Virus record (IMG/VR): IMGVR_UViG_3300027728_001610
Location: 30,809-94,808 of that record
DNA: 64,000 nucleotides
Source of the DNA: a virus
Direction: 5' to 3' (one strand)
In this document: positions 1-64,000 of the stretch, piece by piece
Position numbering within the stretch: the first letter of the stretch is position 1
How the letters are laid out: every line of letters starts with the position of its first letter
Notes under the pieces: model-generated
Told to the model about the DNA's origin: nothing
The model's database searches: none
Seen by the model: the letters and a program-made list of their open reading frames with translations, nothing else
Position numbers and translations under genes: made by a program

Positions 1-683
1 CGTTCTGTTATTTGTAAATTACAAAGTTTATTAACCTCCATTATCTTTTCTTTTAATTGTGTTTTGATGTCATCAACATAGTTTCTATTTCTTTCCTCAA
101 TTACGATTAAATTTATATTTTTCTGTTTACTAATTTTTTGTTTTTTAACATCGTTAATATTATTATTATGCCAACCTTTACCATTATATTCAAACCCTAT
201 TTTAAAATCTGGTAAATAAACATCAATCTCATATGGTTTTATAATGTTTCTATCATTATAGTTTATATTATTGGTTATTAGACTTTTAATTATATTTTTT
301 AATATAATTTGTGGTATACTAAAATTTTTACTTATCATATGGGAACAAAATTCTTTAATTAGACCTTTTTTACGGATTGATGAATAAACTGACGAATCTT
401 TTTTTTGTAATTCAGATAAACTTTTATATTTAAGAGCTTCGTCTCTTAAGAAATCATCGGTTAAGTCTCTACCAACCATTTTATTTCGTATCCTAATACA
501 TTTAGATATGTGTTCGGAGCTTTTACTTAGACCTAACTTATTTGCCTTATTTTGTATTGAGATTACTGACTTATTTAATTTTAAAGATAAATCCTTATTA
601 AACATATTATAAAAATGTTCGGATAAATACCGAATTTCATATTCTGTCCATTGTTTACGTTTTGGTTTGTTTTCTTCTACCAT
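1..683 (-). CDS. PD-(D/E)XK (Vsr-like) endonuclease, 3' end cut off by the window
   Basis: The minus strand is open from an ATG at 683-681 to the window edge, so at least 227 residues are present and the C-terminus is missing. The first ~60 residues look like a small helical DNA-binding region (starts MVEENKPKRKQWTEYEIRY). Around residues 150-180 there is YEIDVYLPDFKIGFEYNG followed closely by WH, the signature of the EDxHD/Vsr-like nuclease fold found in free-standing phage homing endonucleases. The same EID..FEYNG pattern recurs in the gene at 12476-14155. The TATTTATA motif sits 3 nt upstream of the ATG. Function as a homing or repair nuclease is inferred from the fold signature; the target is unknown. 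Confidence 0.75.
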   Translation of the reverse strand, partial: MVEENKPKRKQWTEYEIRYLSEHFYNMFNKDLSLKLNKSVISIQNKANKLGLSKSSEHISKCIRIRNKMVGRDLTDDFLRDEALKYKSLSELQKKDSSVYSSIRKKGLIKEFCSHMISKNFSIPQIILKNIIKSLITNNINYNDRNIIKPYEIDVYLPDFKIGFEYNGKGWHNNNINDVKKQKISKQKNINLIVIEERNRNYVDDIKTQLKEKIMEVNKLCNLQITE

Positions 684-686
684 ATA

Positions 687-694
687 TATAAATA
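687..694 (-). promoter_or_regulatory. TATTTATA late-type motif
   Basis: TATTTATA on the minus strand, 3 nt before the ATG of the endonuclease gene. It is one of the recurrent motif copies seen upstream of late-looking genes throughout the window. Confidence 0.5.
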
Positions 695-755
695 TCCCAA
701 TCTTTCTTTTTATTAAAATATTTACTAAAAATAAAATAAAATTATCATAAATTAT

Positions 756-1421
756 ATGACAAATAGAATAGGAATTGATATTAACGGAGTATTGAGAGAT
801 ACTATAGGAAAATTTGAACAATTATATGAAAAACACTTAATTGAAAGTGATCCAAATGGGTATGTAGGTAAAACATATTATGTGGACATATCGGGAAACA
901 CTGAATTGGAGGTGTCCGATATAATTCCTTTTGAATATAAAAAACTAACCGACGTTGACTCTTTAGACTTGACCAAACATTTTGCGTTTCGTAATAGTGA
1001 GGAATTATTTTCATTTATGTATGAGGAATATTCAATGGAATTATTTGGTCACGCCCCATCAACGGAGATGGCAACATTTAACATGTTAAACGATTTGTAT
1101 CTTGAGTTAAGAGATGAGAATGAATTGTTAATCGTTTCAAGTGAGATCGGTAAATCAAAACCATCATCATTATTCTTTCTATCTAAATTTGGATGTTTAT
1201 TAGAAAAGATATTTTTCTTTAGCGAAATAACAAAAGAATCTATGTGGGATCAAGTAGATATTTTACTTACTGCGGATCCTATATTATTGTTAGATAAACA
1301 CAAAGGAAAAGTGGTTGTTAAATACGTCACTGATTACAATAAACATATTAAATCTGAATATGAAATTTTTTCACTGTCAGAATTTAATAACACAATAAAA
1401 ACAATAAAACAAAATGTTTAA
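756..1421 (+). CDS. HAD-like phosphohydrolase (5'-nucleotidase-like)
   Basis: The N-terminus IGIDINGVLRDT resembles HAD motif I (hhhDxDGVL) of phage and bacterial deoxyribonucleotidase-type proteins. D8 would be the nucleophile, but the usual second Asp is Asn (N10). LLIVSSE (residues 124-130) fits motif II and the TADPILLLD region (172-180) could supply the motif IV acid. Length (221 aa) fits a single-domain HAD protein with a helical cap. It overlaps the next small gene by 8 nt, so the two are probably co-translated. Because N10 replaces the general acid/base Asp, activity may be altered; a nucleotidase role is inference. Confidence 0.6.
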   Translation: MTNRIGIDINGVLRDTIGKFEQLYEKHLIESDPNGYVGKTYYVDISGNTELEVSDIIPFEYKKLTDVDSLDLTKHFAFRNSEELFSFMYEEYSMELFGHAPSTEMATFNMLNDLYLELRDENELLIVSSEIGKSKPSSLFFLSKFGCLLEKIFFFSEITKESMWDQVDILLTADPILLLDKHKGKVVVKYVTDYNKHIKSEYEIFSLSEFNNTIKTIKQNV

Positions 1422-1668
1422 ATTATTTGGAGAAAACTATTACATAGACATCGATAACATCGAAAAACAAGTAGAACTACCAAGTTTGAGTGGTGAGTCT
1501 CAAATACACTTGGTAAAATACGAACTAATTAAAATGATGATAGACACAATTTTAACTGAGTCTGAACCCGTTGATGAAAAATTAGGACCCGCTAATAGCG
1601 AATTAACTATTCCTTTTAAGATATCTTTCAATTCATTATTAATGAAAAACATAATAAACAAACTATAA
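1414..1668 (+). CDS. Hypothetical small protein (84 aa)
   Basis: I do not recognise this family. The start overlaps the end of the HAD-like gene (ATG at 1414, stop of the upstream gene at 1419-1421), a tight arrangement typical of phage operons. It begins MFKLFGENYYIDIDNIEKQ and shows no membrane segment or metal-binding motif. It is followed after 7 nt by the glycosyltransferase gene, so it belongs to the same transcript. Confidence 0.6.
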   Translation: MFKLFGENYYIDIDNIEKQVELPSLSGESQIHLVKYELIKMMIDTILTESEPVDEKLGPANSELTIPFKISFNSLLMKNIINKL

Positions 1669-1675
1669 AAAAATT

Positions 1676-2734
1676 ATGAGCACTGAAAATTACGAAAAGT
1701 TAGAAAAGTCCATAAATAATATGAAAGAAAAACTTTCAAGAATTTATTTTATGGTCCAAGACACAAAAGGAAATGCAAAAGCATCTGTTAGATATATCTA
1801 TCAAATGGCAATTACTTTAAAAAGAGCGGGTTATAACGCAATTATCTTACATGAAAAACCTGAATACTTTGGCGTTTCATCTTGGTTAGATGAAACATAT
1901 ATGACTGAACTTGAGCACAGACCAATTGAGGGAACAAGTTTGGAGATTTCTCCTGATGATCTTATCATTATACCCGAAATATATGGGTTTGTTATGGATC
2001 AAATAACAAAACTTCCTTGTGGAAAAATTGTTTTGTCACAAGCGTTTGATCACATCTTTGAGACTTTACAACCTGGACAATCATGGTCTCAATTAGGTTT
2101 TTACAAATGTATCACAACATCAAACAAACAAAAAGAATTAATTGAGTCGGTAATGAGAAGCGTATCTGTTGATGTAATAGAGCCGGCAATTTCTGAAGGG
2201 TTCCAAAAAAATGAATTCCCACCAAAAACAATTATTAATATCCACACAAGAGACCAAAGAGACACCGCAAACTTAATTAAAACTTTTTATGTTAAATTCC
2301 CTCAATATAGATGGATAAGTTTTAGAGACCTTCGTAGTCTTTCTGAAAATGAATTTGCACAAGGAATGAAAGATAGTTTTATTTCTATTTGGATTGACCA
2401 AACAAGTTCTTACGGAACATTTCCACTTGAGTCTATGAAAATGGGAATTCCTGTTTTAGGTTTGGTTCCTGATATTGTCCCTTCTTGGATGAATGAAGAT
2501 AATGGATTATGGGTAAACAACAAAACAATAATGGTTGATGTGTTATCAGACTTCATCCAAAATTGGTTAGAGGATAATTTAAATCCTGAACTTTTTGAAA
2601 GAATGAAAATCACGGTAGATTCCATTCCAACAAATGAAAAATTTGAAGAGGATACAATTTCTTTATTCTCAGAATTATTCGAAAAACGCATTGAGTCTTT
2701 CGAAGATCAACTATCTAAATTTGAAACAATATAA
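1676..2734 (+). CDS. GT-B fold glycosyltransferase
   Basis: A 352-residue protein with a Rossmann-like N-terminal half (IYFMVQDTKGNAKASVRY, then AGYNAIILHE) and a C-terminal nucleotide-sugar region. In that region, DQTSSYGTFPLESMKMGIPV (residues 241-260) matches the conserved E-containing donor-binding loop of GT4-like enzymes; E252 is the likely key acid. There is no signal peptide, so it acts in the cytoplasm. It sits directly before a second (GT-A) glycosyltransferase, suggesting that the two modify a common acceptor such as phage DNA, a virion protein or host glycan. Donor and acceptor cannot be told from sequence. Confidence 0.75.
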   Translation: MSTENYEKLEKSINNMKEKLSRIYFMVQDTKGNAKASVRYIYQMAITLKRAGYNAIILHEKPEYFGVSSWLDETYMTELEHRPIEGTSLEISPDDLIIIPEIYGFVMDQITKLPCGKIVLSQAFDHIFETLQPGQSWSQLGFYKCITTSNKQKELIESVMRSVSVDVIEPAISEGFQKNEFPPKTIINIHTRDQRDTANLIKTFYVKFPQYRWISFRDLRSLSENEFAQGMKDSFISIWIDQTSSYGTFPLESMKMGIPVLGLVPDIVPSWMNEDNGLWVNNKTIMVDVLSDFIQNWLEDNLNPELFERMKITVDSIPTNEKFEEDTISLFSELFEKRIESFEDQLSKFETI

Positions 2735-2736
2735 TT

Positions 2737-3543
2737 ATGAGCACAAATAACACAATATCAGTCATCCTACCTATAAAAACAGGTAAAGTTATCGGGTTTG
2801 TCGACTTCTTTGATAGATGTATACAATCAGTAAGATATCAAAACGATAATCTAAATGAACTAATAATCGTTCATGGGTCTGAAGAATATTTAACCACTTT
2901 TTTAAACGAATATGATTTCAGTGGTATGACAGTAAATTTAGAGTCTTGGAATCAAGAACCTAATTTTGCTAAACAAGTTAATCATGGTGTAAGCATTGCA
3001 AATTCTAATTGGTGTTCTATATTAGAATTTGACGATGAATACTCAAATATATGGTTTAAAAATGCTCTTAATTATATGGACATTTATAAAGATGTTCATG
3101 TGTTTTTACCAATTGTTGTTGACGTTGATGAAAAACTAGTTTTCGCTGGATTTACAAATGAGGCGACATTTGCGGCTAATATATCTTCTGAAATTGGTAT
3201 TTTAACAAATGAAACATTACAAACATTTCAAAACTTCCAAACGTCAGGTATGGTTTTCAAAAAAGAAAAATATCAAGAAATTGGTGGGATGAAATCAAAT
3301 TTAAAATTAACTTTTGGTTATGAACTACTTTTACGTTTAACTCACAATTCAGCAAACATTATGACAATTCCAAGAATTGGTTATAAACATATGAATTTAA
3401 GAGAAGGATCAATTTTTTGGAATTACAAAAATGGTGAAAACAAAATGAACCAAGATGAAGCTAGATTTTGGATTGAGACCGCAAAAAAAGAATACTTATT
3501 TTCAACTGAAAGAGAAATAAATTACGAATCTCAAGAAGTTTAA
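2737..3543 (+). CDS. GT2-like (GT-A fold) glycosyltransferase
   Basis: It starts with ISVILPIKTG, the first beta strand of GT-A enzymes. It continues with CIQSVRYQNDNLNELIIVHG and reaches EFDDEYS (residues 97-103), which occupies the place of the metal-binding DxD motif. The C-terminal half (FQTSGMVFKKEKYQEIGGM) also fits GT2 proteins. Length is 268 aa with no membrane segment. The stop overlaps the next start (TAATG), implying coupled translation with the sigma factor gene. It probably works together with the GT-B enzyme upstream; substrates are unknown. Confidence 0.75.
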   Translation: MSTNNTISVILPIKTGKVIGFVDFFDRCIQSVRYQNDNLNELIIVHGSEEYLTTFLNEYDFSGMTVNLESWNQEPNFAKQVNHGVSIANSNWCSILEFDDEYSNIWFKNALNYMDIYKDVHVFLPIVVDVDEKLVFAGFTNEATFAANISSEIGILTNETLQTFQNFQTSGMVFKKEKYQEIGGMKSNLKLTFGYELLLRLTHNSANIMTIPRIGYKHMNLREGSIFWNYKNGENKMNQDEARFWIETAKKEYLFSTEREINYESQEV

Positions 3544-4286
3544 TGTCCAATAATGAAACAGAGATTTTAGTTGAAAAGAAAAAGAAAGGTAGAAAACCAA
3601 CATCTAATAATTATTTTGACGAAAGAGAAGAAACGGCGGTTAGGAATTTTTTAATCGCCGAATCTTACGAAGAAAAAAATAAGATTTACAACGAGTTTTT
3701 AAAAGAGCCTTTAGATAAGATGATATCTTCAATAATTAGAAGATATAAATTATACAGAAAAGACATGGACTATGAAGAAATACATGTAGACACACATTCG
3801 TTTCTTATGACAAAAATAGATAAGTTCAAACCATCAAAAGAAAAAAAGGCATATTCTTATTTTGGAACTATTTGTAAAAATTATCTTATGGGTCAAATTA
3901 TGAAAGACCAAAAAGAAATGAATAGAAAAATATCGTATGAAGATATTTCTTCTGATTTATGTAATAGAGAAGAAATGTCATATACCATAGATGAAGACAC
4001 ATTAAGCTCGGAATATGTTATAAAAAAATTTTTAGAAAAATTAAAAGAAGATATTGATAGTATTGATATCAGTGCCCAAGAGCATAAATTAGGAGCGGCA
4101 ATCTATGATCTTTTTGAAAACTATGGGACAATTTTTCCTGATACAAATAATAATAAATTTAATAAAAATATTATTTTGTTTGAATTAAGAGAAATGACAA
4201 ATCTTTCAACAAAAGAGATTAGAAATTCAATAAAAAAATATAAAAAATTATATTTTGATTTGATACAAGAATTAGTTAAAACTTAA
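3543..4286 (+). CDS. Sigma-like late transcription factor (gp55-like)
   Basis: After a basic N-terminus (KKKKKGRKPTSNNYF), residues ~55-130 look like sigma region 2. There is a helical stretch PLDKMISSIIRRYKLYRKDM, then DYEEIHVDTHSFLMTKIDKF, and AYSYFGTICKNYLMGQIMK, which resembles the YFGTIAKNYL segment of T4 gp55-type sigma factors. The C-terminal part (MTNLSTKEIRNSIKKYKKLY) looks like a region 4 helix-turn-helix. Such a factor would direct host RNA polymerase to phage late promoters; the TATTTAT(A/T) motif seen before late genes is the obvious candidate target. Identification rests on pattern, not alignment. Confidence 0.65.
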   Translation: MSNNETEILVEKKKKGRKPTSNNYFDEREETAVRNFLIAESYEEKNKIYNEFLKEPLDKMISSIIRRYKLYRKDMDYEEIHVDTHSFLMTKIDKFKPSKEKKAYSYFGTICKNYLMGQIMKDQKEMNRKISYEDISSDLCNREEMSYTIDEDTLSSEYVIKKFLEKLKEDIDSIDISAQEHKLGAAIYDLFENYGTIFPDTNNNKFNKNIILFELREMTNLSTKEIRNSIKKYKKLYFDLIQELVKT

Positions 4287-4298
4287 TATTTAATAATT

Positions 4299-4670
4299 AT
4301 GCCAAGACCTCCAAAAAAAGAAATTAATTTAAGTAAAGAATCAATGTTATCTTTGATGCAAGAAATCTATAATGAACTTGTAGAACAAAGAAATACCGCA
4401 ATCAGAATACAAAATAAAATGTTAACAATGATGAAAGAACCTGAAGATATGACTCTTATCGGTCCTGTTATTGAAAAACAACAAAAAATTATTAATGATT
4501 GTGTTGAGAAAAAATTAACTCTTTCTAAATTACAATCACAAATGTGGCAAAAAAATACCGAAAAAGAAGAAGATTTTAAATTGTCTGATTTAGAACTTGA
4601 CGACGAAACGTTTCAAAACTTATTAAAAAAAGACATTAATAACGATGGTACATATAAAATGAAAAAATAA
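4299..4670 (+). CDS. Hypothetical helical protein (123 aa)
   Basis: No family recognised. The protein begins MPRPPKKEINLSKESMLSL and is rich in charged, probably coiled-coil helices (residues 10-80). It ends with an acidic stretch and a lysine tail. It lies between the sigma-like gene and a large putative virion gene on the same strand. A small terminase subunit or a chaperone would fit the size and helicity, but nothing specific supports either. Confidence 0.55.
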   Translation: MPRPPKKEINLSKESMLSLMQEIYNELVEQRNTAIRIQNKMLTMMKEPEDMTLIGPVIEKQQKIINDCVEKKLTLSKLQSQMWQKNTEKEEDFKLSDLELDDETFQNLLKKDINNDGTYKMKK

Positions 4671-4676
4671 CATGAC

Positions 4677-6605
4677 ATGGCAGTTGATATTAATGATGAA
4701 TTAAAAAAAGCGAGTCAAAAAACAAATGTTTATAAAACTTATAAACAATATAAAAAAGATTACGAAGATTTAAAAAAGAAAGCTGGTAGTTCTCAAGAAA
4801 CGGCAAATAAATACGTTTCTAATCAATTAGGTGATTTTGTTAAATGGAGGAAAAAACATACCGCAACTACCAAAACTTTTACTGACGAATTAATTAAACA
4901 ATTAAAAGAAATTAAAGGTGCTGGTCTTGAGACAGATACCGTAATAAAACGAGTATTTGTTAATTCATTAAAAAAAATAAAACCAGAAATTAAGAATTTA
5001 ATTATTGAAAATGTTAAATCTGCGTTAGCATGTAGTAATGTTCAAGGATATCAATTTAACACAACTTATTATATTCCTGTTAAATCTATTGATTTATTTG
5101 GTAGTCTTGAATTATCTACCGATGACAGAATTGGTAAATTATTTTACGAAGTAAGTGCTTCAACATATAACACATTTCCTTATTCTATGAATAGAGAATT
5201 GTATGATAGAACTCAAAACTTAAATCAACCTTTTGCCGCTGTTGCCGGAAATAATTATTTAGGAACATCACAACAAAATCTTTTTGACATAACATATGTT
5301 GATAACTATGTTGACCCAATCACAACACAAACAATTCAAGGAAGTTTTTTTAAGGTAGATCTAAAACCAAGAATTAATTTTCCAACGGTAGATGAGTTTT
5401 TAAATGATTATTATAGTACTATTGATATTTTAGATTACAAAACTTTTTTTACCAACTTAGTTGATTATGTTACCGGAGCAATTTCATTTGGTAGAGGTGA
5501 CGGAAAATTAAAATTAGATGTAATACAAAAATCTTTGTTAATTATGCAAAGAATATTGGGACTTTGTTCCGACTCAAATAAAGAAATAAATGTAGGTGGA
5601 ACATCAAAAGTTTCTGAAATTGATAATGTGGATGAATCATTTTACGAATTTAATGATATTGATTTAAGAGTTATTGATCAAATAACTTCTGATATAAAAT
5701 TAGGGGTCGTTGAGTTTGAAGAATGTGATAATGTAAAAATCCCGATGAATTTAGATGCTGTATTAACGGCATTAGATGATTTACAATTTAATGAAGACAC
5801 ATCAGATGTTAATGAAATTAACGCAGCCTTAGGTATTATTTATCCGGTTGTTGATGAAAACCCAACTTACAAATTATCGGTTGATTCTGGATTCTTCACA
5901 CAATTTGTTAAAGCGTTAGTTAATACCGTTTTATCACCTAAAACAATTTTACCAATTATGATATCCGCAGGGATGTTAAATCAACCAATATTTAAACAAA
6001 TCAATAACATTAAAGATTTTCAAAAAATTTTTAAAAATTTCTTTAATGAGTTTTTAACTAAAGTAGCGGCGGTTTTTACCAAAGCAATTTTTGAAGAATT
6101 AAAAAAAGAAATAAAAGCTCTTGTTAGATTATTATTAAAAGATATTACGGACGAAAAAAAGAAGAAAAAATATCAAATGATATTATCAATTGTTGCAATA
6201 CTTCCAGCACTAATACAAATTGTAAAAGATTTTAGAGAATGTAAAAGCGTTTTAGATGAGTTATTACAATTATTGAATATTGGGATTAAAAAAAAGTTGG
6301 ACGCATTAAAAGAATCAGGTGCTGATTTACCATTACCTTTATTATTATCTGCAAAATTTTTAGACGGATATTCACCAACAAGATCGTTTTTAAATACCGT
6401 ACAAAACCTACAAGAATTGGGGGTCCCAACAGGTCCTATGCCTGACGGGAGCCCAAATAAATTTTTAGCATCAATTAAAGCAATGATTGATGGAAATTCT
6501 CAAGAAATCGCTGAAAACGGAAAAGTTGCCATTGGAATTGGTCCATTGACAATCACTCCAGCAGGCATTACAAGACCAAAAGATTCATATGGAAAATTCA
6601 TTTAA
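4677..6605 (+). CDS. Putative virion structural protein (642 aa)
   Basis: I do not recognise the family. The first ~120 residues are lysine-rich helices (KTNVYKTYKQYKKDYEDLKK). The middle is a mixed globular region, and residues ~490-530 contain a hydrophobic helix (MILSIVAILPALIQIVKDF). The C-terminus ends AIGIGPLTITPAGITRPKDS. It heads a run of overlapping genes leading to the OB-fold baseplate-type protein, so a tail or baseplate component is the most likely role. It overlaps the next gene by 17 nt. Confidence 0.5.
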   Translation: MAVDINDELKKASQKTNVYKTYKQYKKDYEDLKKKAGSSQETANKYVSNQLGDFVKWRKKHTATTKTFTDELIKQLKEIKGAGLETDTVIKRVFVNSLKKIKPEIKNLIIENVKSALACSNVQGYQFNTTYYIPVKSIDLFGSLELSTDDRIGKLFYEVSASTYNTFPYSMNRELYDRTQNLNQPFAAVAGNNYLGTSQQNLFDITYVDNYVDPITTQTIQGSFFKVDLKPRINFPTVDEFLNDYYSTIDILDYKTFFTNLVDYVTGAISFGRGDGKLKLDVIQKSLLIMQRILGLCSDSNKEINVGGTSKVSEIDNVDESFYEFNDIDLRVIDQITSDIKLGVVEFEECDNVKIPMNLDAVLTALDDLQFNEDTSDVNEINAALGIIYPVVDENPTYKLSVDSGFFTQFVKALVNTVLSPKTILPIMISAGMLNQPIFKQINNIKDFQKIFKNFFNEFLTKVAAVFTKAIFEELKKEIKALVRLLLKDITDEKKKKKYQMILSIVAILPALIQIVKDFRECKSVLDELLQLLNIGIKKKLDALKESGADLPLPLLLSAKFLDGYSPTRSFLNTVQNLQELGVPTGPMPDGSPNKFLASIKAMIDGNSQEIAENGKVAIGIGPLTITPAGITRPKDSYGKFI

Positions 6606-6825
6606 CATTAACGAAAAAAGAATAAAAGCAGGAGAAATACTTCTGATAATTAAAGAACATAAAGAAAGGTCAAATAAAGATCTTCAATTGGCGATGGACT
6701 TTATACAAGAAGATTTTAAAATGACTAAAGAGTCTTTACTGAAACTAACACACCATTTAGATAAATTAGAAAACACTTATAATTTATTACATAAAGAATA
6801 TTCAGATAGAATTAAAATAAAATGA
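6589..6825 (+). CDS. Hypothetical small coiled-coil protein (78 aa)
   Basis: Start ATG at 6589 lies inside the end of the upstream gene and its stop overlaps the next ATG (ATGA), so translation is coupled on both sides. The whole protein is predicted helical with heptad-like spacing (LTHHLDKLENTYNLLHKEY). No function can be assigned; a small virion assembly factor is possible from context. Confidence 0.55.
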   Translation: MENSFNINEKRIKAGEILLIIKEHKERSNKDLQLAMDFIQEDFKMTKESLLKLTHHLDKLENTYNLLHKEYSDRIKIK

Positions 6826-8372
6826 GTGAAGATAAAATTATATTTCAGGGATTTGTAATAAATAATCAAGATCCTTTGATGCTTGGAAGAGTTAGGGCAA
6901 TTCCAATTAGCGAGACCGAATCTGCTTTATTACCTGAAGATTGGGATCCAGAAAAAGATATTTGGACAGAAAAAGACCCCATAATTTATTTACCTCTTTT
7001 ACCTTATTATATTAGTCAAGTACCTGAAGTTGATGAATATATTCACATATTTTATTATAATAAAACACAGGTAAACGATAATACCAAATTTTACATACAA
7101 GGGCCAATAACAAGACCACAAAATAATAATTTTGAAAATTGGCACAATTCAGAATCAATGCTTGCTAGTGGAGTTTTTTTAAAACAAGCAAATAACATTA
7201 AAGATCCAATAAGTTTGGAAATTAAAGGTCAATCTAAGGGTATATATCCAGAACCAGGGGATAATGCATTATTGGGTAGAGGAACTTCAGATGTTATTGT
7301 AAAAGAAAGCGAAGTTTTAATAAGGGCAGGAAAAAATATACCAACACAAACTTCTAGCTTTAATTTACCAACACCAAGACAAAATAGAGGATTTTTACAA
7401 ATATCAAACTTTGATTTAGAAAAAAAACAACTTGATCCGATTAAAAAGACATTGTTTTCCAATAAATCACAATTAGTTAAAAAACTAATAGAGTGGGAAA
7501 TAACAAGTGAAGTTCAAATTACAGGGTTCACATCTGGAGGAGGAACAACAGGATCAACTTTCTATAATGGGAATATATCACTTTATTCTTTACTACCTAA
7601 AGATAAAACTAAAAGCACAGAAATTAATATGAATACACCACTTGATCAATATAAAAGTGGTGTTGAATATAAATTAGAATTTACCGGTAAAACTCAAGAT
7701 GAGGGGGTTAAAATTATCAACCAATTTATAAATGGTGTAAATAATGGAAAAATTAATGTTGATGGATATACCCAATTTCCATTAGAAAATGATTCAAGAT
7801 TAGAAAAACAATTTCCATTTTACTTTAGACCAACAAAAAATAATATTGATAAATTATCATCTTCGGCATCCACAGATTTTAATATGGTCAATAATTTTTT
7901 TAAAAAAATTAAATTATTACCTTCAGATAAACAATTTGGAAGTGTATTGGTATGGTCAAAAAATATTGTTGGTCAACAATTAAGTTCTGATAAAATTTCA
8001 TTAAAACAAAGCATTTATAAACCAAATCCTGTTTCATACGGAACCATGGCGTCCGATTTTATTTATTTTCTTTCTCATAAAACAGACATACCTTCTAAAT
8101 CAAAAATAAACCTACAACCAAAAGAAACTTTGTATGGTATTGAGCAAGAGTATTTCACACAGAATATATTACCAAATACAGACCCAATGGTTAGAGGTAA
8201 CGAATTAATGAAACTTTTAACATTAATTGTTAGATTTTTAGGGTCACATGTTCATAACATAAATGAAGCACCAATTCCAATCGGAGTTGATGGAACACAA
8301 TTAGATGAAATCAACAAAATTCTTCAAGACGCAGATAATTCAATATTAAATCAAAATATTAGAATTAATTGA
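6822..8372 (+). CDS. Baseplate hub/spike protein with gp5-like OB fold
   Basis: The N-terminus FQGFVINNQDPLMLGRVRAI matches the opening strand of the OB domain in T4 gp5 and related spike/VgrG proteins (pattern GxVxxxxDPxxxGRVxV). The 516-residue protein carries a long middle domain and a C-terminal segment with LLTLIVRFLGSHVHNINEAP. No lysozyme catalytic motif was seen, so a gp5-type hub without lysozyme is likely. It ends the overlapping gene run that begins at 4677. Virion baseplate location is inferred from the OB signature and neighbourhood. Confidence 0.6.
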   Translation: MSEDKIIFQGFVINNQDPLMLGRVRAIPISETESALLPEDWDPEKDIWTEKDPIIYLPLLPYYISQVPEVDEYIHIFYYNKTQVNDNTKFYIQGPITRPQNNNFENWHNSESMLASGVFLKQANNIKDPISLEIKGQSKGIYPEPGDNALLGRGTSDVIVKESEVLIRAGKNIPTQTSSFNLPTPRQNRGFLQISNFDLEKKQLDPIKKTLFSNKSQLVKKLIEWEITSEVQITGFTSGGGTTGSTFYNGNISLYSLLPKDKTKSTEINMNTPLDQYKSGVEYKLEFTGKTQDEGVKIINQFINGVNNGKINVDGYTQFPLENDSRLEKQFPFYFRPTKNNIDKLSSSASTDFNMVNNFFKKIKLLPSDKQFGSVLVWSKNIVGQQLSSDKISLKQSIYKPNPVSYGTMASDFIYFLSHKTDIPSKSKINLQPKETLYGIEQEYFTQNILPNTDPMVRGNELMKLLTLIVRFLGSHVHNINEAPIPIGVDGTQLDEINKILQDADNSILNQNIRIN

Positions 8373-8380
8373 TATTTATA
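8373..8380 (+). promoter_or_regulatory. TATTTATA late-type motif
   Basis: TATTTATA lies 12 nt before the ATG at 8393, in the short gap after the baseplate-type gene. It is preceded by GA as in many other copies. Confidence 0.5.
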
Positions 8381-8392
8381 AAGAAAAAATAA

Positions 8393-9862
8393 ATGTCAAT
8401 TAATAACTCCTACTTTAGTAGAAACAACACAATCGTATATAATAGTTATGTAAATACAGGTAGAAACCCTGTAATGCAACTTTATTATGGTGATGGCGGA
8501 CTTGTAAACCCAATTGGTTATTCAAGGTTTATTTTCGATTTAAACTTAGATTTATTAAGGGAAAAAATCGCAAACGGAACAATTTCAACAGATTGTCAAA
8601 ATAGTGTAATAACTCATGTTTTAAAAATGACAAATTCTTCATCTTTTAACGAAGAATTATTAAACACATCAATGCCCGATGGAAGTTTAAGGGCAACATC
8701 ATTTGATTTAATTTTATTTAGAATACCTCCAGTTAATTTTGATCCTTTGTTTCCACAATATTGGGATGAAGGTGTTGGTTACGATTTTTATGATGTTCCT
8801 GATGTTTTAGGACCAAATAGAGCATACTCAGACAGACCCTCAAATTGGATTCAAACAACAACAATTAATAATTGGCAACAAATGGGGATATACGACAATA
8901 CAAATGGTGGTTTGGTTCCGTTTTCAGCAATTACAATTGTGGATATACAACATTTTGAATTTGGAAATGAGGATATTGAATTTGATATGACGCAAGAAAT
9001 TAATGATGTTTTAACTGGAGTAATTCAAAACCCAACAGGATGGGGAATTGCTTACTTACCTCAAGTTGAAAATTTATCAGGAACCACAGGATCTTATTCA
9101 GTTGGTTTCTTCACAAGACATACTCAAACTTTTTATGAACCATATCTTCTTACAACTTACGACGATTTAATTGAAGATGATAGAAATAACTTTTCTATGG
9201 GTAGGTCTAATAAATTATATCTATATATCTATGAAGATGGAGATTTTAAAAATTTAGATCAACCTCCATTGGTTTCAATTTCAAATTCACAAGGAACTCC
9301 AATTTCAGGACTTCAAAATCTTCAATCTTGTTTAAGAACAAAAGGTGTTTATGAAATAACAATTCCACCATTAATTGGTTATCAAACACCATGCACATTT
9401 ACTGATACGTGGTCAAATATAGAATTAAATGGTTTCAATTTACCAAATCAGGTTAATGAATTTATTGTATATCCATTTAAAAAATCAATTCAAATTGGAA
9501 CAAATACAAATGATCCCGCACAATATGGATTTTCTTATTACGGATTAAAACAAAATGAAAAGATTTTAAATACAGACATTAGAAAAGTTGGGGTGATTAT
9601 CAAACAAGCTTACACCACAAATAAACAACTTCCGAATGTTGATGGTCAATATAGAGTTTATGTTAAAGAAGGAACGACAGAAGTCATAGTTCAGGACTGG
9701 ACAATGTTGAATAGAACTCCAAATGAATATTATTTTATTTTTGACACAAGAGATAAAATACCAAATGAATATTTTGTTGATATAAAAGTCACAACATCAG
9801 GTCAGGTTAATGTTTACAAACAACAAATTAATTTCTTCATTGTAAATGTTAAATCAGAATAA
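8393..9862 (+). CDS. Putative virion structural protein (489 aa)
   Basis: No specific family recognised. The protein is rich in beta-type sequence, Asn, Tyr and Pro, and starts MSINNSYFSRNNTIVYNSYV. A stretch near residues 40-60 (YSRFIFDLNLDLLREKIANG) recalls jelly-roll structural domains of phage tail or capsid-decoration proteins. It has its own TATTTATA motif and is followed by a second small structural-type gene with the same motif. Tail or neck fibre component is the best guess. Confidence 0.5.
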   Translation: MSINNSYFSRNNTIVYNSYVNTGRNPVMQLYYGDGGLVNPIGYSRFIFDLNLDLLREKIANGTISTDCQNSVITHVLKMTNSSSFNEELLNTSMPDGSLRATSFDLILFRIPPVNFDPLFPQYWDEGVGYDFYDVPDVLGPNRAYSDRPSNWIQTTTINNWQQMGIYDNTNGGLVPFSAITIVDIQHFEFGNEDIEFDMTQEINDVLTGVIQNPTGWGIAYLPQVENLSGTTGSYSVGFFTRHTQTFYEPYLLTTYDDLIEDDRNNFSMGRSNKLYLYIYEDGDFKNLDQPPLVSISNSQGTPISGLQNLQSCLRTKGVYEITIPPLIGYQTPCTFTDTWSNIELNGFNLPNQVNEFIVYPFKKSIQIGTNTNDPAQYGFSYYGLKQNEKILNTDIRKVGVIIKQAYTTNKQLPNVDGQYRVYVKEGTTEVIVQDWTMLNRTPNEYYFIFDTRDKIPNEYFVDIKVTTSGQVNVYKQQINFFIVNVKSE

Positions 9863-9867
9863 ACAGA

Positions 9868-9875
9868 TATTTATA
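9868..9875 (+). promoter_or_regulatory. TATTTATA late-type motif
   Basis: TATTTATA 12 nt upstream of the ATG at 9888; same spacing and preceding GA as the copy at 8373. Confidence 0.5.
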
Positions 9876-9887
9876 AAATAAAATATT

Positions 9888-10298
9888 ATGGCAGTACAAA
9901 ATTTTGAATTGTGTTTTCAACCAGGTGTTATTATAAAAGCTGAAGATGGTGGATCAACGTTAATAACAGGAAACACATATTCAATCATAGACCCCACTTC
10001 GGGAATAGACCCCACTACGGGAATTACATATTGTGCAACACTTATTGGATCAGCAGGACCTGTGAGTACTTCAAATTACGTAGGAATGTTATTTGATAGT
10101 TGTTCTTCATGTCTTCAAAGTATACCATCAACAGCAAATACAATTGGTGATAGTTGTGTTATCTGCGATCCTTGTTATTCAGGAGGAACAGCAACTACGG
10201 TTTCAGTTCCACATCCGGTATGGACTGGTTTATATGGAAATTCAGTAACTCAAGGAAACGCAATACAATTAGGAGGACAAAACGGATTATATTCGTAA
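9888..10298 (+). CDS. Hypothetical Cys-containing virion-type protein (136 aa)
   Basis: A 136-residue Gly/Ser/Thr-rich protein with seven Cys in its middle (DSCSSCLQS and GDSCVICDPC include CxxC pairs). It contains a short internal repeat, IDPTSG / IDPTTG. No signal peptide is present. The late-type motif and position between structural-type genes suggest a virion decoration or fibre-associated protein, but no family is recognised. Confidence 0.5.
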   Translation: MAVQNFELCFQPGVIIKAEDGGSTLITGNTYSIIDPTSGIDPTTGITYCATLIGSAGPVSTSNYVGMLFDSCSSCLQSIPSTANTIGDSCVICDPCYSGGTATTVSVPHPVWTGLYGNSVTQGNAIQLGGQNGLYS

Positions 10299-10323
10299 AG
10301 TTTAAAATTAAATAAATAATAAT

Positions 10324-10758
10324 ATGAGAAATTTAGATTCAATAATTAGAAGAGTTATTAAAGAAACTCAAGAAGAAAATTCATCAAGATATATGTTCTT
10401 TTCAAATTTAGAACAAATGAGAAGACAATGTGATATATTATTAGATTTTGACCAATCTATGATTGAGGACATTTTAGAAAATGGTCACGATTGGGCGCAA
10501 GATCACATTGCTGAGGCCAAAAACAACATGGATCAAGTTTTTGATTTTCTAATGAATGAAAAGGAAGGAGAAAATCATTCTGATGATATGATGATGTCTG
10601 AAGGAAGAAAAAAGAAAAATGTTGCAACAAATAAAAAATTATGGCAACAATCTCTAGCTTGGGCAAAACAACGTTACGAAGTTTGTCCTAGTGCATATTG
10701 TAACGGAGCTGCGGTAAAACGTTACAATTCAAAAGGAGGTAAATGGAAAAAAGAGTGA
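10324..10758 (+). CDS. Leader-bearing protein with C-terminal DUF5872-like motif
   Basis: The N-terminus MRNLDSIIRRVIKETQEE is one of the recurring short leaders in this window and ends in IKE, matching a T4-type prohead protease site (L/I-x-E). The C-terminal ~40 residues (KLWQQSLAWAKQRYEVCPSA, then YCNGAAVKRY and GGKW) match the pattern of the DUF5872 family, small basic domains common in large phages and viruses. The middle is acidic and Met-rich. Predicted behaviour: packaged with the head and trimmed, leaving a basic, possibly DNA-contacting protein. Overlaps a small downstream gene by 16 nt. Confidence 0.65.
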   Translation: MRNLDSIIRRVIKETQEENSSRYMFFSNLEQMRRQCDILLDFDQSMIEDILENGHDWAQDHIAEAKNNMDQVFDFLMNEKEGENHSDDMMMSEGRKKKNVATNKKLWQQSLAWAKQRYEVCPSAYCNGAAVKRYNSKGGKWKKE

Positions 10759-10883
10759 TTTCTTTAAGAAATTTTTGTTTACTAAATAATCTAAGTGATA
10801 GTGCTTTGCAAAGAGTTGGTAAAGGACATTTAAAACAACACAAAGGTTGGTCATGTTCGTATGAAACTATCACATTAAAATAA
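10743..10883 (+). CDS. Small NUMOD-like protein (46 aa)
   Basis: This ORF begins in another frame inside the end of the DUF5872-like gene. It has AGGAGGT three nt before the ATG, an unusually good Shine-Dalgarno for this genome, although those bases also encode the upstream protein. The product contains LRNFCLLNNLSDSALQRVGK followed by HKGWSC. This is the pattern of short DNA-binding modules (NUMOD1-like: F C xx xx L xx ... V xxG xxxxHKGW) found in phage homing endonucleases and as stand-alone small proteins. It may be a live small gene or the tail of a decayed endonuclease. Confidence 0.6.
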   Translation: MEKRVISLRNFCLLNNLSDSALQRVGKGHLKQHKGWSCSYETITLK

Positions 10884-10938
10884 CCTACTCAATGTTAATT
10901 TTTTTTTTTAAAAATTTTTTTTATTTGATTTTATCACA

Positions 10939-10946
10939 TATATTTG
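10939..10946 (+). promoter_or_regulatory. Host-type -7 element TATATTTG
   Basis: TATATTTG fits the Bacteroidetes sigma-A -7 consensus TAnnTTTG and lies 23 nt before the ATG at 10970. No TTG at the expected -33 spacing was found (nearest is 11 nt upstream), so this promoter is weaker than the others reported here. Confidence 0.4.
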
Positions 10947-10969
10947 TAGTTATAAACTAAACACTAACT

Positions 10970-11401
10970 ATGGAAAAATTCTTTAAAAGATTCTACAAAC
11001 GATTTAAGGTCAAAATGGCTCGACACATGAGAAACAACATGAAAACTTATGAAGAAGTTGATTTACATGAAAAAACCGCATTTAAAATTTGTGTTAAGTT
11101 AATATCACATAGAGATAGTGATTTTATGATTGCACCAATGTCTCAAAAAAGATTTATTGTTAATGAAAAGTTAAATGTCTTTATCATTATTGATTATGGT
11201 CGTGTTGAAATAACAAATCATATTTTTCATTATGATGTTAAATTAAGTCTTCGTGATTATGAAAGAATAACTTATCTTTACGACACCGAAACAGAAAAAC
11301 GAAGGGTGAATACCGAAACAGAAGTTAAATCAAATATTAAGAATTCCCTTCAAAATATTTTAAATAAACTTACAGAAAAAATAGAAAAAGAAGAAAAATA
11401 A
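10970..11401 (+). CDS. Hypothetical protein (143 aa)
   Basis: No family recognised. The N-terminus is strongly basic (MEKFFKRFYKRFKVKMARHM), the middle is a mixed alpha/beta region and the C-terminus a charged helix. It lacks the late-type motif and instead has a TATATTTG element, so it may be expressed early by the host polymerase. Its stop codon abuts the stop of the convergent gene at 11402. Confidence 0.55.
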   Translation: MEKFFKRFYKRFKVKMARHMRNNMKTYEEVDLHEKTAFKICVKLISHRDSDFMIAPMSQKRFIVNEKLNVFIIIDYGRVEITNHIFHYDVKLSLRDYERITYLYDTETEKRRVNTETEVKSNIKNSLQNILNKLTEKIEKEEK

Positions 11402-12115
11402 TTATTTTCTTGGTTTATAACTTGTCATTACAGGTTTTTGACCTTTACCTGATTGAGTATCTTTTTTCTCTGCTCTTCTTTTTTGTTGACAAGCAGATCT
11501 TTTTTGCGAATCAGACATTTTACTAGCAACACCAGCCGCACGACATTTAGGATATGCACCCTTACTTGTATCCGTTCTACCACAAGGGGGGTGTTTTCCG
11601 TCAACTTTACGACAAATGTTAACCCAAGGACCTTTTGGTTGAGAAGATCCCTTAGGCTTCTTCTTTTTACCAAACCAAACCGCCAAGTCTTCATTTAATA
11701 CACCTTTGTCGGCAACCTCAACCCACTCATTAAATGGAACCTTTTCAATATATGGTTCCATTTTTTCTTTAAATGAAGCTTCTCTGCTATTTTCAAAATA
11801 TTGGTTAATTATATTCCCATCATTATCACTAAATGTTGAATATGGATTGTGTTTGATATAGTCTTGTATTTTAGCTGCGGTTCTTTCTAATTCCCGTATT
11901 TGACCACTTCTTAAATCCCAACTTTTGTCATAACTATCATATTGAACTAATGGACTTTTATATTTTGAAACTGATTGTGTAAATGGTTTTAAAGATTCTT
12001 CAGACCATGGCCTCAATCCGGGTTGGATGGGTGCAATATAACTTCCTCTACCACCTGAACTATCTCCTGTGGCTTCTTTAATTACTTTTCTAATGATTTG
12101 ATTTAAACGATCCAT
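11402..12115 (-). CDS. Leader-bearing basic protein with Cys-rich C-terminal domain
   Basis: The N-terminus MDRLNQIIRKVIKEATGD is closely similar to the leader at 10324 and ends in IKE followed by A, an ideal T4-type prohead protease cleavage site. The C-terminal ~80 residues are very basic and contain spaced Cys: WVNICRKVDGKHPPCGR, then GAYPKCRAAG, then SACQQKRRAEKK. These suggest a small metal-binding or nucleic-acid-binding domain known from large phage proteins. The middle is Tyr/Ser/Pro-rich. Likely an internal head protein; the exact role is unknown. Confidence 0.65.
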   Translation of the reverse strand: MDRLNQIIRKVIKEATGDSSGGRGSYIAPIQPGLRPWSEESLKPFTQSVSKYKSPLVQYDSYDKSWDLRSGQIRELERTAAKIQDYIKHNPYSTFSDNDGNIINQYFENSREASFKEKMEPYIEKVPFNEWVEVADKGVLNEDLAVWFGKKKKPKGSSQPKGPWVNICRKVDGKHPPCGRTDTSKGAYPKCRAAGVASKMSDSQKRSACQQKRRAEKKDTQSGKGQKPVMTSYKPRK

Positions 12116-12126
12116 TTTATTATAAT

Positions 12127-12134
12127 TATAAATA
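12127..12134 (-). promoter_or_regulatory. TATTTATA late-type motif
   Basis: TATTTATA on the minus strand, preceded by GA, 11 nt before the ATG of the gene ending at 12115. Its reverse complement also lies upstream of the plus-strand gene at 12150. Confidence 0.5.
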
Positions 12135-12149
12135 TCTAATTAATTACTT

Positions 12150-12359
12150 ATGGAAGAAGAAAATAAAAATTTTGGTAATTTATTTAACACAATTGAATTG
12201 TTGAATGAAGATCATTTAGAGTTGATATTATCAACAATGGATGATGAACACGCATTATATTATTTAATTGAGGCCGTTAAATCGGCACATAGAAAAGGTG
12301 CTTTTTCTATTGGTGAAACTGAAGTCATCTCAAAATCAATTAGAGTTTTAATAAAATAA
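12150..12359 (+). CDS. Hypothetical small protein (69 aa)
   Basis: No family recognised. The protein is acidic and helical (FNTIELLNEDHLELILSTMD). It is divergent from the leader-bearing gene at 11402-12115. Its last codons overlap the end of an HNH endonuclease relic on the other strand. Confidence 0.5.
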   Translation: MEEENKNFGNLFNTIELLNEDHLELILSTMDDEHALYYLIEAVKSAHRKGAFSIGETEVISKSIRVLIK

Positions 12360-12475
12360 TTTATTTGATTTACTAATATTCTCTTTACCCCACATAGGTT
12401 GTAAATTATCTAATGACCAACATTTTACAAACTCATCATCACCTATTTCTGAAATGGATATAATTTCTACGTATA
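12348..12475 (-). pseudogene. C-terminal relic of an HNH endonuclease
   Basis: Reading the minus strand in the frame that ends with TAA at 12350-12348 gives EIGDDEFVKCWSLDNLQPMW followed by GKENISKSNK. This is the hallmark C-terminus of phage HNH endonucleases (pattern H/CWxNLQPxWxxxNxxKxNK). No HNH catalytic core precedes it. Upstream the reading frame runs into the Vsr-like endonuclease gene at 12476. It therefore looks like the stump of an older endonuclease gene that was replaced or truncated when the newer one arrived. Confidence 0.65.
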
Positions 12476-14155
12476 TCAACAAAATAATGTATATTTGTAT
12501 AATCCGCAATTCCATATTCTATCAAAACCTAGTTCCTTAGTTAGTTCAGATTCTGTTTTAGAAAAATCCATGTTAGGATATTTCTTTTTTAGGTTATTTT
12601 TTCCCATAGAAAATTTATGAAATCTTTTATATTTATTAATCTTTGAGTTGTAATAGTAATATGTCGGTTTTACTACTGAAGTTAGTTCAAATCCTAATTT
12701 TGTATAAAGATTATTATCGGGATTGATTGTCCACCTTCTATCGGCGAAACTAACAACACTTTTTGGATTATATTCTTTAATAAATGTTTTTAAAATTTTT
12801 GATGCTAACCCACTTATTATATAGTCAGGATTAGTGGCGAATCTTGATAATTCAAATTCATCTGTTTGTGATTTGGTCATATTTCTTTTACGATTAAAAG
12901 TCATTATACCAACCATTATGTTGTTATAAAACGCACCGTAGAAAATATCTGATTTATCATTGCCCTGTATATGAAAATTGGTAAGAAATGAGTTTTTAAA
13001 ATTTTTTGTTATTTTTTGAATTTTCACATTTCTCCCACCAATTCTTATACCTTCACTTTTATTCAAAATGTGTTTTATTTTAGTTTTTGTGAGTTCTTTA
13101 TTAATTATCCATTCATCTTCATATATATGATATAATTCATACCCCATAATAGAACAATCAATAGTTTTATTAAGATGATATTGTGAGGTTTTACCCATTT
13201 TCTCGGTGTGATAATACAAACCATTATATTCAAAACAAACTTTTAGTTCTGGAATTACTATATCAATTTCTTTACCATTCAGTATTTTCCTATCCTTTCC
13301 TTTGACTACCCCAAACCCCAAACTTTCCAAAAACTCTTTTATTTCTATTTCACCCTTTGATGTCCAAGTAGGTTCTAAATATTGATTTAATATTTTTGTT
13401 GAGTCACTTAATTTTTTTGACGTAGATTTTGATACGATTTTTGAGTTTGGGTAATTTAGTTTATATTCTTCAATACTGATATTATGTAAATTTTTAAGGT
13501 GAGTATTAGTAATGGATTTCATTTTTTCACCACACAACACACATGTTACAAAATTTTCTTTATTATCTAATAACTCTTTTTTTATAATTTTTTTATGATG
13601 TATTTTTTCAGTCGGAAAATTACTTAGATAATCGTCAATTGTTATATTATGAATATTATTTACGTGTTGCTCAAAACATCCAGTTTTATTTTTAATATCA
13701 GTTGTTTCCCATTCACATAAAGAACATTTACGAGTTATTTTTTTTTCTTGTGGGATTATATCAAAGTATTCTTCATACCACTTCTTACCGTTTTCTATTT
13801 CATATTTTTTTCTTTGGTAATTATTTTGAGGAATATTAATATCTCCGTAATTTTCTAATATATGTTTTGTTAATTTACCCGATAAATTATTAGGATCATT
13901 TATCTTGATGTTTGTTTTCTTACAAATGGCAACATAACTACAATTTTCAGATTCGTATTTTTTTGTTTTTACAATTTTTAAATTTACATTATTTTTGATT
14001 TGACCACCTTTCGGTTTAATTTCTATATTATTTTCCTTTAATATGGAACTTATCTTTTTATGTCCTACTTTAAAATGTTTTGCAATTTGGTGTGTTCCGA
14101 CCCCACCATCTTGATACATTTTAATCACATCATCTATGTAAATTTGATTCTTCAT
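12476..14155 (-). CDS. Multidomain homing-type endonuclease (HTH, two Zn fingers, Vsr-like nuclease, GNAT-like C-terminus)
   Basis: 559 residues. Residues ~1-45 look like a resolvase-type helix-turn-helix (GVGTHQIAKHFKVGHKKISS). Two C2H2-like fingers follow (CSLCEWETTD...HVNNIH and CVLCGEKMKS...HLKNLH). The nuclease region has KEIDIVIPELKVCFEYNG with YYH shortly after, and an ELYHIYEDEW strand, as in EDxHD homing endonucleases. The C-terminal ~180 residues resemble an acetyltransferase-like fold (DIFYGAFYNNIMVGIMTF, SFADRRW, LYTKLGFEL), a domain often fused to such nucleases. It sits downstream of the major capsid gene next to an HNH relic, an obvious mobile-gene site. Confidence 0.75.
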   Translation of the reverse strand: MKNQIYIDDVIKMYQDGGVGTHQIAKHFKVGHKKISSILKENNIEIKPKGGQIKNNVNLKIVKTKKYESENCSYVAICKKTNIKINDPNNLSGKLTKHILENYGDINIPQNNYQRKKYEIENGKKWYEEYFDIIPQEKKITRKCSLCEWETTDIKNKTGCFEQHVNNIHNITIDDYLSNFPTEKIHHKKIIKKELLDNKENFVTCVLCGEKMKSITNTHLKNLHNISIEEYKLNYPNSKIVSKSTSKKLSDSTKILNQYLEPTWTSKGEIEIKEFLESLGFGVVKGKDRKILNGKEIDIVIPELKVCFEYNGLYYHTEKMGKTSQYHLNKTIDCSIMGYELYHIYEDEWIINKELTKTKIKHILNKSEGIRIGGRNVKIQKITKNFKNSFLTNFHIQGNDKSDIFYGAFYNNIMVGIMTFNRKRNMTKSQTDEFELSRFATNPDYIISGLASKILKTFIKEYNPKSVVSFADRRWTINPDNNLYTKLGFELTSVVKPTYYYYNSKINKYKRFHKFSMGKNNLKKKYPNMDFSKTESELTKELGFDRIWNCGLYKYTLFC

Positions 14156-14159
14156 ATAC

Positions 14160-14167
14160 TATAAATA
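14160..14167 (-). promoter_or_regulatory. TATTTATA late-type motif
   Basis: TATTTATA on the minus strand, 4 nt before the ATG of the multidomain endonuclease gene. Confidence 0.5.
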
Positions 14168-14211
14168 TATGATGAATTAATTTATAGTCCATTTAATTTT
14201 CTACCATAAAT

Positions 14212-14238
14212 AAAAAAAGGGGTAATTTTCATTACCCC
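14212..14238 (-). terminator. Rho-independent terminator after the major capsid gene
   Basis: A perfect 8-bp stem GGGGTAAT / ATTACCCC with a 4-nt loop. On the minus strand it is followed by seven T residues. It lies 25 nt downstream of the capsid stop codon. Confidence 0.85.
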
Positions 14239-14262
14239 TTGTATTTTTAAGATATATTAAGA

Positions 14263-16176
14263 TTATCTCAATTCTCTTAAGTCGAATGTTCTAACACCAT
14301 CTACGGTAATTCTTCCGTAGAAACGGTTATTTACCATCTTTTTCGCGTATCTGGTCATAATACCTTTGATTGGCGTAAAGTTGAATGGGTTATACATTGT
14401 AGGTGTTAATTGTAGAGGAACATACGGTGCGTAAATGTAACCTGTGTCTAACAATGATGTTCCTTTGTGTCCGATCAAAACTTGGTTTGGTGGGAAGTAA
14501 GGGTCACGGTAAACTTGGTAACGACCTGATAATGTTCCAACTCTTTCAATACCCATGTTGTATTGGTCTTGATCTGGAGCTGCGTTAGATACGTGGAAGT
14601 ACTCTAAGTCATCAAAGATTGCAGAAACCTCAGAAGAAACAACGATCCAGTTAGCACCACCTCTCAAAGTAGATTTGTGGATTTGTGCTGACAATTGGTT
14701 AATCGCTGTAATCAAAGTTTGGTTCCAGTCTTTTTGAGTGTAAGATGTAGTAGCGTTAATTCTTCTCCATCCGTTGTAGTCCCAACGTAATTGCCATGCT
14801 GCACCTTTACGTAAGTCACGAAGGATCTCACGGTCAATCTCAGCTGCTACTTGTTCTGACAACAATGCTGTCAATTCAGCTTCAGCGTCGATGTTATGGA
14901 ATGCAGCAACGTCTTGTGCTAATTCAGGAGACCATTGTGCTCTTAGTTTTCTTTCTGTAACAGATACAGTTACTGACTCAAGGTCAAAAGAAACCTCACC
15001 AATTTGGTCTTCAAATTCCATCTCAGCATATCTTCTATACCAAGCTAAAAATGAACCACCTGATGTTCCTGAATAGATAGTAGTTCCTGTGTAACCATCT
15101 AATGATGTTGCGTCACAATCAGCACATACTGGACAAGATAAATCTACTTCTAAATAGATACAACCATCTTGAGAACAAATGTTGTTGTAGTTTCCACCGT
15201 CACCAGTGTTTGTACCTGTCGCATTACCTGAGTTACCAAATACAGTTGCCGTGTTAGTACTTGTAGGTGTTACAATACCTTGACCATAGATTTGTGTAAC
15301 AACTCTAAATAATAGAGGAACAAATACGCTTTGACCATTATAAGTACTTGTAAATACATTACAAGGTGTAGTTTCTGCAGAAATTGCTGATGTACCATAA
15401 ATTCTTAAATCAGAAAGGAAAGATTCTGTATCCATTTCATTTCCATCAGGACCGATAAGTTTTCCAGTACCTGCGTTAGCAAAACCACAAAGTTTCATGA
15501 TAACTTTTCTTGTGTTTCCTGAGTACGATGTTAAAGGTGCATTAACTAAGCTACTACCAGCCCATACTTGTACAGTTGTGTTTGCTGTAACTGCAGTCCA
15601 TTTACCTTTAGAGTAGTCAAACAACCCTGGAGGATCTAAAGATGCCTCATTTCCTTCATAGAACAAGTCATACAAGTCTTTTTTGTATGAATATGGTCCT
15701 GATGGTGGATAACCAGCACCTACATCTGTCGGTCCATTAGGAGATCCAATTGGTGCGTAGTGCTCACCACCCGCTGATCCGTTATTTGGTGTTGAGTTAG
15801 GATAAAGATTTGCATATTCTGAAGATGCGTTTGAATATCCTTGGATTCTTGGTACAAAGAAGAACAATTTACCAATTGGTAAGTTCATTGCTTGTACAGA
15901 TACGATGTCGTTAGCCAACAATTTAGAGAATACACGTCTCACGATTGGGAAAACAACTGTTTCAAATGCTCCGTTAGAAGAACCATCTGAAGTTGCTTCG
16001 TTAATCAAGAAAGATGCTTGGTTCTCATATAATTGAGCTACGTTTTCTTTTAGGTGGCCTTTAAGACCTTCAAGGAACCCTAATCTGTCCCATTTGTTAA
16101 TAGTGTCTTCTTTGATAACTTTAAGGTGTTTTAACCCGATGTTACCTACAAGACCTGATTCTAATAATGCTCCCAT
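14263..16176 (-). CDS. Major capsid protein (T4 gp23-like)
   Basis: 637 residues, somewhat longer than T4 gp23. The N-terminal 60 residues form a helical propeptide ending ENQASFLINE followed by ATSDG. This mirrors the gp23 maturation site (SFLTE then A), so cleavage after E60 by the phage prohead protease is expected. Downstream features fit HK97-fold T4-type capsids: FPIVRRVFSKLLANDIVSVQ near the start of the mature protein, and ELAQDVAAFHNIDAEAELT and RYAKKMVNNRFYGRITVDG later. The order protease, scaffold, capsid on this strand matches T4. Its codon usage is cleaner and C-richer than neighbours, as expected for a highly expressed gene. Confidence 0.92.
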   Translation of the reverse strand: MGALLESGLVGNIGLKHLKVIKEDTINKWDRLGFLEGLKGHLKENVAQLYENQASFLINEATSDGSSNGAFETVVFPIVRRVFSKLLANDIVSVQAMNLPIGKLFFFVPRIQGYSNASSEYANLYPNSTPNNGSAGGEHYAPIGSPNGPTDVGAGYPPSGPYSYKKDLYDLFYEGNEASLDPPGLFDYSKGKWTAVTANTTVQVWAGSSLVNAPLTSYSGNTRKVIMKLCGFANAGTGKLIGPDGNEMDTESFLSDLRIYGTSAISAETTPCNVFTSTYNGQSVFVPLLFRVVTQIYGQGIVTPTSTNTATVFGNSGNATGTNTGDGGNYNNICSQDGCIYLEVDLSCPVCADCDATSLDGYTGTTIYSGTSGGSFLAWYRRYAEMEFEDQIGEVSFDLESVTVSVTERKLRAQWSPELAQDVAAFHNIDAEAELTALLSEQVAAEIDREILRDLRKGAAWQLRWDYNGWRRINATTSYTQKDWNQTLITAINQLSAQIHKSTLRGGANWIVVSSEVSAIFDDLEYFHVSNAAPDQDQYNMGIERVGTLSGRYQVYRDPYFPPNQVLIGHKGTSLLDTGYIYAPYVPLQLTPTMYNPFNFTPIKGIMTRYAKKMVNNRFYGRITVDGVRTFDLRELR

Positions 16177-16202
16177 TTTTTTTGGTTTTTATTATTTATT
16201 GT

Positions 16203-17621
16203 TTATTTTATTTTTGTCATCAAATCCTTCATTCTTAAAAATTGTGGATTTTCATACGTTTTTGATTCAATTAAATTAGATGATGAACCTGTTGATACAG
16301 ATTTATTCACAGTTCTTTCAATTGATTCGTTTATTGAGTTTTCTTTACTTACACCATTTCCTAATTCATTTTTAATGGCTTTGTATAGATTTTTCGATTC
16401 TTTCAAAGATTCAACATTATCAAATCTTCTTAAGATGTTTATTTTTTCTTGTTTTGTGGTTGAATGTTCAGTAAATAATCTTGTAGAGTAAGCCAAGTTA
16501 GAATTAAAAACAGCAACTTCATTTAACTTTGTTCTAAACACATCAAGAGCTTTTCTGTATTCTTCGTTTTTCTCTCTCAATGAGTTTACTTCAGTAGATT
16601 CAGAAATTTTAAATGGATTGTATTCATAATTTCTGTTGTTTGTTCTTGCTTTTCTTAAACCTCTACTATTATTTTTAGATCCATTACCATAAGTTCTTGA
16701 AGCTTCTTTCGTCTCAACTTTTTTCATAGATCCTTTTTCCATATTCATACCTTCTTTATATTCAAATTTGGCTTTTCCTGTTCCCATGGCTTTAGTTCCT
16801 TTTCCAAAAGCTTCTTTTCTTTTGGTATTGAAACCTCCGTTCATGTTAGGTTTTTTATCGTAATTGAATTTAGGACCTTTTCCGATTCCAACACCTTTTT
16901 CTTTAATGGCTTTTTTAACGGATTCCATAACTGAGTCAAAATTTTCGTAATCCATTTCCATCATTTCCATGTCATCCATTTCCATCATTTCCATGTCATC
17001 CATTTCCATCATTTCCATGTCATCCATTTCCATCATTTCCATGTCATCCATTTCCATCATGTCATCTTCTTCGTCCATTTCAATTTCATACATAGTTTCC
17101 ATGTATTCGTCTTCAATGTCATCTTCTTCGTCCATTTCAATTTCATACATAGTTTCCGTGTCTTCTTCAGATTCACCTAATTGGATCATGTATTCGTTAT
17201 CACCGTCAGTAAGATGAATATTTTCACCTTCTTTTTTCACAACGATTCCGTCTTCATCACCCATTGCTTTGAATACTCTTAAAACTTCTTCGTCTGACGC
17301 TCCCGTCATGTCAATAGTTTCTTCATCATCGATTTCAGTTTCGTCGTCCATTTCAGTTTCGTCATCAATTTCAGTTTCGTCATCAATTTCAGTTTCGTCA
17401 TCAATTTCAGTTTCGTCATCAATTTCAGTTTCGTCATCAATTGACAGTTCTTCATCCTCAATCTCTTCTTCATCTTGTTCTCTAAGAGATTCTTTTACTA
17501 GTTGTCTGATTTCTTCACTCATTGTAGATTGAAGTATTCCTTTTGCATTTTCTTGTAGAGTCTCCTCCAAATTCTTGATTTGAAAAAGAGCGTCTGCTAC
17601 TACATTTTTGTTATTTGTCAT
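16203..17621 (-). CDS. Prohead core/scaffold protein (gp22-like) with acidic repeats
   Basis: 472 residues. The N-terminal region is followed by two low-complexity acidic blocks: ~6 copies of ETEIDD and later ~4 copies of DMEMMEMD. A basic Gly/Lys/Asn stretch follows. The C-terminal ~120 residues (EYRKALDVFRTKLNEVAVFN, then SNLAYSTRLFTEHSTTKQEK and INILRRFDNV) form a well-conserved-looking helical module of T4-type core proteins. Position between protease and capsid genes matches T4 gene 22. Several (I/L)-x-E sites would allow the core to be degraded during maturation. Confidence 0.75.
   Translation of the reverse strand: MTNNKNVVADALFQIKNLEETLQENAKGILQSTMSEEIRQLVKESLREQDEEEIEDEELSIDDETEIDDETEIDDETEIDDETEIDDETEMDDETEIDDEETIDMTGASDEEVLRVFKAMGDEDGIVVKKEGENIHLTDGDNEYMIQLGESEEDTETMYEIEMDEEDDIEDEYMETMYEIEMDEEDDMMEMDDMEMMEMDDMEMMEMDDMEMMEMDDMEMMEMDYENFDSVMESVKKAIKEKGVGIGKGPKFNYDKKPNMNGGFNTKRKEAFGKGTKAMGTGKAKFEYKEGMNMEKGSMKKVETKEASRTYGNGSKNNSRGLRKARTNNRNYEYNPFKISESTEVNSLREKNEEYRKALDVFRTKLNEVAVFNSNLAYSTRLFTEHSTTKQEKINILRRFDNVESLKESKNLYKAIKNELGNGVSKENSINESIERTVNKSVSTGSSSNLIESKTYENPQFLRMKDLMTKIK
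16953..17062. repeat. 24-bp tandem repeats inside the scaffold gene
   Basis: About four near-identical 24-bp units encode DMEMMEMD on the minus strand. Nucleotide identity between units is almost complete, which suggests recent expansion or slippage rather than old protein repeats. Confidence 0.8.
17326..17442. repeat. 18-bp tandem repeats inside the scaffold gene
   Basis: Six near-identical 18-bp units encode ETEIDD on the minus strand, a second independent acidic repeat block in the same gene. Confidence 0.8.
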
Positions 17622-17693
17622 ACTTTTTATAAAATATTTTTCTAATAAATATCATCAAAAAGTAAAAAAATTGTTTTTTTGATATAATAAAAC

Positions 17694-17732
17694 AAAAAAA
17701 AGGGGAAAAGACTATTGTCCCTCCCCCTTTTT
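17694..17732 (-). terminator. Probable terminator between DUF4494-like and scaffold genes
   Basis: AAAAAGGGG and CCCCTTTTT flank an 18-nt loop. On the minus strand this gives a G/C stem with a T-rich end, 20 nt after the stop of the DUF4494-like gene. Confidence 0.6.
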
Positions 17733-17751
17733 AAACTAAATTAATTGATTA

Positions 17752-17964
17752 TTATCCTTCAATAACCTCATCAATTTTACTTTCACTAATTGAAGTGATT
17801 CTCCAATCCATAGTGTAATTTTCATAAACTTTGGTTACTTTGGCCTCAACATCTGTGGGTGAAAACCCTTTAACCAATTTTTCTTCTCTCATTTTTTTAA
17901 CTTTTCCAGTTTCAGTGTCAACCATATCGGTTGTGATCTTTGCGATAAAATATTTTTCGTCCAT
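17752..17964 (-). CDS. DUF4494-like small protein (70 aa)
   Basis: 70 residues starting MDEKYFIAKITTDMVDTETG, with VKGFSPTDVEAKVTKVYENY and ITSISESKIDEVI. This layout (N-terminal strand pair, an A/E-x-A-E-A helix, a final I-x-x-I strand) resembles DUF4494, a family of small proteins seen mainly in Bacteroidetes and their phages. It lies between the protease and scaffold genes, 6 nt after the protease stop in transcription order, so it is probably part of head assembly. Its exact role is not known. Confidence 0.55.
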   Translation of the reverse strand: MDEKYFIAKITTDMVDTETGKVKKMREEKLVKGFSPTDVEAKVTKVYENYTMDWRITSISESKIDEVIEG

Positions 17965-17970
17965 AATTAA

Positions 17971-18699
17971 TTATTTATTCAAATAATCGGATAATCTATT
18001 CATTAAGTCAAGTGATTTATTACCGTTTTCACCAACATGTCTTTCGGCGTTCATTTTTTTCTCCTCATCTAAGTTCTCTTCAAATTTAGATCTATCATCT
18101 TTATCTGTGAATAAATAAGCTCCTGGCGTTGATGGAGATGACACTAGGTCAAAACAAATTAATTCAAAATCATCTTGGACTTCATTTTGTTCTCCCACTT
18201 TTTTAAGTGATCCCACACCACGAGAAGAAATACCTAATGTCACACCTTGTCTTAAGTAGTTTGCTGCTAAATCACCTTTGGTTGAAACAATTCCTCTTTC
18301 GTGAAACCCTGGACTTGTAAGTAATTTTAATTTACCTAAAAGTACTGGACCTTCCCACCAAATGTCGGTAATTGCGTGTGATACTCTATCTAAGTCAATT
18401 AATGATGATTCAGGGTGATTTAACTCAGATAGAGCCGTTCCTTTTTGAATCATTTTTTTATAATTTTCAGATTCACGCTTTAATATCTTTTCAGGATAAA
18501 TCCTTCCGTTTCTATTTGGGGTGTTGTATTTTTGAAGAACAGCATAGAACTCAAATGGTTTTGAGTGATCTAACATATCACGATTTTCTCTAATCATTGA
18601 TAAGTTTCTTCTATCATTTGGATCAATGTATCCCGAGTCATACTCAACAAGGATCCCCTTTCCTGAATCTCTTGGTCCTAATATTTTTAAATTTTCCAT
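17971..18699 (-). CDS. Prohead maturation protease (T4 gp21-like, S78/U9 fold)
   Basis: 242 residues with the herpesvirus/T4 protease pattern. The motif YNTPNRNGRIYPEKILKRE is typical of gp21. The catalytic His is probably in ALSELNHPESS and the nucleophile Ser in LGISSRGVGS. A further conserved segment is FDLVSSPSTPGAY. It would trim the capsid protein, the core and any leader-bearing internal proteins. T4 gp21 cuts after (L/I)-x-E, which matches the sites seen in the capsid protein and in about fifteen leaders in this window. Gene order (portal, protease, scaffold, capsid) supports the call. Confidence 0.9.
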   Translation of the reverse strand: MENLKILGPRDSGKGILVEYDSGYIDPNDRRNLSMIRENRDMLDHSKPFEFYAVLQKYNTPNRNGRIYPEKILKRESENYKKMIQKGTALSELNHPESSLIDLDRVSHAITDIWWEGPVLLGKLKLLTSPGFHERGIVSTKGDLAANYLRQGVTLGISSRGVGSLKKVGEQNEVQDDFELICFDLVSSPSTPGAYLFTDKDDRSKFEENLDEEKKMNAERHVGENGNKSLDLMNRLSDYLNK

Positions 18700-18721
18700 T
18701 AAGTATTTTTATATATAAATA

Positions 18722-19189
18722 TTAAATAGTTTCGGTTTCTTTTTTTATGGGTTTAATATTTCCATTTTTAGTTAAAAAACATTTGAAATATTTGTTCTTG
18801 TTTAAAACATCCCCATACACGCTTTTGATTAGATTTTTTACATGTTTTTTTAATTTTGGTGATTTAAAATCCATAGGTTCTAATAAGAATAAATTTATTT
18901 CTAAATTCATAAATGATTTTTTATTTAGTTGGATCCCGCTTGTTCTTAAATCAAGATCAACAATAAATTTGGTGTCAAAAACGGTTTTATTGATATTATC
19001 CAAAACCGTGTGTTTAACCGATCTTGACATGTTTAATACAACTCGGTTCCAATTTTCTAAGTCTTCTTTTGGTTCAACCCACGTTTGTATATTTATAAAA
19101 ATTGATTTTAAGTTTTGGGAGTCTATTGTCCCATAATGTGATTTAAATGTCCGATACCCTGTTAATTTGGCAGTTTTTCCTTTTTTCAT
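18722..19189 (-). CDS. Hypothetical head-cluster protein (155 aa)
   Basis: No family recognised. The protein is basic with alternating hydrophobic strands (FIVDLDLRTSGIQLNKKSFM) and lies directly upstream of the protease in the head gene cluster. A structural role in head or neck is plausible from position only. Confidence 0.5.
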   Translation of the reverse strand: MKKGKTAKLTGYRTFKSHYGTIDSQNLKSIFINIQTWVEPKEDLENWNRVVLNMSRSVKHTVLDNINKTVFDTKFIVDLDLRTSGIQLNKKSFMNLEINLFLLEPMDFKSPKLKKHVKNLIKSVYGDVLNKNKYFKCFLTKNGNIKPIKKETETI

Positions 19190-19243
19190 ATATTTTTTTC
19201 ATACGCTAATTGTTTATTTTGTTATAATTGTAATCAATTATTA

Positions 19244-19251
19244 TATTTATA
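19244..19251 (+). promoter_or_regulatory. TATTTATA late-type motif
   Basis: TATTTATA on the plus strand, 17 nt upstream of the S21-like ATG at 19269. Confidence 0.5.
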
Positions 19252-19268
19252 TCAACAAAGATGAAATT

Positions 19269-19457
19269 ATGTTAATTGTGGAGGTAAAAAATGGTAATAT
19301 TGAAAAAGCTTTAAAAAACTTAAAAGGTAAAGTAATTAAAACAAAACAAAGCTCAATTCTTTTTGATAAAAAAGAATTTGTAAAACCATCAGTAATTAAA
19401 AGAGACGAAACTAAAAAAGCGATCTACATTCAAAAATTAAAATCTAAAAAAGATTAA
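19269..19457 (+). CDS. rpsU: Ribosomal protein bS21 homologue
   Basis: The 62-residue product starts MLIVEVKNGNIEKALKNLKG, followed by KVIKTKQ, then KEFVKPSVIKRDETKKAIYI. This matches the bS21 layout: V-x-x-G-x-I-x-x-A-L-x-x-hK, then x-F-x-K-P-S-V-x-+-R-x-x-x-+-x-A. It is especially close in form to the Bacteroidetes type (FVKPSVIKR). An upstream in-frame ATG at 19167 would add a long hydrophobic stretch that is not part of S21; the start at 19269 fits the family and the motif. In Bacteroidetes, bS21 helps occlude the anti-Shine-Dalgarno, so a phage copy could alter start-site choice on infected-cell ribosomes. It is the only plus-strand gene within the minus-strand head cluster. Confidence 0.85.
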   Translation: MLIVEVKNGNIEKALKNLKGKVIKTKQSSILFDKKEFVKPSVIKRDETKKAIYIQKLKSKKD

Positions 19458-20167
19458 AAACTTTCGTTAAGTTGTTTTAACTTATAGTAGTTTAATTCTG
19501 AAAACGATTCTGTTTGTAATTTTTCTAATACTTGATCTATTGTTGAAATAGTCTCGGAATTAGACTCATTATTTTTTTGTTTATTTAATTTTGAAATAAC
19601 GCTTTCTTTTTCTGAATTGTAGTTTTCAATCAAAGTTTCTTTTGATGTGTTCAAAATAACTTTTAATTCTTTTTGTTCAGATTCACTCAAAGAAGATATG
19701 AAATTTTTAATGGTTTTGTTTGCAACATTAACCATAGATTTTAAAGGAACTTTGATAATCTCTTTTTCAACATCTTTGGTTGATTTTAAGTTTTCTGAAA
19801 TAATTTTTTTACTTTTAATTTTACTTTCCAAAGTTAAAATATTTGTAGAAAATAAATTATCAATTTCTTTGTATTTGTTTTCACAAACAATATGACCAAC
19901 CCAAGCATTTAATTCTTTAATATGAGTAGGTTTAACTTTATTAATTAAATTTTCGTATGCGGTGATTGATTCGTTAATAAATTCATTCACAACCGACTCA
20001 GACAATCCTTTCTTATCGTTTAATTCGTCATAAAGAAAAAATATTTTTGAAATATTTTTATTTTTTAATACAAGTTGCTCAAAAACAAAAAGATTATTTT
20101 TAAGATTTTCTTTTTTATAAGAATCAACTAACTGAATCTCTATCTTTGATTTTAATTCTCCAAACAT
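19454..20167 (-). CDS. Hypothetical helical head-cluster protein (237 aa)
   Basis: No family recognised. It is almost entirely helical and Lys/Glu/Asn-rich, ending SFSELNYYKLKQLNESF. It overlaps the convergent S21 gene by 4 nt. Position between portal and protease genes suggests a prohead core component comparable in place to the small core proteins of T4 (gp67/gp68), but no sequence evidence links them. Confidence 0.5.
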   Translation of the reverse strand: MFGELKSKIEIQLVDSYKKENLKNNLFVFEQLVLKNKNISKIFFLYDELNDKKGLSESVVNEFINESITAYENLINKVKPTHIKELNAWVGHIVCENKYKEIDNLFSTNILTLESKIKSKKIISENLKSTKDVEKEIIKVPLKSMVNVANKTIKNFISSLSESEQKELKVILNTSKETLIENYNSEKESVISKLNKQKNNESNSETISTIDQVLEKLQTESFSELNYYKLKQLNESF

Positions 20168-20189
20168 TTTTTATATTTTCTAATAAATA

Positions 20190-20426
20190 TCAACTTATTA
20201 TTTTTATTTCACTTTCAGTTTCTATTACCACTCTTGCACCACAACTTAACAATGGTTTCTCATCTCCGCTTCCACAGTAAACAATCCTACTTGGTCCAAG
20301 TATTTCAACCTCATTACAATAAGTGTTTTTTCTTCCTTGTTTGATTGTGATTACCGGTAAGTCAGTATGTTTTGTTTTATTAGACCTAATGTGATGTTGG
20401 TTCACATGGATTTTGGTTTTCCTCAC
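20190..20426 (-). CDS. Conserved small phage protein (78 aa), function unknown
   Basis: 78 residues: MRKTKIHVNQHHIRSNKTKH, then LPVITIKQGRKNTYCNEVEI, GPSRIVYC and LLSCGARVVIETES. This beta-rich layout with IHVNQHxIRSN and CGARVxIET looks like a conserved short family seen in many phages and plasmids; I know no assigned function. It lies between the portal and the helical core-like protein. Confidence 0.6.
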   Translation of the reverse strand: MRKTKIHVNQHHIRSNKTKHTDLPVITIKQGRKNTYCNEVEILGPSRIVYCGSGDEKPLLSCGARVVIETESEIKIIS

Positions 20427-20438
20427 AAAGTTTCAATC

Positions 20439-20568
20439 TTATCTTTTATTTTTTTTATTATCTCCCGACATTAAATCTCCATTTTGACCAAATTGATCAA
20501 TATCGTCATAAATTCTTTTTAGAATAAATTTAAAATTTTTTTTTTGGTAATTTTTCTAATTTACTCAT
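20439..20568 (-). pseudogene. Small ORF interrupted at an A10 run
   Basis: An ATG at 20568 opens MSKLEKLPKKKF then TAA. Beyond a run of ten A residues, a +1-shifted frame continues as KFILKRIYDDIDQFGQNGDL and MSGDNKKNKR before a stop at 20441-20439. Joined, this would be a ~42-residue protein between portal and the 78-aa gene. Either the homopolymer length is a sequencing error, the gene is broken, or polymerase/ribosome slippage at A10 yields the full product. Confidence 0.35.
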
Positions 20569-20570
20569 AT

Positions 20571-22370
20571 CTAGTCACCTAAGAGTTTTGACAATTGGTC
20601 GTCCATATCGCCTAAAGAATTATTAATCTTTTGAAAGTCTAAAAATTCATCTTCATCAAAATCATCTTCCATTGATTCTAATATTAATTTATTTTTATCT
20701 TTTTTAATTGATTCAGGAATTGGTGGTTCTCCGCCTGACGGTGGTGGAGGTGCCCCTCCTTCTGCAGGTGGTGCCCCTCCTTCTGCAGGTGGAGATCCAG
20801 CGGAAGATGTTCCTCCTGACACTGGTTGATAAAGTTTATCTACGGTGTTAAAAATACCTGTTTTAGTGATGATTGTTGCGGTATTGTCAAGTTCAGCAGA
20901 AACCGCTCTTTCCATTCTAATTTGTTGTAATTCAAGTTTAATTTCATCATCAGAAAACCCAAATATATGTTTTTTCGCCCAAGTTGCTGATGTTGGCTGA
21001 ATTGATTTTGGAATCTCTGAAACCATATCTTTATATAGAGTTACTTTTTCTTTCCAAACATCAATCATTAATAGATCGGCTTGTTTTGATGGATTTGTAA
21101 GTTGTAATGTAAAGTTTGATAATTCATCTTCAAAACCCATTAAATATAAATGGATAATTGCAATTTTATTCATTTCGGCAATTGCCGATTTTTGAATTCT
21201 GTTGATTGTTCTTGCAAATCTAATATCTAACAACGACAAGTTTTTACCATCACCAACAGGTTCCTCAAACCCTAAATATGCCTTAGGAACACGAAGTGCC
21301 GTTACTAATTTCTTTTGAATGTATTCAATATCAGCAATTTCAGATAAGTTTGCTGCTCCTGGCAAAGTATCAATTGGGCTTACTTGCGTTGCATCACGAA
21401 CAGGAATAAAATAATCTTGATCTACCGCCATTTGATTAAACCTCAAGTCAACATTACCTGTTTTTCTATCAACAACTTGATCTCTTTTAAATTTATTGGC
21501 AACTCTTTGTACATACGCTTCAACATCTTTATCGTCCATATTTCCAACAAATACTTTAAACACCCTTCTCTCAGGTGCTCTTGATGTACGATAGATTAAC
21601 ATCGCATCTTCAGACAAAACTAATTGTTTCCAAATACGACGAGCCTTTTCTAACATTGACGTTCCGTAAGGAAGTTTTCTGTCATCACCTAAAAGTCTAA
21701 AGTGAGCAACCTCCCAAGTATTAAATTCAGCGTCTCTTGCTTTCCACGCAAATTTTAGAGCCTTTCTATTTGTGTTAATTGTCGCTTGAAATGTTCTAGA
21801 GTCAATTCCCCTTTCAAGTCTTTCAATTTCAATATTGGGTAGTTGAAGACATCCTGTCACCCCTTTTTCATGATCCAATTTTAAATAAACAAAATTGTCA
21901 CCATACTTACACATGTTTCTAATCCACATTGGTAAATTGGTGTTGATATCTAAAACATTAACAAATAGATCAACCAATATACTTTTAATTCTTTTTGATT
22001 CTGAATAAACTTGTAATATATATCCGTTTTGATCGGGAGTTGTGGATTCTTCGGCGTAAATGTCTAACGCTGTTGAAATTTCAGGGGTATATTCCATAGA
22101 TTCATAATCGTAGAATGATGCCAACCTTGTTGGTTCATAATAAATCGCTTGGGTGTATAAATTATTTTCAACCTTAGCCCAATTTGTACTTAAATAAAGG
22201 GATTGTTGATTTTGTAATTTGGCCCTTTCATACTCGGCCTTATCTTGTGTTTTTAAAAGTTCTTTTTTGTCTAACTTGTAGTCTGGTTGATCTTGACCTA
22301 ATGTAGAATCAGGACCAAAAGTCTTTGATAACCTTTGCCAAACCGTTAGATTTTGATTATTATTTTCCAT
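20571..22370 (-). CDS. Portal protein (T4 gp20-like)
   Basis: 599 residues, close to T4 gp20 (524) with a longer Pro/Gly-rich tail. Typical features: YYEPTRLASFYDYESMEYTP near residue 80, IYAEESTTPDQNG, MWIRNMCKYGDNFVYL, and the strongly conserved YRTSRAPERRVFKVFVGNM in the central region. KAYLGFEEPVGDGKNLS then FARTINRIQK follow in the wing/stem region. The C-terminal tail contains a run of PPAEGGA repeats and an acidic end. It forms the dodecameric DNA channel and docks the terminase, whose gene lies just upstream. Confidence 0.92.
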   Translation of the reverse strand: MENNNQNLTVWQRLSKTFGPDSTLGQDQPDYKLDKKELLKTQDKAEYERAKLQNQQSLYLSTNWAKVENNLYTQAIYYEPTRLASFYDYESMEYTPEISTALDIYAEESTTPDQNGYILQVYSESKRIKSILVDLFVNVLDINTNLPMWIRNMCKYGDNFVYLKLDHEKGVTGCLQLPNIEIERLERGIDSRTFQATINTNRKALKFAWKARDAEFNTWEVAHFRLLGDDRKLPYGTSMLEKARRIWKQLVLSEDAMLIYRTSRAPERRVFKVFVGNMDDKDVEAYVQRVANKFKRDQVVDRKTGNVDLRFNQMAVDQDYFIPVRDATQVSPIDTLPGAANLSEIADIEYIQKKLVTALRVPKAYLGFEEPVGDGKNLSLLDIRFARTINRIQKSAIAEMNKIAIIHLYLMGFEDELSNFTLQLTNPSKQADLLMIDVWKEKVTLYKDMVSEIPKSIQPTSATWAKKHIFGFSDDEIKLELQQIRMERAVSAELDNTATIITKTGIFNTVDKLYQPVSGGTSSAGSPPAEGGAPPAEGGAPPPPSGGEPPIPESIKKDKNKLILESMEDDFDEDEFLDFQKINNSLGDMDDQLSKLLGD

Positions 22371-22390
22371 ATTAATAATTTAACTATTGA

Positions 22391-22398
22391 TATAAATA
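22391..22398 (-). promoter_or_regulatory. TATTTATA late-type motif
   Basis: TATTTATA on the minus strand preceded by GA, 20 nt before the portal ATG. Confidence 0.5.
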
Positions 22399-22418
22399 TC
22401 TAAATAGTAATTTAATGA

Positions 22419-23216
22419 TTATGGTTTTGGAGCAGTAACAAAAGGAACATCAATTTTGATTTTAAATGGTAAAGTTATAGGTCCAGGTCCTCCATATGAA
22501 AATCCTGTTGTAAAGTATGATGTTGTGGACACAACACAAGGATCAGATCCGTTGGCAAAAGATGTATTTTGAAATACCACAGAATTTCCTGCGTTTCTTA
22601 TTTGTATATATATAGATTGTCCTGTAAATAAACCTATTTGACCAAATGATGTGTAAGTGTTACATTGTTGTATGGTTTGAGTATTACCTAATTTGATCCA
22701 ATTCTGACCTAATGGGAAAGGTTGAGCTGGATTATAAGGACCCACTAAATATGCATACCAAACAGCACATTGCATGGATGTTTGAGGAGATTGTACAGCA
22801 ACTTCAATAGGTAAATACGCATTATAGTTTGGACTTGGTGTTGGTGTAGGTGTGTTTGTCTGTGTAGGTGTTGGTGTAGGTGTAGGTGTGTTTGTCGGTG
22901 TAGGTGTGTTTGTTGGTGTATTAGTCGGAGTGTTTGTCGGAGTGTTTGTCGGTGTGTTAGTCGGTGTATTTGTTGGTGTATTCGTCGGTGTGTTAGTAGG
23001 TGTGTTAGTCGGTGTGTTAGTCGGTGTTATAGATGGGGTGGGTGTTGGAGTTAAAAATGGTAATATTTGTTCAAATAATTCACGGTCAATTGGTGCCGAT
23101 TTTTTATATTTAAAATTTGGTTGGAAAACCTTTTGTCCAATATATTGTTGTCCCGGAACAATAAGTCTAGAACCATTTGCAATTTTTCCTGTTTTTTTTC
23201 TAAAATTTAAACCCAT
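22419..23216 (-). CDS. Putative virion protein with PTNTP repeats (265 aa)
   Basis: After a basic N-terminus ([20 protein letters not shown]) residues ~55-130 are a long Pro/Thr/Asn tandem repeat, followed by a ~135-residue beta-rich domain. No family recognised. The repeat resembles extended linkers in surface-exposed virion proteins. It starts 5 nt after the terminase stop, so it is co-transcribed with packaging genes and may be a head decoration or neck fibre protein. Confidence 0.55.
22846..23048. repeat. PTNTP-encoding tandem repeat
   Basis: About fifteen short units (12 bp, GTNGGTGT-like on the plus strand) encode PTNT on the minus strand inside the gene at 22419-23216. Confidence 0.8.
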
Positions 23217-23220
23217 AACT

Positions 23221-24999
23221 TTATTTCATTAACCCCCCAAATAACCAACCATATTTTTGATAATCATCTCTGGTTGGCCCATTATTTTGAAATCCATATC
23301 TTTCTCTTAACACATTTTCATTGGGAATAGTCGGATTAAATTGAGCTTCTTTCCCAACTGAATCATTATTTACAACAGCCCAAGAATTTATCATAGATTT
23401 TGCTTGTTCGGTTGCCTTTTCTAATTTTGAAAAAGATGATTCCCCAACATAAAGTGCTATTGATATTCCCATAATTAAATCATCGTGTTGACCTTTTTGG
23501 TGATCTGGTCTTCCATTAATATAAACAAATGTGTTCATTTCACTAAACAAACGAACACTTCTTATTTTAAATTTATGTCTAATTGATTCCTCAAAGGCCG
23601 CAATAATCTGAACTCTTTTATTATTAAAGTTTATTCCTGGTATTTTTTCACCACTTCCTTTGTTTGTTGCCCAAAAGTTAAATGCGTCAACACCATCAAT
23701 ATATAAATTTCTAAATCCTAATTCTTGTAGTTTTCTAACCGTTGTAATACCCATACCACCGGTAATATCCACAACCACAAACGCGCTATACATCATACCC
23801 CACTTATAAGCAACTTCGGCTAAAGTATCAGGTGGAATTTTTCCAACATATTCCAAGACTTGTTCTCTGTCATCAAAGTCAATAATTTGAATTGTTGAAT
23901 AATCTTCGCTATCACCACGAGACACGTCAATACCCATAATATATCTATGACCCTCAATTGGTTCTTTCCAAATCCAAAGTGAGTTACCCATAAGTTTTGA
24001 AACTGGATCTAATAAACAATCATTTTTTATTTCTTCAAGTTGTTTGTTGTCAAATACGTTGTCACCTGAACCTAAGAACTCACAATTTAACTCTTGGTTA
24101 ATTTTTCGTTTGTCGTATTTAAGTTTTTTAACCATTTTTTCATACCAAGAAGAACATGGTTTGTATCCCTGTTTAAAAAAATGTTTTAGTTCTTCATAAT
24201 CTCTTTCGTATGGATCTGTATGTGAAAGAGAAATATTTTTTGATTCATCATATTCTTCACGATTTAAAAGATAGTGAACCAAATCTTCTGTTGGGACCAA
24301 ATATAGGTCTTTTGTATATCTTGGGTCTCTATACCAAAACATTTCAGAAATTTTAAATTGGTTCATTCCTTTTAACGCTTGATCGTAAATGTCGTGATAT
24401 ATTGGGTCATATCCGTTTGGTGTTGATATTACAATTACCTTACCACCCGTAGATAGGGACGCCATACAAGCAGCCCAAAAATCACCATCGGCTTCAATAA
24501 ACGCCGCCTCATCAAAAATAAGAATTGTTGGTGTAAATCCACGAAGGGCATCTTTTGATGTTGCAACCGCCTTAACTTCAGATCCATTATTTAACTTATA
24601 GTGTCGTTGTGAATTTTTTTCAACGGCAAATCCCGCACCAACCCAAGAAGGCCATTGATCAACAAACGCCCTAATTTTATTTGCCATCTCCATTGATGTA
24701 TCAAGTTTGTTGGCAATTATTAGAATTTTTTCAGGTTGTGTTTTTTTGGCAAATACCAATCTTTTTGAAATCCAAGCGGCCGTTACGGTTGTTACTCCAG
24801 CTTGACGATATTTTAAGGCAATATTTTCCTCAAACTCCTCGTAGTCATGTAATAATGAAACTTGATCAGGAAATAGTTCCAAAGGAACATATTTTGATAC
24901 GGTATTATCGTATGTTTGTAAATACGATCTAAGTGCGTATGGAGTATCTCTCATACACTTTGCATATTCAATTAAAACTTGTTCTTTAGATAACCCCAT
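23221..24999 (-). CDS. terL: Terminase large subunit (T4 gp17-like)
   Basis: 592 residues, the size of T4 gp17 (610). ATPase domain: adenine-binding region [20 protein letters not shown], Walker A-type loop YRQAGVTTV, Walker [12 protein letters not shown] with the catalytic Glu, and coupling motif ISTPNG. Nuclease domain: [14 protein letters not shown] (first catalytic Asp), a [10 protein letters not shown] segment, and the final [13 protein letters not shown] Asp pair. It packages DNA through the portal. It is the first gene of the head cluster in transcription order, with the late-type motif 4 nt before the start codon. Confidence 0.95.
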
Positions 25000-25003
25000 A
25001 TTA

Positions 25004-25011
25004 TATAAATA
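25004..25011 (-). promoter_or_regulatory. TATTTATA late-type motif
   Basis: TATTTATA on the minus strand preceded by GA, only 4 nt before the terminase ATG. Confidence 0.5.
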
Positions 25012-25037
25012 TCAATTAGGGTTTTTTATTGTGAATA

Positions 25038-25919
25038 CTATTTTTTCCCAATAGAAAACATTTTTCCTATTGGTAATTCCATAGGTGCTTCTTGAGAAAA
25101 CATTGTTAATTTTTTTGGTCTACGGATAATCATGGAATCTGATTTTTTAGATTTTTTTTTAATCGTATTAATCAAATCTTTTTTGGTCATTTTTGGTTCA
25201 ATATTATTTTCAATAATATTAACAATTCTATCTTCTAAAAATTTTTGTAAATTTTCGTTTGTTTTTTTCTTTTTATATTTTACGGTTTTTTCGGGGTGAA
25301 TTTTTTCTGGCATTTTTTTGTAATCTTTTTTGGTTGTTGAATCTGAAAATTCTTTTGCCATTTTACACCACTTACATTTTTTGTCAGAACATTTATTACA
25401 ACGAGCCCAAAATAATCCTTGTTGAGCTTTTGATTCGAATTTTTCGTTAATTTCAGATTCTGCCATACCCATCATTGATCTATTTTCACCTGAATCATCA
25501 CCCATACCATCATCTTGCATAGATGTTTCATCATGTGGTGCTTGTTGACCTGTATATTCTTGTGAAACGTCTTTTGAAAATACATTTTGTGATGTTACCG
25601 AATCTTCTTCGTCTTCTCTAATCTCACCTTCAGTTGGTGTCGCTTTTATACCTGTGTTTGTTTTTTGAATTACCATTTTTTTACCAGGAACTTCAGGTAT
25701 TGTAGTTCCTTTTTCTAAATCAGCATTTGGTATGTCATAACTAGTTGTTATTTTTTGTGTAACAGCTTCTTTAGTTTCCTTTTTCTTAAGTTTTTTAAAC
25801 TTTTCAACTAACAAACCAACTTGTTTACTAGACATTGAACTAATGATTCTTGACGACAATCCATTCTCAATTAAGAATAAAATATTTTTTTTAGTTTTCA
25901 TAAACAACCTTTTTTTCAA
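25038..25919 (-). CDS. Putative virion/internal protein with CxxC motifs (293 aa)
   Basis: No family recognised. The second Met (at 25901) overlaps the stop of the upstream gene and may be the true start, giving MKTKKNILFLIENGLSSRII. That beginning also contains an L-I-E that could act as a leader cleavage site. The middle is acidic and Met/Gln-rich. Residues ~170-190 contain WARCNKCSDKKCKWC, a compact Cys cluster likely to bind metal. The C-terminus is very basic. It lies upstream of the terminase on the same strand, with overlapping neighbours. Confidence 0.5.
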   Translation of the reverse strand: MKKRLFMKTKKNILFLIENGLSSRIISSMSSKQVGLLVEKFKKLKKKETKEAVTQKITTSYDIPNADLEKGTTIPEVPGKKMVIQKTNTGIKATPTEGEIREDEEDSVTSQNVFSKDVSQEYTGQQAPHDETSMQDDGMGDDSGENRSMMGMAESEINEKFESKAQQGLFWARCNKCSDKKCKWCKMAKEFSDSTTKKDYKKMPEKIHPEKTVKYKKKKTNENLQKFLEDRIVNIIENNIEPKMTKKDLINTIKKKSKKSDSMIIRRPKKLTMFSQEAPMELPIGKMFSIGKK

Positions 25920-26298
25920 ATTGTAATACTATATCTCTTTCATATAGTTTGTTTTTAACATCTTCTTCTTTTTCACCAAAATGAAACACCAATCTTTTCA
26001 CCAAAGAAAAATCAATATTATCAGTTTCTTTTTCCCAACCCAAAGCAATAACACCATCCATAGAGTCAATTAACGAAAATACGTCCGAATCTTGGACAAG
26101 ATCAAAACCAATTTCTTCGTTGATCATTGTCCCGACTTTTTTAACATATTCTAAATCTGGAGGTAAAGGATAACCGTTTGCAGGTTTTGATTCCCAATTT
26201 TCACCAAACACTTCCAAAGTGTCTGAGAAAATAAACTCATATATATTATCTCCCTTATAGTTAGGGCCTAAACCGTTAATATAAATCAATTGATTCAT
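25891..26298 (-). CDS. Hypothetical protein (135 aa)
   Basis: The protein starts MNQLIYINGLGPNYKGDNIY and looks like a compact alpha/beta domain without known motifs. Its ATG overlaps the stop of the upstream gene (ATGA), with GGAGAA just upstream. Its 3' end overlaps the next gene by up to 29 nt, so the three genes 479 aa - 135 aa - 293 aa form a tightly coupled operon before the terminase. Function unknown. Confidence 0.55.
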   Translation of the reverse strand: MNQLIYINGLGPNYKGDNIYEFIFSDTLEVFGENWESKPANGYPLPPDLEYVKKVGTMINEEIGFDLVQDSDVFSLIDSMDGVIALGWEKETDNIDFSLVKRLVFHFGEKEEDVKNKLYERDIVLQFEKKVVYEN

Positions 26299-27734
26299 AT
26301 AATTTCTCCAGTTTTTGTAATTTTAACTTCGTTAATTCCTTCTTTAAAAATTAGATTTCCTTTATTAGAAATACCAAAAAGTTTTACTCTTGGGTTTTCT
26401 CTAACATAATCCAAAGCAACATCTAATTGATTTGTAGATTCAGAAAGACGAATTATATTTTCTTTATTTTGTTTAAATAATAGATTTGTTTTTCTTTCTT
26501 TTCTTTTTTGATATTCGTTATCATCGTTTTCGTTTAATAAAAAATATTTTGATAAAACTTTATCTACAGTAGATTCAGAAAAAGTGCCATGTTCAAATCT
26601 CTCAACATCGGGGTAATTTTTTCTACCTTTTCTTCTTTCTCTGTGATATTCATCTTGATCATCAAAATCTTCATCAAAATGATGTATTGATGATTCGGTT
26701 TTTTCTCCTTGCATATTTCTAATTGCGGTGTTTGCATATGCTCCACCTAAATAAGCTTGAAATGCGTCACCAAAATTATCATATCCTTCAGACATTTCAG
26801 GTTCTTGTGGTGGTTCAGGGGCAACTTCAGTTTCCTCAACATCAACTTCTTCTTCTTCACCACTATCTTCACCTTCTTCTTCAATACCTTCTAATTTATT
26901 AATGATTTGTTCAATATCGTCTTCATCTAAAACATCAACATCAATTGCCGATAAAATAGAATTAATAATATATTTGATATCTTTAGGGTCTAACTCTTTT
27001 TCTTCTTCGTATGATCTAATTTTTTGGGCTAATTTTCCCGTTAAAATTTGAATTCTTTTTAGATCTGAAATTTTCTTCTCTTTAGGTTTTTTTTCAACCT
27101 CAACATCAATTTCCTCTTCTTCATCAGGCATCGGTGGTTCTTCTGCACCTCCCATATCAGGCATTGGTGGTTCTTCTGCACCTCCCATATCCGGCATCGG
27201 TGGTTCTTCCGCACCTCCCATATCAGGCATTGGTGGTTCTTCTGCACCTCCCATATCAGGCATTGGTGGTTCTTCTGCACCTCCCATATCAGGCATTGGT
27301 GGAGTTGGTTCAACAGGTGGTGCGGGTGCAGGTTCTTCTGTGGGTTTTGGTTTTTTAGTTTTTAGTACGAACTTTTTTTTTTGCTCCCCTAAAAGTGATG
27401 TCCCTTCGTGATTTTCAAATAACGTGTTGATCTCTTTAGTCATAAGATTCAAACGTCTTAAAGCTTGTGAATAAGAAGAATAGTATTTTCTTCCTTTCAT
27501 TGGTTCAATATATTCTGATTGAGACTCGTTAATAGTTTTTTTTACGATATATCCTTGTCTTTCTTTGATAATCTCATAAGTATTACCATCAGCCAAACTA
27601 ATTTTATATTCTGTTGATTGAATATCATTATTATTTTGTGGTATGTTTTCATTATAACGAGCAATTTCCATTATTCGTTTAATTTTATCCATTCCCTCTA
27701 ATTTTTCGCTACCAATAGGTTTAATTCCTGACAT
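26295..27734 (-). CDS. Putative virion protein with PPMPDMGGAEE repeats (479 aa)
   Basis: No family recognised. The N-terminal ~130 residues are a mixed domain (GSEKLEGMDKIKRIMEIARY, then YYSSYSQALRRLNLMTKEIN). Next comes a Pro-rich linker with five PPMPDMGGAEE units, a strongly acidic helical block, a segment FGDAFQAYLGGAYANTAIRN, and a C-terminal ~80-residue domain. Such multi-linker acidic proteins are typical of prohead core or internal proteins. It carries the late-type motif 32 nt upstream. Confidence 0.5.
   Translation of the reverse strand: MSGIKPIGSEKLEGMDKIKRIMEIARYNENIPQNNNDIQSTEYKISLADGNTYEIIKERQGYIVKKTINESQSEYIEPMKGRKYYSSYSQALRRLNLMTKEINTLFENHEGTSLLGEQKKKFVLKTKKPKPTEEPAPAPPVEPTPPMPDMGGAEEPPMPDMGGAEEPPMPDMGGAEEPPMPDMGGAEEPPMPDMGGAEEPPMPDEEEEIDVEVEKKPKEKKISDLKRIQILTGKLAQKIRSYEEEKELDPKDIKYIINSILSAIDVDVLDEDDIEQIINKLEGIEEEGEDSGEEEEVDVEETEVAPEPPQEPEMSEGYDNFGDAFQAYLGGAYANTAIRNMQGEKTESSIHHFDEDFDDQDEYHRERRKGRKNYPDVERFEHGTFSESTVDKVLSKYFLLNENDDNEYQKRKERKTNLLFKQNKENIIRLSESTNQLDVALDYVRENPRVKLFGISNKGNLIFKEGINEVKITKTGEII
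27127..27300. repeat. 33-bp tandem repeats inside the gene at 26295-27734
   Basis: Five near-identical 33-bp units encode PPMPDMGGAEE on the minus strand; differences between units are single silent changes. Confidence 0.85.
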
Positions 27735-27809
27735 AATTATTTTTGTATTATGAATTATTTTTTCTTAATAAATATATCAATAAATATAATTATTTTAATT
27801 TATGTTTTT

Positions 27810-28544
27810 TTATTGTTTCATTGATAGACCTTTTTCCAAAACTTTGTGTGAAGCGTCCATTAATTTTTCTAAATAACCATTCCTTCTTAATATTTTAAAC
27901 ACCAAATTTTCTGATGAATATTCACCATCTTTCTCAAGCCCACAGGTTCTAAACTTTTTTATTTTTTCTTTATACTTGGAAATTAACTCTTTTGCGTCAT
28001 CAATAGATTCACCTTCAATATTTTCTAATACACCATCAATAATTTCCATCCATTGTTTCGCCTTTCTTTCAATGGTGTTTTTATCAATTTTAACTTTTTC
28101 TTTTTGGGGTTCGTTTTGCCAATCATTATATAGTAAAGAGTATACACCACTTGAAAAATGTGCTTCATCTTCAGACTCAACGTATAGTTCTGCTTCGTAA
28201 CCAAATATTCTAATATCGTGGTTTTTGTTGAATATTGCCTTCTTTAACATAAACAATTCTTTATATAATTCAACATGTGATGGTGGGAATTGGTTAAAGT
28301 TTGCGATAATGTGAATATCAAAATCTGAATACTTTGACCAATTGTAATTTGCTAATGATCCTGTTAAAACAATATCTGTAACAACAATTTCAATTTTTAA
28401 AAAATCAATAAATTCGTTAGCAATCTCTAACAATCGTTCTCTAACTTCAGGTTTCATTTTATATGAGTTACCTTCCTTGTCCCAAATTTTTGGATTTAGT
28501 TCATTTTGAGGTTTAAAACTTTTAATAATTTCAGAAGTATTCAT
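27810..28544 (-). CDS. Nucleotidyltransferase (pol beta superfamily)
   Basis: 244 residues. IVLTGSLANYNWSKYSDFDI (residues ~60-80) is the classical GS-x(~10)-DxD metal-binding signature of pol beta-type nucleotidyltransferases, and HIIANF follows. The third carboxylate may be in AELYVESEDE. The C-terminal half is helical (RKAKQWMEIIDGVLENIEGE). The substrate could be RNA, tRNA, nucleotide or an antibiotic-like small molecule; nothing distinguishes these. Late-type motif TATTTATT lies 3 nt before the ATG. Confidence 0.75.
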   Translation of the reverse strand: MNTSEIIKSFKPQNELNPKIWDKEGNSYKMKPEVRERLLEIANEFIDFLKIEIVVTDIVLTGSLANYNWSKYSDFDIHIIANFNQFPPSHVELYKELFMLKKAIFNKNHDIRIFGYEAELYVESEDEAHFSSGVYSLLYNDWQNEPQKEKVKIDKNTIERKAKQWMEIIDGVLENIEGESIDDAKELISKYKEKIKKFRTCGLEKDGEYSSENLVFKILRRNGYLEKLMDASHKVLEKGLSMKQ

Positions 28545-28547
28545 AAC

Positions 28548-28555
28548 AATAAATA
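28548..28555 (-). promoter_or_regulatory. TATTTATT late-type motif
   Basis: TATTTATT on the minus strand, 3 nt before the nucleotidyltransferase ATG. Confidence 0.45.
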
Positions 28556-28563
28556 CTTAGAAA

Positions 28564-28806
28564 TTAAAGTTTTCTATAAGTGTGGGCTTTTGATATATTT
28601 TTGTTAAAAAAATTTCCTTGAGATTCTGCAGATCTAAATGAGGTATATAGTTGATGAGGGACATCGTTATATTCATATCTGACTCCGTTTTTAAACTCGG
28701 CAATCATTTTTTTGGTTATTGTATCATATTGTGTTCTAACAATATTTGATGATTGAACTTCATTTAAAATTGTAGTTCCGCTAATTATCTCGCTCGTTAT
28801 TGCCAT
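28564..28806 (-). CDS. KTSC-domain protein (80 aa)
   Basis: The C-terminal half reads VRYEYNDVPHQLYTSFRSAE, SQGNFFNKNI, HTYRKL. This is the KTSC domain pattern (Y-x-Y-x-x-V-P-x-x-h-Y, A-x-S-x-G-x-F-F-N, I). KTSC domains are small modules often found in phage proteins and next to lysyl-tRNA synthetases; their activity is not established. The gene overlaps the upstream 107-aa gene by 26 nt. Confidence 0.75.
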   Translation of the reverse strand: MAITSEIISGTTILNEVQSSNIVRTQYDTITKKMIAEFKNGVRYEYNDVPHQLYTSFRSAESQGNFFNKNISKAHTYRKL

Positions 28807-29101
28807 CTGGTTCTCTTAATGGGGTTATGTCATCTATATGACTAAGTTTATCCATAATATAATAATGAACTTCGTCTCTGTCAACATCAAAACCATAATC
28901 TTTAATTATTTGAAAAATCTCACGCATTTTTGGTTGGAATTTAGAATGTAAAAACATTAAGTCATTTGGATAATATGGAGGTCTTTCAATATCTTTTTGT
29001 GTCCAACCTTCTCTTTGAAAGATTTCTCTAATTTTGAAATATGTATTTTCTAACTCTCTTGTTAATTCTAAAGTTTCCGCGAATTTTTTCCAACTTTCCA
29101 T
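28781..29101 (-). CDS. Hypothetical protein (106 aa)
   Basis: The start is placed at the ATG at 29101 (MESWKKFAETLELTRELENT) because the late-type motif TATTTATA lies 3 nt upstream; an in-frame ATG at 29131 would precede the motif and adds only a hydrophobic stub. The protein is helical and charged, without recognised motifs. It overlaps the KTSC gene, so the two are coupled. Confidence 0.55.
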   Translation of the reverse strand: MESWKKFAETLELTRELENTYFKIREIFQREGWTQKDIERPPYYPNDLMFLHSKFQPKMREIFQIIKDYGFDVDRDEVHYYIMDKLSHIDDITPLREPDGNNERDN

Positions 29102-29104
29102 AAC

Positions 29105-29112
29105 TATAAATA
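29105..29112 (-). promoter_or_regulatory. TATTTATA late-type motif
   Basis: TATTTATA on the minus strand, 3 nt before the ATG at 29101; used here to choose that start. Confidence 0.5.
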
Positions 29113-29117
29113 TACGA

Positions 29118-29146
29118 AAAAAAAAATCCACCGATGAGGTGGATTT
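29118..29146 (-). terminator. Rho-independent terminator
   Basis: Stem ATCCACC / GGTGGAT with a 5-nt loop, followed on the minus strand by about ten T residues. It lies just downstream of the leader-bearing gene at 29166-29669. Confidence 0.85.
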
Positions 29147-29165
29147 AATAATTTATAATTTTGTT

Positions 29166-29669
29166 TTAGTCTTTTTGTGTTGGTGAGTTAAAGTTTTGTA
29201 TGTAACGAAATAAATTATTATACGCAGTATTCATAGCAGCATATTTTGGGAAATTTGCTTTGTTAGTGTTTTGGAAGGCAAAACAAAAATTACCATCTAG
29301 AAATTGTTCATTACCTTTTGTAATTTTAGGAATACAAGCCGATTGGAGTTCTTTACCTCTTACCCCTTTTCCTATCACAAGACCTTGTATTTTACCTATA
29401 TTACTTAAAATTGTTTGTCTAGCTTTAGAAATTTCCATAGGTGTATTATAAAATGTTTGACCGAAAATAGTTGACCCGTTTGGTGTTTGTTTTTCACCCT
29501 CAGCATTAGAATAATTCGGCATTGCAGATTTAACAGCATTTACGTAAGCAGTTACGTATGGGGTGGGATTAAATCCGTTTTCTTCCATTAAATAATTTCT
29601 TGATGTCGCATTTTGGTGCATTTCCAAAATACGTTGTTTTTCTGATTCTGAGATTATAAACTTGTTCAT
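29166..29669 (-). CDS. Leader-bearing protein, type ISESEKQRILEMH (167 aa)
   Basis: The N-terminus FIISESEKQRILEMHQNATS runs on to NYLME followed by E. It is nearly identical to the leader of the 344-aa protein at 38015-39049 although the rest of the two proteins differ. L-M-E fits the T4-type prohead protease pattern. The remaining ~135 residues have two Cys (SACIPK and NFCFAF) and form a globular domain of unknown family. Late-type motif lies 16 nt upstream and a terminator follows. Predicted to be an internal or injected virion protein, by analogy with T4 capsid-targeting sequences. Confidence 0.6.
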   Translation of the reverse strand: MNKFIISESEKQRILEMHQNATSRNYLMEENGFNPTPYVTAYVNAVKSAMPNYSNAEGEKQTPNGSTIFGQTFYNTPMEISKARQTILSNIGKIQGLVIGKGVRGKELQSACIPKITKGNEQFLDGNFCFAFQNTNKANFPKYAAMNTAYNNLFRYIQNFNSPTQKD

Positions 29670-29698
29670 AATTTTTTTATTTAATAATAAATATACTA

Positions 29699-29730
29699 AT
29701 AAAAAAAAATCACCAACTTCTTGGTGATTT
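29699..29730 (-). terminator. Rho-independent terminator after dnaK
   Basis: A 9-bp stem AATCACCAA / TTGGTGATT with a 4-nt loop. It is followed on the minus strand by a run of T residues, 16 nt beyond the dnaK stop. Confidence 0.85.
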
Positions 29731-29745
29731 TCTAAATAGTAATTT

Positions 29746-31599
29746 TTATTTTACTTCTTCAAAGTCAACATTTGTAACTTCTTCGTCTGAACTTGTTTCA
29801 TTTGTGGATTCATATAACTTTTGACTAATTGATTGAAATTCATTGTTAATTTCATCCATAAGTTTTTTTACATCATCAATATTTTTTTCATTATGAGCAT
29901 TTTTTAACTTATCAATTTTTGAAGTCAAATTTTGTTGTTCCTCTTCTGATATTTTATCTTTTAAATCATCCAAAGATTTTGAAACTTGAAAAATCATTGA
30001 GTCGGCAGAATTTAATGTGTCAACGTCTTCTTTTAGTTTTTTATCTGTTTCTGCGTTAATTTCAGCCTCTTGTTTCATTTTTTCAATTTCTTCTTTTGAT
30101 AAACCTGATGATGCTTCAATACGAATTGTTTGTTGCTTGTTTGTACCTTTATCAACCGCAGATACATTAATAATACCATTCGCATCAATATCAAAAGTAA
30201 CTTCAATTTGTGGAACACCTCTCATAGCAGGAGGCAATCCATCAAGATGGAATTTACCAATAGTTTTATTATCTTTTGCCATCGCTCTTTCTCCTTGAAC
30301 CACATGAATTTCTACGGTTGGTTGATTATCAACCGCCGTTGAAAATATTTCAGATTTTTTTGTTGGTATTGTTGTATTCGCATTAATTAGTTTAGTGAAT
30401 ACCCCACCCATAGTTTCAATACCTAATGAAAGTGGCGTAACGTCCAATAACAATACGTCTGTAACATCACCTCCTAAAACACCCCCTTGGATTGCAGCTC
30501 CTAAAGCAACAACCTCATCGGGGTTTACACCTTTTGATGGTTCTTTACCAAAGAATTTTTTAACAGCTTCTTGAATTGCTGGAATACGGGTTGACCCACC
30601 AACTAAAATAATTTCATCAATATCTGAAGGTTTTAGTCCCGCATTTTTAAGTGCCGACTCACAAGGTTTAATTGTTCTTTTAACTAAATCTTCAGTTAAT
30701 TGGTCAAACTTTGATTTTGTAATTTTAACAACCAAATGTTTTGGTCCTGTGGCATCTGCCGTTAAATATGGAAGATTAATTTCAGTTTGAGGTGAAGATG
30801 ATAATTCTACTTTAGCTCTTTCTGCAGACTCCTTTAATCTTTGAAGTGCCATTGGGTCTTTTGTAACATCAATTCCTGTATCGTTTTTAAATTCGCTTAC
30901 AAGAAAATCAATAATTACTTGGTCGAAGTCGTCACCACCTAAATGAGTATCACCATCTGTAGATAATACTTCAAAAACTCCATCCCCAAGTTCCAATATA
31001 GAAACATCGTGAGTTCCACCACCACAGTCAAAAACAACAATTTTCATATCTTTAGACATCTTGTCTAATCCGTATGCCAATGCTGCCGCTGTTGGTTCAT
31101 TGATAATTCTTTTAACATTTAGTCCCGCAATTTCACCAGCCTCTTTTGTTGCCTGTCTTTGAGCGTCATTAAAGTATGCAGGTACCGTAATTACAGCGTC
31201 TGTAACTTTTTCACCTAAGTAATCTTCAGCCGTTTGTTTCATTTTTTGTAAAATGGCTGCTGATATTTCTTGTGGGGAATAGGTTCTATTGTCAATTTCT
31301 ACTCTTGGGTTATTTTTTTCATTGACAATCTTATAAGGAACTTTAGAATGTTCACTTTTTGTATCATTAAACGCACTACCCATAAATCTTTTAATTGAGT
31401 AGATTGTTTTTTCTGGATTTGTAACCGCCTGACGTTTAGCAGGGTCTCCAATTTTTCTTTCACCATCTTTGACAAATCCAACAATAGATGGTGTTGTTCT
31501 TTTACCTTCGCTGTTTGTGATTACCACAGGTTCGAGACCCTCCATTACTGCAACGCATGAATTTGTAGTTCCCAAATCCACTCCAATAATTTTTCCCAT
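29746..31599 (-). CDS. dnaK: Hsp70 chaperone DnaK
   Basis: Complete 617-residue Hsp70. It has phosphate motif 1 [17 protein letters not shown] at the N-terminus, phosphate motif 2 [18 protein letters not shown], and the adenosine motif [20 protein letters not shown]. The linker is [19 protein letters not shown]. The substrate-binding domain is of normal bacterial form, ending NVDFEEVK. The C-terminal lid is slightly shorter than in E. coli. The usual LGGGTFD is CGGGTHD here, a mild divergence. No dnaJ or grpE lies nearby, so it would use host cochaperones. It is divergent from a ClpC-like gene. Probable acquisition from a bacterial host. Confidence 0.95.
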
Positions 31600-31652
31600 T
31601 TTTATTTAACATTATTTTTTAGTTTATTTTTGGTCCATTTTTGACCAAAGTT

Positions 31653-31683
31653 GTGCCAATATAAAAGATATGACAAAATGTCA
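31653..31683 (-). promoter_or_regulatory. Palindrome and TTGGCAC element between dnaK and the Clp gene
   Basis: A perfect 13-bp palindrome TGACAAAATGTCA (31671-31683) lies in the dnaK/Clp divergent gap. Eleven nt further toward dnaK there is TTGGCAC on the minus strand (31653-31659), followed by AACTTTGG, which loosely resembles a -24/-12 (sigma-54-like) promoter. No good TAnnTTTG or TATTTATA element is present here. The palindrome may be an operator acting on both chaperone genes. Confidence 0.45.
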
Positions 31684-31775
31684 GTATATCAAGTTAGTAG
31701 TATGACAATATTACAAATAATTAAAAAATATTGATTTATATTTTTAGTTGGATTACTTTTAAAAAAAAACACAAT

Positions 31776-33812
31776 ATGATAGAATCTGCAGACAACAACG
31801 AAAAAGATAAAGCTAAAAAACCTGAAACAGGCTCTAAAACTCTCGTCCTTGATAATTTTTCAAGAGATTTGATTAAGGCGGCCGAAGAAGGTAAATTAGA
31901 CCCAATAATTGGTAGAGAGCAAGAAATAAATAGAATTGCCCAAATTCTATCAAGAAGAAAGAAAAATAACCCAATTATTATTGGTGAACCTGGTTGTGGA
32001 AAAACTGCAATTGTAGAAGGATTGGCTAAAAAAATATTTGAGGGGGATTGTCCTCAAAACCTTGTTGGTAAAAGAATTGTTTCTTTAGATTTAACTTCAG
32101 TAGTTGCAGGAACAAAATACAGAGGTCAGTTTGAGGAAAGAATGAAAGTGATAATTGAAGAATTGTACGCAAATCCTGATATTATTATCTTTATTGATGA
32201 AATCCACACTATGATTGGAGCAGGTAACGCTTCAGGTTCTATGGATGCATCAAACATATTTAAACCCGCTCTTTCAAGAGGTGAAATACAATGCATTGGT
32301 GCAACGACCTTAGAAGAATATAGAAAAAATATTGAAAAAGATGGGGCATTAGAAAGAAGATTTCAAAAAGTAGTTGTTGACCCATCAACAAAAGAAGAAA
32401 CATTAGAAATATTAAAACAATCAAAAGACCGATATGAAAAACATCATAAAGTAAAATATAGTGAAGACATTTTAAAACTTTGTGTTGAGTTGGCAGATAG
32501 ATACATCACAGACAGAGAATTTCCCGATAAGGCTTTTGATATTATTGATGAGGTTGGAGCAAGAAGTCAGGTTGAAATAAAACTTCCTGAAGTTATTGAA
32601 AAACTAAAAAAAGAAGCTCAAGAAATAAAATCTTTGAAAATTGAAGTAATCAATAAACAAAAATATGAAGAAGCCGCAGATTTAAGAGATAGGGAAAGAA
32701 GAGTTTTAGGTGAATTACAAAAAGAAAAAGAAAATTTTGAAAAAAATAGAGACCTATATAGAAAAGAAGTGACGGAAGATATTGTTTATGATGTTACATC
32801 TTTGATGACAAAAATTCCAATTAATAAAATAACAACAGATGAATCAATTCAATTGGCATCTTTAAATGAGGTTTTAAATTCAAAAGTAATTGGTCAAAAT
32901 GAGGCTGTTTCAAAAATTGCAAGAGCAATTCAAAGAAACAAGGTTGGATTAAACGACCCTAAAAAACCAATATTTAGTGGACTTCTAATTGGAAATTCAG
33001 GTGTTGGTAAAACTGAATTGGCAAAACAATTAGCAAAACATATGTTTAATAGCGAAGATGCACTTATTAGATTAGATATGAGTGAATTTTCAGATAAGAT
33101 TGCAACCTCAAAATTAACAGGAACATCACCAGGTTATGTGGGGTATGAGGACGGTTCACCATTTTTAAATAAAATTAAAAACAAACCTTACTCTGTTATT
33201 TTGTTAGACGAAATTGAAAAGGCACATCCTGAAATTTTTAACGTATTTTTACAAATGTTAGATGAAGGGTTTTTAACGGATGGTCACGGAAGAAAAATTA
33301 ACTTCAAAAATTGTATAATTCTAATGACATCTAATGTTGGGACTAGAGTTGTTCAACAGTTCGGTACAGGTGTTGGTTTTTCAACATCACATAAAGAAGA
33401 AACAAAAGATGAAGAAATCAAATCTTTATTGGAAAAAGAATTATTCAAAAAGTTTGCTCCTGAGTTTATTAACAGATTTGATGACATCGTATATTTTAAA
33501 GACCTTAACGATGATGATTTAATGAAAATCCTTAATTTGGAACTTGAAAAATTATACAGTAGAGTTTTGAATTTAGAATATAATGTTCAAGTTGAAGATT
33601 CTTTGAAAAATCATTTAATTAAAGTGGGAACCGATACAAGGTTTGGAGCTCGTATTTTAAAACGGACCGTTCAAAAATGGATTGACGATGCAATTACGGA
33701 AAAAATTCTTTCAGATAACCCAGAAAAAAATTCAACATTTGTGTTATCTTTTGATGAAAAAAATATTAAAACTGAAGTTAAAATTAAAAAACCAACAAAA
33801 AGAAAAAAATAA
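31776..33812 (+). CDS. ClpC/ClpA-like AAA+ unfoldase lacking the N-domain
   Basis: Two AAA+ modules. D1 begins LIKAAEEGKLDPIIGREQEI, with Walker A GEPGCGKTA and Walker B IIIFIDEIHTMIGAG. D2 has Walker A IGNSGVGKTE and Walker B VILLDEIEKAHPEIF. The short middle region contains NKQKYEEAADLRDRERRVLG, a UVR-type motif as in ClpC. GTGVGFSTS offers a VGF loop of the kind that docks to ClpP. The N-terminal Clp repeats are absent: D1 starts about 25 residues after the chosen ATG (31776; an upstream in-frame ATG at 31731 adds an AT-rich stub). It would unfold substrates for host ClpP, with adaptor binding altered by the missing N-domain. Confidence 0.88.
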   Translation: MIESADNNEKDKAKKPETGSKTLVLDNFSRDLIKAAEEGKLDPIIGREQEINRIAQILSRRKKNNPIIIGEPGCGKTAIVEGLAKKIFEGDCPQNLVGKRIVSLDLTSVVAGTKYRGQFEERMKVIIEELYANPDIIIFIDEIHTMIGAGNASGSMDASNIFKPALSRGEIQCIGATTLEEYRKNIEKDGALERRFQKVVVDPSTKEETLEILKQSKDRYEKHHKVKYSEDILKLCVELADRYITDREFPDKAFDIIDEVGARSQVEIKLPEVIEKLKKEAQEIKSLKIEVINKQKYEEAADLRDRERRVLGELQKEKENFEKNRDLYRKEVTEDIVYDVTSLMTKIPINKITTDESIQLASLNEVLNSKVIGQNEAVSKIARAIQRNKVGLNDPKKPIFSGLLIGNSGVGKTELAKQLAKHMFNSEDALIRLDMSEFSDKIATSKLTGTSPGYVGYEDGSPFLNKIKNKPYSVILLDEIEKAHPEIFNVFLQMLDEGFLTDGHGRKINFKNCIILMTSNVGTRVVQQFGTGVGFSTSHKEETKDEEIKSLLEKELFKKFAPEFINRFDDIVYFKDLNDDDLMKILNLELEKLYSRVLNLEYNVQVEDSLKNHLIKVGTDTRFGARILKRTVQKWIDDAITEKILSDNPEKNSTFVLSFDEKNIKTEVKIKKPTKRKK

Positions 33813-33813
33813 T

Positions 33814-33843
33814 TTGTTAATGTGTTTTTTTAGTTTATATTTG
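33814..33843 (+). promoter_or_regulatory. Host sigma-A-type promoter TTG-N19-TATATTTG
   Basis: TTG at 33814-33816 and TATATTTG at 33836-33843, 19 nt apart, match the Bacteroidetes housekeeping promoter. It drives the peptidase gene at 33860. Confidence 0.7.
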
Positions 33844-33859
33844 TTAAAACAAACCAATA

Positions 33860-34894
33860 ATGAACATAGATAAATTTAAAGAACTTCTTTCCGTACCATC
33901 AAAAACATATCAAGAAGAAGATATGGTTGAATACATATGTGATGAGTTGGAAAAAATTCAAGGAGTTACATATTACCGTGATTCTATGATGAATATCTAT
34001 GTTACAAAAGGTATTTTGGAAGAAGATGAATATTATCCAATGTTTATTGCTCACACCGATACCGTTCACACCAAAATTGATAAAATTGTTGTTAAAGAAG
34101 AAAAACTTCAAAGACCTTATACTTTTGGAAAAACTTTTGACAACACAGAAGTTGATGTATTAAAAGCATATGACAAATATGACAACCCAACAGGTATTGG
34201 TGGTGATGACAAATGTGGAATTTTTATTTGTTTGGAATTATTAAAACAATTAGATAAAGTTAAGGTTGGTTTATTTGTTTCAGAAGAAACAGGATGTCAC
34301 GGCTCATCAAAATGTGATGAAAACTTTTTACAAGATGTTGGTTATATTACACAATACGATGCACCTGGAAATCACCTAATTTCCGAGATTTGCTCGGGAG
34401 TTCGTTTATTTGAAAGAGATAGTGAATTTTTTAATATTGTGATTCCAACAATTGAAGAGTCATTTAAAAATGAAATGTTAGTTCAATCTCACCCATATAC
34501 CGATATATCACAACTTAAAAAGAAAATTGATGTTTGTTGTATTAATATGTCTTGTGGATATTACAATATGCATACCTCAAATGAGTTTATATCAATTGAT
34601 GATGTAATTTGTGCAATTGATGCAGGAAAAAATATGGTTGAAAAACTTGGATTAAAAAAATACAAATACGAATATAAACCAATTGTTTATACGCCAAATA
34701 CCGTTATGAATTCACTAATTGATTTTGATTATGATGAAGATGAGTTGGTCCATAATTTGGATTCAATTGAAGTGATTGAAGAAAGTGAAGGAATTTATAT
34801 TATGGATTCTTATCAAGGGGAATCTGTTTTTATTTCAGATGAAAATTTACCAGCACTTTATGAAATAATAAGAGAAAGACTTCTTGGATTATAA
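33860..34894 (+). CDS. M20-type (peptidase T-like) zinc aminopeptidase
   Basis: 344 residues with the co-catalytic zinc peptidase pattern. IAHTDTVH (residues ~63-70) supplies the first His and Asp. TGIGGDDKCGIFICLELL supplies the bridging Asp, FVSEETGCHGS the catalytic Glu pair, TQYDAPGNH a further ligand, and YNMHTSNE the last His. This order and the GxDDKxG motif are those of tripeptidase/M20 enzymes. It is cytoplasmic and probably cleaves short peptides. Placed next to a Clp unfoldase and tmRNA, it would complete degradation to amino acids. Phage copies are unusual. Confidence 0.8.
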   Translation: MNIDKFKELLSVPSKTYQEEDMVEYICDELEKIQGVTYYRDSMMNIYVTKGILEEDEYYPMFIAHTDTVHTKIDKIVVKEEKLQRPYTFGKTFDNTEVDVLKAYDKYDNPTGIGGDDKCGIFICLELLKQLDKVKVGLFVSEETGCHGSSKCDENFLQDVGYITQYDAPGNHLISEICSGVRLFERDSEFFNIVIPTIEESFKNEMLVQSHPYTDISQLKKKIDVCCINMSCGYYNMHTSNEFISIDDVICAIDAGKNMVEKLGLKKYKYEYKPIVYTPNTVMNSLIDFDYDEDELVHNLDSIEVIEESEGIYIMDSYQGESVFISDENLPALYEIIRERLLGL

Positions 34895-36022
34895 ATCGTC
34901 TTTTGTTAAATCAAACAACGGTTCTGTATTCAACAAATTTAATAGATATTCAAAACTTGTTTTCATCATTTTGTAGTTGTAACCACCATCAAGTTTTCTA
35001 AATTGATAAGTTATTTGCAAATTTTTGTTATCAACTTTATTAATCTTAATTGAATATTTTTTGTTTTTTGAATATATCCACGTTTCAAGACCTCCCAATT
35101 TTTGTATTTCATCTATTAATTTAAAAAACTTCAAGTTATACTGTTCGGTATTATCTTTAATGTTTTCTAGTTCATTTTCAAGAATACTTGTAACTTTGTT
35201 ATTCCAATATTCATTAAATGCTTGTCCGTCCCAAAAATTATGTTGCATTTCATAATATTCAGGAAGGTGGTTTACATTTGCCGTTTCTACGGCCTTAAAT
35301 AATAAATCCAATAATAAATCATCAGGTTCACCAAATCTTGCAAATAACATAATGGCAGACCCCCAACTTAACTCATACTTCCAAAAACAATATTTATCTG
35401 AATATCTTTCAATACCAATTTCATCTAAACAATTACAATAAGCCTTTTCTATACCTTCTGGCACCTCATTTTCAACCGCAAGAACTGAAGCGTCAATATA
35501 AGCATCAGTAATTGCATCTTCTAAACCTAAAATTTCAAGTAAATTTGTGATTTTATCAGTATCTTTTGAAATAACTTTACCATTTTTCAATTCTATTGAA
35601 TTATATACTTCAGAAGAAAGGTATTTTGAAATTTCTTTAACTATAGATAACTGCTCATAAGTAAAATAATCAATAACATACCCCTCACGCCAATCATCAT
35701 ATGTTCTATCACTAAAATCACGCCACCAACTCCAATTACCATTATACATAGATTCATAGTTATGGGCATCATACTCACCATCACTACCATCTTCATAATA
35801 GTCTTTGAAAAAAAATTGTAAGTATTCGGATAAACCATCAAATGTAAAATGTAGACCATCTTGTCTTACTTCTATAATACCTTCATACGAATTTCCCTCA
35901 CTATCAAAAAAATCAACATCATAAGGGCTCAATCTTTTTTTATTAATCTCCAATATTTTTTGGTAGTCAGATTTTTCTTCATCAGAATCATCATCTTCAA
36001 AAAGAAATATTTTTTTAATCAT
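34889..36022 (-). CDS. Hypothetical acidic protein (377 aa)
   Basis: No family recognised. It begins MIKKIFLFEDDDSDEEKSDY, contains a Trp/Tyr/Asp-rich stretch (YNGNWSWWRDFSDRTYDDWR), a helical middle and a C-terminal strand-rich region. The first residues (IFLFE) could serve as a very short leader. The late-type motif lies 3 nt before the ATG. It converges with the peptidase gene (stop codons overlap). Confidence 0.5.
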   Translation of the reverse strand: MIKKIFLFEDDDSDEEKSDYQKILEINKKRLSPYDVDFFDSEGNSYEGIIEVRQDGLHFTFDGLSEYLQFFFKDYYEDGSDGEYDAHNYESMYNGNWSWWRDFSDRTYDDWREGYVIDYFTYEQLSIVKEISKYLSSEVYNSIELKNGKVISKDTDKITNLLEILGLEDAITDAYIDASVLAVENEVPEGIEKAYCNCLDEIGIERYSDKYCFWKYELSWGSAIMLFARFGEPDDLLLDLLFKAVETANVNHLPEYYEMQHNFWDGQAFNEYWNNKVTSILENELENIKDNTEQYNLKFFKLIDEIQKLGGLETWIYSKNKKYSIKINKVDNKNLQITYQFRKLDGGYNYKMMKTSFEYLLNLLNTEPLFDLTKDDL

Positions 36023-36025
36023 ATT

Positions 36026-36033
36026 TATAAATA
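36026..36033 (-). promoter_or_regulatory. TATTTATA late-type motif
   Basis: TATTTATA on the minus strand 3 nt before the ATG at 36022. The site is part of a symmetric TATTTATAAATA. Confidence 0.5.
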
Positions 36034-36035
36034 TA

Positions 36036-36066
36036 TTGTAAAATACAATTAATTGTATTATCTTTG
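36036..36066 (+). promoter_or_regulatory. Host sigma-A-type promoter of tmRNA, TTG-N20-TATCTTTG
   Basis: TTG at 36036-36038 and TATCTTTG at 36059-36066. The mature tmRNA starts 22 nt after the -7 element, implying a short 5' trailer removed by host RNase P. Confidence 0.6.
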
Positions 36067-36088
36067 TTTTATAGTTCTTTGAAAATAT

Positions 36089-36492
36089 GGGCCCGACTTG
36101 GATTTGACAGGCGTTGGTTGAATATAAGGAGCATGCCGGGACTGAATTAATCTCGTTAAAAACTGATTCACACTATATACGGCAACGTACTAGATAACCT
36201 TTCAGTGGTTGGTTTAATTGCAACTGAGCAAGTTACTGTAGCTTAATATAAGCACGGAAACGGGAGCCGGTTCACATACGCTTAGCAACAGAAGTGATAA
36301 AAGTGGATTACCATTAAACTATAAATTGAATGGTCCATTGGTTGTTAATTTACGATGGTGAAGAACAAATTAACCTTGTTTTTGGTCAAGACAAAATCAA
36401 ATATTTTGGGGTATTAGAAAATACCAACCTAAGCATGTAGTTGTCTTTTAGACAAGACGAGCTGGACGAGGTTTCGATTACCTCCGGGTCCA
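36089..36492 (+). ncRNA. ssrA: tmRNA (transfer-messenger RNA)
   Basis: The 5' end GGGCCCGACTTGGATTTGAC and the 3' end pair as a 7-bp acceptor stem: GGGCCCG (36089-36095) with CGGGTCC (36485-36491), one G-U. The 3' part has the conserved CTAAGCATGTAG and a T arm GAGG-TTTCGATTA-CCTC. A is the discriminator; CCA is not encoded. GCATGCCGGGA...TCTCG and TGAAT...ATTCA build pseudoknot 1. About 8 nt later GGC (36181) is the best resume codon and opens a frame closing at TAA 36244-36246. The 21-residue tag begins GNVLDNLSVV and ends IATEQVTVA, longer than usual and without the standard LAA end. SmpB must come from the host. Confidence 0.88.
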
Positions 36493-36510
36493 CACTAGAC
36501 ATTTTGTACT

Positions 36511-36549
36511 TCTGGCCATATTTATATGAAAATATTATATATGGCCAGA
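36511..36549 (+). promoter_or_regulatory. Hairpin over the start of the GIY-YIG gene
   Basis: A perfect 11-bp inverted repeat TCTGGCCATAT / ATATGGCCAGA encloses a 17-nt loop holding the ATG at 36526. A second in-frame ATG (36541) lies inside the right arm. A read-through transcript from tmRNA would fold this and could hide the start site, as known for some T4 homing endonuclease genes. It could alternatively act as an imperfect terminator. Confidence 0.6.
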
Positions 36550-37365
36550 GCACAAAAAAAATATCATTATATCTATAAAACTATTTGCTTAATAACTAAT
36601 CGGTTTTACATTGGAATGCACTCAACAGACAATATTAATGACAATTATTTAGGTAGCGGTAGAAGACTATGGAATTCAATTAATTATCACGGTAAAGAAA
36701 ACCACAAAAAAGAAATATTAGAATTTTTTTCTAATAGAGAGGAGCTTAAATTGAGAGAAAAAGAAATTGTCAATAAAGAACTTATCAATGACGTTTATTG
36801 TATGAATTTACAATTAGGTGGTGGAGGTGGGTTCAAAGATGACTCACATATGGTGAAAACATGTAAAGCGGGGAATGAAAAATTTATAAAAAACATGTTG
36901 GACCCTGAATACAGAAAAATATTTTCACAAAAAATGTCAGAAGCAAATAAAAAAAGTTTTGAGTTAGGTAAACGTGTTGGGGTAAATTTTTATGATTGGA
37001 CAGGTAAAAAACACACGGAGGAATCCAAACAAAAACTTAGCTCAAAAAAAAAGAACACAGGTATTGGTTCCGATAATTCAGTTTGGGGGATGAAATGGAT
37101 GAATAAAGAATGTAAAAATAAAATGGTAAAGCCAGAAGATTTCACCTATTATTTATCTATGGATTGGCAATTTGGTCAATATCTTAGTGAAGAAAAAAAA
37201 TTAATTTTAAGAAATAGTTTAGATAATGCTAGAAAATACTACAAACCGTCCTGTACGGGTAGAAAGTGGATTAATAAAGATGGGAAAAATAAAAGAGTAT
37301 ATGAAGATGAACTGAAAAGTTTTTTTGATGATGGTTGGGTTTTAGGTTGTTTAATAAAAAAATAA
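36526..37365 (+). CDS. GIY-YIG homing endonuclease with NUMOD-type DNA-binding repeats
   Basis: 279 residues. The N-terminal GIY-YIG domain reads YHYIYKTICLITNRFYIGMH, then NYLGSGRRLWNSI, and EKEIVNKELI with a likely catalytic Glu. A GGGGGF loop follows, then KHTEESKQKLSSKKK (NUMOD3-like). Two copies of a W-M/I-N-K...V-x-E/P-...-D-x-W-x-x-G module complete the C-terminus (KWMNKECKNKMVKPEDF and KWINKDGKNKRVYEDEL). Free-standing genes of this type spread by cutting unoccupied alleles; its placement beside the tmRNA gene suggests that locus as target. ATG at 36541 is an alternative start. Confidence 0.85.
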   Translation: MKILYMARAQKKYHYIYKTICLITNRFYIGMHSTDNINDNYLGSGRRLWNSINYHGKENHKKEILEFFSNREELKLREKEIVNKELINDVYCMNLQLGGGGGFKDDSHMVKTCKAGNEKFIKNMLDPEYRKIFSQKMSEANKKSFELGKRVGVNFYDWTGKKHTEESKQKLSSKKKNTGIGSDNSVWGMKWMNKECKNKMVKPEDFTYYLSMDWQFGQYLSEEKKLILRNSLDNARKYYKPSCTGRKWINKDGKNKRVYEDELKSFFDDGWVLGCLIKK

Positions 37366-37382
37366 TTGTTTTTATAAAAAAT

Positions 37383-37412
37383 TTGGAACTTAAAATAAAA
37401 TTAGTATATTTG
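37383..37412 (+). promoter_or_regulatory. Host sigma-A-type promoter TTG-N19-TATATTTG
   Basis: TTG at 37383-37385 and TATATTTG at 37405-37412 with 19-nt spacing; 30 nt before the ATG of the CAP-like gene. Confidence 0.7.
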
Positions 37413-37442
37413 TAGAGTAATCATTCATAAACCCTTAAAAAA

Positions 37443-38018
37443 ATGAAAAAATTAATTCTTACACTTTTTGCAATTTTACTTTATGTGAATGCTTACACAC
37501 AAACAATAGACTATTCAAACTTTGACTATTTATTGTATGAAAAAAAAGTTATAGAAAAAATTAATAACTACCGAAGTGGCATTGGTTTTAAAAAGTTATA
37601 TACCTCGAATACTTTGAAAAACTTTACATCGGTAAACACATCAACTCAAAATTCAACTCAAGACAGGGCGTTTCATTTAAAGGCCGATGACACTAATGAT
37701 ACAATAAACAGAAAATTATATAGTGAACTTTATAACCTTACTGGAGGTAAATGTGGAATAAAAGAACCACCAAGCGTTTTTATTAATGAAGGATATGGAG
37801 AAATAATATCAGTAGTTAGTGGTAAATATGATACCTATGATGAATTGGCAATCGAAGTATTAAATGCCTGGTTACATTCTCCTCCACACAAAAATACAAT
37901 TGAAACAAAATTTGTTAATTTAGATGAGTATGCGGGGTTAATTAGTTGTTCTGCAAAAATTTCAAAAAGTGGTAAACTATATACTGTAGTTAACTTTGTT
38001 TCGGTTTCTAATTTTTAA
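37443..38018 (+). CDS. Secreted CAP/SCP-like domain protein
   Basis: 191 residues. The N-terminus MKKLILTLFAILLYVNAYTQ is a typical signal peptide with cleavage likely after YTQ or NAY. The mature protein has a CAP-like pattern: VIEKINNYRSGIGFKKL at the start and VLNAWLHSPPHKNTI near the end, the conserved W-x-x-S-x-x-H segment of bacterial CAP domains. The second conserved His-Glu pair is less clear. It would be exported to the periplasm or surface. The host-type promoter suggests early expression. Such a protein may act on the host envelope or exclude other phages; this is inference. Confidence 0.65.
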   Translation: MKKLILTLFAILLYVNAYTQTIDYSNFDYLLYEKKVIEKINNYRSGIGFKKLYTSNTLKNFTSVNTSTQNSTQDRAFHLKADDTNDTINRKLYSELYNLTGGKCGIKEPPSVFINEGYGEIISVVSGKYDTYDELAIEVLNAWLHSPPHKNTIETKFVNLDEYAGLISCSAKISKSGKLYTVVNFVSVSNF

Positions 38019-39049
38019 ATATAAGGTTTTACGTATTTAGCATATCTTTGATTTGATGATGTTGTATTACCTTCTGAAATTCCCATCATATATATTAATT
38101 TCGAATCACTTTTTGATACGTTAGTTGATGGTGGAAATATTTTATCAATAGGGTAAGAATTATTATATTGTTGACTTGTAATTTTAGTAATTCTTTTACC
38201 TGTAGGGTCCCAATAAAAATTCCACCTAACTAAAGGCACGGTATATGGGTTTTTCATCACTCCTGGATTCCATTTAATTTCAAACGCGGAAATTTTGTCG
38301 GCACTATTTCTAATTATTTGTGGACATTGGTTACTGTAATCATCAGGTCGACCGGCACCTCCTTGTGAGGTTTTTCCGTTACAAAAATAAGAACCTGTCA
38401 AAACCATTTTAGGAGATATGTCATTGAACGTTTTAATACCACTAATATTATATATTTCATCTATTGTTTTAAATACCATCCTACAAGTTATAAATTGACC
38501 GGCATTTGGGTATGTTACTGTGTCCTTATCTTTATCAGTTTTACCACCAGTATCAACAACCCAAGATTGAGTTGAAATTTTTGTAACATCAGCCTTTTTA
38601 ATATTGAATTTTGCTAATTTCTGAAACAATGATGTTTCAAAAGACGAACTTCTTTTTAACGCTAAATCTTTATTTTTTTGGTATAAATCGGTTTCTGTTG
38701 GGGTGACTACCTTCCAATCGTTTGTGTGGTCAAATCCTGTTGGTTTACCTCCCCATGAATTACTAGCTCCCGCAGTAACTGTAATGTTAGAACAAATCAT
38801 ACCACCAGAACTTGTTCTCATTTTTTTTGCTTCTGGGTTAGCATCTATTTTGGCAATTAAATTTGTAATAAATGTATCAATAAATGCCGATGGGTCAGTC
38901 GCACCCGCAGCATAAGTACTTTTTTCAGAATGTTGGATATTAACCTCTTCAGTTAATAATGGTTTTCTATTAAGAACCTTTGCAACTTCTTTAATATGCA
39001 TTTCCAAAATGCGTTGTTTTTCTGATTCTGAAATTATAAATTTACTCAT
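38015..39049 (-). CDS. Leader-bearing protein, type ISESEKQRILEMH (344 aa)
   Basis: The N-terminus FIISESEKQRILEMHIKEVA is the same leader as at 29166-29669, followed by NRKPLLTE then E, which fits an (L/I)-x-E protease site after residue ~35. The remaining ~305 residues are a beta-rich globular domain with four Cys in the C-terminal part (MICSN, ITCRM, YFCNG, NQCPQ) and no recognised family. Stop codon overlaps that of the convergent CAP-like gene. Predicted internal virion protein. Confidence 0.6.
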   Translation of the reverse strand: MSKFIISESEKQRILEMHIKEVAKVLNRKPLLTEEVNIQHSEKSTYAAGATDPSAFIDTFITNLIAKIDANPEAKKMRTSSGGMICSNITVTAGASNSWGGKPTGFDHTNDWKVVTPTETDLYQKNKDLALKRSSSFETSLFQKLAKFNIKKADVTKISTQSWVVDTGGKTDKDKDTVTYPNAGQFITCRMVFKTIDEIYNISGIKTFNDISPKMVLTGSYFCNGKTSQGGAGRPDDYSNQCPQIIRNSADKISAFEIKWNPGVMKNPYTVPLVRWNFYWDPTGKRITKITSQQYNNSYPIDKIFPPSTNVSKSDSKLIYMMGISEGNTTSSNQRYAKYVKPYI

Positions 39050-39081
39050 ATTTTTTTATTATCTTTGTTTAATAAATATAC
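39050..39081. repeat. First copy of a 32-bp duplicated promoter module
   Basis: An exact 32-bp sequence that recurs at 40192-40223. On the plus strand it contains TATCTTTG (host -7 type); on the minus strand it contains TATTTATT (late type), 21 nt before the ATG of the leader-bearing gene at 39049. Confidence 0.8.
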
Positions 39082-39136
39082 GACAAGTTTATAAAAGTTT
39101 ATTTTTTCAAAAACTTAAAAATTTTTTCAAAAAAAT

Positions 39137-39166
39137 TTGGATATATAGAAAAAACCCGTATCTTTG
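39137..39166 (+). promoter_or_regulatory. Host sigma-A-type promoter TTG-N19-TATCTTTG
   Basis: TTG at 39137-39139 and TATCTTTG at 39159-39166, 19-nt spacing, upstream of the secreted 146-aa protein. Confidence 0.7.
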
Positions 39167-39204
39167 TATTGTAATCAGTTATTAACCATCTAAAAATCAA
39201 AATT

Positions 39205-39645
39205 ATGAAAAAATTGTTTTTTGTTTCCCTTTTATTATTTTTTGTAACGTCGTTAAGTGCCCAAACAAAGTATAACTTTTTTGGTTTATATGGTAATGAT
39301 TACTATGATATTACCGATAAAAAAATGAAGTATGAGGATATTTTATCGTCTGATAATTTGGGTCAAAAGTTATTAAACGGAGGGTTTAATCATTATGAGA
39401 TTAATTTAGAAAAAAAGACTTTTACTCATAATTATGTTACTTTGGAAACTGGGGAACCAGACCGAAAAGAAGTTGTCAGTAAAATTACTAACCTTGTATA
39501 TGGTAAAGGATTTATTAAGTTTAATGTTACAACTAAAGACTTTGGTAAATTAAACTTGGTCATTAATAATGACGATTCGGATGATATTGGTCTTGTTGTG
39601 GTTTTTAAAGAATCTGATAAAACCTACGCGGCGGTATTTAAATAA
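39205..39645 (+). CDS. Secreted hypothetical protein (146 aa)
   Basis: The N-terminus MKKLFFVSLLLFFVTSLSAQ is a clear signal peptide with cleavage after SAQ. The mature ~125 residues are beta-rich (FNHYEINLEKKTFTHNYVTL) and not recognised as a known family. A strong host-type promoter precedes it and a terminator follows, so it is an independent, probably early unit. Periplasmic or surface location in the host is expected. Confidence 0.6.
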   Translation: MKKLFFVSLLLFFVTSLSAQTKYNFFGLYGNDYYDITDKKMKYEDILSSDNLGQKLLNGGFNHYEINLEKKTFTHNYVTLETGEPDRKEVVSKITNLVYGKGFIKFNVTTKDFGKLNLVINNDDSDDIGLVVVFKESDKTYAAVFK

Positions 39646-39672
39646 AAAACCCCCCCATTAAGGGGGGTTTTA
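39644..39672. terminator. Bidirectional terminator
   Basis: AAAACCCCCC and GGGGGGTTTT form a strong stem with a short loop between two convergent genes. A runs on one side and T runs on the other serve both strands. Confidence 0.9.
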
Positions 39673-39676
39673 TTTA

Positions 39677-40171
39677 TTATTTTTTTAATAAATTTTGTAC
39701 TTCAAATTTGTAACTATTACCTGCCTTAACATTCGGGTCTGCGGGTGCTCCTTGGGAACTACAGAATTGTCTTGTAAGGTCATTAATTTTTCCGTATCCA
39801 AAACGGAAATAAGGACCTCCGTCCGTTATTGATGATACTCCATCGTATAATGTAGAAGGGTTCATTGAATCGTAACTTGTATCGTTTTTATCAGATTGAG
39901 TTGTTCCACATGCTCCGACCATTTTACTCACATCGTATTTTTTATTACCTTTGTAGTCAATAACCATACCATTGAATGAAACCTCAAAAGGAATCATCAT
40001 AGGATAACCAGGTCTTTTTTGTTTTGCGGCAATTGTTGGGTTTGACATAACAACTAAGTATTTCAACTCACCTCGTCCAGCATCTACAATTGGAGTATTA
40101 GATTGTTCGTTTATTACTCGTTTTACGATACGAGCCAAGTCATTTTCTGTTAATCTAACAATTCTTTTCAT
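39677..40171 (-). CDS. Leader-bearing protein, type RIVKRVINE (164 aa)
   Basis: The N-terminus is MKRIVRLTENDLARIVKRVI followed by NEQ; I-N-E matches the prohead protease pattern and equals the capsid protein's own LINE site. The rest (~140 aa) contains two Cys (MVGACGTT and QFCSSQG) and appears globular, with no recognised family. The late-type motif is in the duplicated 32-bp module ~40 nt upstream. Predicted internal or injected virion protein. Confidence 0.6.
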   Translation of the reverse strand: MKRIVRLTENDLARIVKRVINEQSNTPIVDAGRGELKYLVVMSNPTIAAKQKRPGYPMMIPFEVSFNGMVIDYKGNKKYDVSKMVGACGTTQSDKNDTSYDSMNPSTLYDGVSSITDGGPYFRFGYGKINDLTRQFCSSQGAPADPNVKAGNSYKFEVQNLLKK

Positions 40172-40191
40172 AATTTTTTTTTTATTAGTTA

Positions 40192-40223
40192 ATTTTTTTA
40201 TTATCTTTGTTTAATAAATATAC
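40192..40223. repeat. Second copy of the 32-bp duplicated promoter module
   Basis: Identical to 39050-39081. Plus strand TATCTTTG (40202-40209) could drive the glycosylase-like gene at 40249; minus strand TATTTATT could drive the leader-bearing gene at 40171. Confidence 0.8.
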
Positions 40224-40248
40224 CTTACTTTGAAAAAGTTCAATTTTT

Positions 40249-40722
40249 ATGCAAACATTTCTTCCATACTCAGATTTTAGAAAATCATTAGAGTCATTAG
40301 ATAACAAACGTTTAGGTAAACAACGTGTAGAGGCCTATCAAATTATTTCAGCAATTACAGGTAGACTTCGTAAAGATGGAAAACCATATAAGGGTTGGTT
40401 AAATCACCCTTGTTCTGTTATGTGGAAAGACTATGTTAATTCACTTAAACAATACTATAATGATTGTATTGATGTTTGGGTTGAACGAGGTTTTAAAAAT
40501 ACAATGGAACACGAACATATTGAAGGTGAGTTTGTTTTACCTCATTGGTTGGGTAATGAAGAATTCCACTCTTCACATAGAGCAAATTTATTACGTAAAG
40601 ATTTTGAGTATTATTCTAAACATAATTGGACTGAAGACCCCAATGACCCATATGTGTGGATGGACGATAAGGGTTTGTGGTATAAACAAATTGTTGGAAG
40701 TAAAAAGCGAATTTACTTATAA
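40249..40722 (+). CDS. Pyrimidine-dimer glycosylase-like protein (MSMEG_6728 type)
   Basis: 157 residues starting MQTFLPYSDFRKSLESLDNK then RLGKQRVEAYQI. This is the hallmark of the MSMEG_6728 family, which is related to the Pyr_excise/DenV group of pyrimidine-dimer DNA glycosylases (pattern MQTFLPYPDFxxSxxxLDxKRLGKQRVE). GWLNHPCSVMWKDYVNSLKQ also fits. Host-type promoter element upstream. A role in repair of UV damage is likely from family resemblance; catalytic activity is not proven by the sequence. Confidence 0.7.
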   Translation: MQTFLPYSDFRKSLESLDNKRLGKQRVEAYQIISAITGRLRKDGKPYKGWLNHPCSVMWKDYVNSLKQYYNDCIDVWVERGFKNTMEHEHIEGEFVLPHWLGNEEFHSSHRANLLRKDFEYYSKHNWTEDPNDPYVWMDDKGLWYKQIVGSKKRIYL

Positions 40723-40746
40723 TAGATTTTAGAATATATTTAAAAT

Positions 40747-42930
40747 GTGAAAATAAATTTATTATATATTACTCCACATTTATCTACTGGCGGAATGCCT
40801 CAATTTGTTTTGAAAAGAATTCAATCTTTATCTAATAATTTTAATATAAAACTTGTTGAATATTCTTTTTTTGGTGACAAATATGTCGTTCAAAGAAATA
40901 AAATAATTGATATTATTGGTAGAGATAATTTTTATTCATTGGGTGATACAAATGACATTGAAAAAAAATATCAAGTTATTGATATACTTAAACAAAATAA
41001 AATAGACATTGTTCATATCGAAGAAATATCTGAAGGTTTTGAAAGTTTTAACAAAATACCAACTACCATATTAAATGAATTATATAACAATAACAGGACA
41101 TGGAAAATTGTTGAAACTTGCCACAATGTTTGGTTCAACCCAAAAAAAAGAAAATTTCATCCTGATTCATATTTGTTTGTAACTCCTTATCATTTAAAAA
41201 CATTTGAAACTGAAAATGTTTATAAAGAAGTTTTGGAATATCCAATCGAAAACAAAAAACCTTCACTTGTTGAAAAATTAGAATCAAGAGTCAATTTGAA
41301 TTTTGATTTGAAAAAAATTCATGTTTTGAATGTTGGATTATGGACGGAAGGAAAAAACCAAAAAGAATCAATTGAAGTCGCTCGAGTTTTAGAACAGACG
41401 CACCCTTATTTACATTTTCATTTTGTTGGAAACAAGGCTGAAAACTTCGAATCTTATTGGAAGCCTTTAATGGATAATTTGCCATCAAATGTTACAATTT
41501 GGGGTGAAAGAAATGATGTTGATTCTTTTATGATTGCGTCAGATATTTTAATGTTTAATTCAACTTATGAATGTAATCCGTTGGTTTTGAAAGAATCGAT
41601 TTCTTATGGTTTAAAAATTATAGCAAGAAACTTACCACAATATATGGCAATTTTCGATAAATATATAACACCAATATCTGATAACAATATTATACATATT
41701 TCTAATTTATTAGTTGATGTAACGAAGTCTAAAACATCTTATATGGTTGAGTATGATAATAGTTTTTCAAAAAAGTTAATTGACTATTATTTTAATGTTC
41801 AAAATTTAAAATTTCAAAAAAATAATCTACATCAAAAAGAAATTAACATAAATCACCATTTTGTTTTAAATCCATTTATAGAAATACTAACTAATGATAA
41901 TTCAATATATGAAGTTAATTTTTATGATGATAATCATAATAGAGTTTATACAAATAAAATAAAAAACAATTCTTGGGTTAAATTATATCGACAATATTAC
42001 ACAAAGTGGAAAACAGAAATAAAAGAAAACGGTCAGGTTATTTTTTTTGATGATTTAAATTTAGAAAACAAACGAGTTTATATTTCTTTTGAATCAAAAT
42101 CTTTGGGGGACACATTGGCTTGGATTCCATACTGCGAAGAGTTTAGAAAAAAACATAATTGCAAACTTATTGTTTCGACTTTTTTAAATGATTTATTTGT
42201 TTATAGGTATCCCGAAATTGAATTTGTTGAGCCAGGAAGTCCTGTTTTGAATGTATTTTTGCAGTATCAATTAGGTTGGTTTTATAATCAAAATAATGAA
42301 TTTGATTCTAATAGACATCCTAATGACTTTAAACTACAACCTCTACAAAAAACTGCAACAGATATATTAGGTTTAGAGTATGAAGAAATAAGACCAAGAC
42401 TTAACCTTCCTAAGGTTTCAAAAAAGAAAAAAGTTGGCATTGGGTTTCATTCAACAGCTCAGGCCAAATATTGGAACAATCCAAATGGTTGGCAAGAAGT
42501 TGTTGATTATTTAACATCTAAAGGGTATGAATGTATGATTTACTCTAAAGAAGGTGATGGATACATGGGAAATAATTATCCAAAAGGAGTTACCATATTT
42601 AGTGGTGGTAATTTAAAAGAAGTAATAGGTGATTTATTGAGTTGTGAATTTTTTATAGGTTTAGGTTCAGGACTTTCATGGTTAGCTTGGGCTTGTAAGT
42701 TACCGGTAGTTCTCATTTCGGGATTTAGTGAAAAATTCGCTGAAACAAAATTAGATACGTATCGAGTTATTAACGAAGATGTATGTCATGGATGTTTTAA
42801 TAAAGAAAGATTAAATGCTGGTGATTGGAATTGGTGCCCATTACATAAAGGAACTGAACGACAATTTGAATGCACAAAAAAAGTTAATTCTGAAATGGTA
42901 ATTGAAAAAATAAAAAGTTTTATTCGTTAA
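40747..42930 (+). CDS. Fusion of GT4 glycosyltransferase and TibC-like heptosyltransferase
   Basis: 727 residues starting at GTG (40747); the ATG two nt earlier is followed directly by TGA. Residues 1-~340 are a GT-B/GT4 enzyme (YITPHLSTGGMPQFVLKRIQ, VLNVGLWTEGKNQKESIEVA, FNSTYECNPLVLKESISYGL). Residues ~430-727 resemble bacterial autotransporter heptosyltransferases of the TibC type: SFESKSLGDTLAWIPYCEEF, KKVGIGFHSTAQAKYWNNP, FIGLGSGLSWLAWACKLPVV, and a four-Cys end (C680, C683, C697, C709) like the TibC iron finger. The product probably adds sugars to a virion or host surface protein; the low-complexity Ser/Thr fibre gene just downstream is a candidate acceptor. Confidence 0.75.
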   Translation: MKINLLYITPHLSTGGMPQFVLKRIQSLSNNFNIKLVEYSFFGDKYVVQRNKIIDIIGRDNFYSLGDTNDIEKKYQVIDILKQNKIDIVHIEEISEGFESFNKIPTTILNELYNNNRTWKIVETCHNVWFNPKKRKFHPDSYLFVTPYHLKTFETENVYKEVLEYPIENKKPSLVEKLESRVNLNFDLKKIHVLNVGLWTEGKNQKESIEVARVLEQTHPYLHFHFVGNKAENFESYWKPLMDNLPSNVTIWGERNDVDSFMIASDILMFNSTYECNPLVLKESISYGLKIIARNLPQYMAIFDKYITPISDNNIIHISNLLVDVTKSKTSYMVEYDNSFSKKLIDYYFNVQNLKFQKNNLHQKEININHHFVLNPFIEILTNDNSIYEVNFYDDNHNRVYTNKIKNNSWVKLYRQYYTKWKTEIKENGQVIFFDDLNLENKRVYISFESKSLGDTLAWIPYCEEFRKKHNCKLIVSTFLNDLFVYRYPEIEFVEPGSPVLNVFLQYQLGWFYNQNNEFDSNRHPNDFKLQPLQKTATDILGLEYEEIRPRLNLPKVSKKKKVGIGFHSTAQAKYWNNPNGWQEVVDYLTSKGYECMIYSKEGDGYMGNNYPKGVTIFSGGNLKEVIGDLLSCEFFIGLGSGLSWLAWACKLPVVLISGFSEKFAETKLDTYRVINEDVCHGCFNKERLNAGDWNWCPLHKGTERQFECTKKVNSEMVIEKIKSFIR

Positions 42931-43054
42931 AATTAACTAATTCTATTGGTACACAGATTATTCCCTGTTCTGTAAAAATGTGAATAAATATATCATCCAC
43001 AGGTTCCCATTTTTCAAAAATATAAGTAATTCCATTAACTGTGACGTTATTCAT
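42920..43054 (-). CDS. Small hypothetical protein downstream of the fibre gene (44 aa)
   Basis: The ATG (43054-43052) overlaps the stop of the collagen-like fibre gene (ATGAATAA), so translation is probably coupled. The product begins MNNVTVNGITYIFEKWEPVD and ends VPIELVNFNE. It overlaps the convergent glycosyltransferase gene by 11 nt. No family recognised; a fibre chaperone or small tail component would fit the position. Confidence 0.5.
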   Translation of the reverse strand: MNNVTVNGITYIFEKWEPVDDIFIHIFTEQGIICVPIELVNFNE

Positions 43055-45206
43055 ATATTTGGACAATTACTCTTTTATGACCTAAATTGTCGGGGGTTGT
43101 AGTTGAGTTTTGAACCGCGAATAATAAATAATTATCAATCGCAGGATTAAATGAAACTAAAGTTCTTGTCCCTGATGTTAAATCAGTACTTATCCCGTTT
43201 GATGGATTATATACATATAAGTTAGTTTCATCAAAAAAGAAATTCCTCTCAAATCGTTGTATATAAACCGATGAGTTCATTGCTCCGGCGGTTCCCATTA
43301 ATGTCGCGCCCGATAAACTATTAGTTGTATTTATATAAATCCTACCCGTTGATGTGGTAGAACCCGAAGTTTTAGTTAGTAAATTACGAATATAAATCGA
43401 GTTATTAGTTGAAATGGTGTTTGCAGGTATCAATACGGTTGCACTAATTTGATTGGAAGTACCAATTAGATTTCTACCCACAACACTTGATAAAGTCCTT
43501 GGGTCAGAATTTATATTTCCTGAACCAAGTAAAGTGACATTATTCAATGTCTTTATGTTAGTTCCACTTAACAATGTATCCTGTTTGTCATCTAATGCAT
43601 CTTGTAAGTCAGTCTGTGAACTAATCGTTCCTGTTATTGACCCCCATGTAGTCCCACTTGACGATGTTCCACTAGTACCATCAGTGCCCGATGTTCCCGA
43701 TGAACTCATTAATTGCCAATAAAGTGGTCCATCTCCATCATCTGGATTGATGTCATAATTTGTCTGTATACATATGTAAGAACTACCATTAAAGAATATA
43801 ACATCGTTTACTTGATATGTTGTGGTGTTGTTCCAATTTCCTGTCCAATTAAAAGATGTTCCATCATCACCAGCTTGAGACATTAAAGCCCAACTACTAT
43901 TAAGTGGAGGTGGTGGAGTTCCTAAATTACCATTTGTTAATGAAATGTAAGAACTACCATCATACTCAACAACATCATTAATGTTGTAAGTGACTGCAAA
44001 GTTCCATGAACCATTCCAATTAAAAGACAAACCACTAGTTCCATCTGTTCCTGACGTTCCGTCAATTCCATTAATACCTGAAGTTCCATCTGTTCCTGAC
44101 GTTCCCGATTGTGACATTAACCCCCAAGCAGTTGGGCTTCCAGGTGGTAGATTACCAATATTACCATTGATTAATGAAATGTAGGAACTTCCATTAAACT
44201 CAACCGAATCGTTTACATTATAAGAAATTGTAAAATTCCAAGACCCGTTCCAAAAAATTGAGATTCCATCTGTACCAGACGTTCCGTCAATTCCACTAGT
44301 CCCATCTGTTCCTGACGTTCCGTCAATTCCATTAATACCTGAAGTTCCATCTGTTCCATTAACACCTGAAGTTCCATCTGTTCCTGACGTTCCGTCAATA
44401 CCATTAACACCTGACGTTCCGTCAATTCCATTAATACCGCTAGTTCCGCTTGAACCTGAAGTTCCATCGGTGCCAGAAGTTCCACTACTACCACTTGTCC
44501 CGTTTGTTCCCGATGAACCTGATGTTCCATCTGTACCACTAGACCCATTGGTTCCATTAGTTCCGCTTGAACCGCTAGTTCCATTGGTTCCTGAAGAGCC
44601 GCTAGTTCCGTTAGTTCCCGATGACCCCGATGTTCCATCTGTACCTGAACTACCACTTGAACCCGAACTTCCTGACGTACCATTAGTTCCCGATGAGCCG
44701 TTTGTACCACTACTACCACTCGAACCTGAACTACCATTGGTTCCATTTGTACCACTACTACCTGATGTTCCATCTGCACCACCACTTCCTGATGTTCCGT
44801 CCGTACCAGAAGACCCTGATGTACCTGAACTTCCATTAGCCCCATTTGTACCGCTAGTTCCGTCCGTACCGGATGAACCATTAGTCCCATTTAACCCACT
44901 ACTTCCCGAGGTTCCACTACTTCCATTTGTACCATTAGTACCTGAACTTCCACTAGTTCCAGATGAACCACTTGAACCATTAGTCCCGTTTATACCACTA
45001 GACCCATTTGTTCCTGAAGTACCATTTGTACCGCTTGTGCCGTTAGTGCCTGATGTACCACTACCACCTCCACCACCTGAAGTTAATATTGTATTTCCAT
45101 TTTCATCCACACCCAAAAGATTCACGGATGAACCACTTGATAGGCCTAAAAACTGTATTGTTCGACCACGGTTTACAATTAAATCTATGTATTTTTTCTT
45201 CAACAT
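43047..45206 (-). CDS. Collagen-like tail fibre protein (719 aa)
   Basis: Residues 1-~45 form an N-terminal attachment region. They are followed by ~260 residues of Gly-X-Y triplets (GTSGTNGSSG-type), a collagen-like shaft. Three related ~60-residue modules follow (pattern WNGSWNFTISYNVNDSVEFN, GSSYISL, W-x-LMS), each resembling small carbohydrate-binding modules with W..Y..ND.V.F/Y.GSSY. The C-terminal ~190 residues form a receptor-binding-type tip. It is the best candidate receptor-binding fibre in the window. Its shaft is unusually Ser/Thr/Asn-rich, hence a possible glycosylation target. Confidence 0.75.
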   Translation of the reverse strand: MLKKKYIDLIVNRGRTIQFLGLSSGSSVNLLGVDENGNTILTSGGGGGSGTSGTNGTSGTNGTSGTNGSSGINGTNGSSGSSGTSGSSGTNGTNGSSGTSGSSGLNGTNGSSGTDGTSGTNGANGSSGTSGSSGTDGTSGSGGADGTSGSSGTNGTNGSSGSSGSSGTNGSSGTNGTSGSSGSSGSSGTDGTSGSSGTNGTSGSSGTNGTSGSSGTNGTNGSSGTDGTSGSSGTNGTSGSSGTSGTDGTSGSSGTSGINGIDGTSGVNGIDGTSGTDGTSGVNGTDGTSGINGIDGTSGTDGTSGIDGTSGTDGISIFWNGSWNFTISYNVNDSVEFNGSSYISLINGNIGNLPPGSPTAWGLMSQSGTSGTDGTSGINGIDGTSGTDGTSGLSFNWNGSWNFAVTYNINDVVEYDGSSYISLTNGNLGTPPPPLNSSWALMSQAGDDGTSFNWTGNWNNTTTYQVNDVIFFNGSSYICIQTNYDINPDDGDGPLYWQLMSSSGTSGTDGTSGTSSSGTTWGSITGTISSQTDLQDALDDKQDTLLSGTNIKTLNNVTLLGSGNINSDPRTLSSVVGRNLIGTSNQISATVLIPANTISTNNSIYIRNLLTKTSGSTTSTGRIYINTTNSLSGATLMGTAGAMNSSVYIQRFERNFFFDETNLYVYNPSNGISTDLTSGTRTLVSFNPAIDNYLLFAVQNSTTTPDNLGHKRVIVQIYE
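44260..45075. repeat. Collagen-like Gly-X-Y coding repeat
   Basis: Imperfect 9/18-bp units encode GTSGSSGTNG-like triplets on the minus strand over ~800 bp. Long open frames on the plus strand (PLVPLVP-type) are shadows of this repeat. Confidence 0.85.
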
Positions 45207-45209
45207 TAT

Positions 45210-45566
45210 TTATCGACAACAAAAATTGATATCAGATATTGATTCTGTTATATTAACATATAATCTTTCTTTTAATGGTATTTCTATCAATCCTTGACTA
45301 TTTGTTATAAAAAACGAACCCTCAAATCTACCAGTATCCGATGTGTTTCTTTTTGTAAATTGGTAATATACCGTTTTTTCAGTAGAGTCATAAATGCAAG
45401 TACCTCTTGCAACCTTATAAACGTTTGTTTCAACATTTACCATAGAAAAAAAAATGGTTGCACCGCTTAATAAATCATCTTTTAGATTATAACTTGTTCT
45501 ACCATCTTTAAAAATATCAAGACTTAAAACGGGTAAAGTTGCATTTTTTCGAATAAAAAACTCCAT
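45210..45566 (-). CDS. Conserved tail-type protein (118 aa)
   Basis: 118 residues, beta-rich: MEFFIRKNATLPVLSLDIFK, GATIFFSMVNVETNVYKV, VYYQFTKRNTSDTGRFEGSF, LKERLYVNITESI. This pattern (FSM near one third, YQF-T-x-x-T-x-x-x-G-x-F-x-G-x-F) recurs in small phage tail/fibre-associated proteins, though I cannot name the family. It lies 3 nt upstream of the fibre gene in the same operon, so it may be an adaptor for the fibre. Late-type motif TATTTATC lies 3 nt before the ATG. Confidence 0.6.
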   Translation of the reverse strand: MEFFIRKNATLPVLSLDIFKDGRTSYNLKDDLLSGATIFFSMVNVETNVYKVARGTCIYDSTEKTVYYQFTKRNTSDTGRFEGSFFITNSQGLIEIPLKERLYVNITESISDINFCCR

Positions 45567-45569
45567 ACT

Positions 45570-45577
45570 GATAAATA
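45570..45577 (-). promoter_or_regulatory. TATTTATC variant of the late-type motif
   Basis: TATTTATC on the minus strand, 3 nt before the ATG at 45566; one base off the common form but at the same spacing. Confidence 0.4.
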
Positions 45578-45587
45578 GTCCATATAA

Positions 45588-45615
45588 GAAAAGGTGTCCT
45601 CTCGGACACCTTCCT
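45588..45615 (-). terminator. Rho-independent terminator
   Basis: A 9-bp stem AAGGTGTCC / GGACACCTT with a 4-nt loop followed by a T-rich tract on the minus strand. It lies ~100 nt after the stop of the MORN-repeat gene. Confidence 0.8.
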
Positions 45616-45716
45616 TAGATACGAAACACCCCCTTTTCTTTAAAAGTTTATGAAATCTTTTTTTAATTAGACTTCTTGTTGTTTTTATTTGATTGTGACA
45701 ACATACACAATATTTT

Positions 45717-48248
45717 TTATAAAAATGTATTCACGATATCCAAAAAGGAATCTTGAACCATTAAACTATCGTATCCTGATTTAATTAATTTTCTTTTTTC
45801 TAATTGCAATTCTAAAAGAAATGTTTTATTTCCAACATCATCTCTTTCTATTAAAGACTCAACGACAAAATCAAATCTATTATTTATTAATTCTTTTTCA
45901 ACTAACATTTTAGATTTCATTTCTTTTTGTTCAGTTATGATATTCTTTATTTTGTCGTTCAATTTATAAATATTTGCGTTTTCTTGAATTTGTAAGTTTA
46001 ACTCTAAAAATTCTAAATTTGGTGACACATTTGTTAATTGTTTAATATAATCTTTTGTTTTTCTTGATAATTTTTTAAAAATTCTAGCATGACAACTTTT
46101 TATTTTTTCTTTTTCTTTTTTCAACATGTTTTTGTCTATGTCGTCAATTGATGTGGTTTTTCTATAAAGAGAAACATAAGTTTGGTAATACTTTTCAACA
46201 ATGTCTTCACATTCTTTTTCTGTTAGTGATGTAGTAGTAGTTGGCGATGTTGAAGTTGTTGGTGATGTAGTGGTTGGTGATGTTGTAGTTGTTGGTGATG
46301 TAGATGTAGTATTTTGTAAGTCTAAAATTGTTTTTTTATATTCATCTTCTGATATTTCAGTAAAAGTTTTTCCATATTCCTCCATATCGGTAACACCTAA
46401 ACGACCCTTACCATTAAAAACATATTTTTTATCTTTTGTTGAAAACATATAAAGGGAATACACTGGTGGAAATTCTACTTTTAAAACATAATTTTCATTT
46501 TTATAATATTGGTCATCTTGTAATTCATCATATCTAACCGTTTTACCTTGAGGGTATGTTGTGGATGTGTTTTCCGGAGTTGAAATTATGTTTTTATATT
46601 CATCTTCAGTAATTTTAGTGAAAAACTCACCAATTTCTTTTTTAATATTTTTTTGGCGATGAATATAATATTTGATTCCTTGTGGTCCGACTTCACCTAA
46701 ATATTTTTTTTTCTTTATTGAATAAAGATAACACAATAATCCAAAAGCTTCTATTATTTTAATTAAATAGTTATCGTTTTTATAAAATTTTGGACCCTCC
46801 AAATTATCATAATCAACAACATCACCAATCGACTCATTAATTAATTTTTTGTTATAAACATTACCTTCTTTTTGTAAAAAGGACAAGAAATCTTTTTTGG
46901 ACATTATTATTGTAAATTCTAAATTATCTTCATTTTTTAATCTAAATTCATACTTTGGTGATTTAGAAAAAATAAATTTTGTATCAACAGTTAATATGTA
47001 TTCACCAACCTCAACGTTTTCAAACTCAAAAAAACCATTTTCATTGGCCTTAGTTTCATAAACAATGCTTTTAATATTTTTGTTTTGAAGTTTTACTGTT
47101 GGTAATATTTTTTTAATATTTTTTTTAGCCCTTTCTATTTTATCCTTATACTCACTTTTTATTTCTTGTGTTCTATCCGTATTTTCAGGATTTTTAAGTT
47201 CCAAATCCATTTTAGTTTTTAATGTAGGAACTCTACTTGCAATATATGATAAAGATTGAAGTGGTTTACCTTCATATGTATTTATTAAACCAGTTTTAAC
47301 TATTGAATCTAAACCTTTATCTTCAACGCCCAAAACGGAACCCACAACACTTCCTGATTTAAACATACCTTTTAATCTTGTCCCTGTTGTTAGATTTGAA
47401 TAAACATCTGTCACTCTTGGTCTTTCATTATTATATTTAACCAAATCGTCAATTGTTTTATCTATTGTTTTAACTTTGTATGTTGATGTTAAATCATCTA
47501 CTTTAACTGTTTCGAATTCACCTTTATAAACTGACCCGTTTTGGAATGTCATAGTACCTTCACCTTCTATTTTACCTTCATAAAATTCACCTTCATATTT
47601 ATCACCATTATCAAAAACTATTTTTCCATTACCTTCAGGTAAACCATCACTAAAATTACCTGTATATGTGAATTGGTCATCGTGGAAATTTGGTCTTAGT
47701 GGTGATATGTAAATTTCATCTGCGACTTCAGAAGAAATATTAGATAAAGTTCCTTTACCTTCGAATTTTCCGTTTTTAAAATTTCCAATATAATATCCTT
47801 CCTCACTTTTTAATTCACCCTCACCATTTTGACAATCACCATTCAAACAATCAAGAGAGTTTACTGATGTTGTGGTTGTTGTTAGTTCATCAGGTAAAAA
47901 ATCTTTCACCGATACTAAACCGGCTACTAATTTATCATAATCTTCTTTAGTAATTTCTTTGAATTTTGTTCCGTACCGATGGAAATCTTTTTTAAAAAAA
48001 GTATAGTATTTTACAGTATTGTTATTTGTTATAAATTTCTTATTGCTCAAGTCGTATAGATATAATTTATATGCAGTATCATCAACCTCAGTTGAAATAA
48101 TATTCACCACATATCCTTTACTGACATAATACTTACCGGCTTCCAAATTATCAAAATTAACCATATCACCATATGATTCATTAAGCAATTTATGAAGTTT
48201 AAGAATATTATTTCTTTCTTGTTCTGATATTATGAACTTTCTACTCAT
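45717..48248 (-). CDS. Leader-bearing protein with MORN repeats (843 aa)
   Basis: The N-terminus FIISEQERNNILKLHKLLNE then S is the ISESEKQRIL-type leader with an L-N-E site after residue ~24. A ~70-residue module (GDMVNFDNLEAGKYYVSKGY...) occurs three times, at the N-terminus and twice after residue ~480. Residues ~140-260 contain MORN repeats (GYYIGNFKNGKFEGKGTL, YTGNFSDGLPEGNGKI, YEGEFYEGKIEGEGTM). A TSPTTTT linker and a charged helical C-terminus follow. MORN repeats often bind lipids or proteins, so this may be an internal protein that acts at the host membrane after ejection. That role is inference. Confidence 0.6.
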   Translation of the reverse strand: MSRKFIISEQERNNILKLHKLLNESYGDMVNFDNLEAGKYYVSKGYVVNIISTEVDDTAYKLYLYDLSNKKFITNNNTVKYYTFFKKDFHRYGTKFKEITKEDYDKLVAGLVSVKDFLPDELTTTTTSVNSLDCLNGDCQNGEGELKSEEGYYIGNFKNGKFEGKGTLSNISSEVADEIYISPLRPNFHDDQFTYTGNFSDGLPEGNGKIVFDNGDKYEGEFYEGKIEGEGTMTFQNGSVYKGEFETVKVDDLTSTYKVKTIDKTIDDLVKYNNERPRVTDVYSNLTTGTRLKGMFKSGSVVGSVLGVEDKGLDSIVKTGLINTYEGKPLQSLSYIASRVPTLKTKMDLELKNPENTDRTQEIKSEYKDKIERAKKNIKKILPTVKLQNKNIKSIVYETKANENGFFEFENVEVGEYILTVDTKFIFSKSPKYEFRLKNEDNLEFTIIMSKKDFLSFLQKEGNVYNKKLINESIGDVVDYDNLEGPKFYKNDNYLIKIIEAFGLLCYLYSIKKKKYLGEVGPQGIKYYIHRQKNIKKEIGEFFTKITEDEYKNIISTPENTSTTYPQGKTVRYDELQDDQYYKNENYVLKVEFPPVYSLYMFSTKDKKYVFNGKGRLGVTDMEEYGKTFTEISEDEYKKTILDLQNTTSTSPTTTTSPTTTSPTTSTSPTTTTSLTEKECEDIVEKYYQTYVSLYRKTTSIDDIDKNMLKKEKEKIKSCHARIFKKLSRKTKDYIKQLTNVSPNLEFLELNLQIQENANIYKLNDKIKNIITEQKEMKSKMLVEKELINNRFDFVVESLIERDDVGNKTFLLELQLEKRKLIKSGYDSLMVQDSFLDIVNTFL

Positions 48249-48254
48249 CTATAA

Positions 48255-48262
48255 AATAAATA
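48255..48262 (-). promoter_or_regulatory. TATTTATT late-type motif
   Basis: TATTTATT on the minus strand, 6 nt before the ATG of the MORN-repeat gene. Confidence 0.45.
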
Positions 48263-48275
48263 TTTTAAAAAAGTA

Positions 48276-49139
48276 TTAAATGTGAAAAATACCAAATTTT
48301 CCATCAAATCTTTGGTTGCAGTCTTCCAAAAATCCTTCAACAGTTTCTTTTGATAATTGTGATAAACTCAAATCTCTTTTTGTAAAATACAATGTTCTAC
48401 AAAATCCACGATTTATTTCAATATCATTTTTTTGTGATTTTAAACTACCAAAAAACTCTTTTGTCGGTTTGAGTTTATAAATTTCTATTTTGTCAGAAAA
48501 TGCCGAATTTATAAAACTTTTTGTAAAGTATTTTGCAACTTCTTGTGGTGGCATTTCAGTTGTCCAACCTTTTGAAATTTTTTCTTTAACCTTTTGTTTA
48601 ATCCGAACTGGTAGTTGTTCCAATCCTTTTTTTTCGTTGATTTTAAGAACGTTTATTGCTTCCTGTTCTTTTTTTTTTAGACCCTCCTCAGGTCTCGTCT
48701 CAACTTTTTTTTCTTTATCTTCAGGTTCTTTTTTATGAAGGTCCATATTGGCCAACTCTCTTTTGTTAAAGTCACCTTTAACTAAAAACCAGTTTCCATT
48801 GGTTGGTCTTGAAACAGACCAAATTTCCATTTCACCTCTGTCCTCACGAAGAATCTTTAATACGTTAATCAATCCAACAAATTCTGTTGACTCTATAAGA
48901 TGTGCCAAATCCTTTGTAAAAAGAATTCTTACAACATTTTCGTGTGTATCAACAACAGCCCTTACAAAGGCATCGTCTTCATCGTATTTTTTTCTGTAAT
49001 GGTCAATTCTATCCATCACATCTTCCATTTTAATTTTAACATCTTTATACTCCGCATTATCCTCATCATATGATTGGAATTTGAAAGTATCTTTCCAGTG
49101 TTTAAAATTATCTTCTCCGAATTTAGTTCTTGGTTTCAT
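48276..49139 (-). CDS. Hypothetical protein (287 aa)
   Basis: No family recognised. It starts MKPRTKFGEDNFKHWKDTFK and is charged throughout, with a lysine/glutamate-rich central linker (KKEPEDKEKKVETRPEEGLK) joining two globular halves. It lies 1 nt downstream of the 846-aa gene in the same operon and has no leader of its own; it may be a partner of that protein. Confidence 0.5.
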   Translation of the reverse strand: MKPRTKFGEDNFKHWKDTFKFQSYDEDNAEYKDVKIKMEDVMDRIDHYRKKYDEDDAFVRAVVDTHENVVRILFTKDLAHLIESTEFVGLINVLKILREDRGEMEIWSVSRPTNGNWFLVKGDFNKRELANMDLHKKEPEDKEKKVETRPEEGLKKKEQEAINVLKINEKKGLEQLPVRIKQKVKEKISKGWTTEMPPQEVAKYFTKSFINSAFSDKIEIYKLKPTKEFFGSLKSQKNDIEINRGFCRTLYFTKRDLSLSQLSKETVEGFLEDCNQRFDGKFGIFHI

Positions 49140-49140
49140 A

Positions 49141-51681
49141 TTATAGTTTTTGTAAAAGAGTTTTTAAATCTATTGGTGGTTGTGTGTCTTTTATTATATC
49201 CGCAGAACTTGACAAATTTTTAGCCGTTTCTTTGGCATTAATAATATTGTCAAATGTCCCATCGTCATTCATATCTTTTGGATTACCGAGCTTAACATCA
49301 TTAACACTCAACTGTTGAGGAACTTCGTCAAATTCATCCGCCGAGTATATTGCATATTTAGGATTTTCACCAACGGTTTTTGCAGGTATTGTAACAACAT
49401 CAAAAAACTCTGTAAAATTAGTTCTTCTGAAATTAAATTTATAATCACCTTTATAAATAGGTGACCAAAGTTGTCCATTTTTATCTTCTATGGCACCATT
49501 TTCTATACTAATTTTTTCAGTTATTTTTTCGACATTTTTTGGGTTTTTAATAACTTCTTTTACTTTTGAAATATCCAAATTTTGTTGGTCAGGCTTAACA
49601 GAAATTTCTTTGTAGGCAACCAAAGATTCTTTTATTTTTTTCAAATCTGAAACTGATAAATTATTTTTTTGCATAAATAACGTAGTATTAACGTTTGTTG
49701 GGCTATCCCCTATTGTAATTTCACCGGTCTTAGTATCTTCAGTTTCAGAAAGAGACAGAAAGTTAACTAATTTACCAAAATCTGACCCAAGAACACCACC
49801 TGTAGCATCAACCTGTAGTTTTATATAATCTCTTTTTTGTATATCATTTAATGAATCCCAATATTCATCAAACGCCTGTTGTTTTGATTGCAACAATTCA
49901 GTCTTAGTTACATCGGGGTCAGTATACAAAAATGAGTCAATCTTTGTTTTTAATACAACACCGGTATTCCAAACCAAATTATAAAAATTTGAATAGTCTA
50001 CAATTGAGTACCCAGACAACTCGCCCCAACTTGTATACATTTCTTTAGTATATTCTTCCCAAATTAATTGTCCTGTTTCTTTTCCATTCGATTCTATTGT
50101 ATCAATACCAAGCCTTTCAAGCCTCGCGTCTATAAATAACTTACCAGCAAGTGGTATTATACATCCTATTTTTTTATAAAATAATAATTTAGCATATTGT
50201 ATAAAAAAATTCATTGCAAATTTTTGCCAATTTCCAAAACCTTTTTTAGAAAACAATTTTCCTATTGCTTTGGGGGTTCTTATATTACCAGTAAAAATTG
50301 CAGATAAAATGGAACGAAACACATTTTGGCTTTTTAGTGTTTTATATAAACCTTTAACTGATTCAAAAAGACCTGAAATACCATTATTTAATATGTTTTT
50401 TAATGAACCCCGAATTTCTGACATATTACTAAAAAAATCCTTAACTTTTTGCCAAAAAGTTGTATCTGGTTTTATACCATATCTAGTATCTAATTCTTTT
50501 AAATAATCGTCTAATTTTTCAGGATTCCAAAGCCAACCTTTACCATCATAAAGTAATGCTTCTTTCATCTTTGAAATAATTTCTTTAGGTACTGTTGTAT
50601 CAGTAGATAAATCATCTATTAAATCATCCCATATTTGTTTTGCATTTTTTACAGAACCATCAAGTTGGTCTATATCATAAGCAATAGCCCTAATTAAAAT
50701 ATTAAACTCTGGTGATAATTTTTCATTTACAACAATTTGGTCCGCAGGAAAAGTTTTTAATCTTGTAACATTATCAACAAATGACTCAGATGGGTTATAT
50801 TTACCCCTCAAAGATAATAATTTTTTGTTGATATTTCTAGTAAATCTCAAATTTGCCTTATTGGCCTTTTGCATATCTAATATCGGTTCCAAATTAACAG
50901 TGGAACCTTCTTTTTCTAAATTGTCCAATAAAGAGTGTTTAGTACCTGAAGTAGTTTCTTCCGGCCTTTTTATGAAGTTATCAAAATCTGTTTTAAATTG
51001 TCTTAAAAACCATGTTTTAAATTCAGGATACTCTTCTAATTTAAACCCTAAATTTTTCATTAGTCTTTTAACCTCGTCTTCTAATAACCCCTCCATTAAT
51101 TCTCTGGAAAATCGATTTTCTACTTTAGAAGGGTCTTTACCGCGATATCCTTCTAAAATATCAAAAATTTCATCTAGAGCCTCGTAATAAAGTTTGTTGA
51201 ATGCATTATTTGGGTCCGTAAATTTTGCGGATAGCACACTTTGTATTTTAGAGTTAAATAATGCATCTGCTTTGTTTATATCTGCCGACGCCGCTAACTT
51301 CTCTAATTTAAGTTTTAATTTTTGTAATTCTTTGTATGCGTCATCAGAAAGTGAACCTAAATTATCAGCAATCGCAGCGTTTTTAATTACGTTTTTTGAA
51401 CTAACAAGTTTTTTAGATAAATCATCAACCCACGTAGCGGAAAATCTTTCATTTTTTGGTAAATACCCGTTCAAGTCCCCAATCAATTTTTTAGTTTCGT
51501 CAATGTTTTCAAAAACTTCATCACTATGTTTAAGTAATTTAACCCAATTAGCTAATGGTCTTATAGGGTTTTCATTAAGAATCATAGGTATTATATTTTC
51601 ATTAATGTGGTTTGTCGGTATTTTAGACATACCCATTAATTCTCGCATTCTATCTATTTCTGTTATTAAAACTTTACTCAT
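49141..51681 (-). CDS. Leader-bearing large protein (846 aa)
   Basis: The N-terminus VLITEIDRMRELMGMSKIPT then NHINEN, and a few residues later ILNEN, gives two possible (I/L)-N-E cleavage sites. The body is long and helical, with one hydrophobic segment around residues 500-530 (NFFIQYAKLLFYKK, IGCIIPLAGKLFID) that could insert into a membrane. The C-terminal part is beta-rich. No family recognised. With the 809-aa neighbour it resembles the large ejected internal proteins of other phages in size and context only. Confidence 0.55.
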   Translation of the reverse strand: MSKVLITEIDRMRELMGMSKIPTNHINENIIPMILNENPIRPLANWVKLLKHSDEVFENIDETKKLIGDLNGYLPKNERFSATWVDDLSKKLVSSKNVIKNAAIADNLGSLSDDAYKELQKLKLKLEKLAASADINKADALFNSKIQSVLSAKFTDPNNAFNKLYYEALDEIFDILEGYRGKDPSKVENRFSRELMEGLLEDEVKRLMKNLGFKLEEYPEFKTWFLRQFKTDFDNFIKRPEETTSGTKHSLLDNLEKEGSTVNLEPILDMQKANKANLRFTRNINKKLLSLRGKYNPSESFVDNVTRLKTFPADQIVVNEKLSPEFNILIRAIAYDIDQLDGSVKNAKQIWDDLIDDLSTDTTVPKEIISKMKEALLYDGKGWLWNPEKLDDYLKELDTRYGIKPDTTFWQKVKDFFSNMSEIRGSLKNILNNGISGLFESVKGLYKTLKSQNVFRSILSAIFTGNIRTPKAIGKLFSKKGFGNWQKFAMNFFIQYAKLLFYKKIGCIIPLAGKLFIDARLERLGIDTIESNGKETGQLIWEEYTKEMYTSWGELSGYSIVDYSNFYNLVWNTGVVLKTKIDSFLYTDPDVTKTELLQSKQQAFDEYWDSLNDIQKRDYIKLQVDATGGVLGSDFGKLVNFLSLSETEDTKTGEITIGDSPTNVNTTLFMQKNNLSVSDLKKIKESLVAYKEISVKPDQQNLDISKVKEVIKNPKNVEKITEKISIENGAIEDKNGQLWSPIYKGDYKFNFRRTNFTEFFDVVTIPAKTVGENPKYAIYSADEFDEVPQQLSVNDVKLGNPKDMNDDGTFDNIINAKETAKNLSSSADIIKDTQPPIDLKTLLQKL

Positions 51682-51686
51682 AATTT

Positions 51687-51694
51687 TATAAATA
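51687..51694 (-). promoter_or_regulatory. TATTTATA late-type motif
   Basis: TATTTATA on the minus strand preceded by GA, 5 nt before the ATG at 51681. Confidence 0.5.
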
Positions 51695-51704
51695 TCTATT
51701 AAGT

Positions 51705-54134
51705 TTAGTTTTTTCTGTAAACGGTATCAATAATACTTATTGCTCTATTTGCGTTATACGAATTTTCAAAATCTATATACTTGTTTATTATATCAACACT
51801 ATCCTTTTGTTGTTGCGGTGTAAGTTCATCAGGTTCATCATTTGATGTTTCCCAAGTATCAATTAAATTAAATATAGACTGTTTCATTAAATTTATTTGT
51901 TGAGTTTCTTTGTCTACTGTCACATTACTAACATTTTTTATTTGTCCGCAACTGTCATTTTTAATTGTATTTATTATACTTGAAATAGTTTGTGAGTTTA
52001 CTACCCCTGTTTGTGGTAGGTTATTTTGACCTTGATAAACTTCCACCATTATTTTGGTTAATTCATCAAAGTAACCCCAATTTAATCCTTCTTTAGATTG
52101 TCCTTTTGAAAAAAGAAATCCTGTTACTGTTTCAGTATAAGGATTCACCGAAATTACTTCAGAAGTTTTTATTGTTCCGTCCAAATATTCGGTTTTTATT
52201 TTAAATCCTGTACCTGACATTATTTTTTTACTTGTGACGGTATTTTTCATTTTAGGATAAATGGTATCTAAAACTTTTGAATAAGATGTCATAACCCCTA
52301 AGTTACCTAAAATTTCAATTTTCTTTACGTTACTTACATTTTGTAAAGTAATTTTACTACCTGAGTATGTGTCAGTTTTTCCCTTTGTTTTTGTAATTAA
52401 ATTTTTTAATGTTTGAGGTGCGTTTTTTAATGACTTATCCTCTCCATAATTATTTTCTACTTTATAATCTATTCCCATTTTAGGTAGACCTACGCACTGC
52501 AACAATACTAATTGTAACATTTCAACCTCAACTTGATAGTTTTTACCATTTTTTAAACTAATAGTTTGTTTTTTTTCAAATATATTTTCAAATGTAACTA
52601 ATAGTGTTGCCTTAAACATATTCTTACTATCCCTTAATAATTTTTGATATTCTTCATAGAGTTTTATTTCTGCAATTTTCTTACATTCTTCTGGTGATGA
52701 AGTAAAAGGTTGTGGGTTTAATTGTAATATTAATTCGTTTTTTAGTTTTAGTATATGATTTTCTACCATACTTTCCGTACTAAGATTATTTTTTAATTTA
52801 CTTGTCCGTATTCCAATTAAACTTGTTAGTTCATCAAAGTTAAAAGTGGCCGAGCACTCTCCTAAATTATGATAAGCCCACCAATCATACGAGTATGTTA
52901 CCCCCCAAATCATATAAAAAGTCCTCATAATCCTGTTATTCCAACCTAAACCTCGAGCCATATCGGCAACTAAATCTAAAACAAATTTTGAACCTTTATT
53001 CTTAACCGCCTTATTTAAAATTTTTGCAGTTGCTTTTTTTAATTGTCTACCAATTATTTTAGCATTACTTGAAGATTTTAAAAATTCTTTTTCCGCTTGA
53101 CTAAATGGTACATCACTCTGACCTATTAATTTTTTACCATAACCATTAAGTGCCTTTCTTTCTGAACCATAAATTTTGACCATTTGTTTAAATCCAGGAA
53201 AATTAGTTAGTTCACCATAAGGTATAAACGACATAGCAAGAACAAATCCCGCCATATAAGGGTCTTCATCATAAAATTCATATAGAGCCGCGTCTATTTG
53301 TTCTAATGCCGAACCAACAACCATACCAGGAATTCCACCATATATTGAAAGTATCAAACTTAATATAGGTGAAAAATTATGATATAAAGACACATAGGGA
53401 CCAAAGTCAGTTTCATTAGACAACTTATATTGGTCATCAACTTTTCTAACTACATCTCCTGATTTAGAATTGGTGTTTAATTTTGGTTGTTTATATGCGT
53501 TGACGCTTTGAATACTATTTACGGCATTTGGAATGTTTATTTGTGAACCAACATTTCCGGGAGAAGTGCCAAAAAAATTGTTAATAAACCCCCATGGATT
53601 AGAATCTTCAAATAAACTTAAATCATTTTTTACTTTTGGAAAATTAAAATAAAAGTCTTGTAAAACAAATGTGTTGTAAATGTTTCTACTACGAGATTCA
53701 TCCATACGACCCATATCATCTTGTGAGTAAAGTTGTTGTTTTAACGTATCTATAAGATTTTGGTCAAATTTATTAAATTTCCATTCGCCAGCCGCTTTAT
53801 TACTTATTACATTAACTTTAAAAAAAGGGTCTAAAGTCGTGTATTGTATTTGATTAAAAAGTAAATTAGTCAAATACCTCATAGCTGATAGTGCAGCATC
53901 ATTATATGCGTCTATTGGTGCCTTGTATCCAGGACACCCCCAAGTCCAATAACTTTTTGGTATTTTAAAAAACCCTTGAATAAATAATACAGATTTAACT
54001 CCCGCAGCCTCTTTAGACTTACACCATTCTTGCTCACTAATAAACTGTATGTTGTTTTCAGATATAGTCTTACTCCTATCAAATTTTATAAGTGATAGTT
54101 GTCTTAATATTTCTTCATTTAAATTATCTTTCAT
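51705..54134 (-). CDS. Leader-bearing large protein with hydrophobic Gly-rich segment and PG-binding-like end (809 aa)
   Basis: The N-terminus MKDNLNEEILRQLSLIKFDR then SKTISEN ends in I-S-E. Residues ~255-310 contain FSPILSLILSIYGGIPGMVV and YMAGFVLAMSFIPYG, hydrophobic Gly-containing segments that could form a membrane pore. Near the C-terminus MVEVYQGQNNLPQTGVVNSQ then TISSI resembles a peptidoglycan-binding repeat (V-x-x-Y-Q-x-x-x-x-L-x-x-T-G-V-V-x-x-x-T). No catalytic motif seen. An ejected protein that crosses the envelope would explain these features, but this is inference. Confidence 0.55.
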   Translation of the reverse strand: MKDNLNEEILRQLSLIKFDRSKTISENNIQFISEQEWCKSKEAAGVKSVLFIQGFFKIPKSYWTWGCPGYKAPIDAYNDAALSAMRYLTNLLFNQIQYTTLDPFFKVNVISNKAAGEWKFNKFDQNLIDTLKQQLYSQDDMGRMDESRSRNIYNTFVLQDFYFNFPKVKNDLSLFEDSNPWGFINNFFGTSPGNVGSQINIPNAVNSIQSVNAYKQPKLNTNSKSGDVVRKVDDQYKLSNETDFGPYVSLYHNFSPILSLILSIYGGIPGMVVGSALEQIDAALYEFYDEDPYMAGFVLAMSFIPYGELTNFPGFKQMVKIYGSERKALNGYGKKLIGQSDVPFSQAEKEFLKSSSNAKIIGRQLKKATAKILNKAVKNKGSKFVLDLVADMARGLGWNNRIMRTFYMIWGVTYSYDWWAYHNLGECSATFNFDELTSLIGIRTSKLKNNLSTESMVENHILKLKNELILQLNPQPFTSSPEECKKIAEIKLYEEYQKLLRDSKNMFKATLLVTFENIFEKKQTISLKNGKNYQVEVEMLQLVLLQCVGLPKMGIDYKVENNYGEDKSLKNAPQTLKNLITKTKGKTDTYSGSKITLQNVSNVKKIEILGNLGVMTSYSKVLDTIYPKMKNTVTSKKIMSGTGFKIKTEYLDGTIKTSEVISVNPYTETVTGFLFSKGQSKEGLNWGYFDELTKIMVEVYQGQNNLPQTGVVNSQTISSIINTIKNDSCGQIKNVSNVTVDKETQQINLMKQSIFNLIDTWETSNDEPDELTPQQQKDSVDIINKYIDFENSYNANRAISIIDTVYRKN

Positions 54135-54445
54135 GCTGAGTATTTTCCCGTTTTACCAAAAGTTCGACCTGATGACCATTTTTCGCCAGCCTTACCTAAC
54201 ATATTACCTTTACCTCTTTTTGTTTTGTCTTCTCTTTTTCCACCTAAAGTATTTCCAGGTCCTCTAGTTACTCCCGTTTCCCATTTTTCAATAGAAGGAT
54301 AACCTGAAGATGCACCACCTCCACTTGCTGCAGCAGCTTCCTCTTCAGACAATTCATTTTCTTCAATTTCTTCTATGTCAATAGTTTTTTTTTCTAATAA
54401 CATTAGATTTAAAATTCTATTAATATCTTCTTTTAATGTTGTCAT
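54131..54445 (-). CDS. Leader-bearing small basic protein (104 aa)
   Basis: The N-terminus MTTLKEDINRILNLMLLEKK is a leader of the ILNLM type with L-L-E. A short acidic segment and an Ala/Gly hinge follow. The C-terminal ~55 residues are Gly/Lys/Arg-rich (GPGNTLGGKREDKTKRGKGN) with no hydrophobic core, like a DNA-condensing or packaged basic peptide. It overlaps the 809-aa gene start by 4 nt (ATGA). Confidence 0.6.
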   Translation of the reverse strand: MTTLKEDINRILNLMLLEKKTIDIEEIEENELSEEEAAAASGGGASSGYPSIEKWETGVTRGPGNTLGGKREDKTKRGKGNMLGKAGEKWSSGRTFGKTGKYSA

Positions 54446-54450
54446 TAATT

Positions 54451-54756
54451 TTATTTAAATTGTTGTTTTGGTAGTTTTTTTGGATAAACGATATAATATT
54501 CATTTAAAAAACTAATCAAGTCATCTTCATTTGTTAAATAATCAAAATCATCATCTTCCCACTCATCCACTTCTTCTGTAATTGTATCAAAAATGTTAAA
54601 GTCTTTGGTTTCATCATAACCAAATTCTTCAAAAAAACTATACTCAATTGTATCTTCTCTTACAACATCATCATCATCACCCATTAGTCTGAATTCGACA
54701 TTAATTAAATTTTGGGTTTTGTCTATGTGATGTGTAATTATCTCACAAACCTCCAT
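54451..54756 (-). CDS. Hypothetical acidic protein (101 aa)
   Basis: A compact, very acidic protein (FRLMGDDDDVVREDTIEYSF and EEVDEWEDDDFDYLTNEDDL). No family recognised. It lies in the same operon as the leader-bearing proteins but lacks a leader; acidic DNA-mimic or chaperone roles are possible but unsupported. Confidence 0.5.
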   Translation of the reverse strand: MEVCEIITHHIDKTQNLINVEFRLMGDDDDVVREDTIEYSFFEEFGYDETKDFNIFDTITEEVDEWEDDDFDYLTNEDDLISFLNEYYIVYPKKLPKQQFK

Positions 54757-54757
54757 T

Positions 54758-55225
54758 TTATTTATTTATATAAAAATTTATAACCCGTCTAACGGATTCT
54801 TCAATATTATCTCTTTTTACTTGCAAATCTTCATCATCATCCACCAAATTGTCAAACTCATCTTCCTCCAATTCAAAAACATCTACAGGACCTCTTGATT
54901 TGAATCTATATGCGGGTTTTTCATCATTGATATTATAAAATGTCATTGATTGACCAGGACCTCCTGATTCAAAATCATATGCTGGTGTAATCTCATCATA
55001 ATTAAGAGGTTTTGCTGTGATTTCATTTACTCTATTATTGGTATATTCTTTTACATTACCACTATTATCTACTGTAACTCCGACTTTATCTCTTGCGGCA
55101 TCATAAACAGTAAGTGGTGTCATATTAGATGGAACATTTTGTGTTGCGTACCCATTATAAACTTGCGCATGTTGTTTTAAAATTGACTGTCTTTCTTCAT
55201 CAGTCATTGTTGAATACCCTCTCAT
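54758..55225 (-). CDS. Leader-like protein, type TDEERQSILKQH (155 aa)
   Basis: The N-terminus MRGYSTMTDEERQSILKQHA resembles the ISESEKQRILEMH leaders but has no clear (L/I)-x-E within the next twenty residues. The first ATG at 55225 overlaps the upstream gene; the second Met (TMTDEER) is an alternative start. The body is acidic with two similar segments (AYDFESGGPGQSMTFYNIND and AYRFKSRGPVDVFELEEDE). No family recognised. Confidence 0.5.
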   Translation of the reverse strand: MRGYSTMTDEERQSILKQHAQVYNGYATQNVPSNMTPLTVYDAARDKVGVTVDNSGNVKEYTNNRVNEITAKPLNYDEITPAYDFESGGPGQSMTFYNINDEKPAYRFKSRGPVDVFELEEDEFDNLVDDDEDLQVKRDNIEESVRRVINFYINK

Positions 55226-55893
55226 ATTGTTTCATCATTTGTATATTTATCTGCACTTAAAATCCAAATTTGTTTTGCAGTTCTTGCCAATCGGACCATA
55301 GTTTTTTGTATGTCTTCAAGACTATATTCCATTTTTTTATTTTCAAAATATTTCATTGATGCTCTTACAAACAAATTATAAATTTGCGAAGATTTATCAA
55401 TTAGTTTATTTATAAGTATCTGCTTTTTTTCATTTGGTTTGTTATGATAACTTTGTAGTTTAAAAAAATCTCTAATATAGTCAGGACCCATAAGTAAAAA
55501 CTTACCTCCTTCCATTGCCATATTATGGGAACCTATTCTTCTTTCTAACTCCAAAAACTTAAAAACATCTTCAAGTTCACCTTTAGTAAATGCTGCAAAA
55601 AAATCTCCTTTTGAAACTAATTCATCTATGTTTCTAAAATTAATTTCCTCTAAATTTTGTTGATTTAATTCATCATCCATAATCCAAGTATCCAAATCAG
55701 GCATCATAGGTAATCTACTTATAACTTTACCGTCGTCGTCATACCATTCCATTTTGTATCTGAAACCAGGGTCTTCAGGTTTTTCTTTTGGCATGTTTTC
55801 AATACCAAGAACTTTACCCTTTAAAAGAGCTAAATTTTCTCCATACATTTCAATTAAAAAAATTCTATCTCCTGTTTTAAGAGTTGGTTCCAT
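55222..55893 (-). CDS. Hypothetical protein (223 aa)
   Basis: No family recognised. The first ~80 residues form a small beta domain (MEPTLKTGDRIFLIEMYGEN), the rest is helical. No leader and no membrane segments. First gene of the operon that runs to 45.7 kb on the minus strand, with the late-type motif 3 nt before its ATG. Confidence 0.5.
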   Translation of the reverse strand: MEPTLKTGDRIFLIEMYGENLALLKGKVLGIENMPKEKPEDPGFRYKMEWYDDDGKVISRLPMMPDLDTWIMDDELNQQNLEEINFRNIDELVSKGDFFAAFTKGELEDVFKFLELERRIGSHNMAMEGGKFLLMGPDYIRDFFKLQSYHNKPNEKKQILINKLIDKSSQIYNLFVRASMKYFENKKMEYSLEDIQKTMVRLARTAKQIWILSADKYTNDETI

Positions 55894-55896
55894 AAC

Positions 55897-55904
55897 AATA
55901 AATA
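55897..55904 (-). promoter_or_regulatory. TATTTATT late-type motif
   Basis: TATTTATT on the minus strand, 3 nt before the ATG at 55893. Confidence 0.45.
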
Positions 55905-55921
55905 TTAAACAATACTAAATG

Positions 55922-58375
55922 CTACCTAATAATGGTTAAAGACCCACTTAATTCTTTTTTCTCGTCTGTTTTTGGTGAACCAAATCTCATAACCCAAGTG
56001 TAAATACCATCTTGACATTTAACATTATTGTAAGTACCATCCCATTTTGCGCTTGGGTCGTGACTTTCCCATACGGTTTCGCCCCATCTATTGTAGATAT
56101 AAAAATCAAACTTATATATATTAACCCCTGAAGTTATGATTGGTTGGAAGTATTGATTATATTGGTCACCATCAGGTGTGAATGTGTTTGGAATATAAAA
56201 TATTTCATTTGGACAAAGTTCCAAAGTCACAACAAATGTTTTAGGATTTGATACACAACCATTATCCCATCTAACAACTTGAAATTGAAATACTCCATCT
56301 TGGTTCCAAGTTATGTTCAAATTTTGTATTTGTGTTGTGTCTCCAAAATGATACCATTCATTATATCCTCCACTTGCAGAATTGGCTCCAAAGACATCTG
56401 TAATTGTATCACCTTCACAAATTTGATGGTATTCTGTACTTTCACCAACAATACCATTTGTGACAGGAATTAAATTTGGTCTTGGGTAAACTTGAACATA
56501 TATTGAAGTGTCGAACCAACAACCTGATTGGTTATATTGATATGAAACACTATCTATTCCAATAAATCCGTTATTTGGACAATATTGATTACCCCACACA
56601 TTCATTCCAACAAACATTCCATTTGGTGGGGTTGCACTTAAGTTAATACAATTATCGTATTCACAAAATGGACCAACAGGTGTGATTACAGGAAGAATAT
56701 TTAAATCATAAATGGTAAATGTTTGAGGTTGACTTTGACACCCAATTTGATTTTGAGCAAAAACCGTTAATGTGTTGTTGTATAATCCACCATTAACTCC
56801 AGTCACATCTAAATTAATTTGGTTTGTACCTTGACCTTGAAAACTTCCAATTCCTGAAGACCAAGTATAAGTTAAATTAGGAAATACACTTGATACCAAG
56901 TATTGATTATTTATTGAATTAAAACAAACAGTATCTGAACCCGTTATTGGATTGATTGTAACTTGTGGTGGGTCTACTAAAACAACGGTATTTGTTGCAG
57001 GACAATTATTTGCATCAATTACCGTAACACTATAATTTCCACTACACAAATTGGTTGCGGTTTGTGTTAATTGGTTATTAGACCAAACAAAAGAATAAGG
57101 GGCAATTCCATCATTAGGGTTTACAGTCGCTAAACCATCACAATAACCAAAGCAAGTTGGGTTTGTTCCAATAACTGAAGGTGCTTGTAGTGGTAATGGG
57201 TCCACTAAAGTTGCAGAACCATTATATGTACATCCATTGGCGTCATTTAAAGTAAATGTATATGTCCCATCACATAAATTAGATAGTGTTAAATTATTCC
57301 CTAAACCATTCCAATTTATAACAAATGGACCAACACCCCCAACAGGAGTTACAATAATAGAACCATTACAACTATCGGTACATAATGGGTTATTTACCGT
57401 TACGTTTGGATTTGGTAGGTTTGGCGTTGGGGTTACTAAAATAGTATCAGGTCCTAAATTACCGGCACCTACATTACACGAAGACCAACCTGCATTACAA
57501 GTGGGATAAATTGGTGTACAAGTATAATATGCCCCTTGTGATGGTGGAGTTACTGTTATTTGTAATCCTGTACCAATTGGATTTGGGTTACCAACTTGAA
57601 ACCAAGTATATGTTGGTGAAACGGGTGGTCCTGATGGTGTATAACGATGAGCATTATTTGTTGTTGTCCAAACCGTTGAGTTTCTACCTGCAACCGTTAC
57701 AGCTTGTGTTCCTGCTGCATTGTGTATTCCTTGTACCGCAGTTCCACCTGCCCATTGTTGACAATTTGGTTTATTTGCAATGTGGTTTTCAATTATATTT
57801 GTTGATTCATATAGTATAATATGAAAAGTTCCTTGTAAATTGGTACAAGAAAACATAGGAACACCAATCCAACTAACTACTAACTTACGACAAGGTGCCG
57901 TTCCTTGAACTTGATATCTTATTTGACCCCCAATACCTGGATGCCAATCTTGCCAAGGACCCATTATACAATTTTTTGGAACCGCAGCATTTGGTGTTGG
58001 AATTGTTAAAGATGCAAAAGTGACAGGTTGTGCTCCAGCACCTAATGATACCCACCCATTAGAACCAATTCTGAATTGAGTATAGGTTTGACCATAATAA
58101 CAAAAAGTAAAACCAATATTAAATATGCCCGATTGTGAGTCATCCCCCAACGCAACTAAAGCCCCTGAATTAGTTTGAGTAACGTAAGGAATGTTTGTTA
58201 CATTATAATTTGTTGTTTGATTTGGTTGTGAACCTGGTCCACACTGTGATAAATCGGCAGTTAATGTTGTTTGAGAAACCCCGCAAGGTAAAGTCATATC
58301 AGGACCAATAAAAGGACAATATTGGGAATATGTGATAAAACTGATTAGTGTAAATATTAATGGTAATAACTTCAT
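55922..58375 (-). CDS. T9SS-type surface protein with SprB repeats and type B sorting domain
   Basis: 817 residues. MKLLPLIFTLISFITYSQYC is a signal peptide, likely cut after YSQ. Residues ~30-240 form a beta domain typical of secreted Bacteroidetes proteins (FRIGSNGWVSLGAG, VVSWIGVPMFSC). Residues ~325-470 hold two SprB-like repeats (NPLCTDSCNGSIIVTPVGGV and NPTCFGYCDGLATVNPNDGI). The last ~85 residues are the gliding-motility/T9SS type B C-terminal domain: FYIPNTFTPDGDQYNQYFQP, FDFYIYNRWGETVWES, and W-D-G-T-Y. It would be exported by the host type IX system to the cell surface. Late-type motif lies 12 nt upstream. Confidence 0.88.
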   Translation of the reverse strand: MKLLPLIFTLISFITYSQYCPFIGPDMTLPCGVSQTTLTADLSQCGPGSQPNQTTNYNVTNIPYVTQTNSGALVALGDDSQSGIFNIGFTFCYYGQTYTQFRIGSNGWVSLGAGAQPVTFASLTIPTPNAAVPKNCIMGPWQDWHPGIGGQIRYQVQGTAPCRKLVVSWIGVPMFSCTNLQGTFHIILYESTNIIENHIANKPNCQQWAGGTAVQGIHNAAGTQAVTVAGRNSTVWTTTNNAHRYTPSGPPVSPTYTWFQVGNPNPIGTGLQITVTPPSQGAYYTCTPIYPTCNAGWSSCNVGAGNLGPDTILVTPTPNLPNPNVTVNNPLCTDSCNGSIIVTPVGGVGPFVINWNGLGNNLTLSNLCDGTYTFTLNDANGCTYNGSATLVDPLPLQAPSVIGTNPTCFGYCDGLATVNPNDGIAPYSFVWSNNQLTQTATNLCSGNYSVTVIDANNCPATNTVVLVDPPQVTINPITGSDTVCFNSINNQYLVSSVFPNLTYTWSSGIGSFQGQGTNQINLDVTGVNGGLYNNTLTVFAQNQIGCQSQPQTFTIYDLNILPVITPVGPFCEYDNCINLSATPPNGMFVGMNVWGNQYCPNNGFIGIDSVSYQYNQSGCWFDTSIYVQVYPRPNLIPVTNGIVGESTEYHQICEGDTITDVFGANSASGGYNEWYHFGDTTQIQNLNITWNQDGVFQFQVVRWDNGCVSNPKTFVVTLELCPNEIFYIPNTFTPDGDQYNQYFQPIITSGVNIYKFDFYIYNRWGETVWESHDPSAKWDGTYNNVKCQDGIYTWVMRFGSPKTDEKKELSGSLTIIR

Positions 58376-58466
58376 TGGTTTTTTATTTATAAATAGATTT
58401 TATGTCTGATTAAAAAATAGACAATTTTCTTTTAGTGTCAATTTTTTATTATATCGTTTATTTGTA

Positions 58467-58474
58467 TATTTATT
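58467..58474 (+). promoter_or_regulatory. TATTTATT late-type motif
   Basis: TATTTATT on the plus strand, 4 nt before the ATG of the M15 peptidase gene. Confidence 0.45.
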
Positions 58475-58478
58475 TAAT

Positions 58479-59147
58479 ATGACGAAGTTAAAATTAATTG
58501 GTAGTCTTGTTGACACAATAAAAGAACAGGGTAGGTACTCTGGTTTTTATGTTGCTGGTCCAAAAGAAAAACAACCCATAGGTTATGACTATGAGGATAA
58601 AAAAATTTTAACCGTTTCTGATGTTGAAGATTGGGGGGAGGTTAGTGATGAAGAAATTGAAGTATATAAAGAATTAGAAACTTTTCCAGCAAAAGGTAAA
58701 TGTAAGTCTTGGTCTCACTTATCTAAAAACGGAAAAAGTAATGGAGAATTAGAAGGTTCAGATTTACAAAATTTAAAACACCACACAAGTAAAAAATTAT
58801 CACCAGCGGCTGCGGTTGATTTTGATAAAATGGAAGATAAATTTAAAAGTGAAAAAGGTCGTGTTTTTAAAAATTTTACAGATGCATATAGGACTTATGA
58901 CAATCAATGGGAAATATTTGATTGGAATAAATGTATCAAAACTGGTAAAAATATTAAAAAAGAAACCGAAACTGTTGTTGCCGCATTTCCAGGAACTTCT
59001 AACCACGGTTGGGGTGAGGCTGTTGATATCGGTGATTCTGAAGCTCAAACGTGGATAAAGGCAAATGGAAAACAATACGGTTGGTGTTGGGGTGAGGCTC
59101 CAACTGAACCTTGGCATTTTACATACAACTTAAGATATTGTTCTTAA
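58479..59147 (+). CDS. M15 (VanY/DacY-like) peptidoglycan endopeptidase, probable endolysin
   Basis: 222 residues. The M15 zinc peptidase signature is complete. FTDAYRTYDNQ is the first conserved segment. FPGTSNHGWGEAVDIG carries the S-x-H-x-x-G-x-A-x-D zinc ligands, and EPWHFTY supplies the final W-H. The N-terminal ~80 residues may bind the wall. There is no signal peptide, so release would need a holin; a two-helix membrane protein gene follows directly. It is expected to cut peptide cross-links in host peptidoglycan. Confidence 0.82.
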   Translation: MTKLKLIGSLVDTIKEQGRYSGFYVAGPKEKQPIGYDYEDKKILTVSDVEDWGEVSDEEIEVYKELETFPAKGKCKSWSHLSKNGKSNGELEGSDLQNLKHHTSKKLSPAAAVDFDKMEDKFKSEKGRVFKNFTDAYRTYDNQWEIFDWNKCIKTGKNIKKETETVVAAFPGTSNHGWGEAVDIGDSEAQTWIKANGKQYGWCWGEAPTEPWHFTYNLRYCS

Positions 59148-59153
59148 AAAAGT

Positions 59154-59183
59154 TTGTAGGTTAAAATTTAAATTGTATATTTG
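59154..59183 (+). promoter_or_regulatory. Host sigma-A-type promoter TTG-N19-TATATTTG
   Basis: TTG at 59154-59156 and TATATTTG at 59176-59183, 19-nt spacing. Transcription would start near 59190, so the gene downstream must begin at 59203, not at the in-frame ATG at 59173. Confidence 0.7.
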
Positions 59184-59202
59184 TTTTTTAATACTAAAAT
59201 CA

Positions 59203-59529
59203 ATGAAAGAAAAAATCGCAAAAGAAGCTGAAAATTATAAAAATCATTCAAAAAAAGACCTAAAAAAAGTAATCGCCACTTATAAGTTTTTTAAACTTTT
59301 AAATGACGATACTTTAAATTTTGTTTTTTCTTTTATAATGGTCCTAATACCTCAAATTTTATTTTTCGGTATCAATCTTGTTACTGTTACTTTTTCTATT
59401 ATCTTTCACTTTTTTGTTGTTTGGCGAATTGCCGTAAAAAAATACAAATTAAAGTTGGTAAAAGATGATGAAAAAGAAGATATAGAAGATATTTTAACTA
59501 TTCTTAATGGTTACTTGAACTCTAATTAA
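59203..59529 (+). CDS. Two-helix membrane protein, possible holin (108 aa)
   Basis: The start at 59203 (MKEKIAKEAENYKNHSKKDL) is chosen because the promoter lies over the upstream ATG. Residues ~38-60 and ~62-80 are two close hydrophobic segments (FVFSFIMVLIPQILFFGINL and VTFSIIFHFFVVWRIAV) with charged flanks, N- and C-termini probably cytoplasmic. Size and position after the M15 peptidase suggest a holin, but the host-type (early) promoter fits a membrane exclusion protein as well. Confidence 0.55.
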   Translation: MKEKIAKEAENYKNHSKKDLKKVIATYKFFKLLNDDTLNFVFSFIMVLIPQILFFGINLVTVTFSIIFHFFVVWRIAVKKYKLKLVKDDEKEDIEDILTILNGYLNSN

Positions 59530-60194
59530 TAATAGTATCTTTCATCTAAATCACCACCTCTTCTTGGTTTTTCAGGTTCCATTGAGTCTTTTCTCACCAT
59601 CCCGTGAAAGAACATAGCAACTCCTAAACATGCTATAAAAAATGACAATGGACCACAATATCTACTACATCCTGTGGTTTCGACCATTTCGTGCACTTTA
59701 AGTAAAAATTGAAAATCTATATATCCTGGAATCATCGATACAAATGATAAACCACCTAAACCTAAAATTGATAAACCACCAAACATATTTACTCTCGCGA
59801 TAATTGATTTAATTCTATCAAATTTATCTTCAGTTAAATATGATTCATAAAGACCTTCACTTAGCAAATCTTCAATTTTATCTGAAGCCATTTCTTCTTT
59901 AGAAGAACCTTCATCACCTGACTTATTTTCAAGTTTATTAATAGCTCTATCTATATTAATTCTTGATGACGCATCTTCCAATTCTTCTAAATCTTCATCA
60001 GACATATCTACCGCAAATTCACGTTCAAATATTTTTGCCGCGTTTTTAACTGCTGCTAAAATATCAAAACGACCTCCACGACGTTTCATATCTAAATCAA
60101 TGTCCATTTCCATTTCGTCTTTGGCCTCACGGACCATTTGTTTAATCAATCTTGTTAATTGTTGCTCATTAACTTTAAATTCAATTCTTCTCAT
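59526..60194 (-). CDS. Leader-bearing membrane protein (222 aa)
   Basis: The N-terminus MRRIEFKVNEQQLTRLIKQM then VREAKD is a leader of the RIVKRVI type with V-R-E followed by A. A charged middle is followed by two hydrophobic segments (MFGGLSILGLGGLSFVSMIP and YCGPLSFFIACLGVAMFFHG) and a basic tail. No family recognised. If packaged, it would insert into the host membrane after injection; this is a prediction. Convergent stop codons with the two-helix membrane gene. Confidence 0.55.
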   Translation of the reverse strand: MRRIEFKVNEQQLTRLIKQMVREAKDEMEMDIDLDMKRRGGRFDILAAVKNAAKIFEREFAVDMSDEDLEELEDASSRINIDRAINKLENKSGDEGSSKEEMASDKIEDLLSEGLYESYLTEDKFDRIKSIIARVNMFGGLSILGLGGLSFVSMIPGYIDFQFLLKVHEMVETTGCSRYCGPLSFFIACLGVAMFFHGMVRKDSMEPEKPRRGGDLDERYYY

Positions 60195-60200
60195 AATTTT

Positions 60201-60680
60201 TTATTTTAAAAATTTTAGTTTATATAATGTTGAGTTTATTAGTTCAAAAATGGTATCAATTTGATTTTGAAGATATGAATCTTCGCAACAATCTTTTAAG
60301 TTATCAATTTGTGAACATAATTTTTTCATATAGTTGCAAGTTTGTTCTGTACTTTGCCAATCTTCAATATCCATTGTTTCATATCCTTTAACAATTCCGT
60401 ATTTACCTTGGTAGGATTCTATTAAACCATCTACCAAATCATCAATACCTTCATAATATTTTTGAAGCGCTTTGTGTTCTGAATATGATTGAGTTTGTAG
60501 GTGTAATGCGTGAACTTGTGTTTGTGAATGTAAAAGAATTGAAGCAAGTTTTGCAAAATCTTCAGTACTTCCTTCAGATTCGATTGTTTCATCTTCCATT
60601 TCAAAATCTTCCATTTCTTGTTCACTCATTAATCGGTTAATTTTGAATTTTCTATTCAGTAGTTGTTTTTTTGTAATCAT
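60201..60680 (-). CDS. Leader-bearing ferritin-like (DUF5856-type) protein (159 aa)
   Basis: The N-terminus is MITKKQLLNRKFKINRLMSE then QE, with M-S-E as a possible cleavage site. The body has FAKLASILLHSQTQVHALHL, QTQSYSEHKALQKYYEGIDD and LVDGLIESYQGKYG. This helix pair with spaced His/Glu residues resembles ferritin/Dps-like folds and the DUF5856 phage family. Activity is unknown. It lies immediately upstream of the leader-bearing membrane gene in the same operon. Confidence 0.6.
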   Translation of the reverse strand: MITKKQLLNRKFKINRLMSEQEMEDFEMEDETIESEGSTEDFAKLASILLHSQTQVHALHLQTQSYSEHKALQKYYEGIDDLVDGLIESYQGKYGIVKGYETMDIEDWQSTEQTCNYMKKLCSQIDNLKDCCEDSYLQNQIDTIFELINSTLYKLKFLK

Positions 60681-60695
60681 TTAAAAATAATTTTA

Positions 60696-60703
60696 TATTT
60701 ATA
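60696..60703 (+). promoter_or_regulatory. TATTTATA late-type motif
   Basis: TATTTATA on the plus strand, 3 nt before the ATG at 60707. Confidence 0.5.
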
Positions 60704-60706
60704 AAT

Positions 60707-61315
60707 ATGTCATTACTAAAAGAAATATTAAGAATAAGTGATTTAATGAATATAAATGAGTCGTTAAAAACAAAAAATAATATTTTTTATAAGTTTGATA
60801 TTGAAGAATTTAAAAATTTTCCTCCTCCGTCTGACAATAGTTCTGAAACCAAAAAAGAAATTGAGTTTTTAAAAACAATAGATTTGAAACAAAAGTTTGT
60901 TCAAAAAAAGGACGACATAGAAGGTAATTTTATTGAGGTTTTAAAATTAAACGGTATTAACGAAAAAAAACTTATTAATAAAATTACTAAAGATGTTAGG
61001 AAAATAATTTTAGAATTAAAACTTTTTTATAAAAGACCGAGACCATTTAGATTAGATAGTAAACTTAATGATAGACTTTTGGACTCAATGGAAGGTTTTG
61101 CGTACCCATCGGGTCACTCAACACAGTCATACCTATTATATCACGTTTTATCTGACCTTTATCCAAACTTAAAAACCGAATTATTAAAAACTACAGAAGA
61201 TATTGTTTTTTCAAGACAAATGGCAAAGGCTCATTACCCGTCAGATATAAAATTTGGTAAAAAATTAGCCAAATCTATGTTCGATTACTTAAAAAAAGAA
61301 AAATTAATTGGTTAA
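60707..61315 (+). CDS. PAP2-type phosphatase with leader (202 aa)
   Basis: The N-terminus MSLLKEILRISDLMNINESL is a leader of the ILNLM type ending I-N-E. The three PAP2 motifs are present in order: K-x(6)-RP-like FYKRPRPFRL, YPSGHS, and FSRQMAKAHYPSD. Unlike membrane PAP2 enzymes it has no clear transmembrane segments, so it is probably a soluble class A-like acid phosphatase. A packaged phosphatase could act on nucleotides or lipid phosphates on entry; the substrate is unknown. Confidence 0.75.
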   Translation: MSLLKEILRISDLMNINESLKTKNNIFYKFDIEEFKNFPPPSDNSSETKKEIEFLKTIDLKQKFVQKKDDIEGNFIEVLKLNGINEKKLINKITKDVRKIILELKLFYKRPRPFRLDSKLNDRLLDSMEGFAYPSGHSTQSYLLYHVLSDLYPNLKTELLKTTEDIVFSRQMAKAHYPSDIKFGKKLAKSMFDYLKKEKLIG

Positions 61316-61852
61316 ATCAGGAATAATCACTTCTTCAACAAAATATTCAACCTCACTTATTAACTTACCAAGTTCCTCATGTAAATATCTATCATTACCC
61401 CCTTCAGGTTTTGAAAATGGGTCTGTCATATCATAGGTTTGATAGTCACCAGTGTCCTCGACAAAGTCTAACATACCTAATTTGTTATCATCATCTACAA
61501 CAATACACCCAACCCATTCAGTATCACCCCAATATACAATACCAAATAACATTTTAACACCCATATCTTCTTCATCGTAGTCAAACTGAAAGGTAAATGT
61601 GCTACCATCTGCTAGTTTTTTTGACCATTTTTCACCTGATTTATCGTCCGTATATTCTTTTTCTGGCATTTCTACTTCAAAATCACCCTTTTGACCTGAT
61701 TTTAAATGTTCAGAATACTTGTTAAGTGTTACTTTTTCGTGTGAATCTAAGTTTGCATACCCCACTTCAGCCATTTTATCTAAAATTTGGTCGATTTCAG
61801 GTATATTTTCCATTAATATCCTATATTGACTTTCTGTAATAATAATTTTCAT
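61304..61852 (-). CDS. Leader-bearing acidic protein (182 aa)
   Basis: The N-terminus MKIIITESQYRILMENIPEI combines the I-T-E-S-x-x-x-R-I-L pattern with L-M-E. The rest is an acidic alpha/beta domain (FTFQFDYDEEDMGVKMLFGI, VGCIVVDDDNKLG). No family recognised. It converges with the PAP2 gene (12-nt overlap of the two 3' ends). Confidence 0.55.
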   Translation of the reverse strand: MKIIITESQYRILMENIPEIDQILDKMAEVGYANLDSHEKVTLNKYSEHLKSGQKGDFEVEMPEKEYTDDKSGEKWSKKLADGSTFTFQFDYDEEDMGVKMLFGIVYWGDTEWVGCIVVDDDNKLGMLDFVEDTGDYQTYDMTDPFSKPEGGNDRYLHEELGKLISEVEYFVEEVIIPDLTN

Positions 61853-61855
61853 AAT

Positions 61856-61863
61856 TATAAATA
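61856..61863 (-). promoter_or_regulatory. TATTTATA late-type motif
   Basis: TATTTATA on the minus strand preceded by GA, 3 nt before the ATG at 61852. Confidence 0.5.
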
Positions 61864-61872
61864 TCTATTGTT

Positions 61873-61901
61873 TTGAATTTACCAAAAAATTAGTATTTTT
61901 G
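61873..61901 (+). promoter_or_regulatory. Host sigma-A-type promoter TTG-N18-TATTTTTG
   Basis: TTG at 61873-61875 and TATTTTTG at 61894-61901. The -7 element ends only 4 nt before the uvrC ATG at 61906, so its transcript would be leaderless or nearly so. Confidence 0.65.
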
Positions 61902-61905
61902 TAGT

Positions 61906-63180
61906 ATGTTGTTAGAAAAACTAAAAAATATACCAAAAAGTAGTGGTTGTTACCTTTTTAAAGATAAAAAGGGGCAAATTATCTATGTAGGTAAAGCAAA
62001 ACACCTACCAAATAGGGTGAAATCATACTTTTCTAACAAAAATCACTCAAGTAAGACAAAATTGTTAGTTGAAAACATTGTTGATGTTGATTTTGTGACC
62101 ACTTTGGATGAAAACTCCGCTATTGTTTTAGAAAATGACCTAATTAAATCACACAAACCAAAATACAACATTAAACTTAAAGATGATAGGTCGAAAAAAT
62201 GGTATTTGACACTATCTAATGGTGATTTTCCTCGTGTTGAGGTTAAAAATGATACAAACTTGGATGTGACTCCTCTTTTTGAGGTGTCAAGTAGTAATCT
62301 TGCTTACGAAATTTATGAATTAATCCACGATATTGTGGACTTAAGGTCTTGTTCTTACGAACTAACAAAAGAAAATATTGAAAATGGTAAATTTACCACT
62401 TGTTTAGAGTACCATATGGGTCGGTGTTCAGCCCCTTGTGTGTCAAATATCAATAAGTTTGTATATAAATCATTGATTGATGACCTAAAAGAACTACTTA
62501 CATTCAATTTTGTTTCATATAGAAAAAAATTAACTCGTCAGATGAACACCTTTAGTAAAAATATGGAGTTTGAAAAAGCAAATACCATTAAACACAAGTT
62601 GGAAGCACTTGATAAGTATGAAAAGTGTGTTGAATCCACAAGAATTGGTGGTTATTTGGTAATTGCTGATGAGTTCAAGACTACTTTTAATTTACAAAAC
62701 AACCCGATTGACATAGAAATGTATGATAACTCCCATACTAATGGGGATTGTCAGGTATCTGCACTTGTTAGATACACAAATGGTAAGAAAAACACATCAG
62801 AATACCGTAAGTTCAACATCAAAACCGTTGATGGTCCTGATGATTACGCATCATTTGATGAGGTTTTACGTAGAAGGTTTACAAGATTACTTAAAGAACG
62901 TAAAAAACTACCTGATATGGTTATTATTGATGGTGGTAAAGGTCAATTGGGAATTGCAAAGAAAGTGTTTGACGAACTTTCACTATCTAATCGTATAGAT
63001 TTACTATCTATATCTAAAAATGCTCAACACAGGTCAGATACGTTACATTTTATTGACGGTAGAAGTATAAAATTTGAAAATAAAAAGTTTTTTAACTTAC
63101 TTGCAACAATTCAGGATGAGGTTCACCGATTTGTTATTACATTTCACAGAAAAAAACGTACTAAATCAGTTATTGGATAA
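61906..63180 (+). CDS. uvrC: UvrC-like excision nuclease without HhH domain
   Basis: 424 residues versus ~600 for bacterial UvrC. The N-terminal GIY-YIG nuclease reads SSGCYLFKDKKGQIIYVGKA (GIY is GCY here) with a later LKDDRSKKWYLTL. A Cys-containing region follows (CLEYHMGRCSAPCVS), then a UVR-like helix (KNMEFEKANTIKHKLEALDK) for UvrB contact. The C-terminal RNase H-like nuclease has IEMYDNSHTNG, MVIIDGGKGQLG and DEVHRFVITFHRKKRTKS. It stops right there, so the tandem helix-hairpin-helix DNA-binding domain is absent. It needs host UvrA/UvrB or acts alone on branched DNA. Confidence 0.88.
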   Translation: MLLEKLKNIPKSSGCYLFKDKKGQIIYVGKAKHLPNRVKSYFSNKNHSSKTKLLVENIVDVDFVTTLDENSAIVLENDLIKSHKPKYNIKLKDDRSKKWYLTLSNGDFPRVEVKNDTNLDVTPLFEVSSSNLAYEIYELIHDIVDLRSCSYELTKENIENGKFTTCLEYHMGRCSAPCVSNINKFVYKSLIDDLKELLTFNFVSYRKKLTRQMNTFSKNMEFEKANTIKHKLEALDKYEKCVESTRIGGYLVIADEFKTTFNLQNNPIDIEMYDNSHTNGDCQVSALVRYTNGKKNTSEYRKFNIKTVDGPDDYASFDEVLRRRFTRLLKERKKLPDMVIIDGGKGQLGIAKKVFDELSLSNRIDLLSISKNAQHRSDTLHFIDGRSIKFENKKFFNLLATIQDEVHRFVITFHRKKRTKSVIG

Positions 63181-63183
63181 AAA

Positions 63184-63214
63184 TAAAAAATCCCACTTTG
63201 GTGGTGGGATTATT
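63184..63214. terminator. Terminator between uvrC and the convergent gene
   Basis: Stem AATCCCAC / GTGGGATT with a 7-nt loop. A-rich sequence on the left gives a good T run for the minus strand; the plus-strand T run is weaker. Confidence 0.8.
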
Positions 63215-63235
63215 ATTTAAAATTAGTTTTGATTA

Positions 63236-63529
63236 CTATTCACCAGGAAAAATTGATTTTGATACCTTCACATTAGGTGGTAGTTGTACATCACCTCTTT
63301 TTGGTCTTGGGATTCTTTTATACCTTTCAGTTGGGAAATTCATATTTAACTTATTAAGTTCCCTCTTGTATTCCTCACCGTATTCTTTTATTCTCATAAT
63401 CACGTCATCAACTAATTCCGTGTTATCATTATATGATAAACCTGGTATCATTTCCATACCTTCTTCTCTTTCAGAGACTACTCTTCTGACAATTCTTTTA
63501 ATATCGTTTTCGTTTAAATATCTTTTCAT
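63236..63529 (-). CDS. Leader-bearing small protein, type RIVRRVVSE (97 aa)
   Basis: The N-terminus MKRYLNENDIKRIVRRVVSE then RE is very similar to the leader at 39677-40171, ending V-S-E. The rest is charged and Pro-containing (RYKRIPRPKRGDVQLPPNVK) with no hydrophobic core. No family recognised; probably a small internal protein. Confidence 0.55.
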   Translation of the reverse strand: MKRYLNENDIKRIVRRVVSEREEGMEMIPGLSYNDNTELVDDVIMRIKEYGEEYKRELNKLNMNFPTERYKRIPRPKRGDVQLPPNVKVSKSIFPGE

Positions 63530-63535
63530 AGTTAA

Positions 63536-64000
63536 TTATTGTTGCGGTTGTTGTTTAGTAAAGAAATCTTTCAAATTAGTATAAAGTGTGGTAAGACTTA
63601 ATAGTAACGAACTTATTAAAGTCGCTCTATCTGAAGTCTTTTGAACTTTATCCATATCTCTAAATTCTCTTGCAAATTGTATTGATGCATTTGTAATAAA
63701 ACCTTTCATTTTATTACAATCCACATAAGACTGACCTTCTTTATTTTCACAACCAAGACAATCCTCCATTTGTTTTTCTTTTAATTGTCCTGTAGGTAAT
63801 AATTTCATTAAATCACCACAAGCTCTACAAGTTTTTGGTGTTGTTTTACACAACTGATTTACGAACTCTTCAATTTTTTTTAATACTTCCTCATCAACAA
63901 TACCACTTGCTGATACAATATTTTCATTTAAGGTTAAAGACCTTTTATACCCCATAAGGTATTTAACATTTTCTATTTCTTCGTTTATATTGTTTTTCAT
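63536..64000 (-). CDS. Leader-bearing protein with Cys pairs (154 aa)
   Basis: The ATG occupies the last three bases of the window, so a longer form cannot be excluded. The N-terminus MKNNINEEIENVKYLMGYKR then SLTLNEN resembles the 51705 leader and ends L-N-E. It contains several Cys (LCKTTPKTCRACGDL, DCLGCENK, DCNKM) that may bind metal, and a C-terminal helix. No family recognised. It lies directly upstream of the 97-aa leader-bearing gene. Confidence 0.55.
   Translation of the reverse strand: MKNNINEEIENVKYLMGYKRSLTLNENIVSASGIVDEEVLKKIEEFVNQLCKTTPKTCRACGDLMKLLPTGQLKEKQMEDCLGCENKEGQSYVDCNKMKGFITNASIQFAREFRDMDKVQKTSDRATLISSLLLSLTTLYTNLKDFFTKQQPQQ

Follow-up and report, generated by a model that had tools for sequence, protein, structure and literature searches.

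The stretch of DNA analyzed here, referred to as the window, comprises 64,000 nucleotides of a 94.8-kb fragment from a large virus of Bacteroidota bacteria (IMG/VR record IMGVR_UViG_3300027728_001610, positions 30,809 to 94,808). It contains a T4-type head gene cluster in which the genes for the major capsid protein (MCP), the prohead protease, the portal protein and the large terminase (TerL) are all encoded on the minus strand. A small plus-strand gene for a protein of the bS21 family sits inside this cluster and is transcribed against the head genes, between two conserved genes that we refer to as CN (the bS21 conserved neighbor) and DN. Gene calls in the window come from a simple script based on codon scores, and the starts are approximate. 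The features of the locus are:

14263-16176, minus strand: MCP, gp23 type (245.7 bits)
16203-17621, minus strand: probable scaffold protein with acidic repeats, by its position between protease and MCP
17971-18699, minus strand: T4 gp21-type prohead protease (Peptidase_S77; 80.3 bits)
18722-19189, minus strand: CN, 155 aa, divergent from bS21 and found in all relatives whose sequence covers this position
19190-19268, no strand: divergent intergenic region of 79 nt common to bS21 and CN; bS21 is not preceded by a Shine-Dalgarno (duplex -1.8 kcal/mol)
19243-19250, plus strand: ATATTTAT motif, 18 nt upstream of the bS21 start codon and probably part of a phage promoter for this gene
19269-19457, plus strand: phage rpsU, encoding a 62-aa bS21-family protein (Pfam PF01165, 7JIL match, three-helix model)
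19454-20167, minus strand: DN, 237 aa, convergent with bS21 (stop codons overlap by 4 nt) and conserved in relatives
20571-22370, minus strand: portal protein, gp20 type (261 bits)
23221-24999, minus strand: TerL, T4 type (profile match)

A family search with the scaffold candidate gave nothing convincing, and neither CN nor DN had a family match in Pfam and PHROG searches. The predicted model of CN has an alpha+beta fold (pLDDT 88.5, pTM 0.81), the sole strong structural match of which is an uncharacterized protein of Myoviridae sp. ctPuP5. Matches in the PDB were weak, with a best E of 0.026 in Foldseek and VIA Z scores <= 7.8 to unrelated proteins, and no function was assigned from the fold. 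A tblastn search for CN in annotated phages yielded no useful match, and when profiles of CN and DN were run on the head genes of three phages (Flavobacterium phage immuto, Mel-JY01 and RM378), no convincing homolog appeared. By position and linkage, CN is probably the equivalent of the bS21_CN (fam498) of Chen et al. (2022).

Several other genes of the window deserve mention. A large homing (HNH) endonuclease is encoded directly downstream of the major capsid gene (12476-14155, minus strand), and the ORF between portal and TerL (22419-23216, minus strand) contains a long 10-residue repeat and shows the strongest predicted Shine-Dalgarno (SD) pairing among the window genes (-10.5 kcal/mol). 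A phage-borne tmRNA (36089-36495, plus strand; Rfam 96.9 bits; ARAGORN tag ATEQVTVA) is followed about 30 nt downstream by a homing-endonuclease ORF that starts at 36526. Complete genes for Hsp70/DnaK (29746-31599, minus strand) and a Clp-type AAA ATPase (31776-33812, plus strand) adjoin and form a phage proteostasis set; chaperones and Clp protease have been described in related phages (Chen et al., 2022; PMC9723584).

A diverged bS21 of the Bacteroidia type

The 62-aa translation product of the ORF at 19269-19457 is MLIVEVKNGNIEKALKNLKGKVIKTKQSSILFDKKEFVKPSVIKRDETKKAIYIQKLKSKKD. It matches the Pfam family Ribosomal_S21 (PF01165) with 36.9 bits (E 2.9e-9), above the gathering cut-off of 27, and the S21 family was matched by all 24 aligned members at E <= 0.01. 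The best solved relative is bS21 of F. johnsoniae (7JIL; E 2.3e-9, residues 1-59). These matches uphold the original prediction, which had recognized a bS21 with the Bacteroidetes-type segment FVKPSVIKR (residues 37-45). The predicted model consists of three helices (11-24, 27-33 and 40-61; pLDDT 84.9), the same number as in F. johnsoniae bS21; a Foldseek search with this model returned weak matches only, eight out of nine being chains of mitochondrial ribosomes. The nearest bacterial bS21 proteins share only about 50-57% identity with the window protein, which is closest to bS21 of Flavobacterium. Residues 10-58 also showed a weak match (E 5e-4) to PHROG 913 ("minor head protein"), a group that may contain an S21-like segment or carry a wrong name.

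Against the NCBIfam S21p equivalog model (TIGR00030) the window protein scores 26.7 bits, under the cut-off of 28.95; host bS21 controls reach 52-55, and two phage members score 21.6 (L002, a close relative) and 36.5. Judged by its sequence, the window protein is a clear but diverged homolog of the bS21 family, and with a score under the equivalog cut-off it may not be a full substitute for host bS21.

Residue Y53 of the window protein corresponds to Y54 of F. johnsoniae, the Bacteroidia-specific aromatic residue that stacks on A1534. When aligned phage proteins are compared at this residue, which contacts the anti-Shine-Dalgarno (ASD), the aromatic is retained in 117/117 distinct proteins (Y in 112, H in 3, F in 2, counted as position 54). 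K22, K40, S42 and R46 are likewise invariant across the 117 proteins. Relative to F. johnsoniae, a phage signature is found in helix 1 and the adjoining loop, with T28 replaced by Q in 113/117, G27 by K or R in 114/117 and F23 by V in 102/117. This pattern agrees with that of the bS21 proteins of Bacteroidetes phages, in which the divergent residues were placed near the mRNA side (Chen et al., 2022; PMC9723584). Going by these residues, the phage bS21 of the window belongs to the Bacteroidia type.

In 80 viral contigs fetched by their bS21, gene order and strands are identical wherever the sequence extends, and the spacing between bS21 and CN is conserved at about 80-120 nt. To avoid selection by bS21, a second set of contigs was fetched by the neighboring protease; among the loci with enough flank, bS21 and CN were both present in 69/69 close and 73/73 more distant ones, showing that bS21 is fixed in the clade. 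The location inside the head gene cluster, already part of the original prediction, is thus the same in all relatives examined, on the strand opposite to the head genes. The contigs are partly redundant, and 224 usable loci correspond to 117 distinct bS21 proteins. The gene is under purifying selection, with a median dN/dS of 0.10 (112 pairs). The isolated Flavobacterium phage immuto, which has a head cluster of the T4 type, lacks bS21 in its whole genome and CN among its head genes.

The invariant linkage to CN and the head genes could also indicate that a bS21 homolog has been co-opted in the head cluster for a role outside the ribosome, for instance in RNA binding within the prohead, as a partner of CN, or as a protein packaged in the virion. 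The phylogenies of bS21 and its neighbor match, and packaging has been suggested as a possibility (Chen et al., 2022; PMC9723584); the score under the equivalog cut-off and the weak match to the PHROG "minor head protein" point in the same direction. However, the ASD-stacking aromatic and other positions of the S21 family, needless for a head protein, have been kept, and bS21 is encoded on the strand opposite to all head genes. We regard a non-ribosomal role as improbable.

Upstream motif and the missing Shine-Dalgarno

The ATATTTAT motif is found within 60 nt upstream of 24 of the 63 window genes, including bS21, where 1.9 are expected and the maximum in 300 shuffles was 6. Among the 51 non-divergent window genes, 17 carry it in sense and one in antisense orientation. 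The putative late-type motif that had been noticed before bS21 therefore represents a real upstream element. It does not govern every bS21 gene of the clade, a generalization that was rejected because its count among the distinct phage leaders is only 61 of 107. The T4-type late promoter proper (TATAAATA) is read in the bS21-CN region on the minus strand only, as an overlap of the near-palindromic motif, and since the sense motif in the window phage is ATATTTAT we make no claim of a T4 late promoter. The genes for a pyrimidine-dimer glycosylase (T4 DenV-like; 40249-40722) and UvrC (61906-63180), both on the plus strand, are preceded by a host-type TAnnTTTG instead of ATATTTAT, which suggests that the window phage has two promoter classes.

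The original prediction further held that phage bS21 might favor phage mRNAs, in particular leaderless ones. A spacing of 7 nt or less between motif and start, which fits leaderless transcripts, is seen in only 11 of the 24 motif genes, and bS21, portal and protease are not among them. Moreover, E. coli 61S ribosomes, which are without bS21, translate leaderless mRNA (PMC4929434), so that bS21 is not the recruiter of such messages. The data neither support nor require a preference for phage mRNAs or leaderless ones, and one for leaderless messages is weakly disfavored.

The pairing of leaders was calculated as ViennaRNA duplexes with AUCACCUCCUUUCU, which, from F. johnsoniae, we take to be the 3' tail of Bacteroidota 16S rRNA. 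An extended SD is present in 80/80 Flavobacterium-type host rpsU leaders (-18.4 to -22.8 kcal/mol), against 0/98 distinct phage bS21 leaders (median -0.8, strongest -9.4 kcal/mol). The window bS21 leader, at -1.8 kcal/mol, does not fall below the -13 kcal/mol that marks an autoregulated rpsU (McNutt et al., 2023; PMC9976891). In a wider sample of Bacteroidota, most of the closest rpsU genes are preceded by an SD and at least five are not (L173, L176, L178, L195 and L197). Unlike the window clade, a related bS21 gene of a huge phage (L165 8001-8189; LR756501, 735 kb) has a clear SD, AAAGGAGGATAA ATG, pairing at -12.1 kcal/mol.

The leaders of the window genes as a whole are A-rich, including positions -3 and -6, contain SD-like tetramers in 1/63, and resemble the ordinary host-type SD-less leaders of Bacteroidia. 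This bears on the proposal, also made by Chen et al. (2022; PMC9723584), that ribosomes carrying phage bS21 select phage over host mRNAs by way of the changes Y19L, R21S/G, F23V, G27K and T28Q in helix 1 and the loop. F23, G27 and T28 are changed relative to F. johnsoniae in most of the 117 clade proteins, and the proximity of divergent residues to the mRNA side (PMC9723584) would suit such selectivity. Nevertheless, the promoter motif aside, the window leaders show no feature that is missing from host SD-less leaders, the enrichment of A at -3 and -6 being the host pattern, and no selectivity experiment was found in the literature examined. A selective hijack of the ribosome by phage bS21 is in our opinion doubtful.

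A possible role on the host ribosome

Host rpsU is autoregulated via its extended SD and is translated by ribosomes that lack bS21 (McNutt et al., 2023; PMC9976891). In the same study, SD-less mRNAs initiated poorly in vitro without bS21, SD-less reporters in F. johnsoniae changed little in vivo upon bS21 depletion, and it was suggested that autoregulation serves as a host counter-defence. As the phage bS21 leader is without an extended SD, the phage copy should escape the host feedback loop, an argument that fails if the host of the phage has an rpsU leader without an SD.

Phage bS21, expressed from the phage's own promoter, would most likely join the host 30S subunit, replacing or adding to host bS21. 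Retention of the C-terminal helix together with the aromatic would hold the 16S 3' tail in the platform pocket, and the ribosomes would stay ASD-occluded and fit for the SD-less mRNAs of the phage during the burst of head-protein synthesis. The host loop would place no limit on the synthesis of phage bS21, since the message is without an extended SD. By filling the bS21-free subunits, that is, those translating host rpsU, it may at the same time keep host bS21 synthesis off.

We consider the whole, a Bacteroidia-type phage bS21 that enters the 30S, stands outside the host loop and keeps host rpsU off, the best explanation, with a probability of roughly 0.6. From our own data it draws on the family, residue conservation, synteny, selection, the absence of the SD and the shared upstream motif. 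Published analogies would add to this: in close relatives bS21 is co-transcribed with the structural genes in the late phase (PMC9723584), the bS21 of another phage, a pelagiphage, incorporates into E. coli 70S ribosomes (PMC6375957), and the host gene is autoregulated (PMC9976891). The expression and timing of bS21 in the window phage, its exchange on the host ribosome and the repression of host rpsU are inferred. Points against this explanation are the score under the equivalog cut-off, the small in vivo change of SD-less reporters upon bS21 depletion, the Bacteroidota rpsU leaders without an SD, the SD of the related huge-phage gene, the incomplete occurrence of ATATTTAT among phage leaders and the absence of bS21 from immuto. 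More tentatively, the phage might turn the host feedback loop on the host itself, an SD-free bS21 shutting down host rpsU without a protease and shifting the ribosome pool to the phage form; this is possible, though we would not count on it.

Also against the best explanation, E. coli ribosomes containing the pelagiphage protein lost about 95% of their activity with one reporter (PMC6375957). Host shut-off in place of support for translation could be derived from this result, with phage bS21 poisoning or slowing ribosomes for host messages, or displacing host bS21 to make way for a phage factor. The GFP synthesis of about 5% in that assay (PMC6375957) and the divergence of the window bS21 would be in line with this. 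However, the assay used a foreign host and the E. coli translation system, and a general poison during head assembly would block phage proteins too, so that we hold host shut-off to be unlikely.

Earlier publications (PMC9723584, PMC6375957) already describe the phage bS21 gene and where it lies, and put forward the hypothesis of late substitution. New here is the contrast between phage and host rpsU leaders, which we did not find in the literature examined, a search limited to open-access papers. Of all ribosomal proteins, phages carry bS21 most often. For SD-blind hosts, the leader contrast suggests why a phage would bring its own copy, namely to have bS21 outside host feedback control, an explanation that is simple and open to test, and the leader data put the phage gene outside the autoregulatory loop that McNutt et al. 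viewed as a host counter-defence.

Comparison with known systems

The locus is organized like those of clades a-e, the Bacteroidetes phages of Chen et al. (2022; PMC9723584), and belongs among them in that its bS21 gene runs against those for TerL, portal, protease and MCP. Also common to both are the position of bS21 between two conserved hypothetical genes, the aromatic residue at position 54 and the late-substitution hypothesis. The comparison of leaders, in which the host SD is missing, and the measurement of the shared upstream motif were added here.

F. johnsoniae bS21 (rpsU; 7JIL; PMC9976891) has about 49% identity to the window protein and has in common with it the C-terminal helix and the equivalent of Y54. 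In contrast to the phage gene, which is without an extended SD, F. johnsoniae rpsU has an extended SD and autoregulation, and in helix 1 and the loop the phage protein reads TKQ where the host protein reads TGTV.

The bS21 of Pelagibacter phage HTVC008M (Mizuno et al., 2019; PMC6375957) is likewise phage-encoded, and its entry into the 70S ribosome has been demonstrated. It differs in being of the Alphaproteobacterial type and, according to its authors, was acquired from the Pelagibacter host (PMC6375957). Microcystis phage Mel-JY01 (PP395634; L359 10557-10784) also carries a bS21-family gene inside a head cluster of the T4 type. Its rpsU, however, encodes 75 aa without a tyrosine at 54 and lies on the same strand as the head genes, between protease and scaffold, and is apparently a separate acquisition.

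Follow-up and report, generated by a model that had tools for sequence, protein, structure and literature searches.

An apparent orphan type B cargo of the type IX secretion system among the late genes of large T4-like phages

Why a phage should encode a protein bearing the signals of a secretion system that belongs to its host is the question raised by a gene located in the window analysed here, a 64-kb stretch of DNA forming part of a linear virus record of 94.8 kb. The phage proteins known to act at the exterior of infected Gram-negative cells are mostly small lipoproteins or membrane proteins. The product of this minus-strand open reading frame, which starts at an ATG and comprises 817 aa, had been described in an initial annotation as a surface protein exported by the type IX secretion system (T9SS).

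The cargo gene and its product

The features of the locus, in window coordinates, are the following.

55922..58375, minus strand: T9SS type B cargo gene, 817 aa (open reading frame with Pfam and NCBIfam profile matches)
58325..58375, minus strand: signal peptide (aa 1-17), followed by an invariant Gln18 that forms the Bacteroidetes Q-rule site (alignment of relatives; PMC5837995)
57422..58324, minus strand: conserved N-terminal domain (aa 18-318) with 11 invariant Cys (alignment, predicted structure)
56966..57415, minus strand: SprB-repeat part of the stalk (about aa 321-470; PF13573 in two stretches, the best at aa 404-435)
56216..56962, minus strand: PKD/Ig-like part of the stalk (aa 472-720), kin to GhpA modules (PF19408 at aa 472-549, profile and fold matches)
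55931..56194, minus strand: C-terminal sorting domain (CTD) of T9SS type B (aa 728-815; PF13585 and TIGR04131)
58388..58395, minus strand: late-promoter-like motif TATTTATA, 21 nt upstream of the ATG
58479..59147, plus strand: VanY-type peptidase, probable endolysin, the divergent upstream neighbour (PF02557)
55222..55893, minus strand: downstream neighbour, 223 aa, beside the cargo gene at 18 distinct loci

The proposed architecture, in which a signal peptide and SprB repeats accompany a complete type B CTD, was borne out, as the curated cut-offs were exceeded and a Q site was found. In Pfam, CHU_C (PF13585, a type IX secretion signal) scored 53.7 bits against a cut-off of 27, with aa 728-815 covering positions 3-86 of the 86 in the profile, while the SprB repeat (PF13573) reached 44.1 bits (cut-off 28) over its two stretches and PKD_6 (PF19408) 33.8 bits (cut-off 25). 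The CTD likewise passed TIGR04131, the NCBIfam model of the T9SS type B sorting domain and the test on which the initial annotation had staked its reading (38.6 bits, cut-off 35; profile positions 3-84 of 85), and both CTD models match at the extreme C terminus, within aa 728-816 of 817. Signal peptides and Q-rule sites were judged directly from the sequence; here the peptide MKLLPLIFTLISFITYS is followed by the cleavage site and then by Q, in accordance with the Bacteroidetes rule of a Gln after signal peptide cleavage (PMC5837995, PMC10653852). The profiles support the reading as a T9SS type B cargo, and the suggested dependence on a T9SS-positive Bacteroidota host is supported as well.

The structure model of the 817-aa protein consists of an N-terminal helix followed almost entirely by beta modules (mean pLDDT 80), the placement of which is unreliable given a pTM of 0.37. 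The N-terminal domain is modelled as beta-rich (pLDDT 82). An enzyme or lectin identity was rejected for this domain, given that it has no match in Pfam or in a PDB sequence search and no significant match in a PDB fold search; its best BFVD fold match is A0A6J5P7T5, an uncharacterised protein of an uncultured phage (TMq 0.48). The stalk, by comparison, is related to GhpA, the grappling hook protein of Aureispira, with a profile E-value of 2.8e-93 and the best fold matches; GhpA was found by profile only, a phmmer search of the PDB with the single protein giving no match. This kinship, together with a conserved N-terminal domain where the tip would be expected, might point to an adhesin by which infected cells stick to other cells or to particles, so that progeny reach new hosts after lysis. 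Nevertheless, a stalk of about 400 aa is short, its number of repeats is variable, and the likeness to GhpA lies in the repeat modules and not in a ligand-binding part; we consider a role as adhesin unlikely, though worth retaining as a candidate.

Phage origin and genomic setting

The window also encodes a T4-like Gp23 capsid protein, a Gp20 portal protein (Portal_T4) and a gp17-type (T4-type) terminase, as well as a tmRNA and a tRNA-Gly, and it is therefore likely that the linear 94.8-kb record is a piece of some larger T4-like genome. The tmRNA (36089-36493) carries the tag peptide ATEQVTVA. Other genes observed in the window encode a full DnaK that passes the equivalog cut-off (29746-31599), an adjoining ClpB/ClpA-like AAA+ protein (31731-33812) and a UvrC-like phage protein of 424 aa with GIY-YIG, UVR and RNase H domains (61906-63180).

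When the whole protein was used as query against IMG/VR, 136 relatives were found on contigs of up to 292 kb, and the N-terminal domain as query recovered at least 199 stretches of viral contigs, the largest of 436 kb; moreover, a full-length relative (48% identity over 98%) is present in the 634-kb megaphage record LR745206. CHU_C was detected in all 17 phage records checked, in a single copy in 15 IMG/VR contigs and in four and three copies in two megaphages. The notion that a T9SS cargo is very unusual in a phage was not supported by these numbers, nor by the precedent of Cryophage, for which a phage-encoded T9SS type A cargo was reported (Bellas et al. 2020; PMC7468147). The phylogeny against bacterial homologues that the initial annotation had called for was obtained as a quick tree with midpoint root; in this tree of 30 phage and 78 bacterial N-terminal domains, the phage sequences form one clade (SH-aLRT 98) nested in the diversity of the chromosomal Bacteroidia homologues. 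The presence of homologues in Bacteroidia chromosomes might raise the suspicion of an assembly chimera or of recent host contamination, but the phage clade is separate, the viral-contig stretches are numerous, the CTD is single-copy in contigs of up to 292 kb and the phage neighbours are conserved. In fact, at 18 distinct loci a homologue of 55222-55893 lies on the same strand about 16 nt downstream of the cargo gene, and other neighbours from the window recur in 9-18 loci; this synteny rules out a chimera with a bacterial contig, and the probability left to either artefact is negligible.

The late-gene setting suggested earlier was likewise upheld. The portal and terminase genes, like the cargo gene, are preceded by TATTTATA, a motif that occurs 26 times in the window against 13.5 expected, and the TATTTAT core is found within 100 nt upstream of 27 of the 59 open reading frames of the window, compared with about 5% of random stretches. 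At this locus, the cargo gene adjoins the VanY-type peptidase gene and is the first of a series of genes that extends to a collagen-like tail fibre. The interval 43047-45206 encodes a tail-fibre-like protein in which long collagen-like repeats occur together with two CBM5/12 modules, and the interval 45717-48248 a late-region protein with MORN repeats.

A second setting was found in 44 of 100 distinct loci, in which the cargo gene lies about 75 nt behind a T4-like gp19 tail tube gene (phrog_4542, E 1.7e-21), in the order gp18 sheath, tube, cargo, baseplate-hub-like and tape-measure genes, all on one strand. This position in the tail operon, and a weak Hoc-like PHROG match (E 0.0034), would be expected of a virion protein decorating tail or head with Ig-like modules. 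However, the gene is missing from most related tail-tube loci and is not conserved with the tail module: 80 such loci were fetched, 71 of them with readable downstream sequence, and the cargo gene was present in 5 of the 71 and in a split version in one more (L233), whereas in the remaining judged loci the baseplate-hub gene or other genes come next. In addition, a terminator separates the cargo gene from the tube gene, and a signal peptide with Q-rule site in 61 of 61 relatives and a CTD kept under selection are hard to reconcile with a virion component, which we regard as very unlikely. The split version (L233:3864-5630) consists of three tandem open reading frames, all of which have a signal peptide and Q site of their own, whereas the last alone has the CTD.

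The terminator behind the tube gene is a hairpin (-15.1 kcal/mol, z -3.4) common to filled and empty sites. Comparison of an empty site (L228) with a filled one (L080) places the cargo gene exactly between this terminator and the TATTTATA of the next gene. Presence or absence at one site between flanking transcription signals is the layout of an accessory cassette (moron), and this is what the relatives in the tail-tube slot display. A scan of the window's own locus with the 223-aa neighbour recovered a single relative and no empty site, which leaves the tail-tube slot as the basis of the argument from empty sites. In 24 contig records carrying portal or tail-tube genes (37-159 kb) no cargo gene was detected; being fragments, these records support patchiness weakly. 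Since many related phage contigs yielded no copy of the gene, the benefit that it brings would be conditional.

Conservation of export signals and apparent exchange of modules

The proteins of this family measure about 650-820 aa, and their modules were compared in an alignment of 61 distinct full-length phage sequences. The median pairwise identity is highest in the N-terminal domain (0.75, aa 18-318) and falls to 0.51 in the CTD, 0.43 in the stalk and 0.38 in the signal peptide. The median omega is about 0.18 for the N-terminal domain, 0.31 for the CTD and 0.39 for the stalk; all three are under purifying selection. The second SprB repeat is absent from about 80% of the relatives. In spite of the divergence of the signal peptide itself, Q follows it immediately in 61 of 61 proteins, and in 59 of the 61 peptides the hydrophobic core scores above 2 (Kyte-Doolittle). 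The 11 cysteines of the N-terminal domain are invariant across the 61 phage relatives, as expected for a location outside the cytoplasm. Five CTD motifs, A-E, are needed for secretion (PMC12618676), and the hallmarks NRWG, W-x-G, G-x-Y and the terminal G...R/K were found in 61 of 61 proteins and FTP-D/N-G in 58 of 61, by means of regular expressions that are proxies for, and not the exact published columns of, these motifs. The persistence of the CTD motifs and of the Q residue indicates that export is under selection, and on the strength of these signals the protein is very probably secreted or displayed through the host T9SS.

Stalk and CTD identities are correlated (Spearman 0.65) and loosely tied to that of the N-terminal domain (0.30 for the stalk, 0.21 for the CTD). 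In one pair of relatives (L061 and L077) the N-terminal domains are 92% identical (dS 0.5) and the CTDs just 39%, which we read as an exchange of the stalk-CTD half between phages. Signals of the other T9SS type occur in related phages too, as the type A sorting domain PF18962 was found in 11 of 24 phage records, 9 of them above the cut-off. In one relative, a second large T9SS-type protein of 1347 aa (L030:2556-6599), resembling bacterial T9SS proteins, is encoded upstream of the cargo gene.

Shuttles, putative function and known systems

Type B cargo needs PorP/SprF-like shuttles for secretion and anchoring (PMC12618676, PMC9143113). A profile search for PorP_SprF had no match in the 24 phage records, which are fragments, and matched in 11 of 11 bacterial genomes holding the homologue, which served as positive control; the phage protein is thus an orphan cargo as far as these records extend. 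Likewise, none of the flanks fetched around the bacterial homologues contained a PorP gene (for 65 homologues the right flank exceeded 1.2 kb), and a profile of this type proved able to recover held-out PorP proteins. In bacteria, too, the family thus appears to be orphan, and this would account for the phage managing without a shuttle gene. Chromosomal Bacteroidia members, L085 and L089 among them, share the N-terminal domain with the phage protein at 63-66% identity, carry a type B CTD and have no nearby PorP/SprF gene; L085 and L089 are also nearly of the same length, and L085, of 817 aa, can be aligned to the phage protein along its whole length at 41%. In contrast to the phage gene, the nearest Bacteroidia homologues have ordinary chromosomal or housekeeping neighbours in metagenome-assembled genomes (MAGs). 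The contig of L089 is labelled Candidatus Competibacteraceae (Pseudomonadota) but encodes a T9SS protein of Bacteroidota type, and its genome, which has 8 PorP/SprF genes, is probably a mislabelled or mixed MAG.

Based on the motif and the gene position, we propose that expression of the gene begins together with that of the late genes. The export signals under selection suggest that the product would cross the inner membrane through Sec and be cut by signal peptidase I, the new N-terminal Gln probably being cyclised, and that the type B CTD would then guide it through the host T9SS translocon. Given the absence of a phage-encoded shuttle and the published biology, a PorP/SprF-like shuttle of the host may anchor the protein outside, where the variable SprB/PKD stalk would hold the conserved N-terminal domain outward. 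An infected-cell surface altered in this way might no longer adsorb further phages productively, whether siblings or rivals, both because receptors would be covered and because the protein would occupy the secretion and shuttle sites through which adhesins of the host, SprB for example, are displayed. Receptors of Flavobacterium phages have been proposed to be parts of the gliding machinery (PMC7345892), which makes adsorption interference a plausible purpose, and we put it forward tentatively, with somewhat more doubt than belief. However, the tip is strongly conserved in phages of many different samples, which could mean that it has a conserved partner and that this partner is not a phage receptor. 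That the gene is, overall, a late accessory gene of large T4-like Bacteroidota phages encoding an orphan type B cargo that alters the cell surface is a reading for which the case is close to balanced.

An alternative that partly overlaps adsorption interference is that the CTD is the active part and fills the PorP/SprF shuttles of the host, so that SprB-type adhesins or receptors are not displayed and gliding stops. Besides the lack of a shuttle gene in the phage records, it is favored by the finding that similar CTDs can use common shuttles (PMC12618676) and by two megaphages that each encode one mini-protein in which a signal peptide is joined to a bare type B CTD, with no passenger.

L388:3509-3859 (LR756502): mini-protein of 116 aa, signal peptide and type B CTD
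L389:3338-3718 (LR745206): mini-protein of about 107 aa from an inner Met, signal peptide and type B CTD

These mini-proteins are possible shuttle competitors. In the cargo family of the window, however, conservation is highest in the N-terminal domain rather than in the CTD, so for this protein the passenger seems to matter more, and competition for shuttles is rather improbable as its main role. A broader scheme, to which we give similarly little credence, is a general strategy by which a lineage of large Bacteroidota phages would take over host type IX secretion with orphan type B cargo, and in which a fixed effector tip is combined with exchangeable stalk-CTD halves matched to the PorP/SprF proteins of the host, while some megaphage CTD decoys jam the shuttles and stop both gliding and receptor display. 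Returning to adsorption interference, the family would offer a new candidate route to superinfection exclusion, or else to adhesion, two of the possible roles named in the initial annotation beside that of a decoy receptor. As a conserved, modular set of surface proteins apparently routed via a secretion machine specific to Bacteroidota, it links these large phages to T9SS-positive hosts, and its CTD variants may serve as natural probes of the recognition between PorP/SprF shuttles and their signals in T9SS biology.

Among known systems, Cryophage is alike in having phage proteins with T9SS sorting domains, for which superinfection exclusion or competition was proposed (PMC7468147). It differs in that type A CTDs are found on an endoglucanase, a GH39 protein and a PA14 protein, encoded by variable genes of one phage, whereas the present proteins are one conserved type B family with a fixed N-terminal domain, of single origin in the sample and present on hundreds of contigs. 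The combination of signal peptide and type B CTD is shared with SprB and the orphan type B substrates of F. johnsoniae, and the SprB repeats with SprB; the orphan members, like the phage cargo, have no linked shuttle gene (PMC12618676, PMC9143113), use one common shuttle and have the gliding machinery as their destination (PMC12618676). The phage protein is far shorter than SprB, is borne by a phage, has a different N-terminal domain and is accompanied by no shuttle gene found in the phage; an orthology with this gliding adhesin was rejected, as SprB is very large with sprF adjacent, in contrast to 817 aa, two SprB repeats and no sprF. GhpA (PDB 9FLP and others) has a chain of related SprB/PKD-type beta modules in its stalk, but is a bacterial protein of 5898 aa, whereas the phage stalk is short and the N-terminal domain has no significant GhpA match. 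In the literature searched, which covered few subscription journals and preprints, no phage type B cargo was found, the type A cargo of Cryophage aside. As far as this search extends, the tail-operon accessory status, the apparent dependence on a host shuttle and the passenger-less CTD proteins are new, as is the type B phage family itself, with its single origin, wide spread, conserved tip and exchangeable stalk-CTD half.
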